Shown here in pieces: positions 1 through 64,000 of a DNA stretch of 64,000 nt (within the stretch, counting starts at the first letter, position 1; each line of letters begins with the position of its first letter). This stretch comes from Bradyrhizobium sp. Ash2021 (GTDB lineage Bacteria; Pseudomonadota; Alphaproteobacteria; Rhizobiales; Xanthobacteraceae): the NCBI RefSeq assembly GCF_031202265.1, contig NZ_CP100604.1:5376501-5440500 (forward strand). Reading direction: 5' to 3'. A program made the translations under genes and the position numbers. The notes beneath the pieces are model-generated. The model was given only the letters and a program-made list of their open reading frames with translations, searched no databases and was not told the origin of the DNA.

Positions 1-858
1 GGCAACGACATCGTCACCACGGACGGCACCACGCTATTGGGCGCCGACAACAAGGCCGGGCTCGCCGAGATCGTGGATGCCGCGCAGTTCCTGATCCGCA
101 ATCCGCAAATCAAGCACGGCACGATCAAGATCCTGTTCACGCCCGACGAGGAGATCGGCCGCGGCGTCGACAAGGTGGATCTGAAAAAGCTCGGCGCCGA
201 TTTCGCCTATACGATGGACGGCGAAACCGCCGGGAATATCGAGGACGAGACGTTTTCGGCCGACGGCGCAACCATCACCATCGAAGGCGTCTCTACCCAT
301 CCAGGTTTTGCCAAGGGCAAGATGGAGCACGCGATCAAGATCGCGGCCGCGATTGTCGACCGCCTGCCGAAAGAGACCTGCTCGCCGGAAACCACCGACG
401 GCAAGCAGGGCTTTCTGCACCCGATCGGCATTTCCGGCGCGCTGGAGAAGGCGACGGTCGGCTTCATCGTGCGCGATTTCACCGACGAAGGCCTGAAGGA
501 AAAAGAGGCGCTGCTCGAAGGCATCGTCAAGGATGTGATGAAGGCCTATCCGCGCTCGACCTACAGGATGGAGGTCAAGCAGCAATACCGCAACATGAAG
601 CAGGTGATCGACGCTCACCCTGAGATCGTCGACTACGCCATCGAGGCGATCCGCCGCGCCGGGCTGACGCCGGTGCGCAGTTCAATCCGCGGCGGCACCG
701 ACGGTTCGCGGCTGTCGTTCATGGGACTGCCCTGCCCCAACATCTTTGCCGGCGAGTACGCGTTCCATTCGCGGCTGGAATGGGTCAGCCGGCAGGACAT
801 GGAAAAGGCAGCGGAGACCATCGTGCATCTGGCGATGATCTGGGAAGAGCGGGCGTAG
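1..858 (+). CDS. pepT: Peptidase T (tripeptide aminopeptidase), 5'-truncated
   Basis: This is the C-terminal 285 residues of an M20-family zinc aminopeptidase that releases the N-terminal residue of tripeptides in the cytoplasm. The frame is open at base 1 (GNDIVTTDGTTLLGADNKAG), so the N-terminus lies outside the window. Metal-binding motifs in order are GADNKAG (bridging Asp), DEEIGRG (catalytic Glu pair), YTMDGE (Asp) and the final His in EYAFHSRLEW. The lid-domain stretch HPGFAKGKMEHA is also typical of PepT rather than of ArgE or DapE. It ends in TAG just before a dispersed repeat. The 3' end is complete and nothing in the visible part looks damaged. Confidence 0.93.
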   Translation, partial: GNDIVTTDGTTLLGADNKAGLAEIVDAAQFLIRNPQIKHGTIKILFTPDEEIGRGVDKVDLKKLGADFAYTMDGETAGNIEDETFSADGATITIEGVSTHPGFAKGKMEHAIKIAAAIVDRLPKETCSPETTDGKQGFLHPIGISGALEKATVGFIVRDFTDEGLKEKEALLEGIVKDVMKAYPRSTYRMEVKQQYRNMKQVIDAHPEIVDYAIEAIRRAGLTPVRSSIRGGTDGSRLSFMGLPCPNIFAGEYAFHSRLEWVSRQDMEKAAETIVHLAMIWEERA

Positions 859-865
859 CGCCGCC

Positions 866-983
866 CGTCATTGCGAGCCAACGGGCCGCGCGAATGCGCG
901 CCCGATGACAGGCTCCGCGAAGCACTCCATGTCGCCGCAACCGCGGTATGGATTGCTTCGTCGCTTCGCTCCTCGCAATGACG
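866..983. repeat. Dispersed intergenic repeat, CGTCATTGCGAG family, copy 1
   Basis: The element is bounded by CGTCATTGCGAG on the left and its inverted form CTCGCAATGACG on the right, with inner segments GGATTGCTTCGTCGCTTCGC and AGGCTCCGCGAAGCA. Related copies occur near 46981, 52084, 59893 and 63789. It sits between convergent genes and the terminal inverted repeat could fold in RNA. No coding content is evident. Confidence 0.8.
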
Positions 984-1004
984 CGTCATCTGGCGCGTTC
1001 CGCC

Positions 1005-1865
1005 TCACGAAGCCCGCGCGGTCACGATCCAGATCGATGCCGGAAGCGGCACCGTCTGCCCCCTGGCAAAGGCCGCGAGCGCCTCGCGGATCGAATTTGT
1101 CGCAGCGGCGCGAACCTCATCCGGATGGCCCTCCAGCGCACGGCTGGCCGGGCCGATTTCGAGCGCGCCCTGGACCGCCGCATCGAGCCCGCGTCCGATG
1201 GCGACATCGAGCGCCAGATCGCACGGCTCCATTTCAATCCCGGTGAAGCCGGCCTCGCCCAGGATATGGTGGACGCGCGCCTCCGAGGCAAATGAGAACG
1301 GCCCGGGATCTTCCGGTCCCTGCGGCGGCAGTTTCGGGACGTGTTGGTAGACGGCCTGAAGCGGCGCCATGAAAAACGGGTTTTCGCGCGGCTCGCGCCA
1401 GCAGGCGAACGCCAGCCGGCCCGACGGCCGCAGCGCCTTTCGCATATTCGCAAACGACAGCGCCGGGTCGGCGAAGAACATCACGCCGAACCGCGAGGCC
1501 AGCAAATCGAAACTTGTCGGATCGAACGGATACACGGTGGCGTCCGCCAGCACGAAATCGACCGGCAATTCCTTGGGCGCGCTCTCCCGCGCCCGCGCCA
1601 GCATCGGGCCTGATATGTCGACGCCGAAGGCATGCCCCGATGGCGCGACCTTTCGTGCGAATGCAATCGTCGTGGCGCCACTGCCACACCCAACATCGAT
1701 GACCCGTTCGCCGGCCTTAGGCCTGGTGCGATCGATCAGAAGGTCGGCGATCGGCGCCAGCACGACGTCCTGCGCCTGCTGCCGATTAGCCCAGCGCTGG
1801 CCGCCCGGACCGTTCCAGTAAGCAATCTGGTCGGCGTTTTGTTCGTGGCCTGTGGGGATGTCCAT
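1005..1865 (-). CDS. Class I SAM-dependent methyltransferase
   Basis: A 286-aa Rossmann-fold methyltransferase. Motif I, VIDVGCGSGATT (about residues 56-67), binds S-adenosylmethionine; GVDISGPML supplies the acidic residue of motif II and the stretch around DLLASRFGVMFFADP is the usual post-motif region. The N-terminus (QNADQIAYWNGPGGQRWANRQ) resembles the UbiE/Methyltransf_25 group that acts on small molecules. The substrate cannot be told from sequence. It starts at ATG 1865 and the gene converges on pepT across a repeat. It is followed upstream on the same strand by tRNA-Val, so it is probably monocistronic. Confidence 0.85.
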   Translation of the reverse strand: MDIPTGHEQNADQIAYWNGPGGQRWANRQQAQDVVLAPIADLLIDRTRPKAGERVIDVGCGSGATTIAFARKVAPSGHAFGVDISGPMLARARESAPKELPVDFVLADATVYPFDPTSFDLLASRFGVMFFADPALSFANMRKALRPSGRLAFACWREPRENPFFMAPLQAVYQHVPKLPPQGPEDPGPFSFASEARVHHILGEAGFTGIEMEPCDLALDVAIGRGLDAAVQGALEIGPASRALEGHPDEVRAAATNSIREALAAFARGQTVPLPASIWIVTARAS

Positions 1866-1971
1866 TGATGGATACTCGCTGTCGGTCCGCCTTCGCTTTT
1901 CGAGCTACGGCGCGACACCCCTCGCGCTCCACGCGCGGCTGGCATGCCGAGCCGAAGCGCAGCGCGAAGGC

Positions 1972-2048
1972 TGGTAGGCGGCGACGGATTCGAACCGCCG
2001 ACCCTCTCGGTGTAAACGAGATGCTCTAACCAGCTGAGCTAGCCGCCC
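1972..2048 (-). tRNA. tRNA-Val (anticodon UAC)
   Basis: The minus strand folds as a cloverleaf. The acceptor GGGCGGC pairs with GCCGCCU (one G-U), the anticodon stem UCUCG/CGAGA has loop UUUACAC giving anticodon UAC, and the T arm contains GGTTCGAATCC. CCA is encoded (TGG at 1972-1974). Length is 77 nt. Confidence 0.96.
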
Positions 2049-2102
2049 TCGCCCTGTGTTTAGCCTTGGGGACCCCCTTGGTGCAAGGTCGGATCCCATC
2101 CC

Positions 2103-2504
2103 TCAGTCGGTCGGCCGACCGGGCAACCCCTTGAGATCGTTGATCCATGGCACCGCCGACCGGCACCAGATCTGCCGCATCGGCTGCAATTGGTCGCGCT
2201 GGCGGATGCTGCCCCAGCGAATGCCCCAATCGTCGGGCCCGCCCTCGCCGCTGGTGAACAGCGGAGAACCGCACACGCCACAGAAGTGCTGAAAACGCGT
2301 CCGGCCATTGTCGCCGGTCTTGCCGTAGATCTTCGGCGGCTGTCCCGTCATCCGGACCTGCTCAGCGGAGCAGATCACCGTCACCCGGTAGGGCGATCCG
2401 GTGAGCGTCTGGCAGTCCGCGCAGTGGCAGATCGACACAAGTTCGGGATCGATCTCGGCCTCATACGTCACGACACCGCAATGACATCGTCCATCGATCT
2501 TCAT
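2103..2504 (-). CDS. GFA/CENP-V family zinc protein
   Basis: A 133-aa protein of the glutathione-dependent formaldehyde-activating (GFA) fold. Paired cysteine motifs CHCG (near residue 7), CHCADCQ (near 28) and CGVCG (near 78) are the usual zinc ligands. Most members of this family have no established substrate, so a formaldehyde role is not implied. ATG 2504 (MKIDGRCHCG) is chosen because the longer reading would run into the lon terminator hairpin at 2541-2570. It lies downstream of lon on the same strand but is separated by that terminator. Confidence 0.85.
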   Translation of the reverse strand: MKIDGRCHCGVVTYEAEIDPELVSICHCADCQTLTGSPYRVTVICSAEQVRMTGQPPKIYGKTGDNGRTRFQHFCGVCGSPLFTSGEGGPDDWGIRWGSIRQRDQLQPMRQIWCRSAVPWINDLKGLPGRPTD

Positions 2505-2540
2505 CGCTCCAACTCCAGCGGCGGCTCGAACGAGACGCAC

Positions 2541-2570
2541 AAAAAGAACGGCGCCCGAAAGCGCCGTTCT
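2541..2570 (-). terminator. Rho-independent terminator of lon
   Basis: On the minus strand a perfect 10-bp stem AGAACGGCGC/GCGCCGTTCT with a 6-nt loop is followed directly by TTTTT. It lies 37 bases past the lon stop. Confidence 0.9.
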
Positions 2571-2606
2571 ATCATTCTCGAGAAGGTCTTGCTCGATTGG
2601 CTCTGG

Positions 2607-5033
2607 TCAGTGGGCCGTCAGGCCACCGGCGGCTTCGTCGCCGGCGTCCGGTTTGACCGGCACCTTGGTGTCCTCTTCCCAGACGATCGGCACCGGGGCG
2701 CGTACCAGCGCCTTGGAGACGACGTCGTCGAGGCGAGCGACCGGAATGATGTCCATACCGCCCTTGATCGCATCGGAGATCTCCGTGAGATCCTTGGCGT
2801 TGTCCTCGGGGATCAGCACCGTCTTGATGCCGCCACGCGCGGCGGCCAGCAGCTTCTCCTTCAGCCCGCCGATCGGCAACACGCGCCCTCTCAAGGTGAT
2901 CTCGCCGGTCATGGCGACATCGTGCCGGACCGGAATGCCGGTCATCACCGAGATGATGGCGGTGGCCATCGCGACGCCCGCCGACGGTCCATCCTTCGGG
3001 GTCGCCCCCTCCGGCACGTGGACGTGGATGTCGCGGCGGTCGAACAGCGGCGGCTCGATGCCGTAGACGATCGCCCGTGAGCGGACATAGGACGCCGCCG
3101 CCGAGATCGACTCCTTCATCACGTCGCGCAGATTGCCCGTGACCGTCATCTTGCCCTTGCCGGGCATCATGACGCCTTCGATGGTGAGCAGCTCGCCACC
3201 GACATCGGTCCAGGCAAGACCCGTCACAATGCCGACCTGAGGCTCGCTCTCGATCTCGCCGTAGCGGTACTTCGGCACGCCGAGAAATTCCTCGAGGGAC
3301 TTCTCGGTGACCTTGACCGACTTCTTCTTGGAGATCATCAGCTCCTTCACCGCCTTGCGGGCCAGTGTCGACAGCTCACGCTCCAGATTACGCACGCCCG
3401 CTTCGCGGGTGTAGCGGCGGATCATCAACAGCAACGCATCGTCGTCGATCGACCATTCCTTGGAATCGAGGCCATGCTTGGAGACCGCGTTCGGGATCAG
3501 GTGCTTGCGCGCGATCTCGACCTTCTCGTTCTCGGTATAGCCCGCGATCCGGATGATCTCCATGCGGTCCATCAGGGGACCCGGAATATTCAGCGTATTC
3601 GCGGTCGTGATGAACATCACGTGGGACAGATCGTAGTCGACCTCCAGATAGTGGTCGTTGAAGGTCCCGTTCTGCTCGGGGTCCAGAACCTCGAGCAGCG
3701 CCGATGACGGATCGCCGCGGAAGTCGGCGCCCATCTTGTCGATCTCGTCCAGCAGGAACAGCGGATTCGAGGTCTTCGCCTTGCGCATCGACTGGATGAT
3801 CTTGCCGGGCATCGAGCCGATATAGGTGCGGCGGTGACCGCGGATTTCGGCCTCGTCGCGCACGCCGCCGAGAGAGACGCGCACGAACTCACGGCCGGTC
3901 GCCTTCGCGATCGACTTGCCGAGCGAGGTCTTGCCAACGCCGGGAGGCCCGACCAGGCACAGGATCGGTCCGGTCAGCTTGTTGGCGCGCGACTGCACCG
4001 CGAGATACTCGACGATGCGGTCCTTGACCTTCTCAAGTCCGTAGTGATCGTTGTCGAGCACAGCCTGCGCCGCCTCGAGGTCCTTCTTGACCTTGGACTT
4101 CTTGTTCCACGGAATCGACAGCAGCCAGTCGAGATAGTTGCGCACGACGGTCGCTTCGGCGGACATCGGCGACATCTGGCGCAGCTTCTTCAACTCATGC
4201 TGCGCCTTCTCGCGGGCTTCCTTCGACAGCTTGGTCTTGGCAATCTTCTCTTCCAGATCGGCGAGTTCGTCGCGACCTTCGTCGTCGCCGAGTTCCTTCT
4301 GGATCGCCTTCATCTGCTCGTTCAGATAATATTCGCGCTGGGTCTTCTCCATCTGGCGCTTGACGCGCGAGCGGATGCGCTTCTCGACCTGCAGCACCGA
4401 GATCTCGCTCTCCATCAGCCCCAGCACCTTCTCCAGGCGCGCGGTGACGGACAGCGTTTCCAGGATGGCCTGGCGGTCGGCGATCTTGACGGCGAGATGG
4501 CCGGCGACGTTATCGCCGAGCTTGGCGAAATCCGTGATCGCCTGGACCACGCCGACGGCTTCGGCCGAAATCTTCTTGTTGAGCTTCACATAGCTCTCGA
4601 AGTCGGACACGACCGAGCGCGCCAGGGCTTCGGCCTCGACCGAATTGGCATCGGTATCGGCGAGCGCGACCGCGGTGGCTTCGTAGTATTCGGTGCGGTC
4701 GGAATATTTCTGCACGCGCGCGCGCTCGAGCCCCTCCACCAGCACCTTCACGGTGCCGTCGGGCAATTTGAGCAGCTGCAGCACGCTTGCGAGTGTACCG
4801 GTCTCGTAAATCGACTCCGGACTCGGATCATCGTCGGACGCATTCTTCTGTGTCGCGAGCAGGATCAGCGCGTCATTCTTCATGACTTCTTCGAGTGCGC
4901 GGATCGACTTCTCGCGGCCGACGAACAGCGGCACGATCATGTGCGGGAAAACGACGATATCGCGGAGCGGCAGCACCGGATAAGAATGGCTTTCGCCGTG
5001 AACGATCGATGGCCGGGGTTTCGGGGTGGTCAT
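2607..5033 (-). CDS. lon: ATP-dependent protease La (Lon)
   Basis: An 808-aa LonA protease, the usual length. Order: N-terminal substrate-binding domain ([15 protein letters not shown]), coiled-coil segment around residues 200-310, AAA+ domain with Walker A GPPGVGKT (near 360) and Walker B LFLLDEID, then the serine protease domain with the Ser-Lys dyad (PKDGPSAG and GLKEKLLAA). It degrades misfolded and regulatory proteins in the cytoplasm. The Met-Thr-Thr-Pro start at 5033 is followed at once by the conserved N-domain. It is downstream of clpX with a 307-base gap holding its own promoter candidate. The last 40 residues are variable and acidic. Confidence 0.98.
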
Positions 5034-5190
5034 GGCCTATTCCTTTTGTTGTGCCCCCTTGCACGCAGTCCGCTTCGCTTGCGCAACCGCCACAAGGTGC
5101 CGGGAGGTCCGTTGCCGCAGGCTTCGCAGCCTGTTGTTCCGGATCGTTTCTGCGACGAATCTCGAACGCGATTTTCGCCACCGACTGCAT

Positions 5191-5219
5191 TAGGTGGCTA
5201 TCGGGTACGGGGGTGTCAA
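5191..5219 (-). promoter_or_regulatory. Candidate lon promoter
   Basis: On the minus strand a perfect TTGACA (5214-5219, within CTTGACA) is followed after 17 bp by CACCTA (5191-5196). It sits about 160 bases before the lon ATG in the clpX-lon gap. The CTTGA core would also suit an alphaproteobacterial heat-shock sigma factor, but the -10 is poor for either type. Nothing else is recognised in 5034-5340. Confidence 0.45.
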
Positions 5220-5340
5220 GTCACGGAAAAATGCCCGTCAGCCGCCGCCAAACGCGAGGAAATACCTGCGCCATACCGGCCGCCGGAACGTCCGGCAGCC
5301 GCGTCAATCGCGATACAAATGCGAGGGCAGCTATGCGCAA

Positions 5341-6615
5341 TCAGGCGCTGGCGCTGCTCTCGACGGCACGGTCGGAACGGTCCGCGTAGATGTAGAGCGG
5401 ACGGGCAGTTCCCTCGACCACTTCGCGCGAGATCACGACCTCTTCGACGCCTTCCAGGCCCGGAAGATCGAACATGGTCTCGAGCAGGATGCTTTCCAGG
5501 ATCGAGCGCAGTCCGCGTGCGCCGGTCTTGCGCTCGATCGCCCTGCGGGCGACCGCGCCAAGCGCCTCGTCGGCGAAGGTCAGCTCGATGTTCTCCATTT
5601 CGAACAGCCGCTGGTACTGCTTGACCAGCGCGTTCTTCGGATCGGTCAGGATCTTCTTCAGCGAAGCTTCGTCGAGATCTTCCAGCGTCGCGACCACCGG
5701 CAGGCGGCCGACGAATTCCGGGATCAGGCCGTACTTCAGCAAATCTTCCGGCTCGACGTGCCGGAAGATTTCGCCGGTGCGGCGATCTTCCGGCGCCAGC
5801 ACCTGGGCCGCGAAGCCGATCGAGGTCGAACGTCCGCGCGCGGAGATGATCTTCTCCAACCCTGAGAAGGCGCCGCCGCAGATGAAGAGGATATTGGTGG
5901 TGTCGACCTGCAGGAATTCCTGCTGCGGATGCTTGCGGCCGCCCTGCGGCGGCACGGATGCAACCGTGCCTTCCATGATCTTCAGCAGCGCCTGCTGTAC
6001 GCCCTCGCCCGACACGTCGCGGGTGATCGACGGGTTGTCGGACTTGCGGCTGATCTTGTCGATTTCGTCGATATAGACAATGCCGCGCTGCGCGCGCTCG
6101 ACATTGTAGTCGGCCGACTGCAACAGCTTCAGGATGATGTTCTCGACGTCCTCACCGACATAGCCGGCTTCGGTCAGCGTGGTCGCATCCGCCATCGTGA
6201 ACGGCACGTCGAGAATTCGCGCCAGCGTCTGCGCCAGCAGCGTCTTGCCCGAACCGGTCGGACCGATCAGCAGGATGTTCGACTTCGCCAACTCGACGTC
6301 GTTGTGCTTGGTCTGGTGATTGAGCCGCTTGTAGTGATTGTGGACGGCGACCGAGAGCACCTTCTTGGCGTGGCTCTGGCCGATCACGTAATCGTCGAGG
6401 ACCTTGCAGATTTCCTTCGGCGTCGGAATGCCGTCGCGCGACTTGACCAGCGAGGACTTGTTCTCCTCGCGGATGATGTCCATGCACAGTTCCACGCATT
6501 CGTCGCAGATGAATACGGTGGGACCCGCGATCAATTTGCGGACTTCATGCTGGCTCTTGCCACAGAACGAGCAATAAAGCGTGTTCTTGGAGTCGCTCGT
6601 GCCGACCTTACTCAT
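5341..6615 (-). CDS. clpX: ATP-dependent Clp protease ATP-binding subunit ClpX
   Basis: A 424-aa AAA+ unfoldase that feeds substrates to ClpP. The N-terminal zinc-binding domain has two cysteine pairs (YCSFCGK and CDECVELC), Walker A is [12 protein letters not shown], Walker B is IVYIDEIDK, and a SIGF loop for docking on ClpP is present (STSIGFAAQ). ATG 6615 ([10 protein letters not shown]) has GGAGA eight bases upstream; a longer in-frame reading has no support. The neighbours clpP (upstream) and lon (downstream) are on the same strand, the classical alphaproteobacterial order. Confidence 0.98.
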
Positions 6616-6681
6616 TCTTATCTCCGTCCGCCGTTCGATCCAGTCGCTCGATCGACCCATTCCGGCACCAAACCGGACATG

Positions 6682-6710
6682 AATATAGATAGAGCAAATT
6701 CCGTACCAAA
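6682..6710 (-). promoter_or_regulatory. Candidate clpX promoter in the clpX-clpP gap
   Basis: On the minus strand TTTGGT (6705-6710), a 17-bp spacer and TATATT (6682-6687) lie about 67 bases before the clpX ATG. The rest of the 438-base gap (6616-7053) shows no gene; a hairpin GCGTTGC/GCAACGC at 6902-6921 and another CCCCGT/ACGGGG at 7032-7049 lack U-tracts and are not called terminators. Confidence 0.45.
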
Positions 6711-7053
6711 AAAGACCCTACTCAATACACACCGTGCGAATCACGGCTTATTGGAATCTCCCACGATCATATCCGATCCCTGACAGCCAACCATGCTGGC
6801 ACCCGACTATCAAGAATTCGCTAACCGGGCGCGGATCGGACATCGTGACAATACCGTGATTTCCGGCATTCGCACGGAAAGAAGTTGTCGAAATCGCCAA
6901 AGCGTTGCGCGTTTGCAACGCGGCGAAACCAGCACGAAAGCGGAACTTTCTGCCCATGCCAGGGCATAAGCACGCCGCCGGCGGCCAAATTCGCCGATTG
7001 CCTCAGCCGTCGACGTCAACGCTTCAGGCCGCCCCGTGTCATTACGGGGTCTT

Positions 7054-7689
7054 CTACGAGGTCTTGGCGACGGCCAGGTCTTCCGCGCGCTTGTCGATCA
7101 CCTTGTCGACCAGGCCGAATTCACGGGCCTGTTCCGCGGTCAGGAAGCGATCGCGCTCCAAAGAGTCCTCGATCATCTGGTAGGACTGCCCGGTGTGCTT
7201 GACGTAGATCTCGTTCAGCCGCCGCTTGATGTTCTGGATTTCCTGCGCGTGCAGCAGAATGTCGGTGGCCTGGCCCTGGAAGCCGCCGGAGGGCTGATGT
7301 ACCATGATGCGGGAATTCGGCAGCGAGAACCGCATGTCCTTGGCGCCCGCGCACAACAGCAGCGAACCGGCAGATGCCGCCTGCCCCGTGCAAAGCGTCG
7401 AGACCGGCGGACGGATGAACTGCATCGTATCGTACATCGCGAGGCCCGATGTCACGACGCCACCGGGCGAGTTGATGTACATCGAGATTTCCTTCTTCGG
7501 ATTCTCGGCTTCGAGGAACAGCAACTGCGCGACCACCAGGGTCGCCATGCCGTCCTCGATCGGTCCGGTCACGAAGATGATGCGCTCCTTCAGAAGGCGC
7601 GAGAAAATATCGTAGGCGCGTTCACCGCGGTTGGTCTGCTCGACCACCATCGGAACGAGGTTCATGTAGGTTTCAACGGGATCGCGCAT
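7054..7689 (-). CDS. clpP: ATP-dependent Clp protease proteolytic subunit ClpP
   Basis: A 211-aa serine protease that forms the tetradecameric chamber used by ClpX and ClpA. The catalytic triad is visible: Ser in [11 protein letters not shown] (near residue 106), His in IMVHQPSGG (near 131) and Asp in LERDRFLTA (near 180). The length and the N-terminal [20 protein letters not shown], which follows a short propeptide, are usual. It starts at ATG 7689. It lies upstream of clpX on the same strand with a 438-base gap, so the two are likely to have separate promoters as well as possible read-through. Confidence 0.98.
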
Positions 7690-7967
7690 TAGTCACCCAA
7701 AGGTTAGTAGACGGTTGGCGGGGGGCGAACATCCATCGGCAAGGTTTGGCATGGTGTGCCGGGCGCGGACGAACGTCCCGTGATGCAGGACTTCAAGAAC
7801 AGAACTCACAGATATGAGCCAATTTCCCGGCCACAAGGCCGGGCAATGGCGAGCAGGATTAGACAAGTTCAAGCCGATTCGCAGGCGGACTCATAGCGGC
7901 GGATGCCGCCGCGAAGCCGCTTTCGCTTCTCAACCTTAACGCCGGCAAGACATTAACGCCCTGCAGG

Positions 7968-9329
7968 TCAGGCGGCAGTTTTCTCGGCATCGTCGTCCTT
8001 GAACAGGTCCTCGCGCGTCACCTTCTTTTCGGTCACGTTGGCGAGTTCGAGGATGAAATCGACCACCTTGTCCTCATAAATGGGCGCACGAAGCTGGGCC
8101 AGCGCATTGGCATTGTTGCGATAGTAGTCCCAGACTTCCTTTTCGCGGCCGGGCATCTGGCGCGCCCGTTCGATCACCGCGCGGCTGACCTCGTCGTCGG
8201 TGACGGTGATCTTGTTCTTCTCGCCAATCTCCGACAGCACAAGCCCGAGCCGGACCCTTCGGTCGGCGATCTTGTGGTACTCTTCCTTGGCCGCCTCTTC
8301 GGTGGTGTCTTCGTCGGCAAAAGTCTTGCCGGAGGACTCCATCTCGGCCTTGATCGAATTCCACATCAGATTGAATTCTTCCTCGATCAGCGACGGCGGC
8401 GCCTCGAACCGGTGGCTGTCGTCGAGACGGTCAAGCAGCGAGCGCTTGACGCGCTGGCGGGTCGCGCCGGCGAATTCCGCCACCAGCCGCTCGCGCGCGG
8501 CTTCCTTCAGCTTGTCGAGCGATTCGAGGCCGAGCGTCTTGGCGAACTCGTCGTCGATCTTGGTCTCGCCGGGCGCTTCGATCGCCGTTGCCGTGGTTTC
8601 GAATTCGGCGGGCTGGCCGGCGAGCTTTTCGCTGGCGTAGTTCTTGGGGAAGGAAACCTTCAGGTTACGGGTCTCGTTGGCGGCGATGCCGATTAGCTGC
8701 TCTTCGAAGCCCGGGATGAACTGGCCGGCGCCGATCACGACCTGGATGCCCTCGCCGGTGCCGCCGTCGAACGGCACGCCGTCGATGGTGCCCTTGAAGC
8801 TGATGGTGACGCGATCGCCGTTTTCGGCCTTGGCACCCTCGTCCTTGGCGTTATAGGGCCGGCTCTGGTCGGCGATGCGCTTGATGGCTTCATCGATGTC
8901 GGCATCGGTCACTTCGACCACCGGCTTCTCGACCGAAAAGCTCTTGAAATCGGCGAGCTGGATCGTCGGCACCACCTCGATCGCAACCGTGTAGGTCAGG
9001 TCGGACTTGCCCGCGAGCAATTCCTCGACCTCTTTTTGCTCGGTCGGCATGGTGATCTTGGGCTCGGTCGCAAGGCGAAAGCCACGATCGGTGAATATCT
9101 GGGTGTTGGTGTCGCGGATGGTCTGGTCGATGGTCTCGGCCATGACAGAGCGGCCATAGACCTTCTTCAGATGGCTGACCGGCACCTTGCCGGGACGGAA
9201 ACCGTTGAGACGGACCTTGTCCTTGAGGTCGACCAGCTTGGCGCCGGCCTTGGCATCGAGGTCGGAGGCGGGAACGCTGATCTTGAACTCGTGCTTCAAT
9301 CCCTCGGCGAGTGTTTCGGTGACCTGCAT
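7968..9329 (-). CDS. tig: Trigger factor
   Basis: A 453-aa ribosome-associated chaperone and prolyl isomerase. The ribosome-binding signature GFRPGKVP is near residue 46. The FKBP-type domain runs about residues 165-250 ([25 protein letters not shown]), followed by the helical C-terminal chaperone domain. I chose the ATG giving [10 protein letters not shown] (9329) because this is where family members begin; an in-frame ATG nine bases upstream (9338) is closer to GGAAG and cannot be ruled out. It lies upstream of clpP on the same strand; the 278-base gap between them holds only short G+C hairpins. Confidence 0.96.
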
Positions 9330-9486
9330 GGCGTCCATCTTCTTCCGCTTTCGCCGGGCCTTTTGGCCGCGGCAGTGTCCAATTGGTCGACGCGCGGCTA
9401 ATGCCTGCGCCGGTGGTTCGGCTGACCCGCATCCCCAAGGGGGAAGCTGGCCCTCCAGTATTCTTCAGGCAAACGCTGAAAGCGCT

Positions 9487-9571
9487 TGGTGCGGGCGGAG
9501 GGACTCGAACCCCCACAACTTTCGTCACTGGAACCTAAATCCAGCGCGTCTACCAGTTCCGCCACGCCCGC
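9487..9571 (-). tRNA. tRNA-Leu (anticodon UAG)
   Basis: An 85-nt class II tRNA on the minus strand. The acceptor GCGGGCG/CGCCCGC pairs perfectly. The anticodon stem CUGGA/UCCAG has loop UUUAGGU (anticodon UAG), a long variable arm follows, the T arm contains GGTTCGAGTCC, and CCA is encoded at 9487-9489. Confidence 0.96.
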
Positions 9572-9726
9572 TGGCTGATAGCATCATATCCGGCCGCGAA
9601 GCCGCGGGCGGCGGGCTTATAACATGGGCCAATCCGTTCGCAGCAAAAAAATGGCCCATTTTGAGCTGCCCGAGCCAACTCGTCACAGCTGGACAGATCA
9701 GTAAGAAAATGGTCCGCATCGGTCGG

Positions 9727-11037
9727 ATGGCAAGCCCCAAATTTCCTCTGGATCGACGTGAGCTGATCGCCGGATTGGGGGCCACGGCCCTGATCCCGGC
9801 GCTTCCCTCCATAGGCTTTGCGCAACGGCGCTCATCGCTGGCCCTGCAGGCAAAAGAAGGCGGCATCGCGCTTCGCCCCGGCGGGCCGAGCACACCGGTC
9901 TGGTCGCTGGGAGCGCCTGATCTCAGGTTCAAGCGCGGCGACACCGTCGAAATCGCGTTCGGGAACGGACTGCCGGTACCAGCGGTCCTCAACTGGCGAG
10001 GAATCGATGGCGTCCCGAGCGCCGAACCGCTGACGGCCCGACTCCCCATCGTGACGGGAGGCAAGGACATCTTCCAGATGCCGCTCCGCCATGCCGGCAC
10101 CTACCTGTGCGATCTCAGCCTGTTGGGCGACGCAGCGGGGCGACCATCGCAGGCGCGGGCACTGGTGGTCGGAGAAAACGAGGCGATCGCGGTCGATCGC
10201 GAGGAGGTGTTGTTGATCGAAGAATGGCGGGTCCGCACCGACGGCACCGCGATCGCGCCCGGCGCCGATCCCAAAGACACCTCGCCGGTCTTCACCGTCA
10301 ACGGCATGACATCGCTGGAACTGGTGGCGAGATCGAATGAGCGTCTCAGGTTTCGCCTCATCAATGCCTGCCAGCGATCTGCGTTTGCTATAAAATTCGA
10401 AAATATCGACGTCCGCGTCATGGCCCTCGATGGCCAACCGGCGGAGCCGTTCCAGGCCCGCAACGGGGCACTGGTGCTAGCGCCAGGCGGTAGGGTCGAC
10501 GCCTTCATCGATGCAACCGCGCCAGCGGGCACCAGCTCATCGATTCTCCTGCACGATGGAAAAGAGGCCCGCCCGATCGGCAAGCTGATCGTCTCGAACG
10601 AACCGCCAATCCGCTCCGCCCCGCTGCCCCCGGCCCCGTCGCTGCCCTCCAGCGGCCTGCCGGCGCAGCTCGACCTCAGGAACGCCCAGCGCTTCGAGAT
10701 GACGCTCGGCGCTCCCGCGACCGACTGGGTCAAACCGGTCAACTTCGCAGCCTCCGCCCCGCCCGCCTTCCGGGCCAAGACTGGCCGCACAGTGGTGCTG
10801 GCCCTGACCAACCGCGCCGACATCGCCACCGTGTTCCACCTCCACGGCCACCATTTTAGGCTGCTCGATCGGCTCGACGATGGCTGGAAGCCGTTCTGGC
10901 TGGATACGCTGGCGATCGAACCCGGCCAGACCCAGCGTGTCGCCTTTTTGGCCGAATATGGCGGACGCTGGCTGATCGAGCAGGTCGCCACCGACTGGGC
11001 GGCTCCGCGGCTGGTGCGATGGTACAGTGTCGAGTGA
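9727..11037 (+). CDS. Multicopper-oxidase-fold protein with lost copper ligands, Tat-exported
   Basis: A 436-aa cupredoxin protein. The N-terminus DRRELIAGLGATALIPALP is a twin-arginine signal with cleavage likely after IGFAQ, so it should act in the periplasm. The domain order matches three-domain multicopper oxidases, but the copper motifs are mostly gone. The first HWHG site reads LNWRGIDG, the second reads AGTYLCDLSLL, and the terminal HCH motif is absent (WLIEQVATDWAAP). Only HLHGHHFRLLD near residue 376 keeps the histidines. A structural or cell-envelope role, as for FtsP/SufI, is more likely than oxidase activity; this is inference. An in-frame ATG at 9709 is an alternative start. Its stop lies 10 bases before the next gene. 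Confidence 0.8.
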   Translation: MASPKFPLDRRELIAGLGATALIPALPSIGFAQRRSSLALQAKEGGIALRPGGPSTPVWSLGAPDLRFKRGDTVEIAFGNGLPVPAVLNWRGIDGVPSAEPLTARLPIVTGGKDIFQMPLRHAGTYLCDLSLLGDAAGRPSQARALVVGENEAIAVDREEVLLIEEWRVRTDGTAIAPGADPKDTSPVFTVNGMTSLELVARSNERLRFRLINACQRSAFAIKFENIDVRVMALDGQPAEPFQARNGALVLAPGGRVDAFIDATAPAGTSSSILLHDGKEARPIGKLIVSNEPPIRSAPLPPAPSLPSSGLPAQLDLRNAQRFEMTLGAPATDWVKPVNFAASAPPAFRAKTGRTVVLALTNRADIATVFHLHGHHFRLLDRLDDGWKPFWLDTLAIEPGQTQRVAFLAEYGGRWLIEQVATDWAAPRLVRWYSVE

Positions 11038-11047
11038 GGAAACGAAT

Positions 11048-12133
11048 ATGAGCAAATCAGTCCCAGCGATCCGAAGCATCAAAGCAAGAGCGCTCGTCGT
11101 GCCGCTCAAGCGCCCCGTGAAGACTGCGTTCGGCGTGATCGATGTGGGCCCGCTGGTCGTGATCGATGTCGAGACCGATCAAGGCGTTACCGGCCGCTCC
11201 TACATCTTTGCCTACACCCGAATGACGCTGAAACCGCTGGTGCTTCTGATCGAGGAGATCGGGCGCGAACTGACCGGCAAACCGGTCGCGCCTTACGACC
11301 TGATGAAGGCGATGGACGCAAAATTCCGGCTGCTCGGCTGGCAGGGCCTGGTCGGCATGGCCGTGTCCGGCCTCGACATGGCCTGTTGGGACGCGCTCGG
11401 CCAGATCGCGGGTCGGCCATTGGCCGAGTTGCTCGGCGGATCGCCGAGGCCGATCAACGCCTATGACAGCTACGGCGTGGTCGATCCGGTTGCCGATGAG
11501 AAGGCGCTGCGCCGCTCGCTCGACCAGGGTTTTCGCGGCATCAAGATCAAGGGCGGCGACGGCGATGCCGCCAATGACGAGCGGGTGGTCAAGGGCGTGC
11601 GCGCCCTGCTCGGCCCGGACATCGCGCTGATGATCGACTTCAACCAGTCGCTCGATCCGGCTGAAGCGACCCGCCGCATCGCGCGGCTGGCGCCCTACGA
11701 TCTGCACTGGATCGAGGAACCGGTGCCGCAGGAAAACCTGTCGGGTCACGCAAAAGTGCGCGAGACCTCGCCGACGCCGATCCAGGCCGGCGAGAACTGG
11801 TGGTTCCCGCGCGGCTTTGCGGAAGCGATCGCAGCCGGCGCAAGCGATTTCATCATGCCCGATCTGATGAAGGTCGGCGGCGTCACCGGCTGGCTTCAGG
11901 TCGCGGGCCAGGCCGACGCGGGCTCCATTCCGATGTCGAGCCATCTGTTCGCCGAGGCGAGCGCGCACATGCTGGCAGTAACGCCGACCGCGCACTGGCT
12001 CGAATTCCTCGATTTTGCCGGCGCGATCCTGGCGAAGCCTGCCGAAATCGTCGATGGCGCGGTCACCGCACGCGGTCCCGGGCTCGGGATCGAATGGAAC
12101 GAGAGCGCTGTTGCGAAATATCTGGTGACGTAG
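11048..12133 (+). CDS. Mandelate racemase-type enolase superfamily enzyme
   Basis: A 361-aa enzyme that matches mandelate racemase along its whole length. The bases are the KxK in GFRGIKIKGG (near 164-166) and His in MSSHLFAEASAHML (near 297). The magnesium ligands are Asp in MIDFNQSLD, Glu in WIEEPVP and Glu in QAGENW. Asp in MPDLMKVGGVTGW pairs with the His, and Glu in HWLEFLD is also kept. These define 1,1-proton transfer of an alpha-hydroxy acid, although dehydratase or related activity on another acid cannot be excluded. GAGGAAAC lies just before the ATG and the gap to the preceding cupredoxin gene is 10 bases, so they are probably co-translated. No mandelate catabolic genes are nearby. 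Confidence 0.88.
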   Translation: MSKSVPAIRSIKARALVVPLKRPVKTAFGVIDVGPLVVIDVETDQGVTGRSYIFAYTRMTLKPLVLLIEEIGRELTGKPVAPYDLMKAMDAKFRLLGWQGLVGMAVSGLDMACWDALGQIAGRPLAELLGGSPRPINAYDSYGVVDPVADEKALRRSLDQGFRGIKIKGGDGDAANDERVVKGVRALLGPDIALMIDFNQSLDPAEATRRIARLAPYDLHWIEEPVPQENLSGHAKVRETSPTPIQAGENWWFPRGFAEAIAAGASDFIMPDLMKVGGVTGWLQVAGQADAGSIPMSSHLFAEASAHMLAVTPTAHWLEFLDFAGAILAKPAEIVDGAVTARGPGLGIEWNESAVAKYLVT

Positions 12134-12157
12134 TCCGCGGCACGGTTCGGTAGGTAG

Positions 12158-13657
12158 CTAATACTCAATGCCGAATTCGTCATAGAGACGCCGGAACACC
12201 GCGGGCAATACTTCCGGTAAATCTTCCGCGATCAGGCCGGGACCAGCCTCGCGCGCGGCCTCGCCGTGCATCCAGACGCCGATGCAGGCGGCCTCGAAGG
12301 CCGCTACGCCTTGCGCCAACAGCCCGGCGATGATTCCGGCCAACACGTCGCCGGCGCCGGCGGTGGCGAGCCAGGGCGGCGCATTGGCGGCGATGGTCGC
12401 GCGCCCATCCGGCGACGCCACCACCGTATCCGGGCCCTTCAGCAGCACGACCGCCAGGGATCGCTGGGCGGCATCGCGCACCCGTTCGAGTTTTGAGCGG
12501 TTGGGATGCTTGTTGCTGCTATCGCTGAACAGCCGCGGAAACTCGCCTTCATGCGGGGTGAGCACCACCTGCGGATCGTCGGATTGTTTGATCGCTTCGA
12601 ACAGGCGATCCGGCGCTTCGGCAAAACTGGTCAGCGCGTCGGCATCGAGCACAAGGGACCGTTTCGCCGAGAGCGCGGTGTGGACGAGATCGCGCGTACG
12701 GCCCCCGACCCCGGCGCCCGGCCCGATTACGCAGGCGTTGAAGCGCCTGTCGTTCAACAATTCGGCGAATTCGACCACGGTATCGACCGCGCGAACCATC
12801 ACCGCGGTCAGCGCCGCGGCGTTGACCACCAGCGCCTCGCGCGGCGAGGCCAGCGTGACCAATCCGGCACCGGCGCGCAGAGCGCCGCGCGCCGACAGCC
12901 GCGCCGCGCCGGTCGATACGATGTCGCCGGAGACGACCACCGCATGGCCCCGCGCGTATTTGTGGCCGTCGATCCGCGGCACCGGAAAGGATTTTTGCCA
13001 GGCTGGCGGGACGTTCTCAAAGGTCTGCGGCCGGATCTCGTCGAGCACCTGCGCCTGGATGCCGATATCGGCCACCCGCACGCGGCCGCAATGCATCCTT
13101 CCCGGCAGCAACAGATGCGCCGGCTTGCGGCGGAAGAACGTCACGGTCTCCACGGCGTTGATGGCAACGCCCATGACGGCGCCCGAGGTTCCGTTGATCC
13201 CGCTCGGCAGATCGACGGCCAGAACCGGCGCGCCATTGGCGTTGATCGCCTCGATCATCTCATATGGTTCGCCATTCACCGGCCGGTTCAGGCCGGCGCC
13301 GAACAGGGCATCGATGATCAGCGCCGGCTTGCCGATCGCCTGCGGATTGAACGGCAGCACCGGGAATTTCCAGCCCTTCGCGGCCAGCGCCGCATCGCCC
13401 TGCAGGCTGTCGCGCTCGCACAACAGGATCACCGAGACCTCGCGGCCACGCGCCGCAAGCTCGGCCGCCGCCACAAAACCGTCGCCGCCATTGTTGCCGC
13501 GTCCGGCGACCACGACGATCGCCCCCTCCCCGACCAGATCCATCGCGGCTTCCGCCACCGCTTGCCCGGCGCTCATCATCAGCGCGAAGCCGGGCGTGCC
13601 GGCGGCAATGGTCAGCCGATCGGCGCGCTCCATCTCAGTCGTGGTCAGAACTTCCAT
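12158..13657 (-). CDS. nnr: Bifunctional NAD(P)H-hydrate epimerase / ADP-dependent dehydratase
   Basis: A 499-aa fusion that repairs hydrated NADH and NADPH. The N-terminal YjeF_N epimerase (about residues 1-215) has the NNGGDGFVAA nucleotide motif and LPSGINGTSG. The C-terminal ribokinase-like dehydratase (about 225-490) has GAGVGGRT, LTPHEGEF and the ATAGAGDVLAGIIAGLL motif carrying the catalytic Asp. ATG 13657 (MEVLTTTEMERAD) is the family start; the longer frame upstream is ignored. It is divergent from glnB, with which it shares a roughly 370-base gap, and converges on the racemase gene with 24 bases between the stops. Confidence 0.95.
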   Translation of the reverse strand: MEVLTTTEMERADRLTIAAGTPGFALMMSAGQAVAEAAMDLVGEGAIVVVAGRGNNGGDGFVAAAELAARGREVSVILLCERDSLQGDAALAAKGWKFPVLPFNPQAIGKPALIIDALFGAGLNRPVNGEPYEMIEAINANGAPVLAVDLPSGINGTSGAVMGVAINAVETVTFFRRKPAHLLLPGRMHCGRVRVADIGIQAQVLDEIRPQTFENVPPAWQKSFPVPRIDGHKYARGHAVVVSGDIVSTGAARLSARGALRAGAGLVTLASPREALVVNAAALTAVMVRAVDTVVEFAELLNDRRFNACVIGPGAGVGGRTRDLVHTALSAKRSLVLDADALTSFAEAPDRLFEAIKQSDDPQVVLTPHEGEFPRLFSDSSNKHPNRSKLERVRDAAQRSLAVVLLKGPDTVVASPDGRATIAANAPPWLATAGAGDVLAGIIAGLLAQGVAAFEAACIGVWMHGEAAREAGPGLIAEDLPEVLPAVFRRLYDEFGIEY

Positions 13658-13850
13658 GCCGAATCCTCGATCCAACCGCCTTTTCCAGAGGCACATGCCG
13701 CCCCGCACATGGCCTGCCCGGCGTCAATTGCACGCGAATTGACCTGTTTGCCTATTTGCTAGGCCGCAGTATGATGCTGCACCCGCCTCGACCTCCGCCG
13801 GTTGCCTGTTAAAAGTCTGATAACATTCCGAAATCGGACGCGTTAACAAC

Positions 13851-13870
13851 TTGGCATAGACCCTGCTTTT
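13851..13870 (+). promoter_or_regulatory. Sigma-54 (-24/-12) promoter of glnB
   Basis: TTGGCATAGACCCTGCTTTT has the invariant GG (13853-13854) and GC (13865-13866) separated by exactly 10 bases, matching the RpoN consensus TGGCAC-N5-TTGC. It lies about 165 bases before the glnB start. Nitrogen control through NtrC is the known arrangement for this operon; I could not settle an NtrC site by eye. Nothing else is recognised in 13658-14030. Confidence 0.8.
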
Positions 13871-13925
13871 GAGGAAGCCGGCGAGAAAGCCGTCTCAGGA
13901 TCGTCATCATCAGCGACAATCGTGA

Positions 13926-14369
<444 letters not shown>

Positions 14370-14512
14370 GCCGGGTGCTATCTCGCATTTTGCGACCTAA
14401 AAGCAAAAAAAGGCTGCTACGGCGGCCTGATTTCGTTTGTGAAATCTCACCTCTGAAATCTCACCGACGTCGCTGAATCCTGGAAACCGTCCCGCAGCCA
14501 AAAGGGGTATTC

Positions 14513-15922
14513 ATGAAGACCGCCAAAGATGTCCTGAAATCGATCAAGGACAACGACGTTAAATACGTCGATTTGCGTTTCACCGATCCGCGCGGCAAGT
14601 GGCAGCACGTAACCTTCGATGTCGGCATGATCGAAGAGGACACCTTTGCCGAGGGCCAGATGTTCGACGGCTCGTCGATCGCGGGCTGGAAGGCGATCAA
14701 CGAATCCGACATGTGCCTGATGCCCGACCCGGTTACCGCGACGATCGATCCGTTCTTCGCCGAGACCACCATGGTCATCACCTGCGACGTGCTGGAGCCG
14801 ACCACCGGCGAGCCCTACAACCGCGACCCGCGCGGCATGGCCAAGAAGGCCGAGGCGATGGTCAAGTCGATGGGCGTCGGCGACACCGTGTTCTTCGGAC
14901 CGGAAGCCGAGTTCTTCGTGTTCGACGACGTCCGTTTCCAGACCACGCCCTACAACACCGGCTTCAAGCTCGACTCCTCGGAACTGCCGATCAATTCGGA
15001 CACCGAATATGAGGGCGGCAACCTCGGCCACCGCATCCGCACCAAGGCGGGCTACTTCCCGGTGCCGCCGCAGGACTCCGTGCAGGACATGCGCTCCGAA
15101 ATGCTCGGCGCCATGGCCAAGATGGGCGTCAAGGTCGAGAAGCACCACCACGAAGTCGCTTCCGCCCAGCACGAACTCGGCATGAAGTTCGACACCATGA
15201 CGCTGATGGCCGACCAGATGCAGATCTACAAATACTGCATCCATCAGGTCGCGCACATCTACGGCAAGACCGCCACCTTCATGCCGAAGCCGGTCTATGG
15301 CGACAACGGCTCGGGCATGCACTGCCACCAGTCGATCTGGAAGGACGGCAAGCCGGTGTTCGCCGGCAACAAATATGCCGACCTGTCGGAGACCTGCCTG
15401 TCCTACATCGCCGGCATCATCAAGCACGCCAAGGCGATCAACGCCTTCACCAACCCGTCGACCAATTCCTACAAGCGCCTGGTCCCCGGCTACGAAGCCC
15501 CGGTGCTGCTCGCCTACTCCGCGCGCAACCGTTCGGCCTCCTGCCGTATCCCCTACACGTCCAACCCGAAGGCCAAGCGCGTCGAGGTGCGTTTCCCTGA
15601 TCCGATGGCCAATCCCTATCTCGGCTTTGCCGCGATGCTGATGGCGGGTCTGGACGGCATCAAGAACAAGCTCGATCCGGGTTCGGCGATGGACAAGGAT
15701 CTCTACGATCTGCCGAAGGAAGAGCTGAAGGCGATCCCGACCGTGTGCGGTTCGCTCCGCGAGGCGCTGGAAAACCTCGACAAGAATCGCGGCTTCCTCA
15801 AGCACGGCGGCGTTTTCGACGACGACTTCATCGACAGCTATATCGAGCTGAAGATGACGGAAGTGGCGCGCTGCGAAATGACGCCGCATCCGGTCGAATT
15901 CGAGATGTACTACTCGCTGTGA
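14513..15922 (+). CDS. glnA: Glutamine synthetase type I
   Basis: A 469-aa dodecameric enzyme making glutamine from glutamate, ammonia and ATP, the main ammonium entry route. GSI signatures are visible: [10 protein letters not shown], the metal-binding stretch [20 protein letters not shown] and [17 protein letters not shown]. The regulatory adenylylation tyrosine is residue 398 (DKDLYDLP), so it is of the GSI-beta type controlled by GlnE. ATG 14513 follows AAAAGGGG. It is 143 bases after glnB and is probably read from the glnB promoter, perhaps with a second promoter in the gap. A terminator hairpin follows at 15968. Confidence 0.98.
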
Positions 15923-15967
15923 CTTTTTGCGGGGGTTTCCCCGCTGCCGTCACGGCCTGACAATGCG

Positions 15968-16000
15968 AAAGGCGCTCCCAACCGAGCGCCTTTTGTTTTG
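15968..16000 (+). terminator. Rho-independent terminator of glnA
   Basis: A 10-bp perfect stem AAAGGCGCTC/GAGCGCCTTT with a 6-base loop is followed by TGTTTTG. It lies 46 bases after the glnA stop. Confidence 0.9.
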
Positions 16001-16052
16001 TGCGTCCCGGGAGAAAGTCCGGTTTCTAGCTGGACGTCGCGGGTCGCCCACA

Positions 16053-18101
16053 CTACATCGCGCGCTGCAGCGTCGAACAGAGCGACCGATAGTCGGCTTT
16101 GACGGGGCCCGCGAAGCGCTTGCCGTAGAATTGCTGCGCGATCCCGAAGAACTTGTCGGGCGTAAAGGCGGGCGACAGTTTTCTGAGCACCTTCGCAGCC
16201 GCCCTTGCTTCCGCGTTCTTTCCCTGCAGTCCGAGAGCGCATGTCAGCTCGACCCATTGCGCGGGCGCATCGCTATAGAGTTCGATCGCGTTGCGGGCGG
16301 CCGCTTCCATTTTGCCCAATTCGCCCAATTTCCAATGACACCAGCCCGCATAGTGAAACCAGCGGTGGCTTCGGGGGTCACGCGGGCTGATCCGGATCGC
16401 CCGTGCGATCATCTGCAGGCTGTCGGCAGGATCGGCTCCTGCGACGCGATTTGCGTTGGCAAGCAGCGCCAATCCCTGCGGATCATAGGGATTTCGCTCC
16501 ACGGCCTCGTTGAGCAATTCCAGCGCCAGATCGATATTGCCCGCGCTGTAGATCGCGGCGTCAGCGCAATTGACGAGAACGAACGAGTTCTTGGGGTCGG
16601 TCTTCCGTGCCAGCGCCGCATATTCCAGCGCCAGCGCGCGCTCCGCGGCAACGCGCGTCGACGCCGACCAGGTCGCGCGCCAGGTGTAGACCGCGGCAAG
16701 GAGCGCCTGCGCCATTGCATAGTCGGGGTCGATTGCCAGCGCCTGCTTGAGCTCGCCGATCGCGTTGAAAAGCCCTTGAGCGCTGCGGTTGAAGAGAACA
16801 TGCGCATTGGCGCGCTGAAGGCGGGTCCACGCGTTCAAATTGTTCGGGCCCGCGTCAAGCGCGCGGTCAAGATCGGCCATCATCAAAGCCGGCTGAAGCT
16901 GGCTGGCAACCGCCAGAACGATCCGGTTTCGGACCGCAAAAAACTCTCCGAGTTGCTCTTCGTAATTGTTCGCCCAGATGTGAAGTCCGGAGCGGCCCTC
17001 GACCAGGCGCGCGTTGACCCGGACGGACTTGCCCCTCACCTCGATGCTGCCTTCCACAAGATACCTTACGCCGAGATCCTGCGCGATCGTCCGCACATCG
17101 ACCGCGGCGCCCTTGTAGACCATGCAGGATTGGCGGGCCGTGACGAACACGCCTGGAATACGCGCCATCGCCGTCGTCGTCTCTTCGGTCAATCCGTCCG
17201 CCAGGGCCACTTTGGAAGCAGCGCCGGGGCTCAGATCGACGAACGGAATCACGGCAAGCGCCGTAGCCGTCTCGATCGGGAGCGGACGCGTCGGCTGCGG
17301 TGCGGCGGCCGTATGATGCTGGCGGTTAATCTCCGCGATCCAGCGCGTCGAAAACCCGGACTGCGCCGAAATTCCTTTGCGCGATGTCGCCGCTATCGTC
17401 TCATCCAGCAACCGCTTCATCGCGGCAGAAGGCTCGCCGCTACGCTCCCGACCGGCATTCGCGGCGTACAGCCGATATCGTTCGATCACCTCGGCAAGAT
17501 CGTGCCGCGACGCAGAGCTGCGCATCAGGCACCGGTGCGCCTCTTCATTCCCGGGAGCGAGCGCAACCAGCTTCAATGCCACTCCCTCAAGCCGAAGCGG
17601 ATCATCACCATCGTCCGTTGCGCGCAATGCGCTTGCGAAACATTCGCTCGCCGCCTCGCGCAACCGCGAACGGGACAGCGCCAGCCAGTCCGCGAATGGC
17701 CCCTCCGTCAAAGCCGTTGCCTGCAGCAACTCGCCCCGCCAGATCGACGCGGCTTGCAAGGCATCGCCACTGGATATCGCCGAGCGGAACAGCCCGACAT
17801 CGGTCAGGATTTGCTCCGGCAGGCAGACAAAGGGATCATGCCCCCAATCGCTCGGTGACGTGACGCCGATATCTTTCCTGAGTTGCACGAGCTCCTGGCG
17901 AAGACTCGAACGTCCCTGCTGTTCGGAACGCTTATCCCACAACAACGTCGCGAGCCGCGCTCGCGTCCAGCTCTCGCCGGTCTCCATGGCCAGGCATGCG
18001 AACAGCGCGCGCGAACGCCGGCTGCGCACCTCCAGCCTGTTGCCCCGGGCATCAAGCGCCTCGAATGGACCCAGGATATTGATCGTGATGGGGCGCGCCA
18101 T
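16053..18101 (-). CDS. SARP-like transcriptional regulator (winged helix, BTAD, TolB-like, TPR)
   Basis: A 682-aa cytoplasmic regulator. Residues 1-95 form an OmpR-type winged helix as in SARP/AfsR activators (ARLATLLWDKRSEQQGRSSL). Residues 100-240 look like a bacterial transcriptional activation domain. Residues 281-400 (ALAVIPFVDLSP, YLVEGSIEVRGKSVRVNARL) match the TolB-like/FlgO segment found in many adenylate-cyclase-like and CadC-like sensors. The remainder to about 650 is TPR. No transmembrane helix is evident. It is divergent from the autotransporter adhesin, and the 291-base gap holds a direct-repeat module that also occurs before 20869. It may therefore regulate these genes. The ligand or signal is unknown. 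Confidence 0.8.
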   Translation of the reverse strand: MARPITINILGPFEALDARGNRLEVRSRRSRALFACLAMETGESWTRARLATLLWDKRSEQQGRSSLRQELVQLRKDIGVTSPSDWGHDPFVCLPEQILTDVGLFRSAISSGDALQAASIWRGELLQATALTEGPFADWLALSRSRLREAASECFASALRATDDGDDPLRLEGVALKLVALAPGNEEAHRCLMRSSASRHDLAEVIERYRLYAANAGRERSGEPSAAMKRLLDETIAATSRKGISAQSGFSTRWIAEINRQHHTAAAPQPTRPLPIETATALAVIPFVDLSPGAASKVALADGLTEETTTAMARIPGVFVTARQSCMVYKGAAVDVRTIAQDLGVRYLVEGSIEVRGKSVRVNARLVEGRSGLHIWANNYEEQLGEFFAVRNRIVLAVASQLQPALMMADLDRALDAGPNNLNAWTRLQRANAHVLFNRSAQGLFNAIGELKQALAIDPDYAMAQALLAAVYTWRATWSASTRVAAERALALEYAALARKTDPKNSFVLVNCADAAIYSAGNIDLALELLNEAVERNPYDPQGLALLANANRVAGADPADSLQMIARAIRISPRDPRSHRWFHYAGWCHWKLGELGKMEAAARNAIELYSDAPAQWVELTCALGLQGKNAEARAAAKVLRKLSPAFTPDKFFGIAQQFYGKRFAGPVKADYRSLCSTLQRAM

Positions 18102-18219
18102 TGCGTTTTGCTCGTCTCAGCGGTGAAAACCTAACCATGCAGCCGGCTTTTGCCGGACGGTCCGGCGAGAGAACTGCTGAACATTACGCCCGGAACATCG
18201 CAGCGGCGGACACAATCAC

Positions 18220-18287
18220 CGTCAAAACTGCCGCAACGGTTATTGACGCTGATTGACGGCGACGCTTGCCGACTCCCGAACTAGATT
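18220..18287 (+). promoter_or_regulatory. Direct-repeat promoter module, copy A (before the adhesin gene)
   Basis: CGTCAAAACT (18220-18229), then 12 bases, then ATTGACG-CTG-ATTGACG (18242-18258; direct repeats with a 10-bp period), then 23 bases, then TAGATT (18282-18287), a candidate -10. The same parts at the same distances occur at 20688-20755. If TAGATT is the -10, the repeats cover about -52 to -35, where an OmpR/SARP-type activator would bind. The ATG of the adhesin gene is 106 bases further on. Confidence 0.6.
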
Positions 18288-18392
18288 TGTTTCAACGAAC
18301 GCACGAGCAGAGCAGATTCGACTGTAGCGATCTTTGGTTGTTGGGCTACCGGATTTTTCCGCGCACCCCGATCGCAAAGGAAACTGGGGCCA

Positions 18393-19856
18393 ATGATGAC
18401 CGATAAATTGCGGACAAACGCGTTGCAGCGCACCTCTGATTTGGTTTATCCGCACCGCCGCCGGGCGTGGCTGCCGGCCGACAGCGCTAGGTTGGGGCGC
18501 ATGTTGCGAGGTTTGGTTTTGGTCGCGTGTTTCGCGGCAATCGTGTCTCTTGGCTGCGACTTCGCCTCGGCCGCCGATTACTCTGCTGGCGGCGGCGTCG
18601 TCAACGCCCCCTCGGGTTTTGCCACGGCGGTTGGCTCCGGTGCCAGCACGCTCGGAACCAGCGCGACCGCCTTCGGCGCCAGCGCAACCGCGTTCGGCAA
18701 CGGTGCGACCGCGGTAGGCGCCGCTAACATCGCATCTGGAGCAAGCGCGACCGCTATTGGTTCGGGTAGCAACGCAAATGGCGCTCAGGCGACCGCGACG
18801 GGCGCAAATAGTTCCGCGCTTGGCGCCAATGCCACCGCCACCGGCGAAGGCAGTATCGCGAACGGCCAGTTCGCAACGGCAACGGGGCAGAACAGCAGAG
18901 CGACCGGCGATTTCGCGACCGCAAACGGCGTAGGCAGCGTCGCGACTGGCGCCAACGCGACCGCAGCGGGGGGAGACAGTTTCGCCAGTGGTATTGGCGC
19001 AACCGCGACAGGTGTGGCTAGCAACGCGGTCGGCGACGCCGCGACAGCGGCTGGCCTGAACAGCGCTGCGACCGGTCTCAACGCGACCGCGACAGGCGCG
19101 AACAGCATCGCCAACGGTACCGGAGCAACAGCGACGGGTGCGAACAGCACCGCCAACGGCATCTTCGCGACCGCTACTGGCTCATCAAGCGCGGCCAATG
19201 GCGCTGCCGCGACGGCGACAGGTCAAAACAGCGCCGCGACCGGCATTTTCGCGACTGCGACGGGCGCGTTCAGCACCGCGAATGGCGCGACCGCGAGTGC
19301 CTACGGTCACGGCAGCGTGGCCAGTGGCGCTGCCACGACTGCGATCGGACAAGCGAGCGTCGCGAATGCTGCCGGTGCAACGGCGATCGGCCAGGGCGCT
19401 CAGGCGCTCGGGATCAACTCGGTCGCGATCGGTTCCGGCTCGGTGGCGACGCTCGCCAACACCGTGTCGTTCGGCACCCCCGGCAACGAGCGACGGCTCA
19501 GCAACGTAGCCGCCGGCATCAACCCGACCGACGCCGTCAATGTCAGCCAGCTCAGCGGCCTGACCTCGGGCTTCCAGTCCCAGTTCACGGGACTGCAGGC
19601 CGAGGTCACCAACAATCAGCGCGAGGCACGTTCAGGGACCGCGCTGGCACTCGCCGCGACCGGCCTGCAATACGACCAGCGGCCCGGCAAAGCGTCGATC
19701 GCGACCGCCGTTGCCAACTACAAGGGGCAGTCGGGCGTCGCGGTGGGCCTCGGCTATGCGGTCTCGGACCGCTGGCGCGTCAATGCGGCTTTCACATCCG
19801 CGCCGCAGGTGAATGATTACGGGGTCGTCGCCGGTGCGTCGTTCACACTCAACTGA
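18393..19856 (+). CDS. Trimeric autotransporter adhesin (YadA-like)
   Basis: A 487-aa surface adhesin. The first 60 residues form an unusually long signal peptide (basic stretch, then MLRGLVLVACFAAIVSLG, cleavage near ASAAD), like the extended signals of large autotransporters; an internal ATG at 18501 is a shorter alternative. Residues 70-350 are about twenty 14-residue YadA-head repeats of the type ATATGANSxANG, visible also as a 42-bp DNA periodicity. A neck (RLSNVAAGINPTDAVNVSQL) precedes a short coiled coil (residues about 385-410) and a roughly 75-residue C-terminal membrane anchor ending in SFTLN with a final hydrophobic residue pattern. The stalk is very short. It lies downstream of promoter module A and divergent from the SARP-like regulator. 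Confidence 0.9.
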   Translation: MMTDKLRTNALQRTSDLVYPHRRRAWLPADSARLGRMLRGLVLVACFAAIVSLGCDFASAADYSAGGGVVNAPSGFATAVGSGASTLGTSATAFGASATAFGNGATAVGAANIASGASATAIGSGSNANGAQATATGANSSALGANATATGEGSIANGQFATATGQNSRATGDFATANGVGSVATGANATAAGGDSFASGIGATATGVASNAVGDAATAAGLNSAATGLNATATGANSIANGTGATATGANSTANGIFATATGSSSAANGAAATATGQNSAATGIFATATGAFSTANGATASAYGHGSVASGAATTAIGQASVANAAGATAIGQGAQALGINSVAIGSGSVATLANTVSFGTPGNERRLSNVAAGINPTDAVNVSQLSGLTSGFQSQFTGLQAEVTNNQREARSGTALALAATGLQYDQRPGKASIATAVANYKGQSGVAVGLGYAVSDRWRVNAAFTSAPQVNDYGVVAGASFTLN

Positions 19857-19932
19857 AGGGGCACCGAAGCTGGCCCCTGACAGTAGCGGCGGTGCCGGCG
19901 AATTTTCAACATTGCGCAACATTCGCGTGGTG

Positions 19933-20556
19933 ATGGCCAGTGGCCCCGCTCGCTGTGTGCTGCTGTTCGCGATGCTAACCATCGTCGCGATGGGCTGCTC
20001 CGGCGCGCGGGCCGAAACCCCTGCACCAGTTCCAAAGCCGGCGCAAATCGACCGCAATGGCGTGCTGATCCTGATCCGGTCGTCGCTGCTGGCGCTCGAT
20101 CAGGCCAACAAGACCGGCAATTACACGGTGCTGCGCGACATTGGTGCGCCCGGCTTTCAATCCAACACGGCCGCACGGCTCGGCGAGATCTTTGCCAAGC
20201 TACGCAATGACAATCTCGACCTGTCGGGCGTCGCCGTGATCGATCCGCAGCTCAATTTGCTGCCGCAGATCGAAGCCAACGGCCTGATGCATATGGCGGG
20301 CTTCTTTCCGTCGGTGCCGACCCAGGTCAATTTCGATCTGGCGTTCGCGCCGGTGAACGGGCATTGGCGGCTGTTCGGCATCTCGGTCTCGACCGGACCG
20401 AGCGCGCCCGCCGCACCGACGCCACCCGAGCCACCCGTTGCGCAAAAACAGCCTGCCGCAAATGGTGCCAGACCGCCCGCGGCGGCAAAGCCTGCGCCCG
20501 CGGCCAGGCTCGCACCTGCGGATCACAAGCCGGCCGACAATCAGCCGTCCAAATAG
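19933..20556 (+). CDS. Secreted protein of unknown function, Pro/Ala-rich tail
   Basis: A 207-aa protein with an N-terminal signal peptide (ARCVLLFAMLTIVAMGCSGARAE); cleavage after ARA is likely, and the internal Cys could alternatively be a weak lipobox. Residues 30-160 form a compact domain (QANKTGNYTVLRDIGAPGFQ, VNFDLAFAPVNGHWRLFGIS) resembling NTF2-like or DUF4864-type folds, but I cannot name it. The last 60 residues are rich in Pro, Ala and Lys, suggesting a periplasm- or wall-spanning tail. ATG 19933 is chosen because the signal peptide begins there; the longer frame overlaps the adhesin gene. It follows the adhesin by 76 bases on the same strand and may be co-transcribed. Confidence 0.65.
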   Translation: MASGPARCVLLFAMLTIVAMGCSGARAETPAPVPKPAQIDRNGVLILIRSSLLALDQANKTGNYTVLRDIGAPGFQSNTAARLGEIFAKLRNDNLDLSGVAVIDPQLNLLPQIEANGLMHMAGFFPSVPTQVNFDLAFAPVNGHWRLFGISVSTGPSAPAAPTPPEPPVAQKQPAANGARPPAAAKPAPAARLAPADHKPADNQPSK

Positions 20557-20669
20557 GACGACCTACCAGGCAGCGAGCGGCGACAAATGAATCTTCGACG
20601 AAACCCTGAAGTCGATGACGATGATGTTCGCGACGATGATATTCGAATCATCCCAACGTTGAACACGAT

Positions 20670-20755
20670 CATCGTCAAAACTTGCATCGTCAAAACTTGC
20701 GCGTCAATTATTGACGCCGATTGACCGAGACGATTGTCGTCTTCCGCACTACGCT
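20670..20755 (+). promoter_or_regulatory. Direct-repeat promoter module, copy B (before the 49-aa peptide gene)
   Basis: CATCGTCAAAACTTG occurs twice in perfect tandem (20670-20684 and 20685-20699). The second CGTCAAAACT (20688-20697) is followed after 12 bases by ATTGACG-CCG-ATTGACC (20710-20726), then 23 bases, then TACGCT (20750-20755). The element order and every spacing match copy A at 18220. The next ATG is 114 bases downstream, against 106 in copy A. Confidence 0.6.
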
Positions 20756-20868
20756 TGTGTCGCACTGTGAACGACCTCACAAAGCAAATCGGCCAAGCTT
20801 GATAATATGAAATCAGACTTCGCCATTCGGGTTCGGTTTGGCGAAGACAACAACAATGCGAGGATGCC

Positions 20869-21018
20869 ATGCCCACATTCGTCAGAATGGTCGCCGAACT
20901 TGAGGAGCCCGCGGAATTTCTCAGTGATGATTTCCGTGCGGTAGTCCTGTTCGGCGGCATCGGACTGCTGGTGGCGCTGATCGCGGTGTGCACCGGTGTG
21001 CAGGGCGTATGGCTTTGA
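20869..21018 (+). CDS. 49-aa predicted membrane peptide
   Basis: A short gene encoding 49 residues with an acidic N-terminal half (MVAELEEPAEFLSDDF) and one hydrophobic helix at about residues 25-42 (VVLFGGIGLLVALIAVCTGV). The N-terminal negative charge suggests the N-terminus may face the periplasm, but orientation is uncertain. AGGA lies before ATG 20869; an overlapping ATG at 20864 opens another frame with no hydrophobic segment. It is preceded by promoter module B at the same distance as the adhesin gene from module A, and followed 105 bases later by the bicupin gene. I do not recognise a family. Confidence 0.55.
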   Translation: MPTFVRMVAELEEPAEFLSDDFRAVVLFGGIGLLVALIAVCTGVQGVWL

Positions 21019-21020
21019 GA

Positions 21021-21051
21021 TTGTCGAGCGCGACGCGCGACCAATTATAGT
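21021..21051 (+). promoter_or_regulatory. Weak candidate promoter before the bicupin gene
   Basis: TTGTCG (21021-21026) is followed after 17-19 bases by ATTATA/TATAGT (21044-21051), in a stretch richer in A+T than its surroundings. GGAG precedes the bicupin ATG at 21124. Read-through from module B is equally possible. Confidence 0.25.
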
Positions 21052-21123
21052 TTCGTTTCAGCAATTTCGCGTTGCGCCAGGTTCCAGGCTTTTCGAATCA
21101 CAACGAAAATTGGAGCGCGCACC

Positions 21124-22320
21124 ATGTTTGAACCAAATCGCCGGATTATCCTTCAGTCGATTGCCGTCGGCGCCGGTACCTTCGCCGCCTCACAATCCTT
21201 TGCCGTTGGAAACGACGGACATGCAGCCGGATATGACGTTTCCGCCGCCTCGGAATACCTGAAGACGATTCCGCGCAAATCCGGCGATCCCGTGGTCTTT
21301 ACGGCCTCCCTCGACAAGGGGCCGATCAAGGCAACATCCGGGGGGTGGGCACGTGAAGTCACCATGCGCGGACTGCCCATCGCCACCGATATCGCCGGCG
21401 CGCATCTGTTCATAAATGCGGGCGGTGCCCGCGAGATGCATTGGCACAATTCAGCCGAGTGGGCCTACGTCGTCGATGGCCTTTGCCAGGTGACGGTGGT
21501 CGACCCCGAGGGTGTAGCCGAGGTCGTCAATCTCGGGCCGGGTGATCTCTGGTACTTCCCCAAAGGCCACAGCCACGCAATCCAGACCCTCGGCCCGTCG
21601 CCGTGTCACGCGATCCTTGCCTTCGACGATGGACTGTATTCGGAACACGGCACGTTCGGCATCAGCGACTGGATGAGCCGTTACGATACAAAGGCCCTTT
21701 CGCAGGCATTCGGCGTCTCGGATGAGGCTTTCGCACAGATCCCCAAGGCCGAGACCTACATCATGCAGGGCGAGCTGCTGGCTCTCGATGGTCCGCAGGC
21801 GCGTTCCGCCCGCGAGTTGGAGCACGCGCGAACCCATCGCCACGCCATGATGGCGCAGAAGCCGAAAGTGAGCACGCCGGGCGGCGCGCTCTACATCGCG
21901 TCTTCAAAGGAATTTCCGATGTCGACGACGTTGACGGGAATGGTTCTGAAGTTGAAGCACGCTGCGATGCACGAACCGCATTGGCACACCGATGCCAATG
22001 AATGGCATTATGTATTAAAGGGGCGAACGCGGGTCACGCTGTTCGCGCCCGACAAGCGGGTCGCTGTGGCCGAGCTTTCGCCGGGCGAGTGCGCCTACAT
22101 ACCTCGCGGTTGCGGACACTCCATTCAAAACGTGGGTCCGGAGGACGCTGAAATCGTCGGCGTGCTGGACAGCGGCACCTACCACGAAAGCTCTCTGTCA
22201 GAATGGCTGGCGAAGGCGCCGCGCCATCTGCTCGCCAATAATTTTGGCGTCGCGGAAAAGGACGTCGCCAACTTCAACAGGAAACGCATGGTGATTTCCG
22301 CCCCGATCACGCCGACTTGA
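21124..22320 (+). CDS. Bicupin, oxalate decarboxylase family
   Basis: A 398-aa exported protein with two cupin domains, each able to bind one manganese. The first has HWHNSAEWAYVVDG and GHSHAIQ (about residues 104-155). The second has PHWHTDANEWHYVLKG and GCGHSIQ (about 280-335). The lid segment DDGLYSEHGTFGISDWMSR corresponds to the SENST region of Bacillus OxdC, and its Glu, the proposed catalytic acid, is present, though the lid reads SEHGT. This fits decarboxylation (oxalate to formate and CO2) or oxidation of oxalate; which one cannot be told. The N-terminus NRRIILQSIAVGAGTFAAS looks like a twin-arginine signal, so it would act outside the cytoplasm. It follows the 49-aa peptide gene by 105 bases. 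Confidence 0.88.
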   Translation: MFEPNRRIILQSIAVGAGTFAASQSFAVGNDGHAAGYDVSAASEYLKTIPRKSGDPVVFTASLDKGPIKATSGGWAREVTMRGLPIATDIAGAHLFINAGGAREMHWHNSAEWAYVVDGLCQVTVVDPEGVAEVVNLGPGDLWYFPKGHSHAIQTLGPSPCHAILAFDDGLYSEHGTFGISDWMSRYDTKALSQAFGVSDEAFAQIPKAETYIMQGELLALDGPQARSARELEHARTHRHAMMAQKPKVSTPGGALYIASSKEFPMSTTLTGMVLKLKHAAMHEPHWHTDANEWHYVLKGRTRVTLFAPDKRVAVAELSPGECAYIPRGCGHSIQNVGPEDAEIVGVLDSGTYHESSLSEWLAKAPRHLLANNFGVAEKDVANFNRKRMVISAPITPT

Positions 22321-22379
22321 CGTCGGTTTGTTCGGTCGAAATCCGACCGAGGACCGTCAACGGGTTCGGAGGATTGGCA

Positions 22380-22718
22380 ATGACCTCGACTTTTCGAACT
22401 TTCGTCCTTGGACTGCTCCTCCTGATCACCACGAATTGCGTGACTCGGGCGGCGGATCGGTCGGTCACCTTAATGCTCGGTGCGGGGTCCGCACTTGAGG
22501 TGGAGCGGCCGTTCAAAACCGTCCTGATCGGAGATCCCGATATCGTCGATGTACATGCCCGTAGCGACCGCTCGGTTATTCTCGAGCCGCTGAACCCTGG
22601 AACGACGAACCTCGTTTTCGTTGACGAGAGGAGCATCGCGATCAGCAACGTCCGGATCCTGGTTTGCAGCGCAGGCGCGATCCCTGTGAAGTTTGAAGAC
22701 GGTCCCGATTGCGAATAA
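22380..22718 (+). CDS. Secretin N-terminal-domain protein (pilus assembly type)
   Basis: A 112-aa exported protein. The signal peptide (FVLGLLLLITTNCVTRAADR) is followed by a single domain with the motif sequence LEVERPFKTVLIGDPDIVDVHA and PGTTNLVFVDE, which is the short domain at the N-terminus of CpaC/RcpA-type secretins. It stands alone here without a secretin barrel or tad genes. GGAGG precedes ATG 22380. It follows the bicupin by 59 bases on the same strand and may belong to that transcript. It could be a stray periplasmic partner of a pilus or secretin machine encoded elsewhere; its function is unknown. Confidence 0.78.
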   Translation: MTSTFRTFVLGLLLLITTNCVTRAADRSVTLMLGAGSALEVERPFKTVLIGDPDIVDVHARSDRSVILEPLNPGTTNLVFVDERSIAISNVRILVCSAGAIPVKFEDGPDCE

Positions 22719-22746
22719 ACTGAAGCTGCCAGCTGCGAGAAACCGG

Positions 22747-25038
22747 CTAAGTTTCTTCCGGCAGATTTTGCCGCAGGAAGCGATTGAGGTCCGGCTGCAC
22801 CGAGTAAGGCAGCGGAATCGGATCGCCCGCCGGGTCGACCGCCGGATCGAGACAGCGGCGCAACATGCGTGCGAGCTCCGCCCGCCGATAAGGCTTGGTC
22901 AGAAGCGGGATGCCGTGCCCGACGCGGCCCTGCAACGGCAGCGCGCCGTCGGTATATCCTGACGTGAAGAGCACCCTGAGCGACGGCCGCCCGGCCATGA
23001 CCGATTCCGCAAGCTGCCGGCCGTTCATGCTGCCGGGCATCACGATGTCGGTGAACAGCAGATCGAACGCCGCGCCGTCATTGATGATGGCGATGGCCTC
23101 GTCGGCATCAGCGGCAACCATGACCTGGTAGCCAAGGCTCTCGAGCTGGATCGTCACATAGTCGCGAACTTTGCGGTCGTCCTCGACACACAGGATGGTT
23201 TCGTGGCCGCCCTGCACCGGCGGATCGTCCTGCGCCCGCGGCTGCAGCACGCTCGCGTCCGCCTTGGGCAGATAAATCCTGAACGTGGTGCCGCGGCCCT
23301 CCGCGCTGCGGACCTCGACGCTTCCGCCGGACTGCTTGGCGAAGCCGAACACCATGCTGAGCCCGAGCCCGGTCCCCTGCCCCACTTCCTTGGTGGAAAA
23401 GAACGGATCGAAAATCCGGTCGAGAATGCGCGGCGGCATGCCGGTGCCGGTGTCGCTGACCTCGATCGCGACATAGTCGCCGGCGCGTTCGACGCCGCTG
23501 GCCACCGCTTCCGGAACGCCCAATGTGACGTTGCTGGTCGCAAAGGTCAGCCGGCCGCCGAGCGGCATGGCGTCGCGGGCATTGATCGCGAGATTGACGA
23601 GCGCGGAGGTAAGCTGGCTGCTGTCGACGAACGCCGGCCAGACCTCGCCGCTGAGCGCGGTCTCGATTTCGATCTGCTTGCCGAGCGGTGGCGACAGCAG
23701 GCGGACGGCTTCGCGAATGAGCTCGTTGACGTCGATCTCGGCCGGCTGCAGCGGCTGCTTCCGGGCGAACGCAAGCAGGCTTGCCGTGAGCTGCCCCCCG
23801 CGGTCGGCTGCTTCGCTGATCAACTGCGTCACCTTGGCCAGATGCGGAACGTCCCTGACGCCGTCGGCGAGGATTTCGATCGTGCCGGTGATCACGGTCA
23901 GCATGTTGTTGAAGTCGTGGGCGATGCCGCCGGTCAGTTGCCCGAGCGACTCCATCTTTTGCGCCTGGATCAACTGCTCTTCGGCGGCGCGCTGTTGCGT
24001 GATGTCCCTGACAAAGGCGTTGATGATGTAACGGTCACCGCGGCGTAGCGCCGTCAATGACGCTTCGACGACGAATTCGTGGCGGTCCCGGTGCAGCGCG
24101 CGGGCTTCGTATCGCATGCCGGTGGCGCCAGCCGTGGCCTCGTGCAGGAACCGGGCGATCCGCTCCCTGTGCGCGGCGCGGTCCGGTTCGGGAAAAACCA
24201 GCTCCGCCACATTGACGCCGACCGCCTCCGCCCGGGTCCACCCGGTCAGGGACTCCGCCTGCGGGCTCCAGTCGAGGATGACGCCGTTTTCATCGGTCTG
24301 GACGAAGGCGTCGAGCGCGGTCTTGATGATGGACTGCGCCATCTGCTCGCTGTCGACCAGCGCCTGGTGGGCCCGCCTTTGCCCGGTGATATCGCGCAGA
24401 ACCGTGACCGCCCCGCGAAGCTTGCCACGTTCGTCGCGCAACGGCCGCGCGTTGGCGACGATGTACGCCCGCGCGGCCGGCGCTTCGGGTTGCACGGCGA
24501 GTTCGAAATCGTCGACATTCTCGCCACGCAACGCGCGTGCCAGCGGCGAATCCGGAATCGGCATCGGGGTGACGTCGTCGGCAAGGAAACAGGCGAAGGT
24601 TCGCGTTCCCGTCAGGCTGTTGAAACCGGGGGCGACGCCGAGCAACCTCCGCGCCGCGGCGTTGGCAACGACGACCACGCCGTTCTCGTCGGCAACGACG
24701 ACGGAGTCACGGATGCTCTCGACGGTCTTCTCAAGCAGATCCCGCTTGGTGCCGAACTGGGTCGTAAGCTCAGCGAAGGCCGCGGCAAGACCGTCAATCT
24801 CCCCGCAGCCGTCGGATGGTATCGGGACCGTTTCGCCGCGCGACAGGCCTTCGACGGCCCGGGTCATCTGCGTCAGCGGCCTCGACAACGACCTGGCGAT
24901 CCCGGCCGCGAGCACGAGGGCGAGAACAGCCGCAATCGCCACACCGGTCAAATAGTAATGTGCGAACAGGCTGAGCGCGCATGCGGTTGCCACGACCAGC
25001 AACACCATCGCAATCGCAAGGCGGCCCCACAGAGTCAT
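22747..25038 (-). CDS. Hybrid histidine kinase (HAMP, PAS, PAS, HisKA, HATPase, receiver)
   Basis: A 763-aa membrane sensor kinase. Two adjacent hydrophobic segments lie at about residues 5-45 with almost no periplasmic loop, so sensing is probably intramembrane or cytoplasmic. HAMP follows ([18 protein letters not shown]), then two PAS domains (about 105-215 and 230-345; [14 protein letters not shown]), HisKA with the phospho-acceptor His in [11 protein letters not shown], and HATPase with [18 protein letters not shown] and [12 protein letters not shown]. The C-terminal receiver has its Asp in [13 protein letters not shown] 25038 ([11 protein letters not shown]) is chosen over an upstream TTG. 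No response regulator gene is adjacent. It converges on the secretin-N-like gene. Confidence 0.92.
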
Positions 25039-25237
25039 AACGAATCCAGAAGGATGGATGCGCAACCGATTCCGGCCAGGAACGGCAAACGGCCGGTATT
25101 TCTTTGGCGGCGCCTTCAGATAATGCCTAGTTCCTTAGCCGAGTTCGGCTTCGCGATCCCTAACTTTCAGCCCCGTAGAAGTACGGAGAATGTTTTCCGA
25201 GTGGCTGAACTGGGGGCTGGAAGGTCTGCAGGATCGC

Positions 25238-26305
25238 TCACACCTTGAAAATCCGGGAATACCGCGCCTTGATCTCTTCGCTTTGCGCCTGTACCGCGGC
25301 GGGATCGGCCTTGAGCAGTTTCAGATTGGCCAGCGGAACGTGCGCCCCCTCCTCCTTCACCTCGGCGTGGAACGAGCGATGGGCAAAGACGTCGACCAGC
25401 ATTTGCTGGGTTTCAGCTTGGAAGAAAAAGCTCTGGAACAGTTTTGCCGCATTCGGATTGGGCGCGCTGCGGAAGATCCCGGAGGGAACGATGATCAGGG
25501 GCGAGCCTTCGGCGGCGTAGACCACCTCGACCGGTTTTCCCTGATCCTTGAGCAGCACCAGATTATAATCGTTGCCGTCGGCCATGATGGCACGCTCGCC
25601 GACCAGTATCTTCTTCGGCGGATCGGCTGCCGATTGCACCTGCATGACCTTCTGCTGCGCGAGCTTTTCCAGATACGGCCAGCCGAGATCGCGCGCCAGC
25701 ACAAAGGTCGCGGTCAGGATCGCGCCGCTGTAGCCGGGATGCGCCTTGACCATCTTGCCCTGCCATTTGGCATCAAGCAGATCGGCGTAGCTCTTCGGCG
25801 CGTCCTCGCGTTTGACCAGATCGGTATTGTAGCCGATCACCTCCAGCCACGCGCAGGATGTCGCATACGTGCCGTCCGGGTCGACCTGGTCGGCGGGAAA
25901 ATGCTTCGCGACGTCGTCCGGCATGTAAGGCTGCAGCCAGTCGTTCTTCTTCCAGTCGAGGTAATGCGACGGATCGGTCGAGTTGGCGACGTCGACTGCG
26001 TTGATGCCGCTGCCCTGCTCCTGCGCGATGCGCTGGTAAATCCGCTCGGCCCCGGAGCGCTCGACGCGAACGCTGATCCCCGGATATTTTGCCTCGAAGG
26101 TTCTGGCGAGCCGCTCGGCGGTGTTGAGCTCCAGTGCCGAGTAGAACGAGACCTTGCCTTCCCTGCGCGCGGCCTCGATCAAGGCGGGCGTGACCGCCGT
26201 CGGCGGCGGCGCGGCGGCTTTCAGCGGTTCGGCAAACACCAGGCCTGTGGCCGATACGGCGGAAGCCTTCAGCACGTCGCGTCTCGACCATTTGCGGCCC
26301 GGCAT
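25238..26305 (-). CDS. ABC transporter substrate-binding protein (Fe3+/2-aminoethylphosphonate type), Tat signal
   Basis: A 355-aa periplasmic binding protein. The N-terminus has a full twin-arginine motif (WSRRDVLKASAVSA) with cleavage near LKAAA. The mature part matches solute-binding family 1/6 proteins of the FbpA type (EGKVSFYSALELNTAERLARTF, GYNTDLVK, WQGKMV, AGYNLVLLKDQG-like region). Tyrosine-based iron coordination is not obvious, so the ligand is open. The start at 26305 gives seven bases from GGGGAG; an ATG six bases upstream (26311) is too close to it. No permease or ATPase gene is adjacent, making this an orphan binding protein. Confidence 0.82.
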   Translation of the reverse strand: MPGRKWSRRDVLKASAVSATGLVFAEPLKAAAPPPTAVTPALIEAARREGKVSFYSALELNTAERLARTFEAKYPGISVRVERSGAERIYQRIAQEQGSGINAVDVANSTDPSHYLDWKKNDWLQPYMPDDVAKHFPADQVDPDGTYATSCAWLEVIGYNTDLVKREDAPKSYADLLDAKWQGKMVKAHPGYSGAILTATFVLARDLGWPYLEKLAQQKVMQVQSAADPPKKILVGERAIMADGNDYNLVLLKDQGKPVEVVYAAEGSPLIIVPSGIFRSAPNPNAAKLFQSFFFQAETQQMLVDVFAHRSFHAEVKEEGAHVPLANLKLLKADPAAVQAQSEEIKARYSRIFKV

Positions 26306-26590
26306 CGCCATTCTCCCCAAAATACCCGGCCGTTTCCCGGCCATCGCGATTGTGGGCAGACTATAGCAGATTTCCGGAGCGCCAATTGATCCAAGTCCCG
26401 GCGCCGGCGAGTCCAAGCGAGACTCCCGCCGCGCCGGCGGCTTACGATCTGAAATTTCTCTATGTCGGGCTACCCGATACGATCGCTGGTGGCGGATGAC
26501 GCGCACGGCGCAGATTTCCACCTGATCGCCTGGGCTATCCGCCGATGCTCGCGCAGCGCGTTCGCCAACGCGAGCGGCGGGGCAACTGCG

Positions 26591-29500
26591 TCACACCACG
26601 AGATCATGCGGCACGTGGGCATGGTCCGGAGCGGCAATGTGAGTTGAGTGGTGCCCCGGCAGAGACGCATCAATCGTTTGTGCTTCCTCTGAAATCATCG
26701 GCGTTCCGTGGGCTGCGGCGTTTTCGTGGTGACTGGCCGACCCTGGGGTCAGATCCAAGTCAGCGAGATTGACGACGCCTGGACCATCAGAAGCGGAAAT
26801 CGCGCTGTTGAAGTGGAATGAGTCTCCAAGACCGTGCCCACGGCCAGCCACCGGGCCAAACACCATATCAGAAATTGAGGATGCTTCGGAATGATGCTCG
26901 CCGGTGCCATGCATGGCGGCAACGCCGTGCCCGTCTGCTTCGCCTGAAACCGTCTGACTGCCGCCGTCGCTCTGCGGGTGCCCCGAATGCGCGATCGAGC
27001 CCGCAACCGCGAGCCCGTGATTCCCCGACGCCTCCGGGCCTCCCGAATGATGCTCAACGCTTGAGCCGGTATCGATTGTGTGGCCATGAGTGGCGGCAGC
27101 ATTAATTGTGCCGGCATTTGTCGGGATCAATTCGCCGTTGCCCGCGTGTTGTTGCTCGGCACTGTCGACAGCTGCGTTCGACGCGGTGATATTGATGTTG
27201 CTCACCGCACCATTCAGGGGCACCGCTGCTCCGTCGCCGATCGTCATCGCACTGACGTTATCGAGCACCGGCGCCGGACTGAACGTGAAGTTATTCGCCA
27301 TCGGCCCAGCAAGATGAACGCTATGCGGTGCGATCGAGGGTCCGCTTGCCGGAGTGATAACGGCGTTATCGTTGGCATCTTCGGTCGCGTGCGTCTGGAT
27401 TTCGCCGAAGCTGATAAATCTGTCGTAGCCGATCGAATCAAACCAGCCTCGATCGGCAAAGAAGTTGTTGCCCACGTCGGTCGTAGGCACCGTCCCGTTC
27501 CCGTCGGCGAGGAGCGCTCCGTCATTGGCGGTCCAGTTGGAGGTGGCATCGGCGCTGGTCGTCGCGACGACAGCCCCGTCGGTTACCGCTGTTGCGGCCA
27601 GATCAAGATTGACCGGGTCGCTGGCTACGGCGGCGGGCGCCGTCGCAGGCTCGATGACGAAATCCGACGGCTCAACGGTCGAGATCCCCTGCAAATGGAT
27701 CTCCAGCAGGCTGGAACTTCCGATACTCAGGGTTTGGTCGGTTGGATTGACGTACACGATGGTTTCATTGCTCGTGCCGTCATAGAGCCAGGCAATGGTG
27801 TGCGCCGGCACGGAAGTGCTTGTGGAAGTCAACGCCAGAACGGCGAAGGCAAGTGCGCCGAGCGCCGTCAGGTCGATCTTGTCGGACCCCGACCTGAAAT
27901 CGGTGATGGTGTTGAACGGGCCCGCATGTGAATCCGTCGCCGACAAATAAACGAAGCGGTCGTTTCCATTGCCGCCTGCGAGAAGGTTCGCCGCAAAACC
28001 ACCGATGAAGGTATCGTTCCCGTTATTGCCGTTGATCGTATCGCTTCCCGAGCCGGCGCAGATCGTGTCATCCCCGTCATTGCCCTTGATCGTGTCCTTG
28101 CCGGAGCCACCGTAGAGAACGTCGCTTTTACCGGTGCCGTTGATGGTGTCGTCACCGGCGCCGCCGTAGATGGTCTGGCCCTGGTCACCACCTCCCGCGA
28201 TGCTGTCGTGTCCCGGAGTCCCGAAGAGGAACGGCGGATCGGATATGACGTGCGTCCCTGTGGCCTGGTTGTCGAAATCGTTGGGGTCGGCGTCGCTGGC
28301 GCCGTGGATGGCGATCGTCACCGCCTGTGCAGTACCGTCTGCGCTGTGCACCGTGAAGGTGTCAGTCAGCGTGTCGCCGACCTTGGTGGCATCCACCACG
28401 CTGTTGTTGTTGTCGAGCGTGTAGGTCCACATGCCGGCCGCCGTCATGGTGAAGGCGCCGTAGCCGCCATCGCTCGCCGTCGGCGAACTGACCGCGGTGA
28501 AGGTGTTGAGCGCATTGTCGACGTCGGTGTCGGCGAGCTTGCCGGTAGCCAGCGGCGTGCCGGGCGTGGCGTTGGCGACGCCGCCGATCACCGAGCCGGT
28601 CGCGGCGCCGGAAATGATGGCCGCGTCTTTGCTGCCGTAGGCAAAGTCGATGGTCTGAGCGCTTGCGGCTGCGATCTCCACGGTGGCGCCGCTGTCGACC
28701 GTCACGGTGCCGGAATCCGTCGGGGGGTCCCTGACTTCGGTGCCGGCGCCTCCGTTGACGCTCGTGAAAGTCCACGTGGTACCGGTGTAGTTCCCGGACA
28801 AATGCAGTGTCACATTATTCGCACTATTGCCGTCACTGAAGGTAATCGTGCTGATGTTGGTGCCCGAATTGTACGAGACCGAGGCGGACATGCTTCCCCC
28901 CACAAAGGGAAGCTGCGTGAGGTCGATCAAATCGGCTGACGTGAGGTGCGTGCCGATGTCGGTGCCCGTGATGACCCCCGCGAATTTTCCCCAGTCATCG
29001 ATGATCAGCTTACCCGCGCCCTGCTCGAAGTAAACTATCTGACTGTCGGTCGTGCCCGGAGCAAGCTTACTGCCCGGGGCAAACTCGATCGTGGACCCGC
29101 TGTCGATCCAGACGTTTCCGACTCCGGTAATGGTGCCTGTCACGTGCAGGTAAACATTGGGATCTGCGATGATGGTGCCATTGTTGGTGATAGGCCCGAT
29201 GAAAGTGGCGTTGACTTCTTCCTCCAATTTCCCGTCGTTCTCGAGTTTTCCCGAGTCGCTTACATTGAGGTCGCCGGCGAGCTGCAGGGTTCCATTGACG
29301 ATGATGTCCGTCGATGCCGCGCCGTGCGGTATAGTAAGCGACGCCGCCTGGGCATCCGGTGTGCCCGTGATGATGACCTTGTAATTGGAAGGCGCATTGA
29401 TGGTTGCGTTGATGCTCAAGGTGGGAACAACGCCGCCGCTCCAATTGTCCGGGTCGTTCCAGTCGAGCGTTGGCCCCGGCCCGCCAACTATCAACGACTC

Positions 29501-32500
29501 CGAATTCAGGGTGACTGCTATCGCCGTCGCCGCGGTCGCCTGCGTCGGGTAGGTCTCACTGCCATCCTGGGACGTCACGGAAACGTTCAGCGTGTCGCTC
29601 CCGATGAAATGCGTGATGGGCGTGTAGACCAGGCTCGCCAGCGCGGTGTTGACGTCGCTCGCCGTCCCCGACACCGTCAGCGATCCCAGGCCATTCACGG
29701 TCTCCGTGACGCCCGCCACGGGGCTCACCGCCAATGCCCCGTGCGCGACGGTCAGCAGTACGATTACCGTATCGTCGGCATCTTCCGCGGCCGGACCCAC
29801 GACGACGCCGCTGATGTCGATCGCGGTGTTCACGGCGGTGGTGGCCCTCGCCGGCGCGCTTGCCGTCGGCGGCTCGGCAACCGGGTTCACCGTGATCGCG
29901 GTCGAGGCGGTGGCCGCCGTCGGGTAGGTGTTGGAGCCGTCGCTCGACGTCACTGACAGATGCAGCGTGTCGGAGCCTTCGTAGTCCACGGTCGGCGTAT
30001 AGGTCAGCCCCGCCAACAGCGTGTTCACGGCCGCCGCGCTCCCCGACAGCGTCAGCGTCGCACTGTCGTCGCCGCTCACCGTCACCCCGCTCAGGCTGGC
30101 GACGCGCAGCGTCCCATGCGATACCGTCAGCGTCGCACTCACCGTGTCGTCATTGTCCTCCGCCAGCGGCCCAACGTTCACCCCGGCAACCGCCGCGCCG
30201 GCGGCGTTCTCGTTGAGCGCCAGCGTCGGCGGCGCGCTTGCCGTCGGCGACTCGGCAATCGGGTTCACCGTGATCGCGGTCGAGGCGGTGGCCACCGTCG
30301 GGAAGGTGTTGGAGCCGTCGCTCGACGTCACTGACAGATGCAGCGTGTCGGCGCCTTCGTAGTCCACGGTCGGCGTATAGGTCAGCCCCGCCAACAGCGT
30401 GTTCACGGCCGCCGCGCTCCCCGACAGCGTCAGCGTTGCACTGTCGTCGCCGCTCACCGTCACCCCGCTCAGGCTGGCGACGCGCAGCGTCCCATGCGAT
30501 ACCGTCAGCGTCGCACTCACCGTGTCGTCGTTGTCCTCCGCCAGCGGCCCAACGTTCACCCCGGCAACCGCCGCGCCGGTGGCGTTCTCGTTGAGCGCCA
30601 GCGTCGCCGGCGCGCTTGCCGTCGGCGACTCGGCAATCGGGTTCACCGTGATCGCGGTCGAGGCGGTGGCCGCCGTCGGGGAGGTGTTGGAGCCGTCGCT
30701 CGACGTCACTGACAGATGCAGCGTGTCGGAGCCTTCGTAGCCCACGGTCGGCGTATAGGTCAGCCCCGCCAGCAGCATGTTCACGGCCGCCGCGCTCCCC
30801 GACAGCGTCAGCGTCGCACTGTCGTCGCCGCTCACCGTCACCCCGCTCAGGCTGGCGACGCGCAGCGTCCCATGCGATACCGTCAGCGTCGCACTCACCG
30901 TGTCGTCATTGTCCTCCGCCAGCGGCCCGACGTTCACCCCGGCAACCGCCGCGCCGGTGGCGTTCTCGTTGAGCGCCAGCGTCGCCGGCGCGCTTGCCGT
31001 CGGCGGCTCGGCAACCGGGGCGACCGTCACGACCTCGGTTGCCGTCACCGTCGCGCTGATATTGCCTTCCGAATCGTGCTCGGTCGCCGCAATCGTCAGC
31101 GTGAAGCTTCCTTCGAATTCCGCCGGGGGCGTGATCTTCAAGCTCGACAGGTTCCAGTTGGCCACGTCGAACGAGGTGTTATCCGCGGCCGCCGTAAAGC
31201 TATGACCGGGCAAGCCGGTGCCGTCGCTCAGCGTAGCACCCACAGGGATGTCGCTCACGACAAGCGTATTGAGGCTGTTCAGGGACGCGTCGCCGTTGAC
31301 GCCCTGCAGGCTCGTGACCGTCACGCCAAGGTTCAGCGCAATCGCCGTGTCCTCATTGCCCTGCGCGGCGACCGGGTGAAGGTCGGGCGCCAGGGGGACG
31401 ACCGTCACCAGCTCGCTTGTACTCGCCGTGTTGGCATCCTGGTCGGTCGCCGTGATGGTCAGGATGAAATTGGTGTCGTTCGGCGGAGTGATCTTCAGGT
31501 TCGAGAGATTCCAGCTCTTCACGTCGATCGAGGTGTTACCGCTCGTCGCCATGAAGTTGTTCGCGCCGTCGGTGAGCACTGCTCCGACCGGGATGCCGCT
31601 CACCACTAGCGACTGCACGCTGTTGCTGTGGCCCGGCAGGCTGTTCACGGTCGCCGTGATCGTGCCCAATGCGATCGCCGTGCCCTCGATGCCGCTCTCA
31701 GCCGGCGGCAACCAGGTCACTGTCGGCAGCGTCTCGTCGACCGCGATCGCTTGCGTTGCTTCTGGCGCCGGATTGCCGGCCGAATCCGAAACGTCAGCCG
31801 TCACCGTATAGGTGCCGTCACGCAGCAATTTGGCTTCGGTCGAGGTGACGTTTATTGACCAGGTGTTATTCGCGAGCGTGGTGGTGAATGTGTCGACGAC
31901 CTGGCCGGAGCTGTCGACGATCTTGATCGTCACCGGCTGGCCACTCTCTGCGTCGGTCGTAGCGCCGGCGATAGCGAAGCCGGCGCTCGCCGCATTGGCG
32001 TTGACGACGTTGTTACTGACAATGGTGTCGATTGCGATCGTCGGCGGGGTCTCGTCCACCCTGATCGCCTGGGAGGCGTCCGCCGAAAGGCCGGCCGCAT
32101 TCGCCACGTCCGCTGTCAGCGTGTAGAAGCCGTCGGCCAGCGCCTTGGCAACCGGCGGGCTGAGGTTAATTAGCCAGGCGCTGTTGGTGACCGTGGCCGT
32201 ACCGCTGTAAACGGGGTGGTTAGAACTATCGACGATGGTGATCGTAACGACCTGCCCGTCCTCCACACCCGAGGTTGTGCCCGTGATCTCAACCCCGGCA
32301 TTCGCTCTGCTGGTATTGATGATGTTGTCTGCGGCGATGCCGATTTGTCCGGCGATGCTGGTGATCGCGAGAGTCGGGCGTACGATGATGATCTCAGGGA
32401 CAATGAAGACCGCCGATTCTAACGCAGGAAGCTGATTTTGCGGGTTGATGGTGTCGGTCTGAATAAAATTGATTGGTTGCACCGGCAGCGGATTGCCGAC

Positions 32501-33244
32501 GGGAAGACTGCTCGACCCGTTTGGTCCCCTCGCAAAGTTGGCGAGCACGTCCTGCTGGGCCTCCTGCAACTCCGCCATTCGCGCAGCACTATTTGTGACT
32601 TGATTCACGCTGATCGAGGACCCGCGCGGGCTCAGGATGATTGTCGCTCCAGGATCCTCAACAATGATGTGTCGCGGGATCGGCTCCTTGGTCACAAGCT
32701 CGAATGCGCCGTGCGCCATGTCCTTGTATGCGATGTTGTCGTCATCCAGGAATGTGACGTTCGAGTCCGCGGCCTGGACTTCCTTGATGATTGAGAAGGC
32801 CAGCGCTGCGAGCGACAGCGTGCCGACGCCACCGGTATGGGCGCGGCTGCGAATGCTTCCAACCGGCGTTTCGACGCTAAGGCAACCGGTCTTCGCCACC
32901 TGGCCGGCAATGAAGCCGAAAGTCCCTTTGGACACCGCGAACAGTGCCGAACGCGAGGTGCCGTTGGAGTCGCAGACGAATTCGTTCAGCGTCACGCGCG
33001 TGCCGCCGGACAGGTTGAACGCGGTGCCGTCGATGAAGCGAATTCCGATCCGCCCGTCGGCTGCGGTCTCGATCACGTCACCCTGGCAAACGGGATCGCC
33101 AACCATGACTTGAACGGCAATGCCGTTCGCACGCCTGAGTGTGCCGCAGCCGATCGCCGTCTGAATATGGCCGATCATCTGGGGGAGCAGGGCCACAACG
33201 GCCTCACCCTCGTCCCAGCACCCGACGCTGGACGCAACGAACAT
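26591..33244 (-). CDS. Giant RTX adhesin with an N-terminal FecR-like domain
   Basis: A 2217-aa protein without a Sec signal. Order: a FecR-like domain (about residues 45-140; DGRIGIRFIDGTAFNLSGG); Bap-type Ig-like repeats (about 300-520; VTITIVDSS, GTYTVTADVSDSAGN); cadherin-like domains; three nearly identical 126-residue repeats (about 753-1131); a segment LDWNDPDNWSGGVVPT as in autotransporter-type repeats; a VCBS-like domain (GKLADTDVDNALNTFTAV); and RTX calcium-binding nonapeptides (about 1676-1760; GGAGDDTINGTG, GSGSDTINGNNGND). A roughly 450-residue tail follows, its last part rich in His, Ser and Gly. This fits a type I-secreted biofilm or attachment adhesin, but no exporter is nearby. 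Calcium binding by the RTX block is established for the family. Start 33244 is the longest ATG with only a weak ribosome site. Confidence 0.88.
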   Translation of the reverse strand: MFVASSVGCWDEGEAVVALLPQMIGHIQTAIGCGTLRRANGIAVQVMVGDPVCQGDVIETAADGRIGIRFIDGTAFNLSGGTRVTLNEFVCDSNGTSRSALFAVSKGTFGFIAGQVAKTGCLSVETPVGSIRSRAHTGGVGTLSLAALAFSIIKEVQAADSNVTFLDDDNIAYKDMAHGAFELVTKEPIPRHIIVEDPGATIILSPRGSSISVNQVTNSAARMAELQEAQQDVLANFARGPNGSSSLPVGNPLPVQPINFIQTDTINPQNQLPALESAVFIVPEIIIVRPTLAITSIAGQIGIAADNIINTSRANAGVEITGTTSGVEDGQVVTITIVDSSNHPVYSGTATVTNSAWLINLSPPVAKALADGFYTLTADVANAAGLSADASQAIRVDETPPTIAIDTIVSNNVVNANAASAGFAIAGATTDAESGQPVTIKIVDSSGQVVDTFTTTLANNTWSINVTSTEAKLLRDGTYTVTADVSDSAGNPAPEATQAIAVDETLPTVTWLPPAESGIEGTAIALGTITATVNSLPGHSNSVQSLVVSGIPVGAVLTDGANNFMATSGNTSIDVKSWNLSNLKITPPNDTNFILTITATDQDANTASTSELVTVVPLAPDLHPVAAQGNEDTAIALNLGVTVTSLQGVNGDASLNSLNTLVVSDIPVGATLSDGTGLPGHSFTAAADNTSFDVANWNLSSLKITPPAEFEGSFTLTIAATEHDSEGNISATVTATEVVTVAPVAEPPTASAPATLALNENATGAAVAGVNVGPLAEDNDDTVSATLTVSHGTLRVASLSGVTVSGDDSATLTLSGSAAAVNMLLAGLTYTPTVGYEGSDTLHLSVTSSDGSNTSPTAATASTAITVNPIAESPTASAPATLALNENATGAAVAGVNVGPLAEDNDDTVSATLTVSHGTLRVASLSGVTVSGDDSATLTLSGSAAAVNTLLAGLTYTPTVDYEGADTLHLSVTSSDGSNTFPTVATASTAITVNPIAESPTASAPPTLALNENAAGAAVAGVNVGPLAEDNDDTVSATLTVSHGTLRVASLSGVTVSGDDSATLTLSGSAAAVNTLLAGLTYTPTVDYEGSDTLHLSVTSSDGSNTYPTAATASTAITVNPVAEPPTASAPARATTAVNTAIDISGVVVGPAAEDADDTVIVLLTVAHGALAVSPVAGVTETVNGLGSLTVSGTASDVNTALASLVYTPITHFIGSDTLNVSVTSQDGSETYPTQATAATAIAVTLNSESLIVGGPGPTLDWNDPDNWSGGVVPTLSINATINAPSNYKVIITGTPDAQAASLTIPHGAASTDIIVNGTLQLAGDLNVSDSGKLENDGKLEEEVNATFIGPITNNGTIIADPNVYLHVTGTITGVGNVWIDSGSTIEFAPGSKLAPGTTDSQIVYFEQGAGKLIIDDWGKFAGVITGTDIGTHLTSADLIDLTQLPFVGGSMSASVSYNSGTNISTITFSDGNSANNVTLHLSGNYTGTTWTFTSVNGGAGTEVRDPPTDSGTVTVDSGATVEIAAASAQTIDFAYGSKDAAIISGAATGSVIGGVANATPGTPLATGKLADTDVDNALNTFTAVSSPTASDGGYGAFTMTAAGMWTYTLDNNNSVVDATKVGDTLTDTFTVHSADGTAQAVTIAIHGASDADPNDFDNQATGTHVISDPPFLFGTPGHDSIAGGGDQGQTIYGGAGDDTINGTGKSDVLYGGSGKDTIKGNDGDDTICAGSGSDTINGNNGNDTFIGGFAANLLAGGNGNDRFVYLSATDSHAGPFNTITDFRSGSDKIDLTALGALAFAVLALTSTSTSVPAHTIAWLYDGTSNETIVYVNPTDQTLSIGSSSLLEIHLQGISTVEPSDFVIEPATAPAAVASDPVNLDLAATAVTDGAVVATTSADATSNWTANDGALLADGNGTVPTTDVGNNFFADRGWFDSIGYDRFISFGEIQTHATEDANDNAVITPASGPSIAPHSVHLAGPMANNFTFSPAPVLDNVSAMTIGDGAAVPLNGAVSNINITASNAAVDSAEQQHAGNGELIPTNAGTINAAATHGHTIDTGSSVEHHSGGPEASGNHGLAVAGSIAHSGHPQSDGGSQTVSGEADGHGVAAMHGTGEHHSEASSISDMVFGPVAGRGHGLGDSFHFNSAISASDGPGVVNLADLDLTPGSASHHENAAAHGTPMISEEAQTIDASLPGHHSTHIAAPDHAHVPHDLVV
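29853..30986 (-). repeat. Three tandem 378-bp repeats inside the adhesin gene
   Basis: The landmark GGCGCGCTTGCCGTCGGC starts at 29853, 30231, 30609 and again at 30987, exactly 378 bases apart. The three units encode near-identical 126-residue cadherin-like domains (ALNENATGAAVAGVNVGPLA). They differ at only scattered bases, indicating recent duplication or gene conversion. Confidence 0.95.
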
Positions 33245-33591
33245 TGGCTTCGCCCTCGCCTGCTCTGTAACTCAGGCCCAGCGTGGTGCCGCGGTTCTTT
33301 TGATCTTTTGGCGCGGGCACAACCCCGCGCTGGCCGCCCCAGGCAGCCCGCCGAACCGTCCAGATCCAAAAAACCCAATCAATTCAGGAAGGCGACGCGT
33401 CAAGCGCGACGTCGGCGTAAAGGGTGCCAATCGCGAGGCGCGGAACTTTCCCATGAACGCGAAAGTGTCCGGATTTGATACTTTTCCGTGCGATTACGCC
33501 AGTTTCGCGGATAAGGATGGGGTCGTCAACCTGCGATTTAGGGGTACCCAATTTGCGCCCAGGATTTTCATTCGTAGTTTGAGGCGGTCAA

Positions 33592-33621
33592 TTGCGATGG
33601 ATCTCGATTTGGCATTAGAAT
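33592..33621 (+). promoter_or_regulatory. Candidate promoter of the FecR-domain protein gene
   Basis: TTGCGA (33592-33597), an 18-bp spacer and TAGAAT (33616-33621) lie 80 bases before the ATG at 33701. The 456-base divergent gap (33245-33700) becomes AT-rich to the right. It must also hold the promoter of the giant adhesin, which I could not place. Module A/B elements were looked for here and not found. Confidence 0.3.
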
Positions 33622-33700
33622 TATATGTCTTGCGACCTTAGCCCACGGCCCAGAGAACCAGCGGCGGCCAAGCCAAAGATCTTCTCAGGAAGGGGGGATC

Positions 33701-34357
33701 ATGTGCACGCATGCGATTACCGCATTGGTGACAGGTTTCATTCTGGCGGTAGCCGGCTTTTTCCCTGTTCCGGCTCAAGCGCAACGCGATTCAGCCGAGC
33801 CGGCTGTTCAGGACCTCGCATCCAAACCGATTGGAAAAGTTGTTACCGCCACGGGTTCCGTCACGATCGAACGTGCCAATGCGGTGGTCATTCAGGCAAA
33901 TGTCGCCGGTCAAGCCGGTCAGGCGAAGGTTGGTGATCTCGTCTATCGGGGCGATGTGGTCGCGACCGGGGCCGATGGCCGGATCGGCATCAACTTTGCT
34001 GACGGCAGCTCGTTCAATCTGTCGAGCAACGCCCGCATGGCTTTGAACGAGTTCGTGTACGACCCAAACGGGAACTCCAACTCGACCTTGTTCAGTCTAA
34101 CCAAGGGCGCGTTCACGTTCGTTGCCGGCAAGATCGCGACGACTGGCGATATGAAGGTCGACACCCCCGTCGCAACCATGGGGATTCGCGGTACCACGCC
34201 CCACGTCGAAATTTCGGATGATGGGACAGTCAAATTTTCCACCCTTATTGAAGAGGGCGGGAGTAAATTTATGAAAAAGCCGGGGGCGCCTGCGACGCAG
34301 CAACCCGAACAAAAAGAGCATCACAAGTTAAATCTCAACATTTGTCGAGGGTGCTAG
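33701..34357 (+). CDS. Secreted FecR-domain protein
   Basis: A 218-aa exported protein with a signal peptide (ITALVTGFILAVAGFFPVPAQAQ). Residues about 55-165 are a FecR-like domain (GDVVATGADGRIGINFADGS, KGAFTFVAGKIATTGDMKVD). It ends with a Gln/Glu/Lys/His-rich tail and a final Cys-Arg-Gly-Cys. No anti-sigma-factor transmembrane segment is present, so it is not a classical FecR; soluble proteins of this kind are of unknown role. The domain is closely similar to the FecR-like domain of the divergently transcribed giant adhesin (same LNEFV and KGxFxFxAG positions). AGGAAGGGGGG precedes ATG 33701. It is followed by the secreted TPR gene. Confidence 0.82.
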   Translation: MCTHAITALVTGFILAVAGFFPVPAQAQRDSAEPAVQDLASKPIGKVVTATGSVTIERANAVVIQANVAGQAGQAKVGDLVYRGDVVATGADGRIGINFADGSSFNLSSNARMALNEFVYDPNGNSNSTLFSLTKGAFTFVAGKIATTGDMKVDTPVATMGIRGTTPHVEISDDGTVKFSTLIEEGGSKFMKKPGAPATQQPEQKEHHKLNLNICRGC

Positions 34358-34473
34358 GATCACCGCTTGGGCGCAAGCCGTTCTCGCTACAAGCCGCAAT
34401 CGGGGCGTGCGACGCCCACTCGCAGAAATCGATGACCGCACATTCCTTCATTCCCAAAATCGGGAAGCCTGAT

Positions 34474-35340
34474 ATGGAATTTTGCGCAAGGGGCATCATC
34501 AACGGCGTGGCGCCGATACTCATCTCGCTGTTGCTCGCCAATGCGGCGAGGGCGCAGGATCCGAAGCCGAAGCCGAAGGATAACTATCTCAGGAATATTG
34601 AGTTGTGCAACAGCTCGGATCGCACGACGCTTGATCCTCGGATTGATGGCTGCACGGCGCTCATTGGTTCCGGTCAAGGCACGACGACGGCCTTGGCGAT
34701 CGCCTATAACAATCGTGGCAATGCCTATGCCGCAAAGGGGGACTACGACCGCGCCATCCAGGATTTCGATCAATCGATCAAGCTCGATCCAGCTTACGCC
34801 AAGCCCTTCAACAACCGCGGCGTGGCTTACTTGAGGAAAGGCGAATACGACCTCGCGATAAAAGCTTTCGATGAGGCGATCAAGCTCAATCCCAACTACG
34901 GCGGAGCCTTCGCCAACCGCGCCGGCGCGTATCTGAAGAAGAAGGAATACGATCACGCGACGCATGACTATAGCGAGGCAATTCGCCTCGAGCCCAATCT
35001 GGAAGCCGTGTGGAACGGACGCTGCTGGACCCGAGCCATCCTCGGCGCGTTGCAGGCGGCGCTGGAGGACTGCAATAAGGCGCTTCAGTCGGGGCCGGGC
35101 AACGCCGAGACGTATGACTCGCGTGGACTGACCTACCTGAAGATGGGCCAGCTTGACGCGGCTATCGATGATTATAGTTCTGCGCTGCGGCTCGACCCGA
35201 AGCTGGCGAGCGCGTTGTATGGACGCGGGCTCGCCAAGCTCAAGAAGGGCGACAAAGCTGGCAGCGATACCGACATCTCGGCGGCAAAGACAATCCAGGC
35301 CAGGATCGGCGACGACTTCACGCGTTATGGCCTGCGGTAG
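34474..35340 (+). CDS. Secreted TPR-repeat protein
   Basis: A 288-aa exported protein. A signal peptide (PILISLLLANAARAQDP) is followed by about six tetratricopeptide repeats from residue 75 onward (AYNNRGNAYAAKGDYDRAIQDF, then PFNNRGVAYLRKGEYDLAIKAF and so on), implying a periplasmic protein-protein scaffold. GGGAAG lies seven bases before ATG 34474; the longer frame overlaps the FecR-domain gene without a ribosome site. It follows that gene by 116 bases on the same strand. The partner is unknown; proximity suggests a link to the FecR protein or the adhesin. Confidence 0.8.
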   Translation: MEFCARGIINGVAPILISLLLANAARAQDPKPKPKDNYLRNIELCNSSDRTTLDPRIDGCTALIGSGQGTTTALAIAYNNRGNAYAAKGDYDRAIQDFDQSIKLDPAYAKPFNNRGVAYLRKGEYDLAIKAFDEAIKLNPNYGGAFANRAGAYLKKKEYDHATHDYSEAIRLEPNLEAVWNGRCWTRAILGALQAALEDCNKALQSGPGNAETYDSRGLTYLKMGQLDAAIDDYSSALRLDPKLASALYGRGLAKLKKGDKAGSDTDISAAKTIQARIGDDFTRYGLR

Positions 35341-35452
35341 CAACTAATCAACGTAGAGCTTTGGATCACAGCCACATCGGGATCAGACCGAGGCTGCGGT
35401 GCATTTCGTTTGACGCTGGCAGTCGACCGGATTGGTCGAGATCAGCAGCAAG

Positions 35453-35608
35453 ATGACCAAGCATTCTTCTGTGCGAGGTGGCTTGCCGCGGTTGATGCGT
35501 TACTACCCCGATCTGACGATTTCAAAGTTTAAACAAGCAATGGTGTTTTCCCCCGCCGTCCTCAACCGTATGGGAGAAAGCCTCCGGAAGCTCGGGTTGC
35601 CCGACTGA
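35453..35608 (+). pseudogene. Possible C-terminal remnant of a TPR/adenylate-cyclase-like protein
   Basis: A 51-codon reading (MRYYPDLTISKF, then ESLRKLGLPD at the end) resembles the last residues of class III cyclase/TPR proteins common in Bradyrhizobium, which often end in LRKAGLP. An in-frame stop lies 14 codons upstream of the ATG, so nothing of the body of such a protein is left. The surrounding gap 35341-35934 has no other recognisable gene and is poorer in G+C than the flanks. Confidence 0.3.
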
Positions 35609-35934
35609 TCGGAGCAATCCGGCATTCGATGGAGCTATGTATGCCGCATTCGTTTTTTTCACGCGAACGTACCGGCGGGACTAGGGCAAGCTGACTTCGG
35701 CTTTTGGACCTTTATCGGAAGTCGGCCCTTGTCCGGATGCATCGGGCTGAGACTACCCATTTAGGGGCATCCTTTGACGGATGTGCCGAGGGTGTGCACT
35801 TTTGGGTGCGGTGCAGCAGCCGTCGGCTTAGTTCGTTCGTACAGATAACGCTTCTTGCATAATCGGAATGCTTCCGATCTGTTAGCGATGTCGATCGGCA
35901 TTTCGCTGTCAGCGGTGGAAGGGGGGTATATGCT

Positions 35935-36321
35935 ATGACGATCAAAACATTTTTCACAATCATTGCTGTTATCGCCCTGGTACATGGTGTCGGTTTTGTA
36001 TTAGTTCCGGAACAGGTAGCCGCCAGTTATGGAATGGCAACTTCGGCTTCAACCGTGCTTATGGCGCGATTATTCGGTGCAGCACTGTTGGGATTGGGTC
36101 TAATTTTCTGGTTCGCCCGGGACGGCTCATCGGAATCCGTGCGCGGCGTGTTTATCGCTACCATTATCGGCAACACCGTCGGGTTGATTGTAGTTGTTAT
36201 GGGCACCACAGCAGGTACGCTGAATTCAATGGGATGGGTTGCTGCTTTAATCTATCTGTTCGGAGCAGCGGGGTCCGGCTACTTCGTGATGGCGCGATCG
36301 CCTCGGCTATCATCGCGCTAA
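35935..36321 (+). CDS. Small four-helix membrane protein of unknown function
   Basis: A 128-aa integral membrane protein with four hydrophobic helices (about residues 5-25, 42-61, 70-90 and 97-117). The helix-loop pattern (VHGVGFVLVPEQVAASYGM; ARLFGAALLGLGLIFWFARD) resembles DUF4345-like or similar small membrane proteins, but I cannot assign a family securely. A strong GGGGGG ribosome site precedes ATG 35935. Base composition is clearly less G+C-rich than most of the window and codon choice is mixed, suggesting acquisition by transfer. It stands alone between a gene-poor stretch and a dispersed repeat. Confidence 0.7.
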   Translation: MTIKTFFTIIAVIALVHGVGFVLVPEQVAASYGMATSASTVLMARLFGAALLGLGLIFWFARDGSSESVRGVFIATIIGNTVGLIVVVMGTTAGTLNSMGWVAALIYLFGAAGSGYFVMARSPRLSSR

Positions 36322-36666
36322 AATTCAATATTGTTGTCCTTTTGTCGGCAAAAATTGATGGCCGTCTGATCTTCAATCATCAGGATTGAATTTGAGAGCC
36401 GCCTTCGGGCAGTTTCTTGTTGGGCAGCAATGATCGATGACCCTCTTGCGGTTTGACACATCGCGTCAATTCGCTGCGCTGCAGGATTGGGGCGCTGTCG
36501 GGGCATAGCGGAGATCGAAGCACCGCACCAATCAATCTCGATTAGTGAGTACGTGCCCTGGCTGAGACACTTCTTGACGACCAACAACAGTCACAGCTGG
36601 AGATTTGCCAATGAGGTCTCTGATCACTGTGCGCCGATCTGTCCAGGCATATCTAACTCGCCCCAG
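36322..36666. other. Gene-free stretch
   Basis: Between the small membrane protein and the 530-bp repeat nothing is recognised. An 89-codon minus-strand reading (36318-36587) has no ribosome site, no domain and unusual composition, and overlaps the preceding stop. Confidence 0.5.
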
Positions 36667-37200
36667 TGCCCGACGGGCAAATCACCCAAAATCTGTCAAG
36701 CCCGTCTTGCGAAAATATTCCTCTTGTCGCGTCGGGCAAATCAGCGCTACCAGCTCGCCCCGTCCTTTCCCGGCAAGAGGGGCGGTCGCGCGTCGTCACG
36801 AACGTGGGAGGGGATGCGGTGGACGCGGCAGCGTCGGCGCGCAGGTTTGTTCACGGGGCGAGTCTCTCGTGAGTGAACGACTGCGCGCAGGACGAACGGC
36901 GCTTTCAGCGTACGGTAAAACCGTGTGGTCCTGGCACCCGTTGCTGGTGTCAAGCTGCCGGTGGCTGATACGATCCAACCGGATCGGCCAGCCATCAAGC
37001 CGGCAGCGACGGTGACAAGACGAATTCGTCGCCGGGGAGAGCACGGCATAAGCCGTAAAACCATTGCGCGGGGAATGCCGGAGTGTTTCCGCTGAACCTG
37101 TATGCTCGTGTGCGTTTTCTTTTGTGCGCTTTGCACACGAGACCGCGGGTGCAGCGCGCACCCGGCATTCCCTGCTCCCTCTACGAGGGAGGGATTAGTG
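36667..37200 (+). repeat. About 530-bp dispersed repeat, left copy
   Basis: It begins GCCCGACGGGCAAATCA and contains CGTCACGAACGTGGGA, GGACGCGGCAGCGT, GTGGTCCTGGCACCCGTTGC and CGAATTCGTCGCCGGGGAGA. The same segments in the same order occur in inverted orientation at 52312-52834. Open frames inside it are composition artefacts. The rest of the gap to 37333 shows no gene. Confidence 0.8.
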
Positions 37201-37333
37201 CAAAACTTCGGGCGCGTCGCGCCGCGAGAACGTGAACTGATGTTTGAAATTTGAAGCACGTGTCCCGGCCTTGAGCCGGAACGACGCAGGACCAAAGAGC
37301 ATCGGGTGCATGAATCTCGAAATCCGTACCAGC

Positions 37334-38104
37334 CTAGCCCGCCCGCTGGTGCAGCTTGAGCGCTTCGCCAAAGGCCTGGAACAGCGCGCGGTTGATCGGG
37401 TTGCGTTGCGGGTCATATTCGGCATGCCATTGCACGCCGAGCGCAAAGCCCGGTGCGTCCGCGATCCGGATCGCCTCGATAGTGCCGTCCTCCGCCACGC
37501 CCTCGATCACGACACGCTTGCCGGGCTCGAGGATGCCCTGCCCGTGCAGCGAATTGACGCGGATGGTTTCACGGCCGAGCAGCTTTGCAAAGGCGCCGCC
37601 CGGCGTGAGCTTAACGTCATGCCGGTCGGCAAACACGACCGTCGGATCGGGATGGATCTCGCCGTTCTCCAGCCGCGGCATGCGGTGGTTCATGCGGCCG
37701 GGTATTTCGCGGATTTCGGGATGCAGCGAGCCGCCGAAGGCGACGTTCATTTCCTGCAAGCCACGGCAGATGCCGAACAGCGGCACGCCGCGCGCGACGC
37801 AGGCTTCCGACAGCGCCAGCGCGACGTCGTCGCGGTGGATATCGTAGGGCTCGTGCTTCTCATGCGGCTCGGTCTTGAAGCGCGTCGGGTGGACATTGGC
37901 CCGCGCTCCGGTCAGCACCACGCCGTCGACGACATCGAGCAGGGCGCCGATATCGGTGATATCAGGCGATCCCGCGAACATCAGCGGCAACGCGCCCGAC
38001 ACGTCGGCAACGGCGCGAAGGTTGCGTTCTCCGACCATCTGTGTCGCGAAGCGATTTTCGATGCGATAGGCGTTCCCGATCACACCGACCACCGGCCGTC
38101 TCAT
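37334..38104 (-). CDS. puuD: Gamma-glutamyl-gamma-aminobutyrate hydrolase-like (class I GATase, C26)
   Basis: A 256-aa cytoplasmic hydrolase of the peptidase C26 group that cleaves gamma-glutamyl amides such as those of the putrescine pathway. The nucleophile Cys is in LFGICRGLQEMNVAFGG (near residue 115), and the His and partner acid are in GVQWHAEYD near residue 230. LTGARANVHPTRF is the family oxyanion-side loop. ATG 38104 is chosen; a GTG one codon upstream is possible. No other puu genes are near, so the substrate is a family-level guess. It converges on the repeat to its left. Confidence 0.85.
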   Translation of the reverse strand: MRRPVVGVIGNAYRIENRFATQMVGERNLRAVADVSGALPLMFAGSPDITDIGALLDVVDGVVLTGARANVHPTRFKTEPHEKHEPYDIHRDDVALALSEACVARGVPLFGICRGLQEMNVAFGGSLHPEIREIPGRMNHRMPRLENGEIHPDPTVVFADRHDVKLTPGGAFAKLLGRETIRVNSLHGQGILEPGKRVVIEGVAEDGTIEAIRIADAPGFALGVQWHAEYDPQRNPINRALFQAFGEALKLHQRAG

Positions 38105-38230
38105 CACAAAAATTCCGCTGTCATGGTCTTGCGCAAGAAGGGATTTCTATCTCGGGCCACGATTCCAGCCGATCATGCCTCTCAGACAGCCCTGGAGCAA
38201 TATCCCACAGACCTACGCGGGCCTGCCTTG

Positions 38231-38926
38231 CTATTTTCGCGTAAAAGCCTCTTTGGCGTCGATCGCCTCAATGCCGGGCAATCCGGCCGCCCGGAGCGCA
38301 ATTGCCGCGGGATTACCGGCGCCATTCAGCCACGGCAATTTTGCGAGGATTCCGCGGGTCACCGGCTCGCCCAGCGCGCCGCCGAAGTCGAGCGGCCAAA
38401 GCCCGTTCGGCACCACATCGGCCGTGATACCCTGGAGGCGATATCCTTTCCCCAACGCCGCCTCGGCGTCGTCAGGGGAGATCGCCCGTGCGGTCCCCGG
38501 GTTGGCCGGGTCCGCGAAGGTCACCAGCACCGGGATCAGCGCGTCCTTGACCGGCACGCTGCCGGTCAACCGGTTCATTTCGTTGAACGACACCCGCTTG
38601 CCGCCGGCCGCCGTATAGGCACGCAGCGCCACGTAGTTGATGTCGTCGAGATCGAGCTTTTTGTCGATATGCGCCAAAAGCGCGACGAGATTTTTGCCGC
38701 CGCCGAGATCGACGAAGATGGCATCGCCTTTGGTGCTTGTGTGGCCGCCACGGCTGTAACCACGGTCGGGGTGAACCGCCAGCACGCCGGAGGCCGACTT
38801 ACTCCCCTGCGGCGTCTCGACCTCGACCGTCAGGCGGTATTTATGGCCGGGACGGTTGATCCTGATCTGATCGCCGATGAACAGTGCGGCCAGCAACGCA
38901 ACCGGCCCGAACCATCTGAAATTCAT
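38231..38926 (-). CDS. Membrane-anchored hypothetical protein
   Basis: A 231-aa protein with one N-terminal hydrophobic segment (FRWFGPVALLAALFIG) serving as signal anchor, followed by a soluble domain with beta-rich character (YRLTVEVETPQGSKSASGVL; GDAIFVDLGGGKNLVALLAH). GAGGGG lies four bases before ATG 38926, which decides against two upstream Met codons. I do not recognise the family beyond similar hypothetical proteins in Rhizobiales. It is divergent from the AI-2E family permease gene and upstream of puuD on the same strand with a 126-base gap. Confidence 0.65.
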   Translation of the reverse strand: MNFRWFGPVALLAALFIGDQIRINRPGHKYRLTVEVETPQGSKSASGVLAVHPDRGYSRGGHTSTKGDAIFVDLGGGKNLVALLAHIDKKLDLDDINYVALRAYTAAGGKRVSFNEMNRLTGSVPVKDALIPVLVTFADPANPGTARAISPDDAEAALGKGYRLQGITADVVPNGLWPLDFGGALGEPVTRGILAKLPWLNGAGNPAAIALRAAGLPGIEAIDAKEAFTRK

Positions 38927-39077
38927 CTGCCCCTCGCCGGATCCGTCGCGGTCCCGTTCATTCATCGCTTGGCATACCGGACGCGCCAGCGTCAAACCGG
39001 CGCGCCCTCGCCGCTTGATCCCGGTCGCGTTTTGGCGAAAGAGTGGCCGGGACAATTGGCACAGGAAGGAATCAACG

Positions 39078-40220
39078 GTGACCGATTCGGCTGACAATCG
39101 TCTTCAGGCCCGCAACGACCTGGCATGGGCGATCGCGGTCGGCGGCGTCGGCATCGTGCTGTTCGCCGCGCTGCTGCTGTTCGCCTGGAGCTTTGCGGCA
39201 ACGCTGTTCCTGATCTTCGCCGGGATGCTGCTGGGTGTCGCCCTCAACGCCATGAGCAATCTGCTCGGCCGTCTCGTCAATCTGCCGCACGCGCTCCGGC
39301 TCGCGGTGGTGTGCCTGGCACTGGCGGGATTGTTGTCCGGGATCGTCGTACTCGGCGGCAACACGATCGCTAAGCAAGCCACGGTGCTGAGCGACACCAT
39401 CAAATCGCAGCTTGGAAACGTCAAATCCTTCCTGGAAGAACACGGCGTCGACACCAGCTATCTCGATTTCACCAGCTCCGGCCAAACCGCGACCGCAGAA
39501 GGCGCCGCCGCGGCGGCAACGCCGGGCGCGTCGCCGTCGCATACTCTGCCGAGCGCGGGCACGCTTGCCTCCAGCGGCGGCGCGATCGTCAGCCAGACGC
39601 TGAAAGTCCTGCTCGGCACCGTCAGCGTGGTCGGCAACTTCTTCATCGTGCTGTTCCTGGGACTGGCCTTCGCAGCGCAGCCCAGCGTCTACCGCACCGG
39701 CCTGTTGTTCATGGCGCCGGCAAAACATCGCGCGCCCGCCACCATCATCGTCGACCGCATCGGGGATACGCTGGAGCGCTGGCTGATCGCGCAGATCATC
39801 ACCATGGCCGCGGTGTTTTTGGTGACCTGGATCGGGCTTGCGATCATCGGCATCGACAGCTCGTTCATCCTGGGAATCCAGGCCGGGCTGCTGGCGTTCA
39901 TTCCGACCGTCGGCGCGATCCTCGCCGGATTGATCGTGGTGCTGGCGAGCCTCGCCTCGGGATGGATCGCGGGCTTGAGCGCCTTCATCCTGTTCCTCGG
40001 CGTGCACGCGATGGAAAGCTATGTGCTGACGCCGATCATCCAGCGTCAGGCGCTCGATATCCCGCCGGCTACGCTGTTTGCGTTCCAGATCCTGCTCGGC
40101 GTCGTGTTCGGCATCTGGGGCCTCGCGCTCGCGCTGCCCCTGATGGCGATCGCAAAAGTCATGATCGACCATTTCAAGGCGGAAGGCGTTGCGCCGGAGG
40201 CTGCGGCGGCGACGGCTTAA
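39078..40220 (+). CDS. AI-2E family (PerM/UPF0118) permease
   Basis: A 380-aa inner-membrane protein with about eight hydrophobic helices: two near the N-terminus, then a large loop, then a conserved C-terminal set. Family signatures are LERWLIAQIITM, GLLAFIPTVGAILAGL, and ESYVLTPIIQRQALDIPPA followed by LLGVVFGIWGLALALPLMA. The loop at about 138-165 is unusually rich in Ala, Thr and Ser. Members have varied or unknown substrates, including Na+/H+ exchange and autoinducer export. GTG 39078 has GGAAGGA upstream and fits the N-terminal helix. It is divergent from the anchored hypothetical protein. Confidence 0.85.
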   Translation: MTDSADNRLQARNDLAWAIAVGGVGIVLFAALLLFAWSFAATLFLIFAGMLLGVALNAMSNLLGRLVNLPHALRLAVVCLALAGLLSGIVVLGGNTIAKQATVLSDTIKSQLGNVKSFLEEHGVDTSYLDFTSSGQTATAEGAAAAATPGASPSHTLPSAGTLASSGGAIVSQTLKVLLGTVSVVGNFFIVLFLGLAFAAQPSVYRTGLLFMAPAKHRAPATIIVDRIGDTLERWLIAQIITMAAVFLVTWIGLAIIGIDSSFILGIQAGLLAFIPTVGAILAGLIVVLASLASGWIAGLSAFILFLGVHAMESYVLTPIIQRQALDIPPATLFAFQILLGVVFGIWGLALALPLMAIAKVMIDHFKAEGVAPEAAAATA

Positions 40221-40229
40221 AAAACCCAA

Positions 40230-40319
40230 AGCGTTTTCGAGCGAAGTGGGTACCGGTTCGCGTGAAGAAAACGCGTCAAAACAGGAATCTAGAGCCCGGT
40301 TCTGATGCAATCAGAACCG
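40230..40319. repeat. Small hairpin-bearing intergenic repeat, copy 1
   Basis: GCGTTTTCGAGCGAAGTGG, GGTTCGCGTGAAGAAAACGC and a perfect hairpin CGGTTCTGAT/ATCAGAACCG (40297-40319). A related inverted copy lies at 42385-42463. It lies between convergent genes and the hairpin may serve as a two-way transcript end. Confidence 0.7.
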
Positions 40320-40327
40320 ATCAGGCT

Positions 40328-40624
40328 CTAGGTCGTCAGCACCGTCTCGGTGTGCTCGACCTCCGGGGGGGCCGCAAAATACTGCCCGACCAGGGCGCGC
40401 CATGCGGTGAAATCCTCGGAGCCGCGGAAATCGACGGTGTGATTTTCCAGCGTTTCCCACTTCGCCATCAGCCGGTACCGCGACGGCTTTTCGACCGATT
40501 TGTGCAGTTCAAAACCCTTGCCGCCCTTGGCGCGCAGGAACAGCGGCCGCGCCTTGGCGACCGCGGCCTCAAAGTCCTTCTCGGTGCCGGGCTTGACGTC
40601 GATTTGTGCGATTTCGGTGATCAT
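40328..40624 (-). CDS. Antibiotic biosynthesis monooxygenase (ABM) domain protein
   Basis: A 98-aa single-domain protein of the dimeric alpha-beta-barrel superfamily. ITEIAQIDVKPGTEKDFEAAV at the N-terminus, YRLMAKWETLENH in the middle and the final strand are characteristic. Such small cofactor-free enzymes oxidise quinones or bind heme; the substrate is not predictable. ATG 40624 starts the first beta strand with AAGGAAAGG upstream. It appears to be monocistronic. Confidence 0.85.
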   Translation of the reverse strand: MITEIAQIDVKPGTEKDFEAAVAKARPLFLRAKGGKGFELHKSVEKPSRYRLMAKWETLENHTVDFRGSEDFTAWRALVGQYFAAPPEVEHTETVLTT

Positions 40625-40668
40625 GGGGGAACGGCCTTTCCTTGGGAAGAACCGTCTCTAACCCGGCC

Positions 40669-40700
40669 GGCCAAAAAGAAAAAGGCGCCTCGCGGCGCCC
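40669..40700 (-). terminator. Terminator after the 78-codon gene
   Basis: Stem GGCGCC (40684-40689) and GGCGCC (40694-40699) with a TCGC loop, extended by flanking pairs, followed on the minus strand by CTTTTTCTTTTT. Confidence 0.75.
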
Positions 40701-40724
40701 GCATCCCCAATCCTCTTCGCGCGG

Positions 40725-40961
40725 TCAGTTCAGCAGCAGCACCGTGCCGGCCACGATCATCGCGCAACCGAGGAACAGCATGGCAGGCCAGCACCTTCTG
40801 CGCTGATCGTAACTCCCCTGTGCACGACGCTCAGTGATGAGCGCCATCTCGTATTCTTCAGAGGTAGAAAACATGCAGGCAAACCCGCCGCGGGCCGAGG
40901 CTGCTGCCGCTTCGAGCGACATCAGGGCGGCTTGCGGATTGCTTCTGCGGATCGAGTCCAT
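40725..40961 (-). CDS. Small hypothetical protein with one membrane helix
   Basis: Up to 78 residues. The C-terminal 20 (AMLFLGCAMIVAGTVLLLN) form a transmembrane helix preceded by Arg residues (QRRRCW). The start is uncertain: 40961 is the longest, and ATGs at 40874 or 40847 would give 49 or 40 residues. The 40847 start has GAAGAA upstream and begins just before the well-packed region. A strong terminator follows the stop, which supports transcription. No family is recognised. Confidence 0.45.
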   Translation of the reverse strand: MDSIRRSNPQAALMSLEAAAASARGGFACMFSTSEEYEMALITERRAQGSYDQRRRCWPAMLFLGCAMIVAGTVLLLN

Positions 40962-41009
40962 ACCACGGATGATACGGACCGTATGGTAAACGCGAGGTTA
41001 AAGCCGGCG

Positions 41010-42227
41010 CTACGGCGCCACCGGCGCTGGCCGCGCCGGCGTTGCGATGCCGGCCGTTTTGCGCCGCCAGTTTTCCAGCGACAGCGGCAGTTCTTCGGCG
41101 GCCTCGACGCGATTGCGGCCAGAACGCTTGGCCTGGTAGAGCGCCGTGTCGGCCGCCGCCAACAGCACCTCCAATTCGGTGCCGGCGGGCCCGCCGGCCA
41201 CGCCAATGCTGACGGTGGTATCGACCGGGCCTTCCTCACAAGTGATCCCGGAAGCCTCGAACGCCTCGCGCACGCGCTCGGCCACGATCACGCCCTCCTC
41301 CAGCGAACACGGCAGCAGGGCTGCAAATTCCTCGCCACCGACGCGTCCCGAGAGGTCGCTGATGCGGACATTGTTGGTCACGACGGTGGCGAACAGCTTC
41401 AGGATCTCGTCGCCGGCGGGATGACCGAAGCGGTCGTTGATCGACTTGAAGTAGTCGATGTCGCAGATCATCACGGTGACCGGACGGCCGGCATTGGCTT
41501 CGCGTTCAATCACCCGCGAGCAGGCTTCCGCAAAGCCGCGGCGGTTGAACATCCCGGTCAGGGGATCGACCGAGGCCGCGGTCTTGTGCACCGTCACCGC
41601 GCGGTCCGACACCAGCATGAAGATGACGAACACGGTGCCGATCGCATAGAGCACCAGTTCGATCGAGAATGCCGTCACCCAGACGCTGCTGGAAAACGTC
41701 GCATCGTGCGGGCGCAAGAGGTCGCCGAGCAGGATCGGCAGCATCAGTACGGCGCCGTGCAGCACCGGGACGATGATCGTCGGCCAGCGTTTCTGCATCG
41801 CGCCGCGGCGCTCATTCCACAACTGCGCGGCCGTCAGTGCCGCATAGACCGCGACGATCGCCGCGCCAACGGTCAGGCGCAGCGCGGCATCCTCGGGCGG
41901 CAGCATCACGACGGCGGCCGCCCATACGATCGCGCCCAGCACCAGTCCCGGCAGGTTGGGCTTGCGGCCGTGGAACACGCGCGATGCATTCCAGACCATG
42001 CCGCAGGCGACGAAGCCCACCGCATGCATCGCCAGCGTCAACGGGCCGCCAAGCGTTGGGCCTGCAATCGTCCAGATCGCGACAGAGGCGGCGCCGAGCA
42101 GATAGGCGGTGCCCCACCATTTCAATGCCGGGATGTTCTCCTGCCTGCCGAAGAACATCAGCATGGCGCCAAGCATGCCCGCGACCATGGTCGCGAACAG
42201 ATAAAGTGTGGATGTGTCGAACGACAT
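41010..42227 (-). CDS. Membrane diguanylate cyclase (GGDEF)
   Basis: A 405-aa protein with six or seven N-terminal membrane helices (residues 5-205) and a C-terminal GGDEF domain (about 225-385). The active site reads GGEEF, preceded after five residues by RISD, the RxxD inhibitory I-site; DPLTGMFNRRGF and DIDYFKSINDRFGHPAGD are the other signatures. It should therefore make c-di-GMP from two GTP and be feedback-inhibited. The membrane part senses an unknown signal. c-di-GMP controls adhesins and exopolysaccharide in related bacteria, both of which are encoded in this window. It starts at ATG 42227 and has no partner EAL gene adjacent. Confidence 0.92.
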   Translation of the reverse strand: MSFDTSTLYLFATMVAGMLGAMLMFFGRQENIPALKWWGTAYLLGAASVAIWTIAGPTLGGPLTLAMHAVGFVACGMVWNASRVFHGRKPNLPGLVLGAIVWAAAVVMLPPEDAALRLTVGAAIVAVYAALTAAQLWNERRGAMQKRWPTIIVPVLHGAVLMLPILLGDLLRPHDATFSSSVWVTAFSIELVLYAIGTVFVIFMLVSDRAVTVHKTAASVDPLTGMFNRRGFAEACSRVIEREANAGRPVTVMICDIDYFKSINDRFGHPAGDEILKLFATVVTNNVRISDLSGRVGGEEFAALLPCSLEEGVIVAERVREAFEASGITCEEGPVDTTVSIGVAGGPAGTELEVLLAAADTALYQAKRSGRNRVEAAEELPLSLENWRRKTAGIATPARPAPVAP

Positions 42228-42384
42228 GAGCTCACCCTGCCCTGTGATGCAACGTTCTCTGGCGCGATTGAAATGTGATGCCGCGCCATTACGATGTCAC
42301 ACGCTAAGACCGCCGGGTTCCAAATCCGTTTGCACGCATACGCAAGTTTTCAGGAAAAACTGCGTTAATTCATCTCTAAACTCC

Positions 42385-42463
42385 AGGGCCCGATTCCGAT
42401 ACAATCAGAATCGGGCCCTCGTTTTTGTTCTGACGCGTTTTCCTTCACGCGAACCCGCTCCAA
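42385..42463. repeat. Small hairpin-bearing intergenic repeat, copy 2 (inverted)
   Basis: Hairpin GGGCCCGATTC/GAATCGGGCCC (42386-42418) followed by CTCGTTTTTG, then GACGCGTTTTCCTTCACGCG, the reverse complement of the copy at 40230. Confidence 0.7.
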
Positions 42464-42489
42464 CAAAAAGGGCGCCTCTCGGCGCCCTC
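42464..42489 (-). terminator. Terminator of rplM-rpsI
   Basis: Stem AGGGCGCC/GGCGCCCT with a TCTC loop (42469-42488), followed on the minus strand by TTTTTG. It lies 46 bases past the rpsI stop. Confidence 0.88.
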
Positions 42490-42534
42490 TTCGATTCACG
42501 AATGCAGCAAACGCTGCAAATTTTAGCGAAGCAA

Positions 42535-43011
42535 TTAGCGCTTCGAGAACTGGAACGACTTGCGCGCCTTGGCGCGGCCGTACTTCTTGCGCTCGACGGT
42601 ACGGCTGTCGCGGGTCAGGAAACCGCCCTTCTTCAGCACGCCGCGCAGATCCGGTTCGAAATAGGTCAGCGCCTTGGAGATGCCGTGACGGACGGCGCCT
42701 GCCTGACCCGACAGGCCACCACCGGCGACGGTGCAGATCACGTCGTACTGGCCGGCACGGGCGGCTGCGACCAGCGGCTGCTGGATCAACATCCGCAACA
42801 CCGGGCGGGCGAAATAGACTTCGACTTCACGGGTGTTGACGATGACCTTGCCGGCGCCCGGCTTGATCCAGACGCGGGCGACCGCGTCCTTGCGCTTGCC
42901 GGTGGCGTAGGCGCGACCGTATTTGTCGACCTTCTTGACGTATTTCGGCGCTTCCGGCGCGGCCGGCTTCAACGACGCCAATTGATCGAGGGACTGCATG
43001 GTATCGGACAT
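42535..43011 (-). CDS. rpsI: 30S ribosomal protein S9
   Basis: A 158-aa ribosomal protein. The N-terminal 28 residues are an Ala/Pro-rich extension typical of alphaproteobacterial S9. Then come [39 protein letters not shown] and the basic C-terminal tail [17 protein letters not shown] that reaches the P site tRNA. Its ATG abuts the rplM stop with no gap, so it is translationally coupled to L13. Confidence 0.98.
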
Positions 43012-43476
43012 TTATGCGGCCCTCATGTTCTTGCGGTTCATCGAAGCGATATCGAGCGGCTCGGGCTGCTGGGCTTCATGCGGATGTTCGTCGCCGGGGT
43101 AAACGCGCAGATTGCCCATCTGGACACGGCCGAGCGGACCACGCGGAACCATGCGCTCGATCGCCTTCTCGACGACGCGCTCGGGGAAGCGACCCTCGAG
43201 GATCGACTTCGCGGTGCGCTCCTTGATGCCACCGATAAAACCGGTGTGCTTGTAATAGACCTTCTGCTCGCGCTTGCGGCCGGTCAGCACGACGTGAGCC
43301 GCGTTGATGATGACGACGTGGTCGCCGCAATCGACATGGGGCGTGTAGGTGGGCAGATGTTTGCCGCGCAGGCGCATCGCGACCAGAGTAGCGAGCCGGC
43401 CGACCACCAAACCCTTGGCGTCGATCAGCACCCACTTCTTCGTCACTTCGGCGGGCTTGGCCGAAAACGTTTTCAT
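43012..43476 (-). CDS. rplM: 50S ribosomal protein L13
   Basis: A 154-aa early-assembly protein of the large subunit. Signatures are [49 protein letters not shown] and [32 protein letters not shown] 43476 ([11 protein letters not shown]) is the family start; a 12-codon in-frame extension is not conserved. It forms a two-gene operon with rpsI. Confidence 0.98.
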
Positions 43477-43529
43477 GTGAGAAAATCCGTAAATGGGGGA
43501 CCGGCGCAACATGCGCCGAACTGCGGCGG

Positions 43530-43558
43530 TTTCTAGAGAACCGGACGTTGCGCGTCAA
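43530..43558 (-). promoter_or_regulatory. Promoter of rplM-rpsI
   Basis: On the minus strand TTGACG (43553-43558), a 17-bp spacer and TAGAAA (43530-43535), followed 54 bases later by the rplM ATG. Confidence 0.7.
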
Positions 43559-43630
43559 TGCCGGAGCGTGTGGATTTATGCTGCAGAAACAATGACTTGT
43601 GAATATGGTGTTATAATACCGTGAAAAAGC

Positions 43631-44059
43631 CTATGTGTTTGGAATGGAATAGGTCGCCGTTACATGCGCGATCGGATCGGGCGACGACCCCGACAGCAAA
43701 TTGACCTCGCCGACCGCGAGCCGCTTGCCGAGCTTCAACAGTTTCGCCGCGGCCAGGACGTCCTGCCCTGGTAGCCCTTTGCGCAGGAAATTGATGTTGA
43801 GATTGGTCGTCACCGCCAGGCCGACCGGACCGATCGCCGACAGCAGCACCACATACATCGCGAAATCGGCCATCGCCATCAACGTCGGCCCCGAAACCGT
43901 CCCGCCCGGGCGTAGCATCTGGTCGTTATAGCGCTGACGGAGCAGACAGGTCTCGCCGTCGGCGCTTTCGATGGTGATATCACCGCCCCTGAAGGCCTGG
44001 GGGAATTCGTCGTGAAGGAACTTCTCCAGTTCAGCCACGCTCATTTTCGCTGCCGCCAT
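43631..44059 (-). CDS. PaaI-type hotdog thioesterase
   Basis: A 142-aa hotdog-fold acyl-CoA thioesterase. The central helix region carries RPGGTVSGPTLMAMADFAMYVVLLS (the usual HGG reads RPGGT, with Asp in the MADFAM helix available for catalysis). The strand TTNLNINFLRKGLPGQDVLA is the second signature. The CoA substrate is unknown. It starts at ATG 44059. It is divergent from the enoyl-CoA hydratase gene with a short gap, suggesting a related acyl-CoA role. Confidence 0.85.
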   Translation of the reverse strand: MAAAKMSVAELEKFLHDEFPQAFRGGDITIESADGETCLLRQRYNDQMLRPGGTVSGPTLMAMADFAMYVVLLSAIGPVGLAVTTNLNINFLRKGLPGQDVLAAAKLLKLGKRLAVGEVNLLSGSSPDPIAHVTATYSIPNT

Positions 44060-44131
44060 GCCGTCCCCTGCCCTCGCTTCAGATTGCCTGTTACATTAAG
44101 TTGTCATCAAAGCCCTAGTGGAAATTTCGCT

Positions 44132-44953
44132 ATGTCCGCACCTGCCCGCGCACCAACACCGCAATCGCCGATCCTGCTGCGCGAGAGTGCAGGCCACGTC
44201 GCCGTACTCACGCTCAACCGGCCCGCGGCGCGCAACAGCCTGTCGGAAGGCCTGATCGCCGAGCTGCACGCGGCGCTGAACGACATTCACGACGACCGAA
44301 ACGTGCGCGCGGTCGTGATCGCGGCCAATGGTCCGGCCTTTTCCGCTGGCCACGACATGAAAGAACTGACCGCTCGCCGCGCCGATGCCGATCGCGGCCG
44401 TGCTTATTTCGCGCAGATCATGAACGCCTGCAGCGCGATGATGCAGGCGATCGTGCAGCTGCCCAAGCCCGTGGTGGCCGCCGTGCAGGGCATCGCGACC
44501 GCGGCCGGCTGCCAGCTGGTGGCGAGTTGCGATCTTGCGGTGGCTTCCGACGCCGCGGGCTTCGCCACGCCCGGCGTCGATATCGGGCTGTTCTGTTCGA
44601 CGCCGATGGTGGCGCTGTCGCGCAATGTTCCGCGCAAGCAGGCGATGGAGATGCTATTGACCGGCGAGCCGATTTCGGCTGCGACGGCGCAGAGCATCGG
44701 TCTCGTCAACCGCGTCGTCGCCGCCGGCACCGAGCGCGATGCCGCGATCGCGCTGGCGCAACAGGTCGCGCGCAAATCCGCCTACACGGTGAAGCTCGGC
44801 AAGGAAGCATTCTATCGCCAGGCCGAAATGAGCCTTGCCGACGCCTATCGCTATGCGGCAGAGGTAATGACCGAGAACATGATGGCGCGCGATGCCGAGG
44901 AAGGCATCGGCGCCTTCATCGAAAAGCGCGAGCCGAACTGGCAGGATAAATAA
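44132..44953 (+). CDS. Enoyl-CoA hydratase/isomerase family protein
   Basis: A 273-aa crotonase-fold enzyme. The CoA oxyanion hole is formed by AFSAGHDMKEL (near residue 70) and AAGCQLVASCDLA (near 120). The usual catalytic Glu pair is not intact, as the second site reads ATPGVDIGLFCSTP, which resembles the ECHDC3 subgroup. The reaction is therefore likely on an acyl-CoA but not certainly hydration. ATG 44132 starts the folded domain; the longer frame overlaps the thioesterase gene. The CoA-binding protein gene follows seven bases after its stop, probably in one operon. Confidence 0.85.
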   Translation: MSAPARAPTPQSPILLRESAGHVAVLTLNRPAARNSLSEGLIAELHAALNDIHDDRNVRAVVIAANGPAFSAGHDMKELTARRADADRGRAYFAQIMNACSAMMQAIVQLPKPVVAAVQGIATAAGCQLVASCDLAVASDAAGFATPGVDIGLFCSTPMVALSRNVPRKQAMEMLLTGEPISAATAQSIGLVNRVVAAGTERDAAIALAQQVARKSAYTVKLGKEAFYRQAEMSLADAYRYAAEVMTENMMARDAEEGIGAFIEKREPNWQDK

Positions 44954-44960
44954 AACCGCA

Positions 44961-45545
44961 ATGAACCATGATGCCTACGACGACAATTACATCCGCGAGA
45001 TCCTCAACGGCGTGAAATCGATCGCGATGGTTGGCGCGTCGCCGGTCAATGTGCGGCCGAGCTATTTTGCCTTCAAATATCTGGCACAGCGCGGCTACGA
45101 TATGATTCCGGTCAATCCCGGCCATGTCGGCAAGAGCCTGCTCGGCAAGCCCTTCGTGGCGTCGCTCGCGGATATCGGCCGTCCCGTCGACATGATCGAC
45201 ATCTTCCGCAATTCCAGCCACATCCTTCCCGTCGTCGACGAAGCGCTGAAGCTGTCGCCGCCGCCAAAAGTGATCTGGATGCAGCTTGGCGCGCGCGACG
45301 ACACCGCGGCGGCGAAGGCGGAAGCCGCCGGTCTCAAGGTCGTGATGAATCGCTGCCCGAAGATCGAATATGGCCGGCTGTCGTCGGAAATTTCCTGGAT
45401 GGGCGTCAACTCGCGAACGCTGAGCTCCAAGCGCGCTCCGATCCCGACGCAGGGCATGCGGCTGTCGTTGAACCGCACGAGCGTCGGCGGCGGCGAAACC
45501 GCGGCATCTGACCGCGCCGCGAAAAACAAGAGCGAACAGACGTGA
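44961..45545 (+). CDS. CoA-binding Rossmann-fold protein (YccU type)
   Basis: A 194-aa protein of the CoA_binding_2 family. VKSIAMVGASPVNVRPSYFAFKYL, YDMIPVNPG, VDMIDIFRNSSHI, VIWMQLGARDDTAAAKAEAAGL and VVMNRCPKIEYGRL are the succinyl-CoA-synthetase-like signatures. Members bind CoA but lack an established reaction. It lies seven bases after the enoyl-CoA hydratase gene. The last 50 residues are variable and polar. Confidence 0.88.
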   Translation: MNHDAYDDNYIREILNGVKSIAMVGASPVNVRPSYFAFKYLAQRGYDMIPVNPGHVGKSLLGKPFVASLADIGRPVDMIDIFRNSSHILPVVDEALKLSPPPKVIWMQLGARDDTAAAKAEAAGLKVVMNRCPKIEYGRLSSEISWMGVNSRTLSSKRAPIPTQGMRLSLNRTSVGGGETAASDRAAKNKSEQT

Positions 45546-45694
45546 CGCAAATGCGAAACGATTGTTTTGAAAACGCAAATAACGAAGCACGACCGTTCTA
45601 ATCCACGATATGCGAACTACGCGCCTTGACGGCGGACGCGGCGGCCATCAGCATGCCGCGCATTTTCGAACAAGCCAAAAATAGGACGTAAATA

Positions 45695-46975
45695 ATGACT
45701 GACCGTCTTCCGGGATTTTCGACCCTTGCCGTGCACGCCGGCGCGCAGCCCGATCCGACCACCGGCGCGCGCGTGACGCCGATCTATCAAACCACTTCAT
45801 TCGTGTTCAACGATGCCGATCACGCCGCCTCGCTGTTCGGACTGCAGGCGTTCGGCAACATCTATACCCGCATCACCAACCCGACCACCGCCGTACTCGA
45901 AGAGCGCGTCGCGGCGCTCGAAGGCGGCACCGCCGCTCTGGCGGTTGCGTCCGGACACGCCGCGCAGGTCGTCGTGCTTCAGCAATTATTGATGCCGGGC
46001 GATGAATTCATTGCCGCGCGAAAACTCTATGGCGGCTCGATCAATCAGTTCAACCGTGCGTTCAAGAGCTTTGGCTGGAACGTGGCATGGGCCGATCCCG
46101 ACGATGTCGAGACTTTTGAGCGCGCGGTCACGCCGCATACCAAGGCGATCTTCATCGAGTCGATCGCCAATCCCGCCGGCAGCATCACCGATATCGAGGC
46201 GATCGCCGCCGTCGCGCGCAAGGCCGGCGTGCCCCTGATTGTCGACAACACGCTGGCGACGCCCTATTTGATCCGCCCGATCGACCACGGCGCCGACATC
46301 GTCGTGCATTCCCTGACGAAGTTTCTGGGCGGCCATGGCAACTCGCTCGGCGGAATCATCGTCGATGCCGGCACCTTCGACTGGTCGAAGGACAACAAAT
46401 ATCCGATGCTGAGCGAGCCGCGCCCCGAATATCACGGCATCAGGATCCAGGAGACGTTCGGCAACTTTGCGTTTGCGATCGCCTGCCGCGTGCTCGGCCT
46501 GCGCGACCTCGGACCGGCGATTTCGCCGTTCAACGCGTTCCTGATCCTGACCGGCATCGAGACGCTGCCGCTGCGCATGCAGAGGCATTGCGAGAACGCC
46601 AAGGCGGTCGCGGAATTCCTCTCCGGCCATCCGGCGGTGGCGGAGGTGAATTACTCCGGCCTCGCGAGCAACAAATACAACAACCTGGCGCGCAAATATG
46701 CGCCGAAGGGCGCCGGCGCCGTCTTCACCTTCAGCCTCAAGGGCGGCTACGACGCCGGCGTCAGCCTGGTGTCGAATCTGAAACTGTTTTCCCACCTCGC
46801 CAACGTCGGCGACACCCGCTCGCTGGTGATCCACCCGGCCTCGACCACGCACAGCCAGCTCGACGACGCCGCCAAGGTGAAGTCGGGTGCAGCTCCCGAC
46901 GTGGTGCGTCTATCGATCGGCATCGAGGACAAGGAAGATCTGATCGCAGATCTCGAGCAGGCGCTGAGCGCTTAG
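45695..46975 (+). CDS. metY: O-acetylhomoserine sulfhydrylase
   Basis: A 426-aa PLP enzyme of the Cys/Met metabolism family that makes homocysteine from O-acetylhomoserine and sulfide. TLAVHAGAQPDPTTGARVTPIYQTTSF and YTRITNPT are the N-terminal signatures. The PLP lysine is in VVHSLTKFLGGHGNSLGG (near residue 207), and TRSLVIHPASTTHSQL plus VRLSIGIED close the C-terminus. The length and the insertion around 230-260 match MetY rather than MetB or MetZ. AGGA precedes ATG 45695. I looked for a SAM-II riboswitch in the 149-base leader and did not find a convincing one. Confidence 0.95.
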   Translation: MTDRLPGFSTLAVHAGAQPDPTTGARVTPIYQTTSFVFNDADHAASLFGLQAFGNIYTRITNPTTAVLEERVAALEGGTAALAVASGHAAQVVVLQQLLMPGDEFIAARKLYGGSINQFNRAFKSFGWNVAWADPDDVETFERAVTPHTKAIFIESIANPAGSITDIEAIAAVARKAGVPLIVDNTLATPYLIRPIDHGADIVVHSLTKFLGGHGNSLGGIIVDAGTFDWSKDNKYPMLSEPRPEYHGIRIQETFGNFAFAIACRVLGLRDLGPAISPFNAFLILTGIETLPLRMQRHCENAKAVAEFLSGHPAVAEVNYSGLASNKYNNLARKYAPKGAGAVFTFSLKGGYDAGVSLVSNLKLFSHLANVGDTRSLVIHPASTTHSQLDDAAKVKSGAAPDVVRLSIGIEDKEDLIADLEQALSA

Positions 46976-46980
46976 TTGGC

Positions 46981-47064
46981 CGTCATTGCGAGGAGCGCGG
47001 CGACGAAGCAATCCATGGTTCCATCCGCGGTGAGATGGATTGCTTCGCTTCGCTCGCAATGACG
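46981..47064. repeat. Dispersed intergenic repeat, CGTCATTGCGAG family, copy 2
   Basis: Starts CGTCATTGCGAGGAGCG and ends CGCTCGCAATGACG, with GAAGCAATCCATGG and GGATTGCTTCGCTTCGCTC inside; an almost full inverted repeat. Confidence 0.85.
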
Positions 47065-47075
47065 GAGGAGGCGTT

Positions 47076-47171
47076 TCACCCCTTCGCCGGCGGGTACCCA
47101 TACTTCTCCGGATTGCCCAGCGTGGTGTCTGTCGTGGACGCCGCCTGCTCCGCCGTCAGTTCGGTCGCCAT
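47076..47171 (-). CDS. Possible 31-aa peptide
   Basis: A short reading of 31 codons (MATELTAEQAASTTDTTL to the C-terminus YPPAKG) with AGGA seven bases before the ATG. An overlapping upstream reading in another frame (SAQMAEWDGAVAKRDRARI) has a coherent look, so the two may be parts of one gene split by a frameshift. No family is recognised and there is no independent support. Confidence 0.25.
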   Translation of the reverse strand: MATELTAEQAASTTDTTLGNPEKYGYPPAKG

Positions 47172-47308
47172 CAATAATCCTGGCCCGGTCGCGTTTGGCG
47201 ACCGCGCCGTCCCACTCGGCCATCTGGGCCGAAATCACCAGCTTCTCGTTAACGGTCATTCCGGCATAAGCTGGCACTGAATAGCTCCAGATGATTCGGA
47301 GATGACCG

Positions 47309-47722
47309 ATGCTGCGCTGGATGATGCCATTGCTTCTCGCGGTCTTTGCGGTCGGAACCGCCGCCGCAGCCGACGGGCCCGTGGCCACCAAGCGGGCCGC
47401 CTATCGCGCCGCCAGCAAACTGCCGCCGGGCCTGCCCCGCACCCATTACAAATACCGGACGACCGTTGCGCCCGCCGCGCCGCCCTATGGCCGGCGGGTC
47501 TATGTCGAGGAAGAGCCGGAAGTGCTGTTCACGCCGTCGAGTGGATACGTTCCATACGTCCCGCCGCTGGTCGGCACCCCGCTACTGCCGGGCTCATCGG
47601 CGCTCCCGGGCTATTATGGACGGGCGTTCGATTACAACTACCAGGGCCCCTATTACGGCGGCCCCTATGTGAGCTACTGGAACCGGCTGCCCTACGCCTG
47701 CGGCGTGTACGGCTATTGCTGA
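47309..47722 (+). CDS. Secreted Tyr/Pro/Gly-rich hypothetical protein
   Basis: A 137-aa exported protein with a clean signal peptide (MLRWMMPLLLAVFAVGTAAAAD). The mature part is rich in Pro, Tyr and Gly (YVPYVPPLVGTPLLPG; YNYQGPYYGGPYVSYW) and has two Cys near the C-terminus. GGAG precedes ATG 47309. Similar small proteins of unknown role are frequent in Bradyrhizobium. The stop is only a few bases from the FTR1 remnant on the opposite strand. Confidence 0.75.
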   Translation: MLRWMMPLLLAVFAVGTAAAADGPVATKRAAYRAASKLPPGLPRTHYKYRTTVAPAAPPYGRRVYVEEEPEVLFTPSSGYVPYVPPLVGTPLLPGSSALPGYYGRAFDYNYQGPYYGGPYVSYWNRLPYACGVYGYC

Positions 47723-47729
47723 AGACGGC

Positions 47730-48046
47730 TTAGGGTTTGGCCGTCCGCACCGCTGCCTTGTCCTCGCGCGCCAGCCCACCGAATAGGTTGCGAGCGCAAA
47801 CACGATCACCAGGAGCTGCGCCGACAACGCCTCCAGCGTCGGGTTGAGCCCGAGCGCACCGAGCCAGGAGACGCTCTTAAGCTCGGTGAACGGCAGCATC
47901 GCCTGTTCCTGGAATTCCTGCACGGCTTCGCCGATGAATTTGATCGCCATCGCGAACAGGAATGCGGAGGTGATGATGAACAGCGGCCGCAGCGGAATCT
48001 TCCGGGCGATCGGGTTGATGAAATAGAACAACACGCCTGCGATGCT
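47730..48046 (-). pseudogene. Broken FTR1-type iron permease, C-terminal remnant
   Basis: About 100 codons of the end of a high-affinity iron permease: membrane segments FYFINPIARKIPLRPLFII, SAFLFAMAIKFIGEAVQEFQ and SWLGALGLNPTLEALSAQLL. An in-frame TGA lies four codons upstream of the matching region and no REXXE motif segment is present, so the N-terminal three quarters are gone. Near the end, the frame giving LATYSVGW must shift to reach a sensible terminus (LAREDKAAVRTAKP, TAA at 47730). It is therefore truncated and probably frameshifted. Confidence 0.7.
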
Positions 48047-48140
48047 TCAAGTAAAGCAGCCCTGCGCCACACAAACGCGTCAACCGATCGCGCCGCGACA
48101 AAAGCCCTGCAATACGGGGACTTCTGCCGATTGCGGCAGA

Positions 48141-49232
48141 TTAGCCGGGCTGCCCGACCGGCAAAACCAGCTTTGGCTGATCGGTCTCGACCCGGCGCGA
48201 AGCCAGCCGTTCGGCCTGGAGCACCGCGAGCGTCAGCACCACGATCGCAACGGCCTGGTGGGTCAATGCGAGATCGATCGGCACCTGGTTGAGCAGCGTG
48301 AGGATGCCGAGCACAGCCTGCAGCGTGATCGCCAGAAGCAACGACCAGGCGCCGCCGATCACCGCGGACCCGGCGCGCGAACGAACCGCGTCGAATACGT
48401 GCAGCGCCGCCAGCGCCAGCAACGCATAGGCGGTCATGCGATGTTCGAACTGCACAGTCAGCGTATTGTCGAACAGATTGCGCCACCAAGGCTGCTCGAA
48501 CCACAACCGCGACGCCGATGGAATGAACGCGCCGTCGATATCGGGCCAGGTGTTGTAGACCCTGCCCGCACGCAAGCCCGCCACCAGCGCGCCGAAATAG
48601 AGCTGCACGAAGGTCAGCGCCAGCAGGATCATGCTGGTGATTTTCAGCCGTAGCGGCGCCGTGAGCTGTGCTCGCTCTTTCAACCGCCGCAGCGTCCAGA
48701 CGATGGCGGCAAAGATCAGTAGCGCCAGCACCAGATGCGTCGCCAGCCGATATTGCGAAACCTCGACCCGCGCTGAAAGCCCCGAGGCCACCATCCACCA
48801 GCCGACCGCGCCCTGCAGCGCGCCGAGCCCGAAGATCAGCCACAGCCGCCGCTTCAGCTCACGCCCCATCATGCCGCGCCACAGGAAGAACAGGAACGGC
48901 AGCAGATAGACCACGCCGATCGCGCGCCCGAGCAGCCGGTGGCTCCATTCCCACCAGAAGATGGTCTTGAACTCGGCCAGATTCATCCCGGCATTGAGTT
49001 CGCGATATTGCGGAATGGTCTTGTAAGCTTCGAACGCCTGCGTCCATTGCGCCTCGGTCAGCGGTGGCAACGCGCCGGTGACCGGTTTCCACTCGACGAT
49101 CGACAATCCGGATTCCGTCAGCCGCGTGGCGCCGCCGACCAGCACCATGATCGCGATCAGGGCGGCGACCGAAAACAGCCACCACCGGATGGCGCGGTTT
49201 TGCGGGGCCTGTAGTGCGGAATTACCGGTCAT
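48141..49232 (-). CDS. ctaA: Heme A synthase (COX15 type)
   Basis: A 363-aa inner-membrane enzyme that oxidises the heme O methyl group to give heme A for cytochrome c oxidase. Eight membrane helices are visible. The heme-ligand histidines are in [33 protein letters not shown] and [32 protein letters not shown] is the family signature after helix 1. Length matches the alphaproteobacterial (type 2) form, which lacks the cysteine pair of the Bacillus type. It is divergent from the DUF2842 gene with a 98-base gap. Confidence 0.95.
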
Positions 49233-49330
49233 GGAAGCCGTTTCTGGAACCCGTGCTTGATTGAATTGGCGCGCCCCTTATAGTCCGCCCCTTCCTGCGC
49301 GCAACTAGCCGAAGGCTTCACTTATCCGCC

Positions 49331-49537
49331 ATGACGATACGCACCCGCAAATTGTTCGGAACCATCGCTCTGCTGATGCTGGTCGTGGTGTGGTCGCTGA
49401 TGGGGATGACGGTGGCGCAGACGCCATGGCTTGCCAATTCCGGCCTGCTGCAGGCCATCTTTTATGTCGTAGCCGGACTTGGCTGGGTGCTGCCGGCGAT
49501 GCCGATCATCAGCTGGATGTCGCGGCCCGACGTCTAG
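49331..49537 (+). CDS. DUF2842 small membrane protein
   Basis: A 68-aa protein with two membrane helices (ALLMLVVVWSLMGMTVA and AIFYVVAGLGWVLPAMPIISWM). The pattern LQAIFYVVAGLGWVLPAMPII is that of the DUF2842 family, found next to ctaA or nearby genes in alphaproteobacteria. Its stop overlaps the final codons of the deacetylase on the other strand (49534-49537). Confidence 0.88.
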   Translation: MTIRTRKLFGTIALLMLVVVWSLMGMTVAQTPWLANSGLLQAIFYVVAGLGWVLPAMPIISWMSRPDV

Positions 49538-50652
49538 GTCGGGGCGCGCCCGGCTGGCCTCTCCGGCGCGAAAAATGCGCCGGACAGCATCACGCGCATC
49601 ATGCGAAGCGAGCGCTGCCGCCCGTCCCAGGCAAGGCGCGGCAGCGCGTGCAGGTTGCCGCGCCCCTGCGCCTGCACCGCACCCGAAATCGCCGATGCGG
49701 CGCTGATAAAACCGATCTCCTTGGCCATCGTCGCATGCGCCCGGCGCCAGGATTCGCGGTCGCCAAAGGGATAGGCGAAATGGTGGATTCCGCGACGAAA
49801 GGCGGCCTCGGCGACCGCCTTGCCCATCGCCATCTCGCGCTGCGCGTCGACATCCCGCAAGTTCGCCAGCACCGGATAGTTCACCGTCGCGCTTCCGATC
49901 GTCACATTCGGATCGGCGGCGAGTTTTGCCAGATCGTCCCAGTCCATCGATGCGCTGCGTGACAGCGCCGCCAGGTCGACGGCGTACCGCTTGCAGAGAT
50001 CGTTGATCGCGAATGAAAGATCCGGCGGCGTCAGCGTCCGCATCCAGCTCGCGAGAAATTCATAGACTTCGACTTTCTCCGGCGTACTGCGGATCGTGAA
50101 GCGGCGTTCCCTGCGATCAATCACCAGGCTCAGGCGGTCTTCGCGCCCGATCATGTCCTCGAGCGCCAGCCACCAGGCCTCCCCAACCCCGTCCGGAAAC
50201 GCAGTCGGCAGGTAAACGGTGAAGGGCACGCCGTGCCGGGACAACACCGGATAAGCCGATGCCATTACATCCTTGTAGCCGCCATCGAAGGTCAGGCTGA
50301 CAAACCGCTTCGGCTGCGGCAGCGTGACCGCCCGCCGGCATACCTCGTCCATCGAGACGATATCGAACTTCCAGCGTTTTAACGCCCGGATCGTTCTATC
50401 GAGAAATTCCGGCGTGATTTCCCGGGACTTTAGCGGCTGAAACCGAACCGAACGGCGCGGCCGCACGCGCTCGAACCGCAGCACGACACCGGCGCCGCCG
50501 GCCCGCCGCTGCTTCAGGCGCGCGAAGCCGCTGAAATAAGCAAGCTCCATCTGCGCCCGCTGCAAAAACCGGTTATCCGATGCCAACGTCCCGTCCCTGA
50601 TTCCGGCCGCGCGCCCCGCCGCGACCGCATTGTTATTACTCTTTGTTGACAT
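49534..50652 (-). CDS. Polysaccharide deacetylase family protein
   Basis: A 372-aa CE4-type NodB-homology protein. RFVSLTFDGGYKDVMASAYPVL holds the catalytic motif (normally TFDDG; here TFDGGYKD, so one Asp is replaced and activity may be altered). HHFAYPFGDRESWRR gives the later metal/active-site segment. No signal peptide is seen. ATG 50652 is chosen (MSTKSNNN) over a longer frame without support. It is divergent from the FemAB/GNAT-like gene and lies at the left end of the exopolysaccharide region, suggesting modification of that polymer. Confidence 0.82.
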   Translation of the reverse strand: MSTKSNNNAVAAGRAAGIRDGTLASDNRFLQRAQMELAYFSGFARLKQRRAGGAGVVLRFERVRPRRSVRFQPLKSREITPEFLDRTIRALKRWKFDIVSMDEVCRRAVTLPQPKRFVSLTFDGGYKDVMASAYPVLSRHGVPFTVYLPTAFPDGVGEAWWLALEDMIGREDRLSLVIDRRERRFTIRSTPEKVEVYEFLASWMRTLTPPDLSFAINDLCKRYAVDLAALSRSASMDWDDLAKLAADPNVTIGSATVNYPVLANLRDVDAQREMAMGKAVAEAAFRRGIHHFAYPFGDRESWRRAHATMAKEIGFISAASAISGAVQAQGRGNLHALPRLAWDGRQRSLRMMRVMLSGAFFAPERPAGRAPT

Positions 50653-50714
50653 TTCCCTGCGAAGGTCGCGCCCAAGCCGAAAATTGTAAACAATTTCATA
50701 TAGCGGGTGTTGCG

Positions 50715-51905
50715 ATGACCATGGCTGCCGCGATCGAGGGTCAAACGGCGGAAGCAACGGCGTGGTCGAAGCCGAGCCACATTGCCGGCATCGACATCAT
50801 CCACGATCTCGCCGCCGCGGAAGCGATCTGGCGCGGCCTCGAAAGCCCAAAACAATCCTTCACATCGTATCAGCGCTTTGACTTCGTCGCCGCATGGCAG
50901 CGCGATGTCGGCGCGCGCGAAGGTCTCGTCCCCTTCATCGTGATTGCATTCGATGCCGAGCGCCGGCCGCTGCTGCTGCTGCCGCTGGCGCTCCGGCATG
51001 CGTATGGCGTGCGCAGCGCCGGCTTCATGGGCGGCAAGCACTCGACCTTCAACATGGCATTGTGGGACAAGGATTTCGCCGCGAACGCGACGCCAGCCGA
51101 TCTCGAGGCCTTGATCGCGGCCTTGGCGGAACGTTCCGAAGCCGATGTGCTCGCGCTGCATCAGCAGCCCCTGCGCTGGCGCGATCTGCCGAACCCGCTG
51201 GCGCTGCTGCCGCACCAACCCTCCGCCAACGACTGCCCGTTGCTGACGATGGAACCGGGCGCAACGCCCGCGACGCTGGTCAGCAACTCTTTCCGCCGTC
51301 GCCTGAAGGGCAAGGAGCGCAAGCTGCAGCCGCTGCCCGGCTATCGCTATCACGTCGCGACCGAAGACGCCGAGATCACGCGGCTGCTGGACTGGTTCTT
51401 CCGCGTCAAGCCGTTGCGGATGGCCGAACAGAAGCTGCCCAACGTGTTCGCCGAACCCGGCGTCGAGGATTTCATCCGCAACGCCTGCACGACGCGGCTC
51501 GTCAACGGCGGAAGGGCGATCGACATCCACGCGCTCGATTGCGACGAAGAGGTGATCGCGATCTTCGCCGGCGTCGCCGACGGTCATCGCTTTTCGATGA
51601 TGTTCAACACCTACACGATGTCGGGCAATTCGAAATACAGCCCCGGCCTGATCCTGATGCGCGACATCATCGACCACTTCGCCGCACTCGATTATCGCGC
51701 CTTCGATCTCGGCATCGGCTCGGACGAATACAAGCGGCTGTTCTGCAAGAGCGACGAACCGATCTTCGACAGTTTCATTCCCCTGAGCGCACGCGGCAAG
51801 ATGGCCGCCGCGGCGATGTCCGGCCTCAACCGCACCAAGCGCATGGTGAAGCATAATCCGGCGCTGCTGGAGATGGCGCAAAAGCTGCGCAGCGCGTTCC
51901 GCTAG
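50715..51905 (+). CDS. FemAB/GNAT-like acyltransferase of polysaccharide loci (BioF2-like domain)
   Basis: A 396-aa cytoplasmic protein. The C-terminal half has the GNAT_6/BioF2-like pattern (SNSFRRRLKGKERKLQ, then IFAGVADGHRFSMMFNTYTM and YSPGLILMRDIIDHFAALDYRAFDLGIGSDEYK). These proteins are common in bacterial exopolysaccharide and cellulose loci and probably acylate sugar or lipid intermediates; the donor and acceptor are unknown. ATG 50715 is used. It is divergent from the deacetylase with a 62-base gap, and the two probably act on the same polymer. Confidence 0.8.
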   Translation: MTMAAAIEGQTAEATAWSKPSHIAGIDIIHDLAAAEAIWRGLESPKQSFTSYQRFDFVAAWQRDVGAREGLVPFIVIAFDAERRPLLLLPLALRHAYGVRSAGFMGGKHSTFNMALWDKDFAANATPADLEALIAALAERSEADVLALHQQPLRWRDLPNPLALLPHQPSANDCPLLTMEPGATPATLVSNSFRRRLKGKERKLQPLPGYRYHVATEDAEITRLLDWFFRVKPLRMAEQKLPNVFAEPGVEDFIRNACTTRLVNGGRAIDIHALDCDEEVIAIFAGVADGHRFSMMFNTYTMSGNSKYSPGLILMRDIIDHFAALDYRAFDLGIGSDEYKRLFCKSDEPIFDSFIPLSARGKMAAAAMSGLNRTKRMVKHNPALLEMAQKLRSAFR

Positions 51906-51946
51906 CGTGATCACATTAATCCGCGCGACGCATTTGCACTGTCTTT

Positions 51947-52043
51947 CGTCATCCTGAGGTGCGCGCTCTTGCGCGCCTCGAAGGATGAGTACGGCCCGTG
52001 GCCCATCCTTCGAGGCTCGCTCCGCTCGCACCTCAGGATGACG
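51947..52043. repeat. Intergenic palindromic repeat, CGTCATCCTGAGGTGCG family
   Basis: CGTCATCCTGAGGTGCG on the left and CGCACCTCAGGATGACG on the right enclose GCGCGCCTCGAAGGATG and CATCCTTCGAGGCTCG, forming a long two-part hairpin. I recall this as a dispersed family in Bradyrhizobium. Confidence 0.85.
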
Positions 52044-52083
52044 TCCCGCGCAAATCTCTGATTCAATTTTCAAAGAGCCCAGC

Positions 52084-52250
52084 CGTCATTGCGAGCTAAT
52101 GGTTCGGCGCAAACGCGCGCCCTCTCCTCCGTCATTGCGAGCCACCGGGTCGCGCGAATGCGCGCCCGAAGACAGGCTCCGCGAAGCAATCCATCGCACC
52201 GCGGAAAAGGAAGAATGGATTGCTTCGTCGCTTCGCTCCTCGCAATGACG
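52084..52250. repeat. CGTCATTGCGAG family repeat, copy 3, with a partial extra copy
   Basis: A partial copy (CGTCATTGCGAGCTAATGG to the ACGCGCGC segment) is directly followed at 52130 by a full copy ending CTCCTCGCAATGACG at 52250. Confidence 0.85.
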
Positions 52251-52311
52251 AACCCACACGCACGTTCACGATCTCGCCGCGCAGTGCGCCCGAGTCGTGC
52301 AAGCTAACTTT

Positions 52312-52834
52312 CGCCCTCGAAAACAGAGGGCGCAGGGAAAGCCGGATGCACGCTGCACCCGCGGTCTCGCGTGCAAGATGTGCATAAGAACACGCACACG
52401 AGCATACAGGTTCAGCGGAGGCTATCCGGCCTTCCCTGCGCAATGGTTTGACGGCTTATGCCGCGCTCTCCCCGGCGACGAATTCGTCTTGTCACCGTCA
52501 TCGGCGAATTGGCGATGTGTCCGCGCCCGGTTGGGCCGAGACGTCTCCGCCGACTTGACACCAGCAACGGGTGCCAGGACCACACGGTTTTGCCGTACGC
52601 CGCAACATCGTTCGTCTGCGCGCTGTCATCGCTCACGGGAAACCCGCCCTGCGATCCCTTGCGCGCTCAACGCTGCCGCGTCCACCGCATCCCGTTCCAA
52701 CGTTCGTGACGATGGCCAACGCCCCTCTTCCGGAACGGGACGGCGGGATTTCTACCGGTGATTTGGGTCGGTTGAAAACAGGAATATTTTCTCTACAGCC
52801 TCTTGACAAGAAAATCTGATTTGCCCGTCGGGCA
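52312..52834 (-). repeat. About 530-bp dispersed repeat, right copy (inverted)
   Basis: Contains in inverted order the segments seen at 36667-37200: TCTCCCCGGCGACGAATTCG, GCAACGGGTGCCAGGACCAC, ACGCTGCCGCGTCC and TTTGCCCGTCGGGC at its right end. The two copies face each other across about 15 kb. With the smaller repeats it fills the gene-free stretch 51906-52895. Confidence 0.8.
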
Positions 52835-52895
52835 GCAATTGTGGGATGGGTACCACCGACGTACTTTATCTGGTTCGCGAGTTGGAGAAGTCCAA

Positions 52896-53256
52896 TGACA
52901 CTCGGTCCCATCGAAGCCGTGCGGGTGTTCACGACAAAACTCGCCGAGGCGCGGCGCTTTTATCCGGACACGCTTTACCGGAGGTTCTTGCCAACGAAAC
53001 GATAGCCATGTTCGATACCGGTCAAGCCAAACTCATTGTCGAATATGTCGACCCCGGTGATCCGGAGGCCGCAGGCCTGGTAGCCCGCTTCACGGCATTC
53101 TCCTTTACCGTCACCAACATGGAGGCGACGCTGAATGACCTTCGGAAACTCGGGATTGAATGGCTCGGCATAGCAGAGCGTCAAACGTGGGGCGGTCTGC
53201 TCTCCCACTTCAAAGACCCTGACGGCAACATCCTCACGCTTGTCGAATATCCCTGA
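52896..53256 (+). pseudogene. Frameshifted VOC (glyoxalase/bleomycin-resistance) family gene
   Basis: The ATG at 52896 opens a good N-terminus (MTLGPIEAVRVFTTKLAEA, then RFYPDTL) but this frame stops at TAG soon after. The rest of the domain (LPEVLANETIAMFDTGQAKL, FTVTNMEATLNDLR, HFKDPDGNILTLVEYP) is in the neighbouring frame and reads through to TGA 53256. The shift lies at GACACGCTTTACC, where two bases seem lost compared with the usual DTLGLPE. The gene is either recently inactivated or carries a sequencing error. Confidence 0.8.
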
Positions 53257-53323
53257 TGTGGCAATCGCGCGGCCGCCGCAATCGTACTTCGGAATCCGTC
53301 AGGGCGGCTATTGCGATCCGATG

Positions 53324-53420
53324 CGCGTAATCCGCCGATCGGCGAACGCGCGACGATCATTCGACATGCGGCGTAGGATCACACATGATGCGCTCGCGTC
53401 AGCGGCATGGCGGATTACGC
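53324..53420. repeat. Palindrome-bounded intergenic repeat
   Basis: GCGTAATCCGCC near 53324 and its inverse GGCGGATTACGC near 53409 bound an approximately 95-base segment. The remainder of the gene-free stretch 53257-53587 shows nothing further. Confidence 0.6.
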
Positions 53421-53587
53421 CTTCCGCCTTCGCTCCTTGAGCGAGGGCGGACGGGGTTGGCTCCAATCCGCCCTGGGCTCTGTTTCTGATTTACATACGC
53501 AGCCCCGCCCGCTGCGCCGGTTCCTCCGCGCGCGGGGACCCCCCTCACGTCAACCACCGTCAGCGTATCGCGCGATGGTCAACGTAC

Positions 53588-53806
53588 TTAGTAGCCTGAT
53601 TTGGCCTTTGCACTGCCAGTCGTTTTTTCGGTCGCCGTTCCACTCGACATGCCGGTCGTGGTGCCGGGCGCCATCTTCTTCTGCGCATGATGCATCTTGT
53701 GGGGATTGTGCATCTTGTCGGTCTTTTGGGTCGACACCGCGCCTGCGGCCGTCGGAGCGACGATGAGGCCAACCGCGACCGCTCCCGCCATGAGTGCTTT
53801 GAACAT
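53588..53806 (-). CDS. Small secreted protein
   Basis: A 72-aa exported protein with a signal peptide (MFKALMAGAVAVGLIVAPTAAGA). The mature 50 residues are rich in Lys, Met, His, Thr and Ser (KMHNPHKMHHAQKKMAPG), with His-Met spacing that could bind a metal such as copper; this is only a suggestion from composition. AGGAGA precedes ATG 53806. No family is recognised. Confidence 0.65.
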   Translation of the reverse strand: MFKALMAGAVAVGLIVAPTAAGAVSTQKTDKMHNPHKMHHAQKKMAPGTTTGMSSGTATEKTTGSAKAKSGY

Positions 53807-53954
53807 GACGAATCTCCTGTCAGTTTGCCCCAAGGAAAACCGGCGGATTGATAAAAAGTTCCTTTTGCGCACGCTCACTCGGCCGGAAAATGCTCCGCGT
53901 CGCGGATTGGAGGCGACCTCGTCCGCCCTACGGCTTGCGGTCTCTGCCGCGTTC

Positions 53955-56258
53955 TCACGCCGCCACGACGCGCGGGCCCACTTCAACCGCGTCCATTGCC
54001 TGGCACGGCCCGCTCAGCATTGTCACTTCGGAGAAGCCGACCGCGCGGAGCTGATCGCACATCAGCATGCGGGCCTCCTCTGCCATCGAGGCGTCCGGCA
54101 CCACCACGGCGCACGCCTGCGCGGTCAGCAGTTCCGCCGGCAGGTCGGAGGCGGCGCCGGCATCCAGCAGCACGTGGTCGTAGACCCTGAGCAGCGCGTC
54201 GATCGCAAGCATCAGGCGCGGCGACTGCAGCAGCGCGCGGTCGAAACCCGGACGGCCGGCGCTGACGAGATGGACCCGCGACAGCCGGTCCTTGGTGATG
54301 ATCTGCGCGAACGAGGCTTCGCCCTGCATCAGTTCCGCAAGGCCCGGTGCAGTCGGATCGGCCGACACCGCGGGGATCGTCAACGACGATGCCGCAAGAT
54401 CGACCACCACGACCTTCATCCGGCGCGACATCAGGCGGGCCAGTGTCAGCGCGGTTAGCGTAATGCTCTCGCTCGCGGCGGTGCCGAGCACCGTCACCTT
54501 GTGCGCCGATGTGCCGGCATCGACGAGCGTCTCGGCCAATTGCTCGATTTCGCCGATGGCTGTCGCGACCTCGATCTGCGGCTCGCGCAACGCGGGCTCC
54601 GGCTCGGATTCCTGCTCAAGTCCGGATTCGGGCTCAGGCTCAAGCGCGGGTTCGGCGTCGGCTTCGACCGCCGGCGCACGGACCGGCGTGCGCCGTGCCG
54701 CCGCTGACGGCGCGAATACGGCGACCGCGCGCGGCGCGGTCATGCGCAGCAACTCGCCGGTCACGATCGCGCCGGCCGAGAGCAGCAAGGTTGCCAGCGT
54801 CGCAATCAGCACGATCGGCAGCTTCTTCGGATAGGCCGGCGTATTGGAGACGGTGGCGCGCGAGATGATGCGGCCATCGGCCGGCGCCGCCTCGATATTC
54901 TCGCGGGTATTGGCCTCGCGGTATTTCGCAAGATAGGATTCGAGGAGATCGCGCTGCGCCTTGGCTTCGCGCTCGAGCGCGCGCAGCTGGACATCCTGGC
55001 CGTTGTTCGAGGACGCCTGCTTCTTCAATTGATCGAGGCTGGCGCTCAGGCCCTCGACCCGGCCGCTGGCGATGCGTGAATCATTGTCCAGCGAGCGGGA
55101 GACCTTGCCCGCCTCCTCGCGGATCTGGCGATCGATGTCGGCAAGCTGGGCCTTCAACTCCTTGATGCGCGGATGGCCGTCGAGCAAGGTCGAGGACTGC
55201 TCGGCCAGCTGCGCGCGCAGCGTCACCCGCTGTTCGGAGAGGCGGCGGATCAGTTCGGAATTGAGCACTTCGGAAGCCTCGATCGGCTTGCCGCTCTGAA
55301 GCATTTCCTTGATCAGTCGCGCCTTGGACTCCGCGTCCGACTTCAGCGCGCGGGCGTTGTTCAATTGCGTGTTCAGCTCGCCCATCTGCTGGTTGGAGAG
55401 CGTGGTGTTGTTGGTGCCGACGAACAGGCTCGACTTCGAGCGGAAATCCTCGACGCGCGATTCGGCGTCCGCGACCTTCTTGCGCAGGCTCTCGATCTCG
55501 GCCGCCAGCCACTGGCCGGCGGATTTGGCCTGCGCCTGCCGCGCACCCTGCTGCAGCACCAGATAGCCCTCGGCGATCGAGTCGGCGACGCGCGCCGCAA
55601 GCTCGGGGTCGCGCGACTGGAATTCGACGACGACGACACGCGACTTGTCGACCGCATACGCCGTGAAGCGGTCGTAATAGGCGTCGAGCACGCGCTCTTC
55701 CGGCGTCAGCGAGAACGGATCGCGCCCGATTCCGAACAGCGCCAGCAGCGACCGCAGCGGTGAAAGGCCCCGCAGCACCGGATCGAATTCCGGCCGTTCG
55801 GCAAGCTTGTTCTTCCTGATGATCTCGCGGGCGAGATCGCGCGACTGCAGCAACTGCACCTGGCTCGTCACCGCCTCGGCGTCGAGCGCATTGCGTTCCT
55901 CGCTGCGCTCGCCGTTCGGCCGCAGAAACACGTTCTCGCGGCCATCGATCAGGATGCGCACTTCCGATTTGTAGCGGGGGGAGACGATATTGACGGCGGC
56001 GATCGACAGCACGGCGGCGAGCACCGTCGGGACGATGATCCAGCTCCGCCTGCGCATCAGCGCCTGACCGAGCGCGTGCAAATCCAGATCGCCGGACTCC
56101 GGCGTTGCGACCGGCTTTGCGACAACCGGTTCGGAGGCAACGGGCTTGGAGGCAACGGGCTTGGAGGCAACGGGCTTGGAGGCAACGGGCGCAGGCTTCG
56201 AAATCACCCGCTGCACCACCGCCCTGTACTTGCCCGTACGCCAGAACGCTAAACGCAT
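53955..56258 (-). CDS. Exopolysaccharide chain-length/export protein (Wzz/GumC type) with a degenerate kinase-like C-terminus
   Basis: A 766-aa inner-membrane protein. After a Pro-Val-Ala-Ser-Lys repeat tail (residues 18-48), a first membrane helix (SWIIVPTVLAAVLSIAAVNIV) starts the Wzz domain. Long periplasmic coiled coils follow (about 220-440) and then a second helix (LPIVLIATLATLLLSAGAIV) near 495. A Glu/Pro-rich linker leads to a P-loop-like domain (about 590-765). That domain has no Walker A lysine: the site reads VLGTAASESITLTALTLA, where BY-kinases have GxGKT, and no C-terminal Tyr cluster is seen. It probably controls polymer length without kinase activity. GGGAG precedes ATG 56258. 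It is divergent from the Wza-like gene. Confidence 0.88.
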   Translation of the reverse strand: MRLAFWRTGKYRAVVQRVISKPAPVASKPVASKPVASKPVASEPVVAKPVATPESGDLDLHALGQALMRRRSWIIVPTVLAAVLSIAAVNIVSPRYKSEVRILIDGRENVFLRPNGERSEERNALDAEAVTSQVQLLQSRDLAREIIRKNKLAERPEFDPVLRGLSPLRSLLALFGIGRDPFSLTPEERVLDAYYDRFTAYAVDKSRVVVVEFQSRDPELAARVADSIAEGYLVLQQGARQAQAKSAGQWLAAEIESLRKKVADAESRVEDFRSKSSLFVGTNNTTLSNQQMGELNTQLNNARALKSDAESKARLIKEMLQSGKPIEASEVLNSELIRRLSEQRVTLRAQLAEQSSTLLDGHPRIKELKAQLADIDRQIREEAGKVSRSLDNDSRIASGRVEGLSASLDQLKKQASSNNGQDVQLRALEREAKAQRDLLESYLAKYREANTRENIEAAPADGRIISRATVSNTPAYPKKLPIVLIATLATLLLSAGAIVTGELLRMTAPRAVAVFAPSAAARRTPVRAPAVEADAEPALEPEPESGLEQESEPEPALREPQIEVATAIGEIEQLAETLVDAGTSAHKVTVLGTAASESITLTALTLARLMSRRMKVVVVDLAASSLTIPAVSADPTAPGLAELMQGEASFAQIITKDRLSRVHLVSAGRPGFDRALLQSPRLMLAIDALLRVYDHVLLDAGAASDLPAELLTAQACAVVVPDASMAEEARMLMCDQLRAVGFSEVTMLSGPCQAMDAVEVGPRVVAA
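56133..56190 (-). repeat. 15-bp tandem repeat in the Wzz-like gene
   Basis: GGAGGCAACGGGCTT is repeated about 3.9 times without change, encoding the Lys-Pro-Val-Ala-Ser units near the N-terminus of the protein. Units of 15 bp can be gained or lost without changing the frame. Confidence 0.95.
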
Positions 56259-56437
56259 CGCACACTCCCGCGAACGCAACCAATCAGCTTGAACCGGGCC
56301 GATTACACTCCATTAAGGTTGCCGCTGGGTTAATCCGGGCATTTTGCGAGCGGAAGCATGGCCGCCGAAGGCCGCGGTCATGTTTTGTTAACCATGAAAG
56401 CCCTTAATCGCGCCGATACTTTTTCGGGATTCTCGTA

Positions 56438-57088
56438 ATGCGAGGCGTGCTCGCCCCTTTTTCATGTCTGGCCGCTGCGCTCGTTCTGTCGGGCTGCATG
56501 GGCCGGACCGCGCCGGTGGCGGTCGCGTCTCAAAGCAGCCTCGACACCATCGCCTACGGTCAATCCTACGCGGCAGCGCCCGCCCCGATTCCCGTGGCCT
56601 ATGCCGAACCCGCCCCGGTTCGGTATGACGCGGCCTATCATCTCGACGCCGGCGATAAACTGCGCGTCGTGGTCTACGGCCAGGAAGGCCTCACCAATAC
56701 TTACGCCACCGATGCCGGCGGCGCGATCACGATGCCGCTGATCGGGCCGGTGCCGGCGCGGGGACGGACGCCGGCGGGGCTCGCTGCCGAGATTGCAGCC
56801 AAACTGCGCCGCGGCTTTATTCGTGATCCGTCGGTCGCGGTGGAGATCGAGGCCTATCGGCCGTTCTTCATCCTCGGCGAAGTTGCCGCACCCGGCCAAT
56901 ATCCCTATGTGCCCAGCATGACGGTTGAGAGTGCGGTGGCGATCGCCGGCGGCTTCTCGCCGCGGGCGCGGCGCGACAGCGTCACGCTGACGCACACCGA
57001 CGAGTCCGGAACCGGGCGCTTCGTGGTGCCGCCCGGCACGCCCCTCAGCCCCGGCGACACCGTGCTCGTCGGCGAACGCTGGTTCTGA
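56438..57088 (+). CDS. Outer-membrane polysaccharide export lipoprotein (Wza/GumB type)
   Basis: A 216-aa lipoprotein. The signal ends in the lipobox LSGC (residues about 18-21). A Pro/Ala-rich linker precedes the Poly_export domain (YHLDAGDKLRVVVYGQEGLTNTY, GGAITMPLIGPVPARGRTPA) and one SLBB domain (FFILGEVAAPGQYPYVPSMT). It should form the outer-membrane exit channel used with the divergently encoded Wzz/GumC-type protein. The 179-base divergent gap contains several TTAA motifs. It is three bases from the next gene, so it forms an operon with the glycosyltransferase. Confidence 0.92.
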   Translation: MRGVLAPFSCLAAALVLSGCMGRTAPVAVASQSSLDTIAYGQSYAAAPAPIPVAYAEPAPVRYDAAYHLDAGDKLRVVVYGQEGLTNTYATDAGGAITMPLIGPVPARGRTPAGLAAEIAAKLRRGFIRDPSVAVEIEAYRPFFILGEVAAPGQYPYVPSMTVESAVAIAGGFSPRARRDSVTLTHTDESGTGRFVVPPGTPLSPGDTVLVGERWF

Positions 57089-57090
57089 TC

Positions 57091-58224
57091 ATGCCTTTGG
57101 TCGAAGGTCAGCCGCTTCGTATCCTGCACGCGACGCGCGCCCCGGTTGGCGGCATCTTCCGCCATATCCTGGATCTCGCCAACGGTCAGGCCGACCGCGG
57201 CCATCACGTCGGCATCATCGCCGACAGCCTCACCGGCGGCGAGCGCGCCGAGCAGGCGCTGGCGGAGATCGCGCCGCGCCTCAAGCTTGGCGTTCATCGC
57301 GTTGCGATCCGCCGCGAACCATGGCCCTCGGATGCGCTGGTATGGGCGTATTTCCTGCGCCTGGTCCGCCGGTTGAAGCCCGACGTGCTGCACGGACACG
57401 GCGCCAAGGCCGGCGCTTTCATCCGGTCGAAAACCGCCTCCAGTGACACCATCAGGCTCTATACGCCGCACGGCGGTTCGCTGCATTACCCGCGGACCAC
57501 GATCAAGGGGATGCTCTACAGCCGTCTCGAACGCGCACTGATGAACGCGACCGACCTGTTCCTGTTCGAAAGCGCATTCGCGCGCGACACCTATCAGCGC
57601 ACCATCGGCGTCCCCAAGGGGCTGGTGCGCTGCGTGTTCAACGGCGTCACCGCCGATGAATTCGATCCGGTCGTGAAGGCCGCGGACGCGACCGACCTGG
57701 TCTATGTCGGCGAATTCAGGCACATCAAGGGGGCGGACCTCCTGATCGACGCGGTGGCGCGGCTGCGCGCCGACGGCCGGCCGGTGACGCTGACGCTGGC
57801 CGGTGACGGCGAGGAAAGCGCCAACCTGAAGGCCCAGGTGCAGCGGCTCGGCCTTGGCGAGGCGGTGCGGTTCATCGGGCACGTCAAGGCGCGCTACGGT
57901 TTTTCCAAGGGCTCGCTGCTGGTGGTTCCGTCCCGCGGCGATTCCATGCCCTATGTCGTGATCGAGGCGGCGGCGGCCGGAATTCCGATGGTGGCCGCCA
58001 ATGTCGGCGGCATCCCGGAGATTTTCGATACCCACACCGACGCGCTGTTCGCGCCCAACATCGCCGCTGCAATGGCCGACGCCATCGAGAGCGCGCTCGA
58101 GGATCCGGCCGCAGCCCAGGAACGGGCCAGGTCGCTGCGTGAACGAATCTTCCTGCATTTCTCGCAGAAGGCGATGGTCGAAGGCGTGCTGGCCGGCTAC
58201 CGCGACGCGTTTGCCAATCGTTAA
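57091..58224 (+). CDS. Glycosyltransferase family 4
   Basis: A 377-aa GT-B enzyme. The N-terminal domain has LHATRAPVGGIFRHILDLA and DVLHGHGAKAGAF. The C-terminal half carries LVYVGEFRHIKGADLLIDA, LTLAGDGEE, and the nucleotide-sugar-binding EX7E-like region PSRGDSMPYVVIEAAAAGIPMVAANVGGIPEI. It likely adds a sugar to the lipid-linked repeat unit on the cytoplasmic face. It starts two bases after the Wza-like gene stop. Confidence 0.9.
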   Translation: MPLVEGQPLRILHATRAPVGGIFRHILDLANGQADRGHHVGIIADSLTGGERAEQALAEIAPRLKLGVHRVAIRREPWPSDALVWAYFLRLVRRLKPDVLHGHGAKAGAFIRSKTASSDTIRLYTPHGGSLHYPRTTIKGMLYSRLERALMNATDLFLFESAFARDTYQRTIGVPKGLVRCVFNGVTADEFDPVVKAADATDLVYVGEFRHIKGADLLIDAVARLRADGRPVTLTLAGDGEESANLKAQVQRLGLGEAVRFIGHVKARYGFSKGSLLVVPSRGDSMPYVVIEAAAAGIPMVAANVGGIPEIFDTHTDALFAPNIAAAMADAIESALEDPAAAQERARSLRERIFLHFSQKAMVEGVLAGYRDAFANR

Positions 58225-58310
58225 CCGTTCTTTACCAACGTAACTGTTTCTTCCGATTTGTCCCTTAATGCGAGAGGCGGGGAATTCCGCCTCGGCAGGC
58301 ACGTCCCTAT

Positions 58311-59879
58311 GTGTCGCTGCAAGAACGGGACGTGGACAAATTGGAACCAATTAACGCTCGCTCAATGTTGGACGCTGCGGCCGCCGCGACGGCCGATCGC
58401 CCGCAGGTCGAACGCCGCCGCCGGCTGACGCCGGCCGCCCTCGCCGTCACCAACCAGAAAGTACGCGGCGCCTATTCGCCGATCGTGATCGCGGGCGCCG
58501 TCCGCCTCGCCGACTTCATCCTGCTCAGCCTGATCGGCGTCGCGCTCTATTTTGGATACGTGTCGCGGCTGGCGGGCTTTCGCTGGGAATATGTCGCGGC
58601 GATCTTCGCCATGGCCGCAACCGCGGTGATCTGCTTTCAGGCCGCCGATATCTACGAAGTCCAGGTGTTTCGCGGCAATCTCCTGCAGATGGCGCGGATG
58701 GTTTCGTCCTGGGCCTTCGTGTTCCTGCTGTTCATCGGCGCCTCCTTCATCGTCAAGCTCGGCAGCGAGATTTCGCGGCTCTGGCTCTCGACGTTTTTCT
58801 TCGCTGGCTTGGCGGCGTTGATTGCCGAACGCGTGTTCCTGCGGGCGATGGTGCGCGGCTGGGCCCGTCAGGGCCGTCTCGACCGCCGCACCATCGTGGT
58901 CGGTGCCGACCAGAGCGGCGAGCAACTGGTCCAGGCGCTGAAGACCCAGGACGATTCCGATATCGCCGTGCTCGGCGTGTTCGACGACCGCAACGACGAT
59001 CGCGCGCTCGACACCTGCGCCGGCAGCCCAAAACTCGGCAAGGTCGACGACATCGTCGAATTCGCCCGCCGCACCCGCGTCGACCTCGTCTTGTTCGCGC
59101 TGCCGATTTCGGCGGAGACGCGGATCCTCGAAATGCTGAAGAAGCTGTGGGTGCTGCCGGTGGATATCCGGCTTTCCGCCCACACCAACAAGCTGCGCTT
59201 CCGTCCCCGCTCCTATTCCTATCTCGGCGAGGTGCCTACCCTCGACGTGTTCGAGGCGCCGATCACCGACTGGGACCTGGTGATGAAATGGCTGTTCGAC
59301 CATGTCGTCGGCGCGCTGGTGCTGCTCATGGCGCTTCCGGTGATGGGACTGGTCGCGCTCGCGATCAAGCTCGACAGCCCGGGCCCGGTGCTGTTCCGCC
59401 AGAAGCGGTTCGGCTTTAACAATGAGCGTATCGACGTCTTCAAGTTTCGCTCGCTGTATCATCATCAGGCCGATCCGACGGCTTCCAAGGTCGTGACCAA
59501 GGACGATCCCCGCGTCACCCGCGTCGGCCGCTTCATCCGCAAGACCAGCCTCGACGAATTGCCGCAGCTCTTCAACGTCGTGTTCAAGAGCAACCTCTCG
59601 CTGGTCGGTCCCCGCCCGCACGCCGTGCAGGGCAAATTGCAGAGCCGGCTGTTCGACGAGGCCGTCGACGGTTATTTCGCGCGTCACCGCGTCAAGCCCG
59701 GCATTACCGGCTGGGCGCAGATCAATGGCTGGCGCGGCGAAGTCGACACCGACGAGAAGATCCAGAAGCGCGTCGAGTTCGATCTCTATTATATCGAGAA
59801 CTGGTCGGTGCTGTTCGATCTCTTCATTCTGCTCAAGACGCCGCTGGCGCTGATTTCGAAGAACGAGAACGCTTACTGA
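58311..59879 (+). CDS. Undecaprenyl-phosphate hexose-1-phosphate transferase (polyprenyl glycosylphosphotransferase)
   Basis: A 522-aa membrane enzyme that starts repeat-unit synthesis by moving a sugar-1-phosphate onto undecaprenyl phosphate. Four N-terminal helices (residues about 55-180) and a CoA-binding-like Rossmann segment ([17 protein letters not shown]) precede a fifth helix. The catalytic domain follows ([74 protein letters not shown]). It is a WbaP/WcaJ-type protein, most often a glucose or galactose phosphotransferase. GTG 58311 is the longest start; GTG 58332 (Val-Asp-Lys-Leu-Glu-Pro) is a plausible alternative. It lies 86 bases after the GT4 gene. Confidence 0.92.
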
Positions 59880-59892
59880 GGTTTTGGAAGGA

Positions 59893-60011
59893 CGTCATTG
59901 CGAGCGCAGCGAAGCAGTCCACGCCTCCGCACGTGGGTAAATGGATTGCTTCGTCGCGGAGCCTGTCATCGGGCGCGCATTCGCGCGACCCGTTGGCTCC
60001 TCGCAATGACG
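59893..60011. repeat. CGTCATTGCGAG family repeat, copy 4
   Basis: Bounded by CGTCATTGCGAGCGCAGCG and CTCCTCGCAATGACG, with GGATTGCTTCGTCGCGGAGC inside. It lies within the exopolysaccharide operon between the phosphotransferase and the polymerase genes, so it is transcribed with them or splits the operon. Confidence 0.85.
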
Positions 60012-60048
60012 GTAGTGGTATCTTTTGTAGAGTTTGCGTGAGTGTGTA

Positions 60049-61317
60049 ATGGCGTATGCGGCGACAGCCGAAAATTTGCATCCCTCGGCGACGGCTGCGC
60101 CCGGCGTGCTCGCCTTGCAGCGCGCGCTGGTATGGCTGGTCGGCGCATCCGGCGCCATCGTCTTCATCGAACCGAGCCCCTATGAGCTGGTGACGCTCAC
60201 CGCCTTCGTGATCTTCTTTGCCACCGGCCTGCGGATGCGGCTGGTGTTCGTGCCGGTGCTGCTGCTGCTGTTCCTGCTCAATGTCGGCTACACCATCAGC
60301 GCGGTCGCGGTGATGGATCGGCCCAATGTCGGCAACTGGATCGCAACCTCCTGGTACATGGCGGTCACCGTGATGTTTTTCGCGATGGTCGTCTCTGAGG
60401 ATACCGCAGCGCGGCTCGATATGCTCAGACGCGGCCTAATCGTCGGCGCAATGATCGCGTCGGCGGCGGCGCTCGTCGGCTATTTCAATCTCGTCCCCGG
60501 CGGGCACGGCCTGTTCACGCTCTACGAACGCGCCAGCGGCACCTTCAAGGACCCCAACGTGCTCGGCGCGTTCCTGATCCTTCCCGCCTTGTTCGCCCTG
60601 CAAAGCGTCGTCTCGGACAAATTCCGAAAGTCGTTGCGCAACGCGCTGGCGTTCGGCATCATGTCCCTGGCAATCCTGCTGGCGTTTTCGCGCGCGGCCT
60701 GGGGCGGCCTCGTGCTGACCTCGGCCTTCATGCTGGCGCTGATGGTCCTGACCAGCCGCTCGCAGGCGCAACGCTCGCGCATCATCGTGATGGCGGTCGC
60801 AGCCGTCATTCTCGCCGCCGCGCTGGTCGCGGTGCTGCTGTCGTTCGATTCCATCGCCGACATGTTCAAGCAGCGTGCGAGCTTCGACCAGAGCTACGAC
60901 GAGGGCCGCTTCGGCCGCTTCGGCCGCCATATCCTCGGCGCCGACATGGCGCTCGATCTGCCGTTCGGGATCGGGCCGCTGCAGTTCCACAACTACTTCC
61001 CCGAAGACACCCACAATTCCTATCTGAACGCGTTCATGTCCGGCGGCTGGCTCTCGGGCGTCTGCTATCCGGCGCTGGTGTTCGTCACGGCGATGACCGG
61101 GTTTCGCTACATCTTCGTGCCGCTGCCCTGGCAGCGCACGTATCTCGCGATCTTCGCGGCCTATCTCGGCACCGTCGGAGAAAGCTTCATCATCGATACC
61201 GACCACTGGCGGCATTTCTGGATGATGCTGGGCGCGATGTGGGGCCTGTTCGTCGCCGCCGAGCGCTACAAGGTCACTAGCGATCACACGTTCAGGGAGC
61301 CGTTGCAGGCTTCCTAG
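60049..61317 (+). CDS. O-antigen ligase/polymerase-like membrane protein (Wzy/WaaL family)
   Basis: A 422-aa polytopic membrane protein with about eleven helices. The periplasmic loop with DTHNSYLNAFMSGGWLSG and the segment SGTFKDPNVLGAFLILPAL are the O-antigen ligase family signature. It probably polymerises the exopolysaccharide repeat units in the periplasm. The start at 60049 (MAYAATAEN) is chosen; an ATG five codons upstream would reach into the repeat copy 4 flank. The stop lies 40 bases before the convergent saccharopine-dehydrogenase-like gene. Confidence 0.85.
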   Translation: MAYAATAENLHPSATAAPGVLALQRALVWLVGASGAIVFIEPSPYELVTLTAFVIFFATGLRMRLVFVPVLLLLFLLNVGYTISAVAVMDRPNVGNWIATSWYMAVTVMFFAMVVSEDTAARLDMLRRGLIVGAMIASAAALVGYFNLVPGGHGLFTLYERASGTFKDPNVLGAFLILPALFALQSVVSDKFRKSLRNALAFGIMSLAILLAFSRAAWGGLVLTSAFMLALMVLTSRSQAQRSRIIVMAVAAVILAAALVAVLLSFDSIADMFKQRASFDQSYDEGRFGRFGRHILGADMALDLPFGIGPLQFHNYFPEDTHNSYLNAFMSGGWLSGVCYPALVFVTAMTGFRYIFVPLPWQRTYLAIFAAYLGTVGESFIIDTDHWRHFWMMLGAMWGLFVAAERYKVTSDHTFREPLQAS

Positions 61318-61356
61318 ACGGCGCGTTGCCCGCAAGCGGGGCGAGGTAGGAAAGCG

Positions 61357-62541
61357 TTACTTCTCTACCGTGAATGTCAGCCCGGCGTTGTCGACCAGAC
61401 GTTTGATCAGCTTGTGCCCCATCGCGGCGCCGGGCGTCCAGATTCCCGCAGGAACGTCCGGCGTGTCGCGCAGCAGGCAGATGGCACATTCCGAGATCAT
61501 CTTGCAGGTCGAGCCATAGCCGGGATCGCGATCGCCCTTGACTGCCGCGCGCGCCTGCTTCCCATCGGGAGCGAAGGCGACGAACAGCAGATCGTACATG
61601 CCGCTCTCGCGCTCCTGCTTCGAAGGACCCTCGCCCGGCTTCGGTCCGCTGGATGGCCCCATCTTCTCGGCATTGATGGCGGCGGTAACGCGCCTGGCGG
61701 TCTCTTCGCCCTTCTCGCCGGGGCCCGTCAGCATCATCTCGTCGTAGACGAAATCCCGGCCGTAGGGAAAGCCCATCAAGACGTTGGAGCGGTGCACGTT
61801 GCGGGTATTGATAGTCGACATCGGAAACGGCGCGGTCCAGGAATCCAGTTCCTGATCCAACAGCGGCCGGTTGCCCGGCGGCTGCTTCGGGCCCTCAAAA
61901 CCAGGTGTCAGCGCGAACGGATTCCGCAACAGCGCCACCAGGCTGAGATCACGCGCCGTCGCCACGAAGCTCGCCTTCATGCTCGCTGCCGTGCCACCGG
62001 AGTGCTTCAAGTCCATGGCGCGGACGCGGCCCTTGACGCGGCTGGCCGGAGCGCCGAACATTTTCTTCGCCTCCTCCTGCACACAGAACACGCCGAGCTC
62101 GAACGGCAGCGAGTCGAAACCGCAAGAGAATACGATGCGCGCACCGGTCGATTTGGCCGTCGCCTCGTGCTTCTCGATCATCTCGCGCATCCACAAAGGC
62201 TCGCCGCAGAGATCGAAATAGTCCGTTCCCGACGCCACACAGGCCGCAAGCAGGTCGGTGCCGTAGAGCTGATACGGACCGACGGTCGAGATCACCGATT
62301 TGGTCTGACCGACCATCGCCTTCAGCGAGGCGGGGTCGCCAGCGTCGGCGACGATCAAGGGGGTATCTGCCGACGCGCCGATCGCATCGCGCACCGAGGC
62401 GAGCTTGTCCTTGCTGCGTCCGGCCATCGCCCATTTCAGATTGGCGTCGCCCTCGTATTGCGTGGCGAGATATTCGGCGACGAGCTGGCCGGTAAAGCCG
62501 GTGGCGCCATAGACGACGATGTCGAATTTCGGCGAAGACAT
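61357..62541 (-). CDS. Saccharopine-dehydrogenase-like NAD(P)-binding protein, paralogue 1
   Basis: A 394-aa protein of the saccharopine dehydrogenase/trans-acting enoyl reductase group. The Rossmann motif is FDIVVYGATGFTGQLVAEYLA, followed by WAMAGRSKDKL, PLIVADAGDPASLKAM and STVGPYQLYGTDLLAAC; these identify the trans-enoyl-reductase-like branch. The C-terminal half has GPGEKGE and CLLRDTPDVPAGIWTPGAAMG. The true substrate is unknown. It is the downstream member of a tandem pair with 37 bases between genes. Confidence 0.85.
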   Translation of the reverse strand: MSSPKFDIVVYGATGFTGQLVAEYLATQYEGDANLKWAMAGRSKDKLASVRDAIGASADTPLIVADAGDPASLKAMVGQTKSVISTVGPYQLYGTDLLAACVASGTDYFDLCGEPLWMREMIEKHEATAKSTGARIVFSCGFDSLPFELGVFCVQEEAKKMFGAPASRVKGRVRAMDLKHSGGTAASMKASFVATARDLSLVALLRNPFALTPGFEGPKQPPGNRPLLDQELDSWTAPFPMSTINTRNVHRSNVLMGFPYGRDFVYDEMMLTGPGEKGEETARRVTAAINAEKMGPSSGPKPGEGPSKQERESGMYDLLFVAFAPDGKQARAAVKGDRDPGYGSTCKMISECAICLLRDTPDVPAGIWTPGAAMGHKLIKRLVDNAGLTFTVEK

Positions 62542-62578
62542 ACTCTGATTTCTTAAAAGAAGACGCTCGAAAATAGAG

Positions 62579-63766
62579 CTACTTTTCAACGCCAAATGTC
62601 AGCCCGGCGTGGTCGACCAGGCGCTTGATCAATTTGTGCCCCATCGCGGCGCCGGGCGTCCAAAATCCCGCGGGAACGTCCGGCGTGTCGCGCAGCAGGC
62701 AGATCGCGCATTCCGAGATCATCTTCGAGGTCGAGCCATAGCCGGGATCGCGATCGCCCTTGACTACCGCACGCGCCTGCTTCCCGTCGGGAGCGATGGC
62801 GACGAACAAGAGATCGTACATGCCGTTCTCGCGCTCTTCTTTCGAAGGCCCCTCGCCCGGCTTCGGTCCGTCCGAGGAGGCCCCGATCCGCTCGGCGTTG
62901 ACGGCTGCGACGACGCGTTTGGCGTTGGCTTCGCCCTGCTCTCCCGGACCGGTCAGGACCATCTCGTCATAGACGAAGTCTTTGCCGTACGGAAAATTCA
63001 TCAACATATTGGAGCGATGCACGTTGCGGGTGTTGATGCTCGCCATCACGAAGGGCGCCGCCCACTGGCCCATATCCTCGTCCAGCGCGGGCTTGTTGGC
63101 TCGTGGCTGCTTCGGGCCTTCAAATCCGGGCGTCAGCACGAAATGATTCTGGAACATCGCAACCAGGCTCAGGTCTTTCGCCGCCGCCGCGAAACTCGCC
63201 CTGGCGCTCGCCGCGGTGCCGCCGGAGAATGTTCCCTTCATGGCGCGGACGCGGCCTTTGACGCGGTTGACCGGCGCGCCGAAAACCTTCTTCGCTTCCT
63301 CCTGCGCACAGAACACGCCGAGTTCAAAAGGGATCGAATCGAAGCCGCAGGAAAACACGATACGCGCGCCGGTCGATTTCGCCGTCGCCTCGTGTGCATC
63401 GATCATCTGGCGCATCCAGACCGGCTCGCCGCTGAGGTCGAAATAATCGACCCCCGCCGCAGCGCAGGCCGCAACCAGATCGGAGCCATAGAGCTGATAC
63501 GGGCCGACGGTCGTGATCACCGATTTGGCCTGCGCCACCATCGCCTTCAGCGAGGCCGGATCGCTGGCATCGGCCACGATCAAAGGCGTATCCGCGGGCG
63601 CGCCGATCGCATCGCGCACGGTGGCGAGCTTGTCCTTGCTGCGGCCGGCCATTGCCCATTTCAGATTGGCGTCGCCCTTGTAATGGGCGGCGAGATATTC
63701 GGCGACGAGCTGGCCGGTAAAACCGGTGGCGCCATAGACGACGATGTCGAATTTCGACGAAGACAT
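62579..63766 (-). CDS. Saccharopine-dehydrogenase-like NAD(P)-binding protein, paralogue 2
   Basis: A 395-aa protein with the same domain order as the gene downstream of it: MSSSKFDIVVYGATGFTG, STVGPYQLYGSDL-type region, then RVKGRVRAMKGTFSGGT and the C-terminal GAAMGHKLIKRLVDHAG. The two proteins are clearly duplicates (most stretches are identical), differing mainly in the middle (residues about 180-250). The duplicate copies lie head to tail and are probably co-transcribed from the promoter left of 63789. Confidence 0.85.
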   Translation of the reverse strand: MSSSKFDIVVYGATGFTGQLVAEYLAAHYKGDANLKWAMAGRSKDKLATVRDAIGAPADTPLIVADASDPASLKAMVAQAKSVITTVGPYQLYGSDLVAACAAAGVDYFDLSGEPVWMRQMIDAHEATAKSTGARIVFSCGFDSIPFELGVFCAQEEAKKVFGAPVNRVKGRVRAMKGTFSGGTAASARASFAAAAKDLSLVAMFQNHFVLTPGFEGPKQPRANKPALDEDMGQWAAPFVMASINTRNVHRSNMLMNFPYGKDFVYDEMVLTGPGEQGEANAKRVVAAVNAERIGASSDGPKPGEGPSKEERENGMYDLLFVAIAPDGKQARAVVKGDRDPGYGSTSKMISECAICLLRDTPDVPAGFWTPGAAMGHKLIKRLVDHAGLTFGVEK

Positions 63767-63788
63767 ATTTGGTTCCTTTGAGACTTCT

Positions 63789-63869
63789 CGTCATTGCGAG
63801 GAGCAAAGCGACGAAGCAATCCACACTTCCTTCGTAGCTATGGATTGCTTCGCTTCGCTCGCAATGACG
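63789..63869. repeat. CGTCATTGCGAG family repeat, copy 5
   Basis: CGTCATTGCGAGGAGCAAAG to CGCTCGCAATGACG, containing GAAGCAATCCACAC and GGATTGCTTCGCTTCGC. It lies between two minus-strand genes. Confidence 0.85.
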
Positions 63870-63889
63870 GCTTCAAGCCGCTTCTAGCG

Positions 63890-64000
63890 CTATTTTTTGG
63901 CGTAGGAAACGCCCATCCCGGCGCGGACGTCGGCCTGAATGCCGTAGGGCGCGATCGGATAGCGCAGACCGTTTTTGGCAAGCTGTTTCATGCCGACGAT
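63890..64000 (-). CDS. C-terminal end of a protein, 5'-truncated by the window edge
   Basis: Thirty-six codons plus stop (TAG at 63890-63892) are visible: KNGLRYPIAPYGIQADVRAG is followed by the terminus MGVSYAKK. The reading frame is open to base 64000. The fragment is too short to assign a family. Confidence 0.55.
   Translation of the reverse strand: MVGMKQLAKNGLRYPIAPYGIQADVRAGMGVSYAKK

Follow-up and report, generated by a model that had tools for sequence, protein, structure and literature searches.

The window that we analysed is a stretch of 64,000 nucleotides, C1:5376501-5440500 of the source genome G000 (9.7 Mb, two contigs). The locus under study consists of a regulator gene, an adhesin gene divergent from it, and a series of smaller genes downstream of the adhesin:

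16053..18101, minus strand: divergent regulator gene, 682 aa, with a winged-helix-like N-terminus, a BTAD, a cyclase-linked sensor-like stretch and TPR
18393..19856, plus strand: gene for a YadA-type trimeric autotransporter (adhesin), 487 aa, with YadA_head and YadA_anchor above cut-off
19813..20556, plus strand: open reading frame of 247 aa, no family found; its orthologue in G078 matches at 91% over 136 aa
20869..21018, plus strand: gene for a 49-aa membrane peptide, its length kept in G078, G025 and G238 (61-73%)
21124..22320, plus strand: gene for a bicupin of the oxalate decarboxylase family (TIGR03404, 315.6 bits, cut-off 254.2)
22317..22718, plus strand: gene for a protein with a pilus-formation N-terminal domain (PF13629, domain match)

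A search of 15900-22800 for known structured RNAs gave no Rfam match at the gathering threshold. The intergenic regions before the adhesin gene and before the peptide gene each carry the same promoter-like module. The features of the two regions are given below; transcription starts were set 12 bases downstream of where the -10 hexamer begins, and both starts and -10 hexamers are predictions.

18220..18227, plus strand: module 1 distal half-site CGTCAAAA (an inverted TTGACG), about -74 to -67 from the predicted start at 18294
18242..18258, plus strand: module 1 direct repeats, ATTGACG twice with a 10-bp period, about -52 to -36
18259..18264, plus strand: module 1 -35-like hexamer GCGACG, 17 bp before the -10
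18282..18287, plus strand: module 1 -10-like hexamer TAGATT, predicted start near 18294
20673..20707, plus strand: extra CGTCAA copies at 20673 and 20702, flanking the module 2 copy at 20688
20688..20695, plus strand: module 2 distal half-site CGTCAAAA
20710..20726, plus strand: module 2 direct repeats, ATTGACG and ATTGACC with a 10-bp period
20727..20732, plus strand: module 2 -35-like hexamer GAGACG
20750..20755, plus strand: module 2 -10-like hexamer TACGCT, predicted start P1 near 20762
20766..20781, no strand assigned: CRP-type box TGTGAACGACCTCACA, TGTGA-N6-TCACA, about +5 to +20 of P1, centre at -41.5 of P2
20803..20808, plus strand: P2 -10-like hexamer TAATAT, 30 nt from the box centre, predicted start P2 near 20815

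A sequence-only reading of this DNA had reported the pattern CGTCAAAACT-N12-ATTGAC-N4-ATTGAC before both genes. The pattern is indeed present with that spacing at 18220 and 20688 and nowhere else in the window, and the repeats (18242 and 18252; 20710 and 20720) and hexamers (TAGATT at 18282, TACGCT at 20750) lie where that reading had placed them. The leaders, given as 106 and 114 bases, measure 105 and 113 from hexamer end to ATG, one fewer each. The reading did not include the extra CGTCAA copies at promoter 2, where a 15-base tandem duplication, CATCGTCAAAACTTG twice, at 20670-20699 supplies an extra CGTCAA.

The likeness between the two regions spans about 75 bases, wider than had been described. 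The 75-mers from 18216 and 20684 are identical at 56 of 75 positions without a gap. The next best match in the window is 37/75, on the module's own reverse strand at 18252, followed by 36; the scores have a mean of 19.1 and a standard deviation of 3.8. The 95-base flanks are 45% and 44% identical, versus 76% for the module, so the likeness ends at the module edges. None of 100 shuffles of the window contained the pattern, and from base composition about 1e-7 exact matches are expected in a genome. When the whole genome was searched for it, as the reading had proposed, we obtained two matches on the forward strand and none on the reverse, both in the window, with none for a reversed-pattern control. 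Likewise, ATTGACGNNGATTGAC occurs without mismatch at the same two places only. By themselves, the repeats are not rare in loose form: allowing up to two mismatches, they occur at 57 places in the genome, versus 8 for the reversed control. We examined 30 of these 57 loci. At both window sites, CGTCAAAA stands at -22 and TAnnnT at +40; the other 28 have neither. The module is therefore a correct observation and not a product of chance.

Seven modules from four genomes (G000, G078, G025 and G238) align in a single register, the sole indel being a one-base insertion between the repeats and the -10 of one module, G078B. Invariant in all seven are CGTCAAAA, TTGACGC in the first repeat, GACG at the -35 place and TAnnnT at the -10 place. 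The distance from CGTCAA to the first repeat is 22 in every one, and the -35-like hexamer precedes the -10 by 17 bp (18 in G078B). The second repeat ends at 18258 or 20726, and the -35-like hexamer begins at the very next base (18259 or 20727); the repeat centre lies at about -44. We agree with the sequence-only reading that the TTGAC repeats, 23 bp from the -10, are too distant to serve as a -35. A simple consensus scan for sigma-70 promoters over 18100-21150 returned none (shuffles gave a mean of 0.5). With respect to the predicted starts, the site abuts the -35 of a poor promoter, as does that of a class II activator. These features support a conserved activator-type site with fixed spacing, which would lie upstream of a weak promoter in a class II-like position.

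In class II sites for OmpR and PhoB, repeats arranged in tandem follow each other at about one helical turn and adjoin the -35. The module repeats resemble OmpR, PhoB and ToxR sites in both respects, and the ToxR winged helix is matched in the divergent regulator; unlike proteins of that type, this regulator has no receiver domain, and the module adds an inverted half-site two turns upstream. With AfsR and other SARPs, the system shares a winged helix plus BTAD, a TPR-bearing C-terminus, direct repeats and a poor -35 (PDB 8hvr and excerpts of PMC10936776). According to the same excerpts, SARP repeats are 11 or 22 bp apart with the 3′ repeat 8 bp from the -10, and AfsR at afsS has 11 bp between repeats, the family's 8 bp, and a site centre at -29.5. 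Unlike these, the module repeats are 10 bp apart and 23 bp from the predicted -10, with a centre near -44. Measured against the SARP rule as excerpted there, this spacing (10 and 23 bp versus 11 or 22 and 8 bp, the -10 being predicted) led us to reject a SARP-type operator. Hence the sequence-only comparison with activator-binding repeats of SARP and OmpR-type regulators holds for an activator-type site and fails for SARP geometry.

The same reading had taken the gene at 16053-18101 to encode just such a regulator. A winged-helix/BTAD-like protein it is; however, a Pfam scan found no receiver domain, a feature of OmpR-type response regulators, and Trans_reg_C scored 18.0 bits, below its 26.2 cut-off. 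BTAD is above cut-off. With a profile of seven homologues, residues 5-79 match the AfsR winged helix (PDB 8hvr, E 1.3e-4) and residues 18-80 the ToxR winged helix (E 9e-4). The order of domains, an OmpR-like winged helix followed by BTAD, is that of SARPs, with the sub-cut-off Trans_reg_C as its weak point. Unlike in AfsR, Pfam did not report a NOD domain, and the middle part matches adenylate cyclase-linked sensor regions. Residues 270-650 match many proteins of the genus at about 30%, one of which has a cyclase domain before the matching stretch and another an OmpR-type winged helix, so the sensor-like part is common to cyclase-type and other regulators. A single-sequence structure model of residues 1-259 was too poor for a fold search (mean pLDDT 48.4). 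In a comparison of the regulator protein with named genomes, 21 stretches matched a pattern and none was confirmed.

The module is confined to few relatives. The exact pattern, with a gap of 10-14 bases, is found in one of 242 genomes, G000 itself; single-base differences keep the relatives out of this count. With module 1 alone as the query, BLAST against these 242 genomes ranked G000, G078, G025 and G238 on top (E<=3.1e-5), the next being 6.5e-4. We then used R1, a model trained on seven of its nine strong sites, and in 265 genomes of the genus it reached E 1.3e-6 or better only in G000 (2), G025 (3), G078 (2) and G238 (2). At E<=0.01 there were 26 genomes, the 22 beyond these four lying between 7.4e-4 and 0.01. 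In a sample of 391 genomes from 47 genera of the family, some of them from the same genus, G000 alone was reported at E<=5e-4; this sample is incomplete, since G025, G078 and G238 went unreported in it.

Searching the same 265 genomes for the regulator protein gave nine at E<=1e-70, and close orthologues (77-100%) are in exactly the same four: G000, G078 (90%), G025 (84%) and G238. In G238 it is a C-terminal remnant, 77% over aa 475-682, without the DNA-binding part, and no N-terminal match there exceeded 28%. At that locus (L091 2735-3427) a deletion has fused the module to the regulator gene midway along its length, leaving the C-terminal remnant. More distant homologues occur in G121 and G192 (about 51%) and in G026, G131 and G113 (41-44%); around the latter three, no R1 match at E<=1 was found within 12-13 kb. 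The restriction of the element to a few relatives that keep the regulator gene or its remnant suggests that it is probably the regulator's private switch. Linkage and descent inflate this co-occurrence, because one module adjoins the regulator gene.

The element is not tied to one locus in every relative. G025 and G238 carry it also before a distant AEC transporter locus unlinked to the regulator, and in G238 that copy is nearly perfect (72.8 bits). From 117 genomes searched, the AEC orthologues of G044 (one), G053 (two) and G000 (two, one partial) lack the module. G044 and G053 are without a close regulator orthologue; G000 has the regulator. At the oxalate decarboxylase-family loci of other genomes, 0 of 18 had a module at E<=1. 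Most relatives of the bicupin in G000 carry the name Bradyrhizobium, so G000 probably belongs to this genus or to a close one. The sequence-only reading had predicted a small regulon of surface genes. For a multi-locus regulon in G000 we find no support: the exact pattern occurs twice only, the next R1 match has an E of 0.019, and none of the 28 other loose sites examined has the remaining parts. The sequence-only reading had itself listed such an absence of further copies as refuting. Here it is a two-promoter, one-locus system. What survives of the regulon is the second, distant locus in relatives. The term surface genes is only partly apt, as the gene after the peptide belongs to the oxalate decarboxylase family.

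A diverged form of the element precedes the regulator gene itself in G121 and G192, two genomes so alike in this stretch that we count them once. There, CGTCAAAA is followed by ATTGACGCTG (ATTGACG) at +32, which corresponds to the second repeat, and by TAAGCT at +61 (a TAnnnT; 62 here), and the element is oriented toward the roughly 50% identical regulator gene. By composition, the two words alone are expected about 2e-6 times per such region. The likeness is partial and diverged: the full R1 model gives only 10.7 bits in G121, where the first repeat reads ATTGAAA. This element hints at autoregulation, and the regulator probably controls its own gene. In G121, divergent from this 51% regulator, lies an open frame of at least 2359 aa (L065 5925-13001).

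Promoter 2 holds a further element, overlooked by the sequence-only reading. The CRP-type box at 20766 reads TGTGA-N6-TCACA, with a -10 in register; as in class II CRP-dependent promoters, its centre is at -41.5 and the -10 starts 30 nt from the centre. Unlike in such promoters, the box is joined at a fixed distance to a TTGACG module: it lies 55-56 bases from the first repeat in five promoters and 53 in one. The motif occurs at 28 sites in G000, versus 1 for the reversed control. Across the 56 site orientations, TAnnnT starts 30-31 nt from the centre eight times, versus seven times at the other 58 offsets together (chance about 2e-10, Poisson count); several of the sites seem to have arisen by recent duplication from one another, so not all are independent. 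These 28 sites, with -10 hexamers in class II register, are a candidate CRP-type regulon in G000. The peptide genes of G078 (a TATGA variant), G025 and G238 are also preceded by a box with a TA-type hexamer at 29-30, as is the AEC gene in both G025 and G238. No CRP-type box was found in the 190 bases read at module 1, G078A or G025B1. Given this arrangement of box and -10, transcription of the peptide gene may begin near 20815, and the start near 20760 is one of two plausible ones.

Taking these results together, we favour, with moderate confidence, a reading in which the divergent winged-helix/BTAD regulator binds the TTGACG half-sites and, from a class II-like position, activates the two modules, while promoter 2 would receive an added CRP-type input. 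Both elements would be copies of one promoter-operator module. This one-component regulator would bind three half-sites, one inverted and distal and two direct and abutting the -35, and from there activate a promoter with a poor -35 (nnGACG, 17 bp, TAnnnT). Module 1 would drive the adhesin gene, and module 2 the peptide, oxalate decarboxylase and pilus-domain genes as a putative operon; the regulator would probably control its own gene as well. Through the CRP-type box, transcription would also begin about 53 bases further downstream than from module 2. The box covers the initial bases of the P1 transcript, so that the two inputs may be mutually exclusive. Sequence, spacing, conservation and co-occurrence of the module, and the enrichment and -10 register of the CRP-type box, are direct observations; binding, activation, operon structure, autoregulation and exclusion we infer from them. 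The fuller version, a SARP-like activator with a cyclase-type sensor driving P1 and a CRP-type protein activating P2 from over the P1 start, we put forward as a speculative proposal that we regard as unlikely.

The strongest result against the favoured reading comes from G238, where the element persists although the regulator has lost its DNA-binding part; a recent loss or a different binding protein would account for the discrepancy. It also counts against it that G000 has the regulator, yet its own two AEC genes lack the module. Further points against it are the lack of R1 matches around the 41-44% homologues, the low full-model score in G121 and the empty sigma-70 scan. In a rival reading, some other DNA-binding protein, for example an OmpR-type protein of a two-component system, binds the module, and the divergent gene is a co-travelling neighbour. 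The 72.8-bit AEC-locus element of G238 fits such a protein, and 10-bp direct repeats abutting the -35 suit OmpR-type class II activation better than SARP sites. A widely conserved regulator, however, should leave sites in more than four of 265 genomes, and the G121 and G192 elements precede a diverged copy of the very same regulator gene; on balance, we think this account unlikely.

It is also conceivable that no dedicated activator exists, and that an adhesin-lipoprotein-like cassette was inserted beside a copied intergenic region, the likeness reflecting descent and constraint on the core promoter of an ordinary, locally duplicated promoter. G025 and G238 indeed have a single module between the regulator (or its remnant) and the peptide, and lack the adhesin; the second copy of G000 and G078 therefore came with the cassette, or the cassette was lost. 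Yet the likeness reaches 62 bases upstream of the -10, the 22-base distance holds in all seven modules next to unlike flanks, and the element recurs at a distant locus, which together make duplication alone quite improbable. For promoter 2, one may further ask whether the CRP-type promoter near 20815 provides the only working start, with the module as an upstream accessory site. This proposal draws on the preservation of box and -10 register upstream of the peptide gene in G078, G025 and G238 and on the 28 sites versus 1 in the control. Against it, TAnnnT at the module -10 is invariant in seven of seven modules, three of which (module 1, G078A and G025B1) have no CRP-type box. We hold it to be somewhat unlikely.

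If the two-input switch is true, the peptide and oxalate decarboxylase genes would have two mutually exclusive starts answering to two signals, and the adhesin gene would answer to one signal only. Our comparison of genomes pairs a previously uncharacterised winged-helix/BTAD/TPR regulator with a precise candidate operator. It also suggests that the adhesin, the membrane peptide and the oxalate decarboxylase-family enzyme are under joint control. A further suggestion is that, outside actinobacteria, the position from which SARP-like proteins activate may differ. A literature search confined to titles and the openings of abstracts found no account of this element, which is no proof of its being unpublished.

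Related arrangements are seen elsewhere in the genus. In Bradyrhizobium sp. Ec3.3 (L190 4388-6001), a different BTAD-type regulator (31%) is divergent from the oxalate decarboxylase-family gene, and between the two, at 5303, lies a perfect TGTGA-N6-TCACA. AEC transporter genes are repeatedly preceded by small peptides, one-helix or secreted (L089 7124-7303 and 7544-7720; L147; L148), and in G053 a pilus-domain-like protein is encoded upstream. Genes for the small peptide, the pilus-domain protein, AEC and oxalate decarboxylase seem to reshuffle together.
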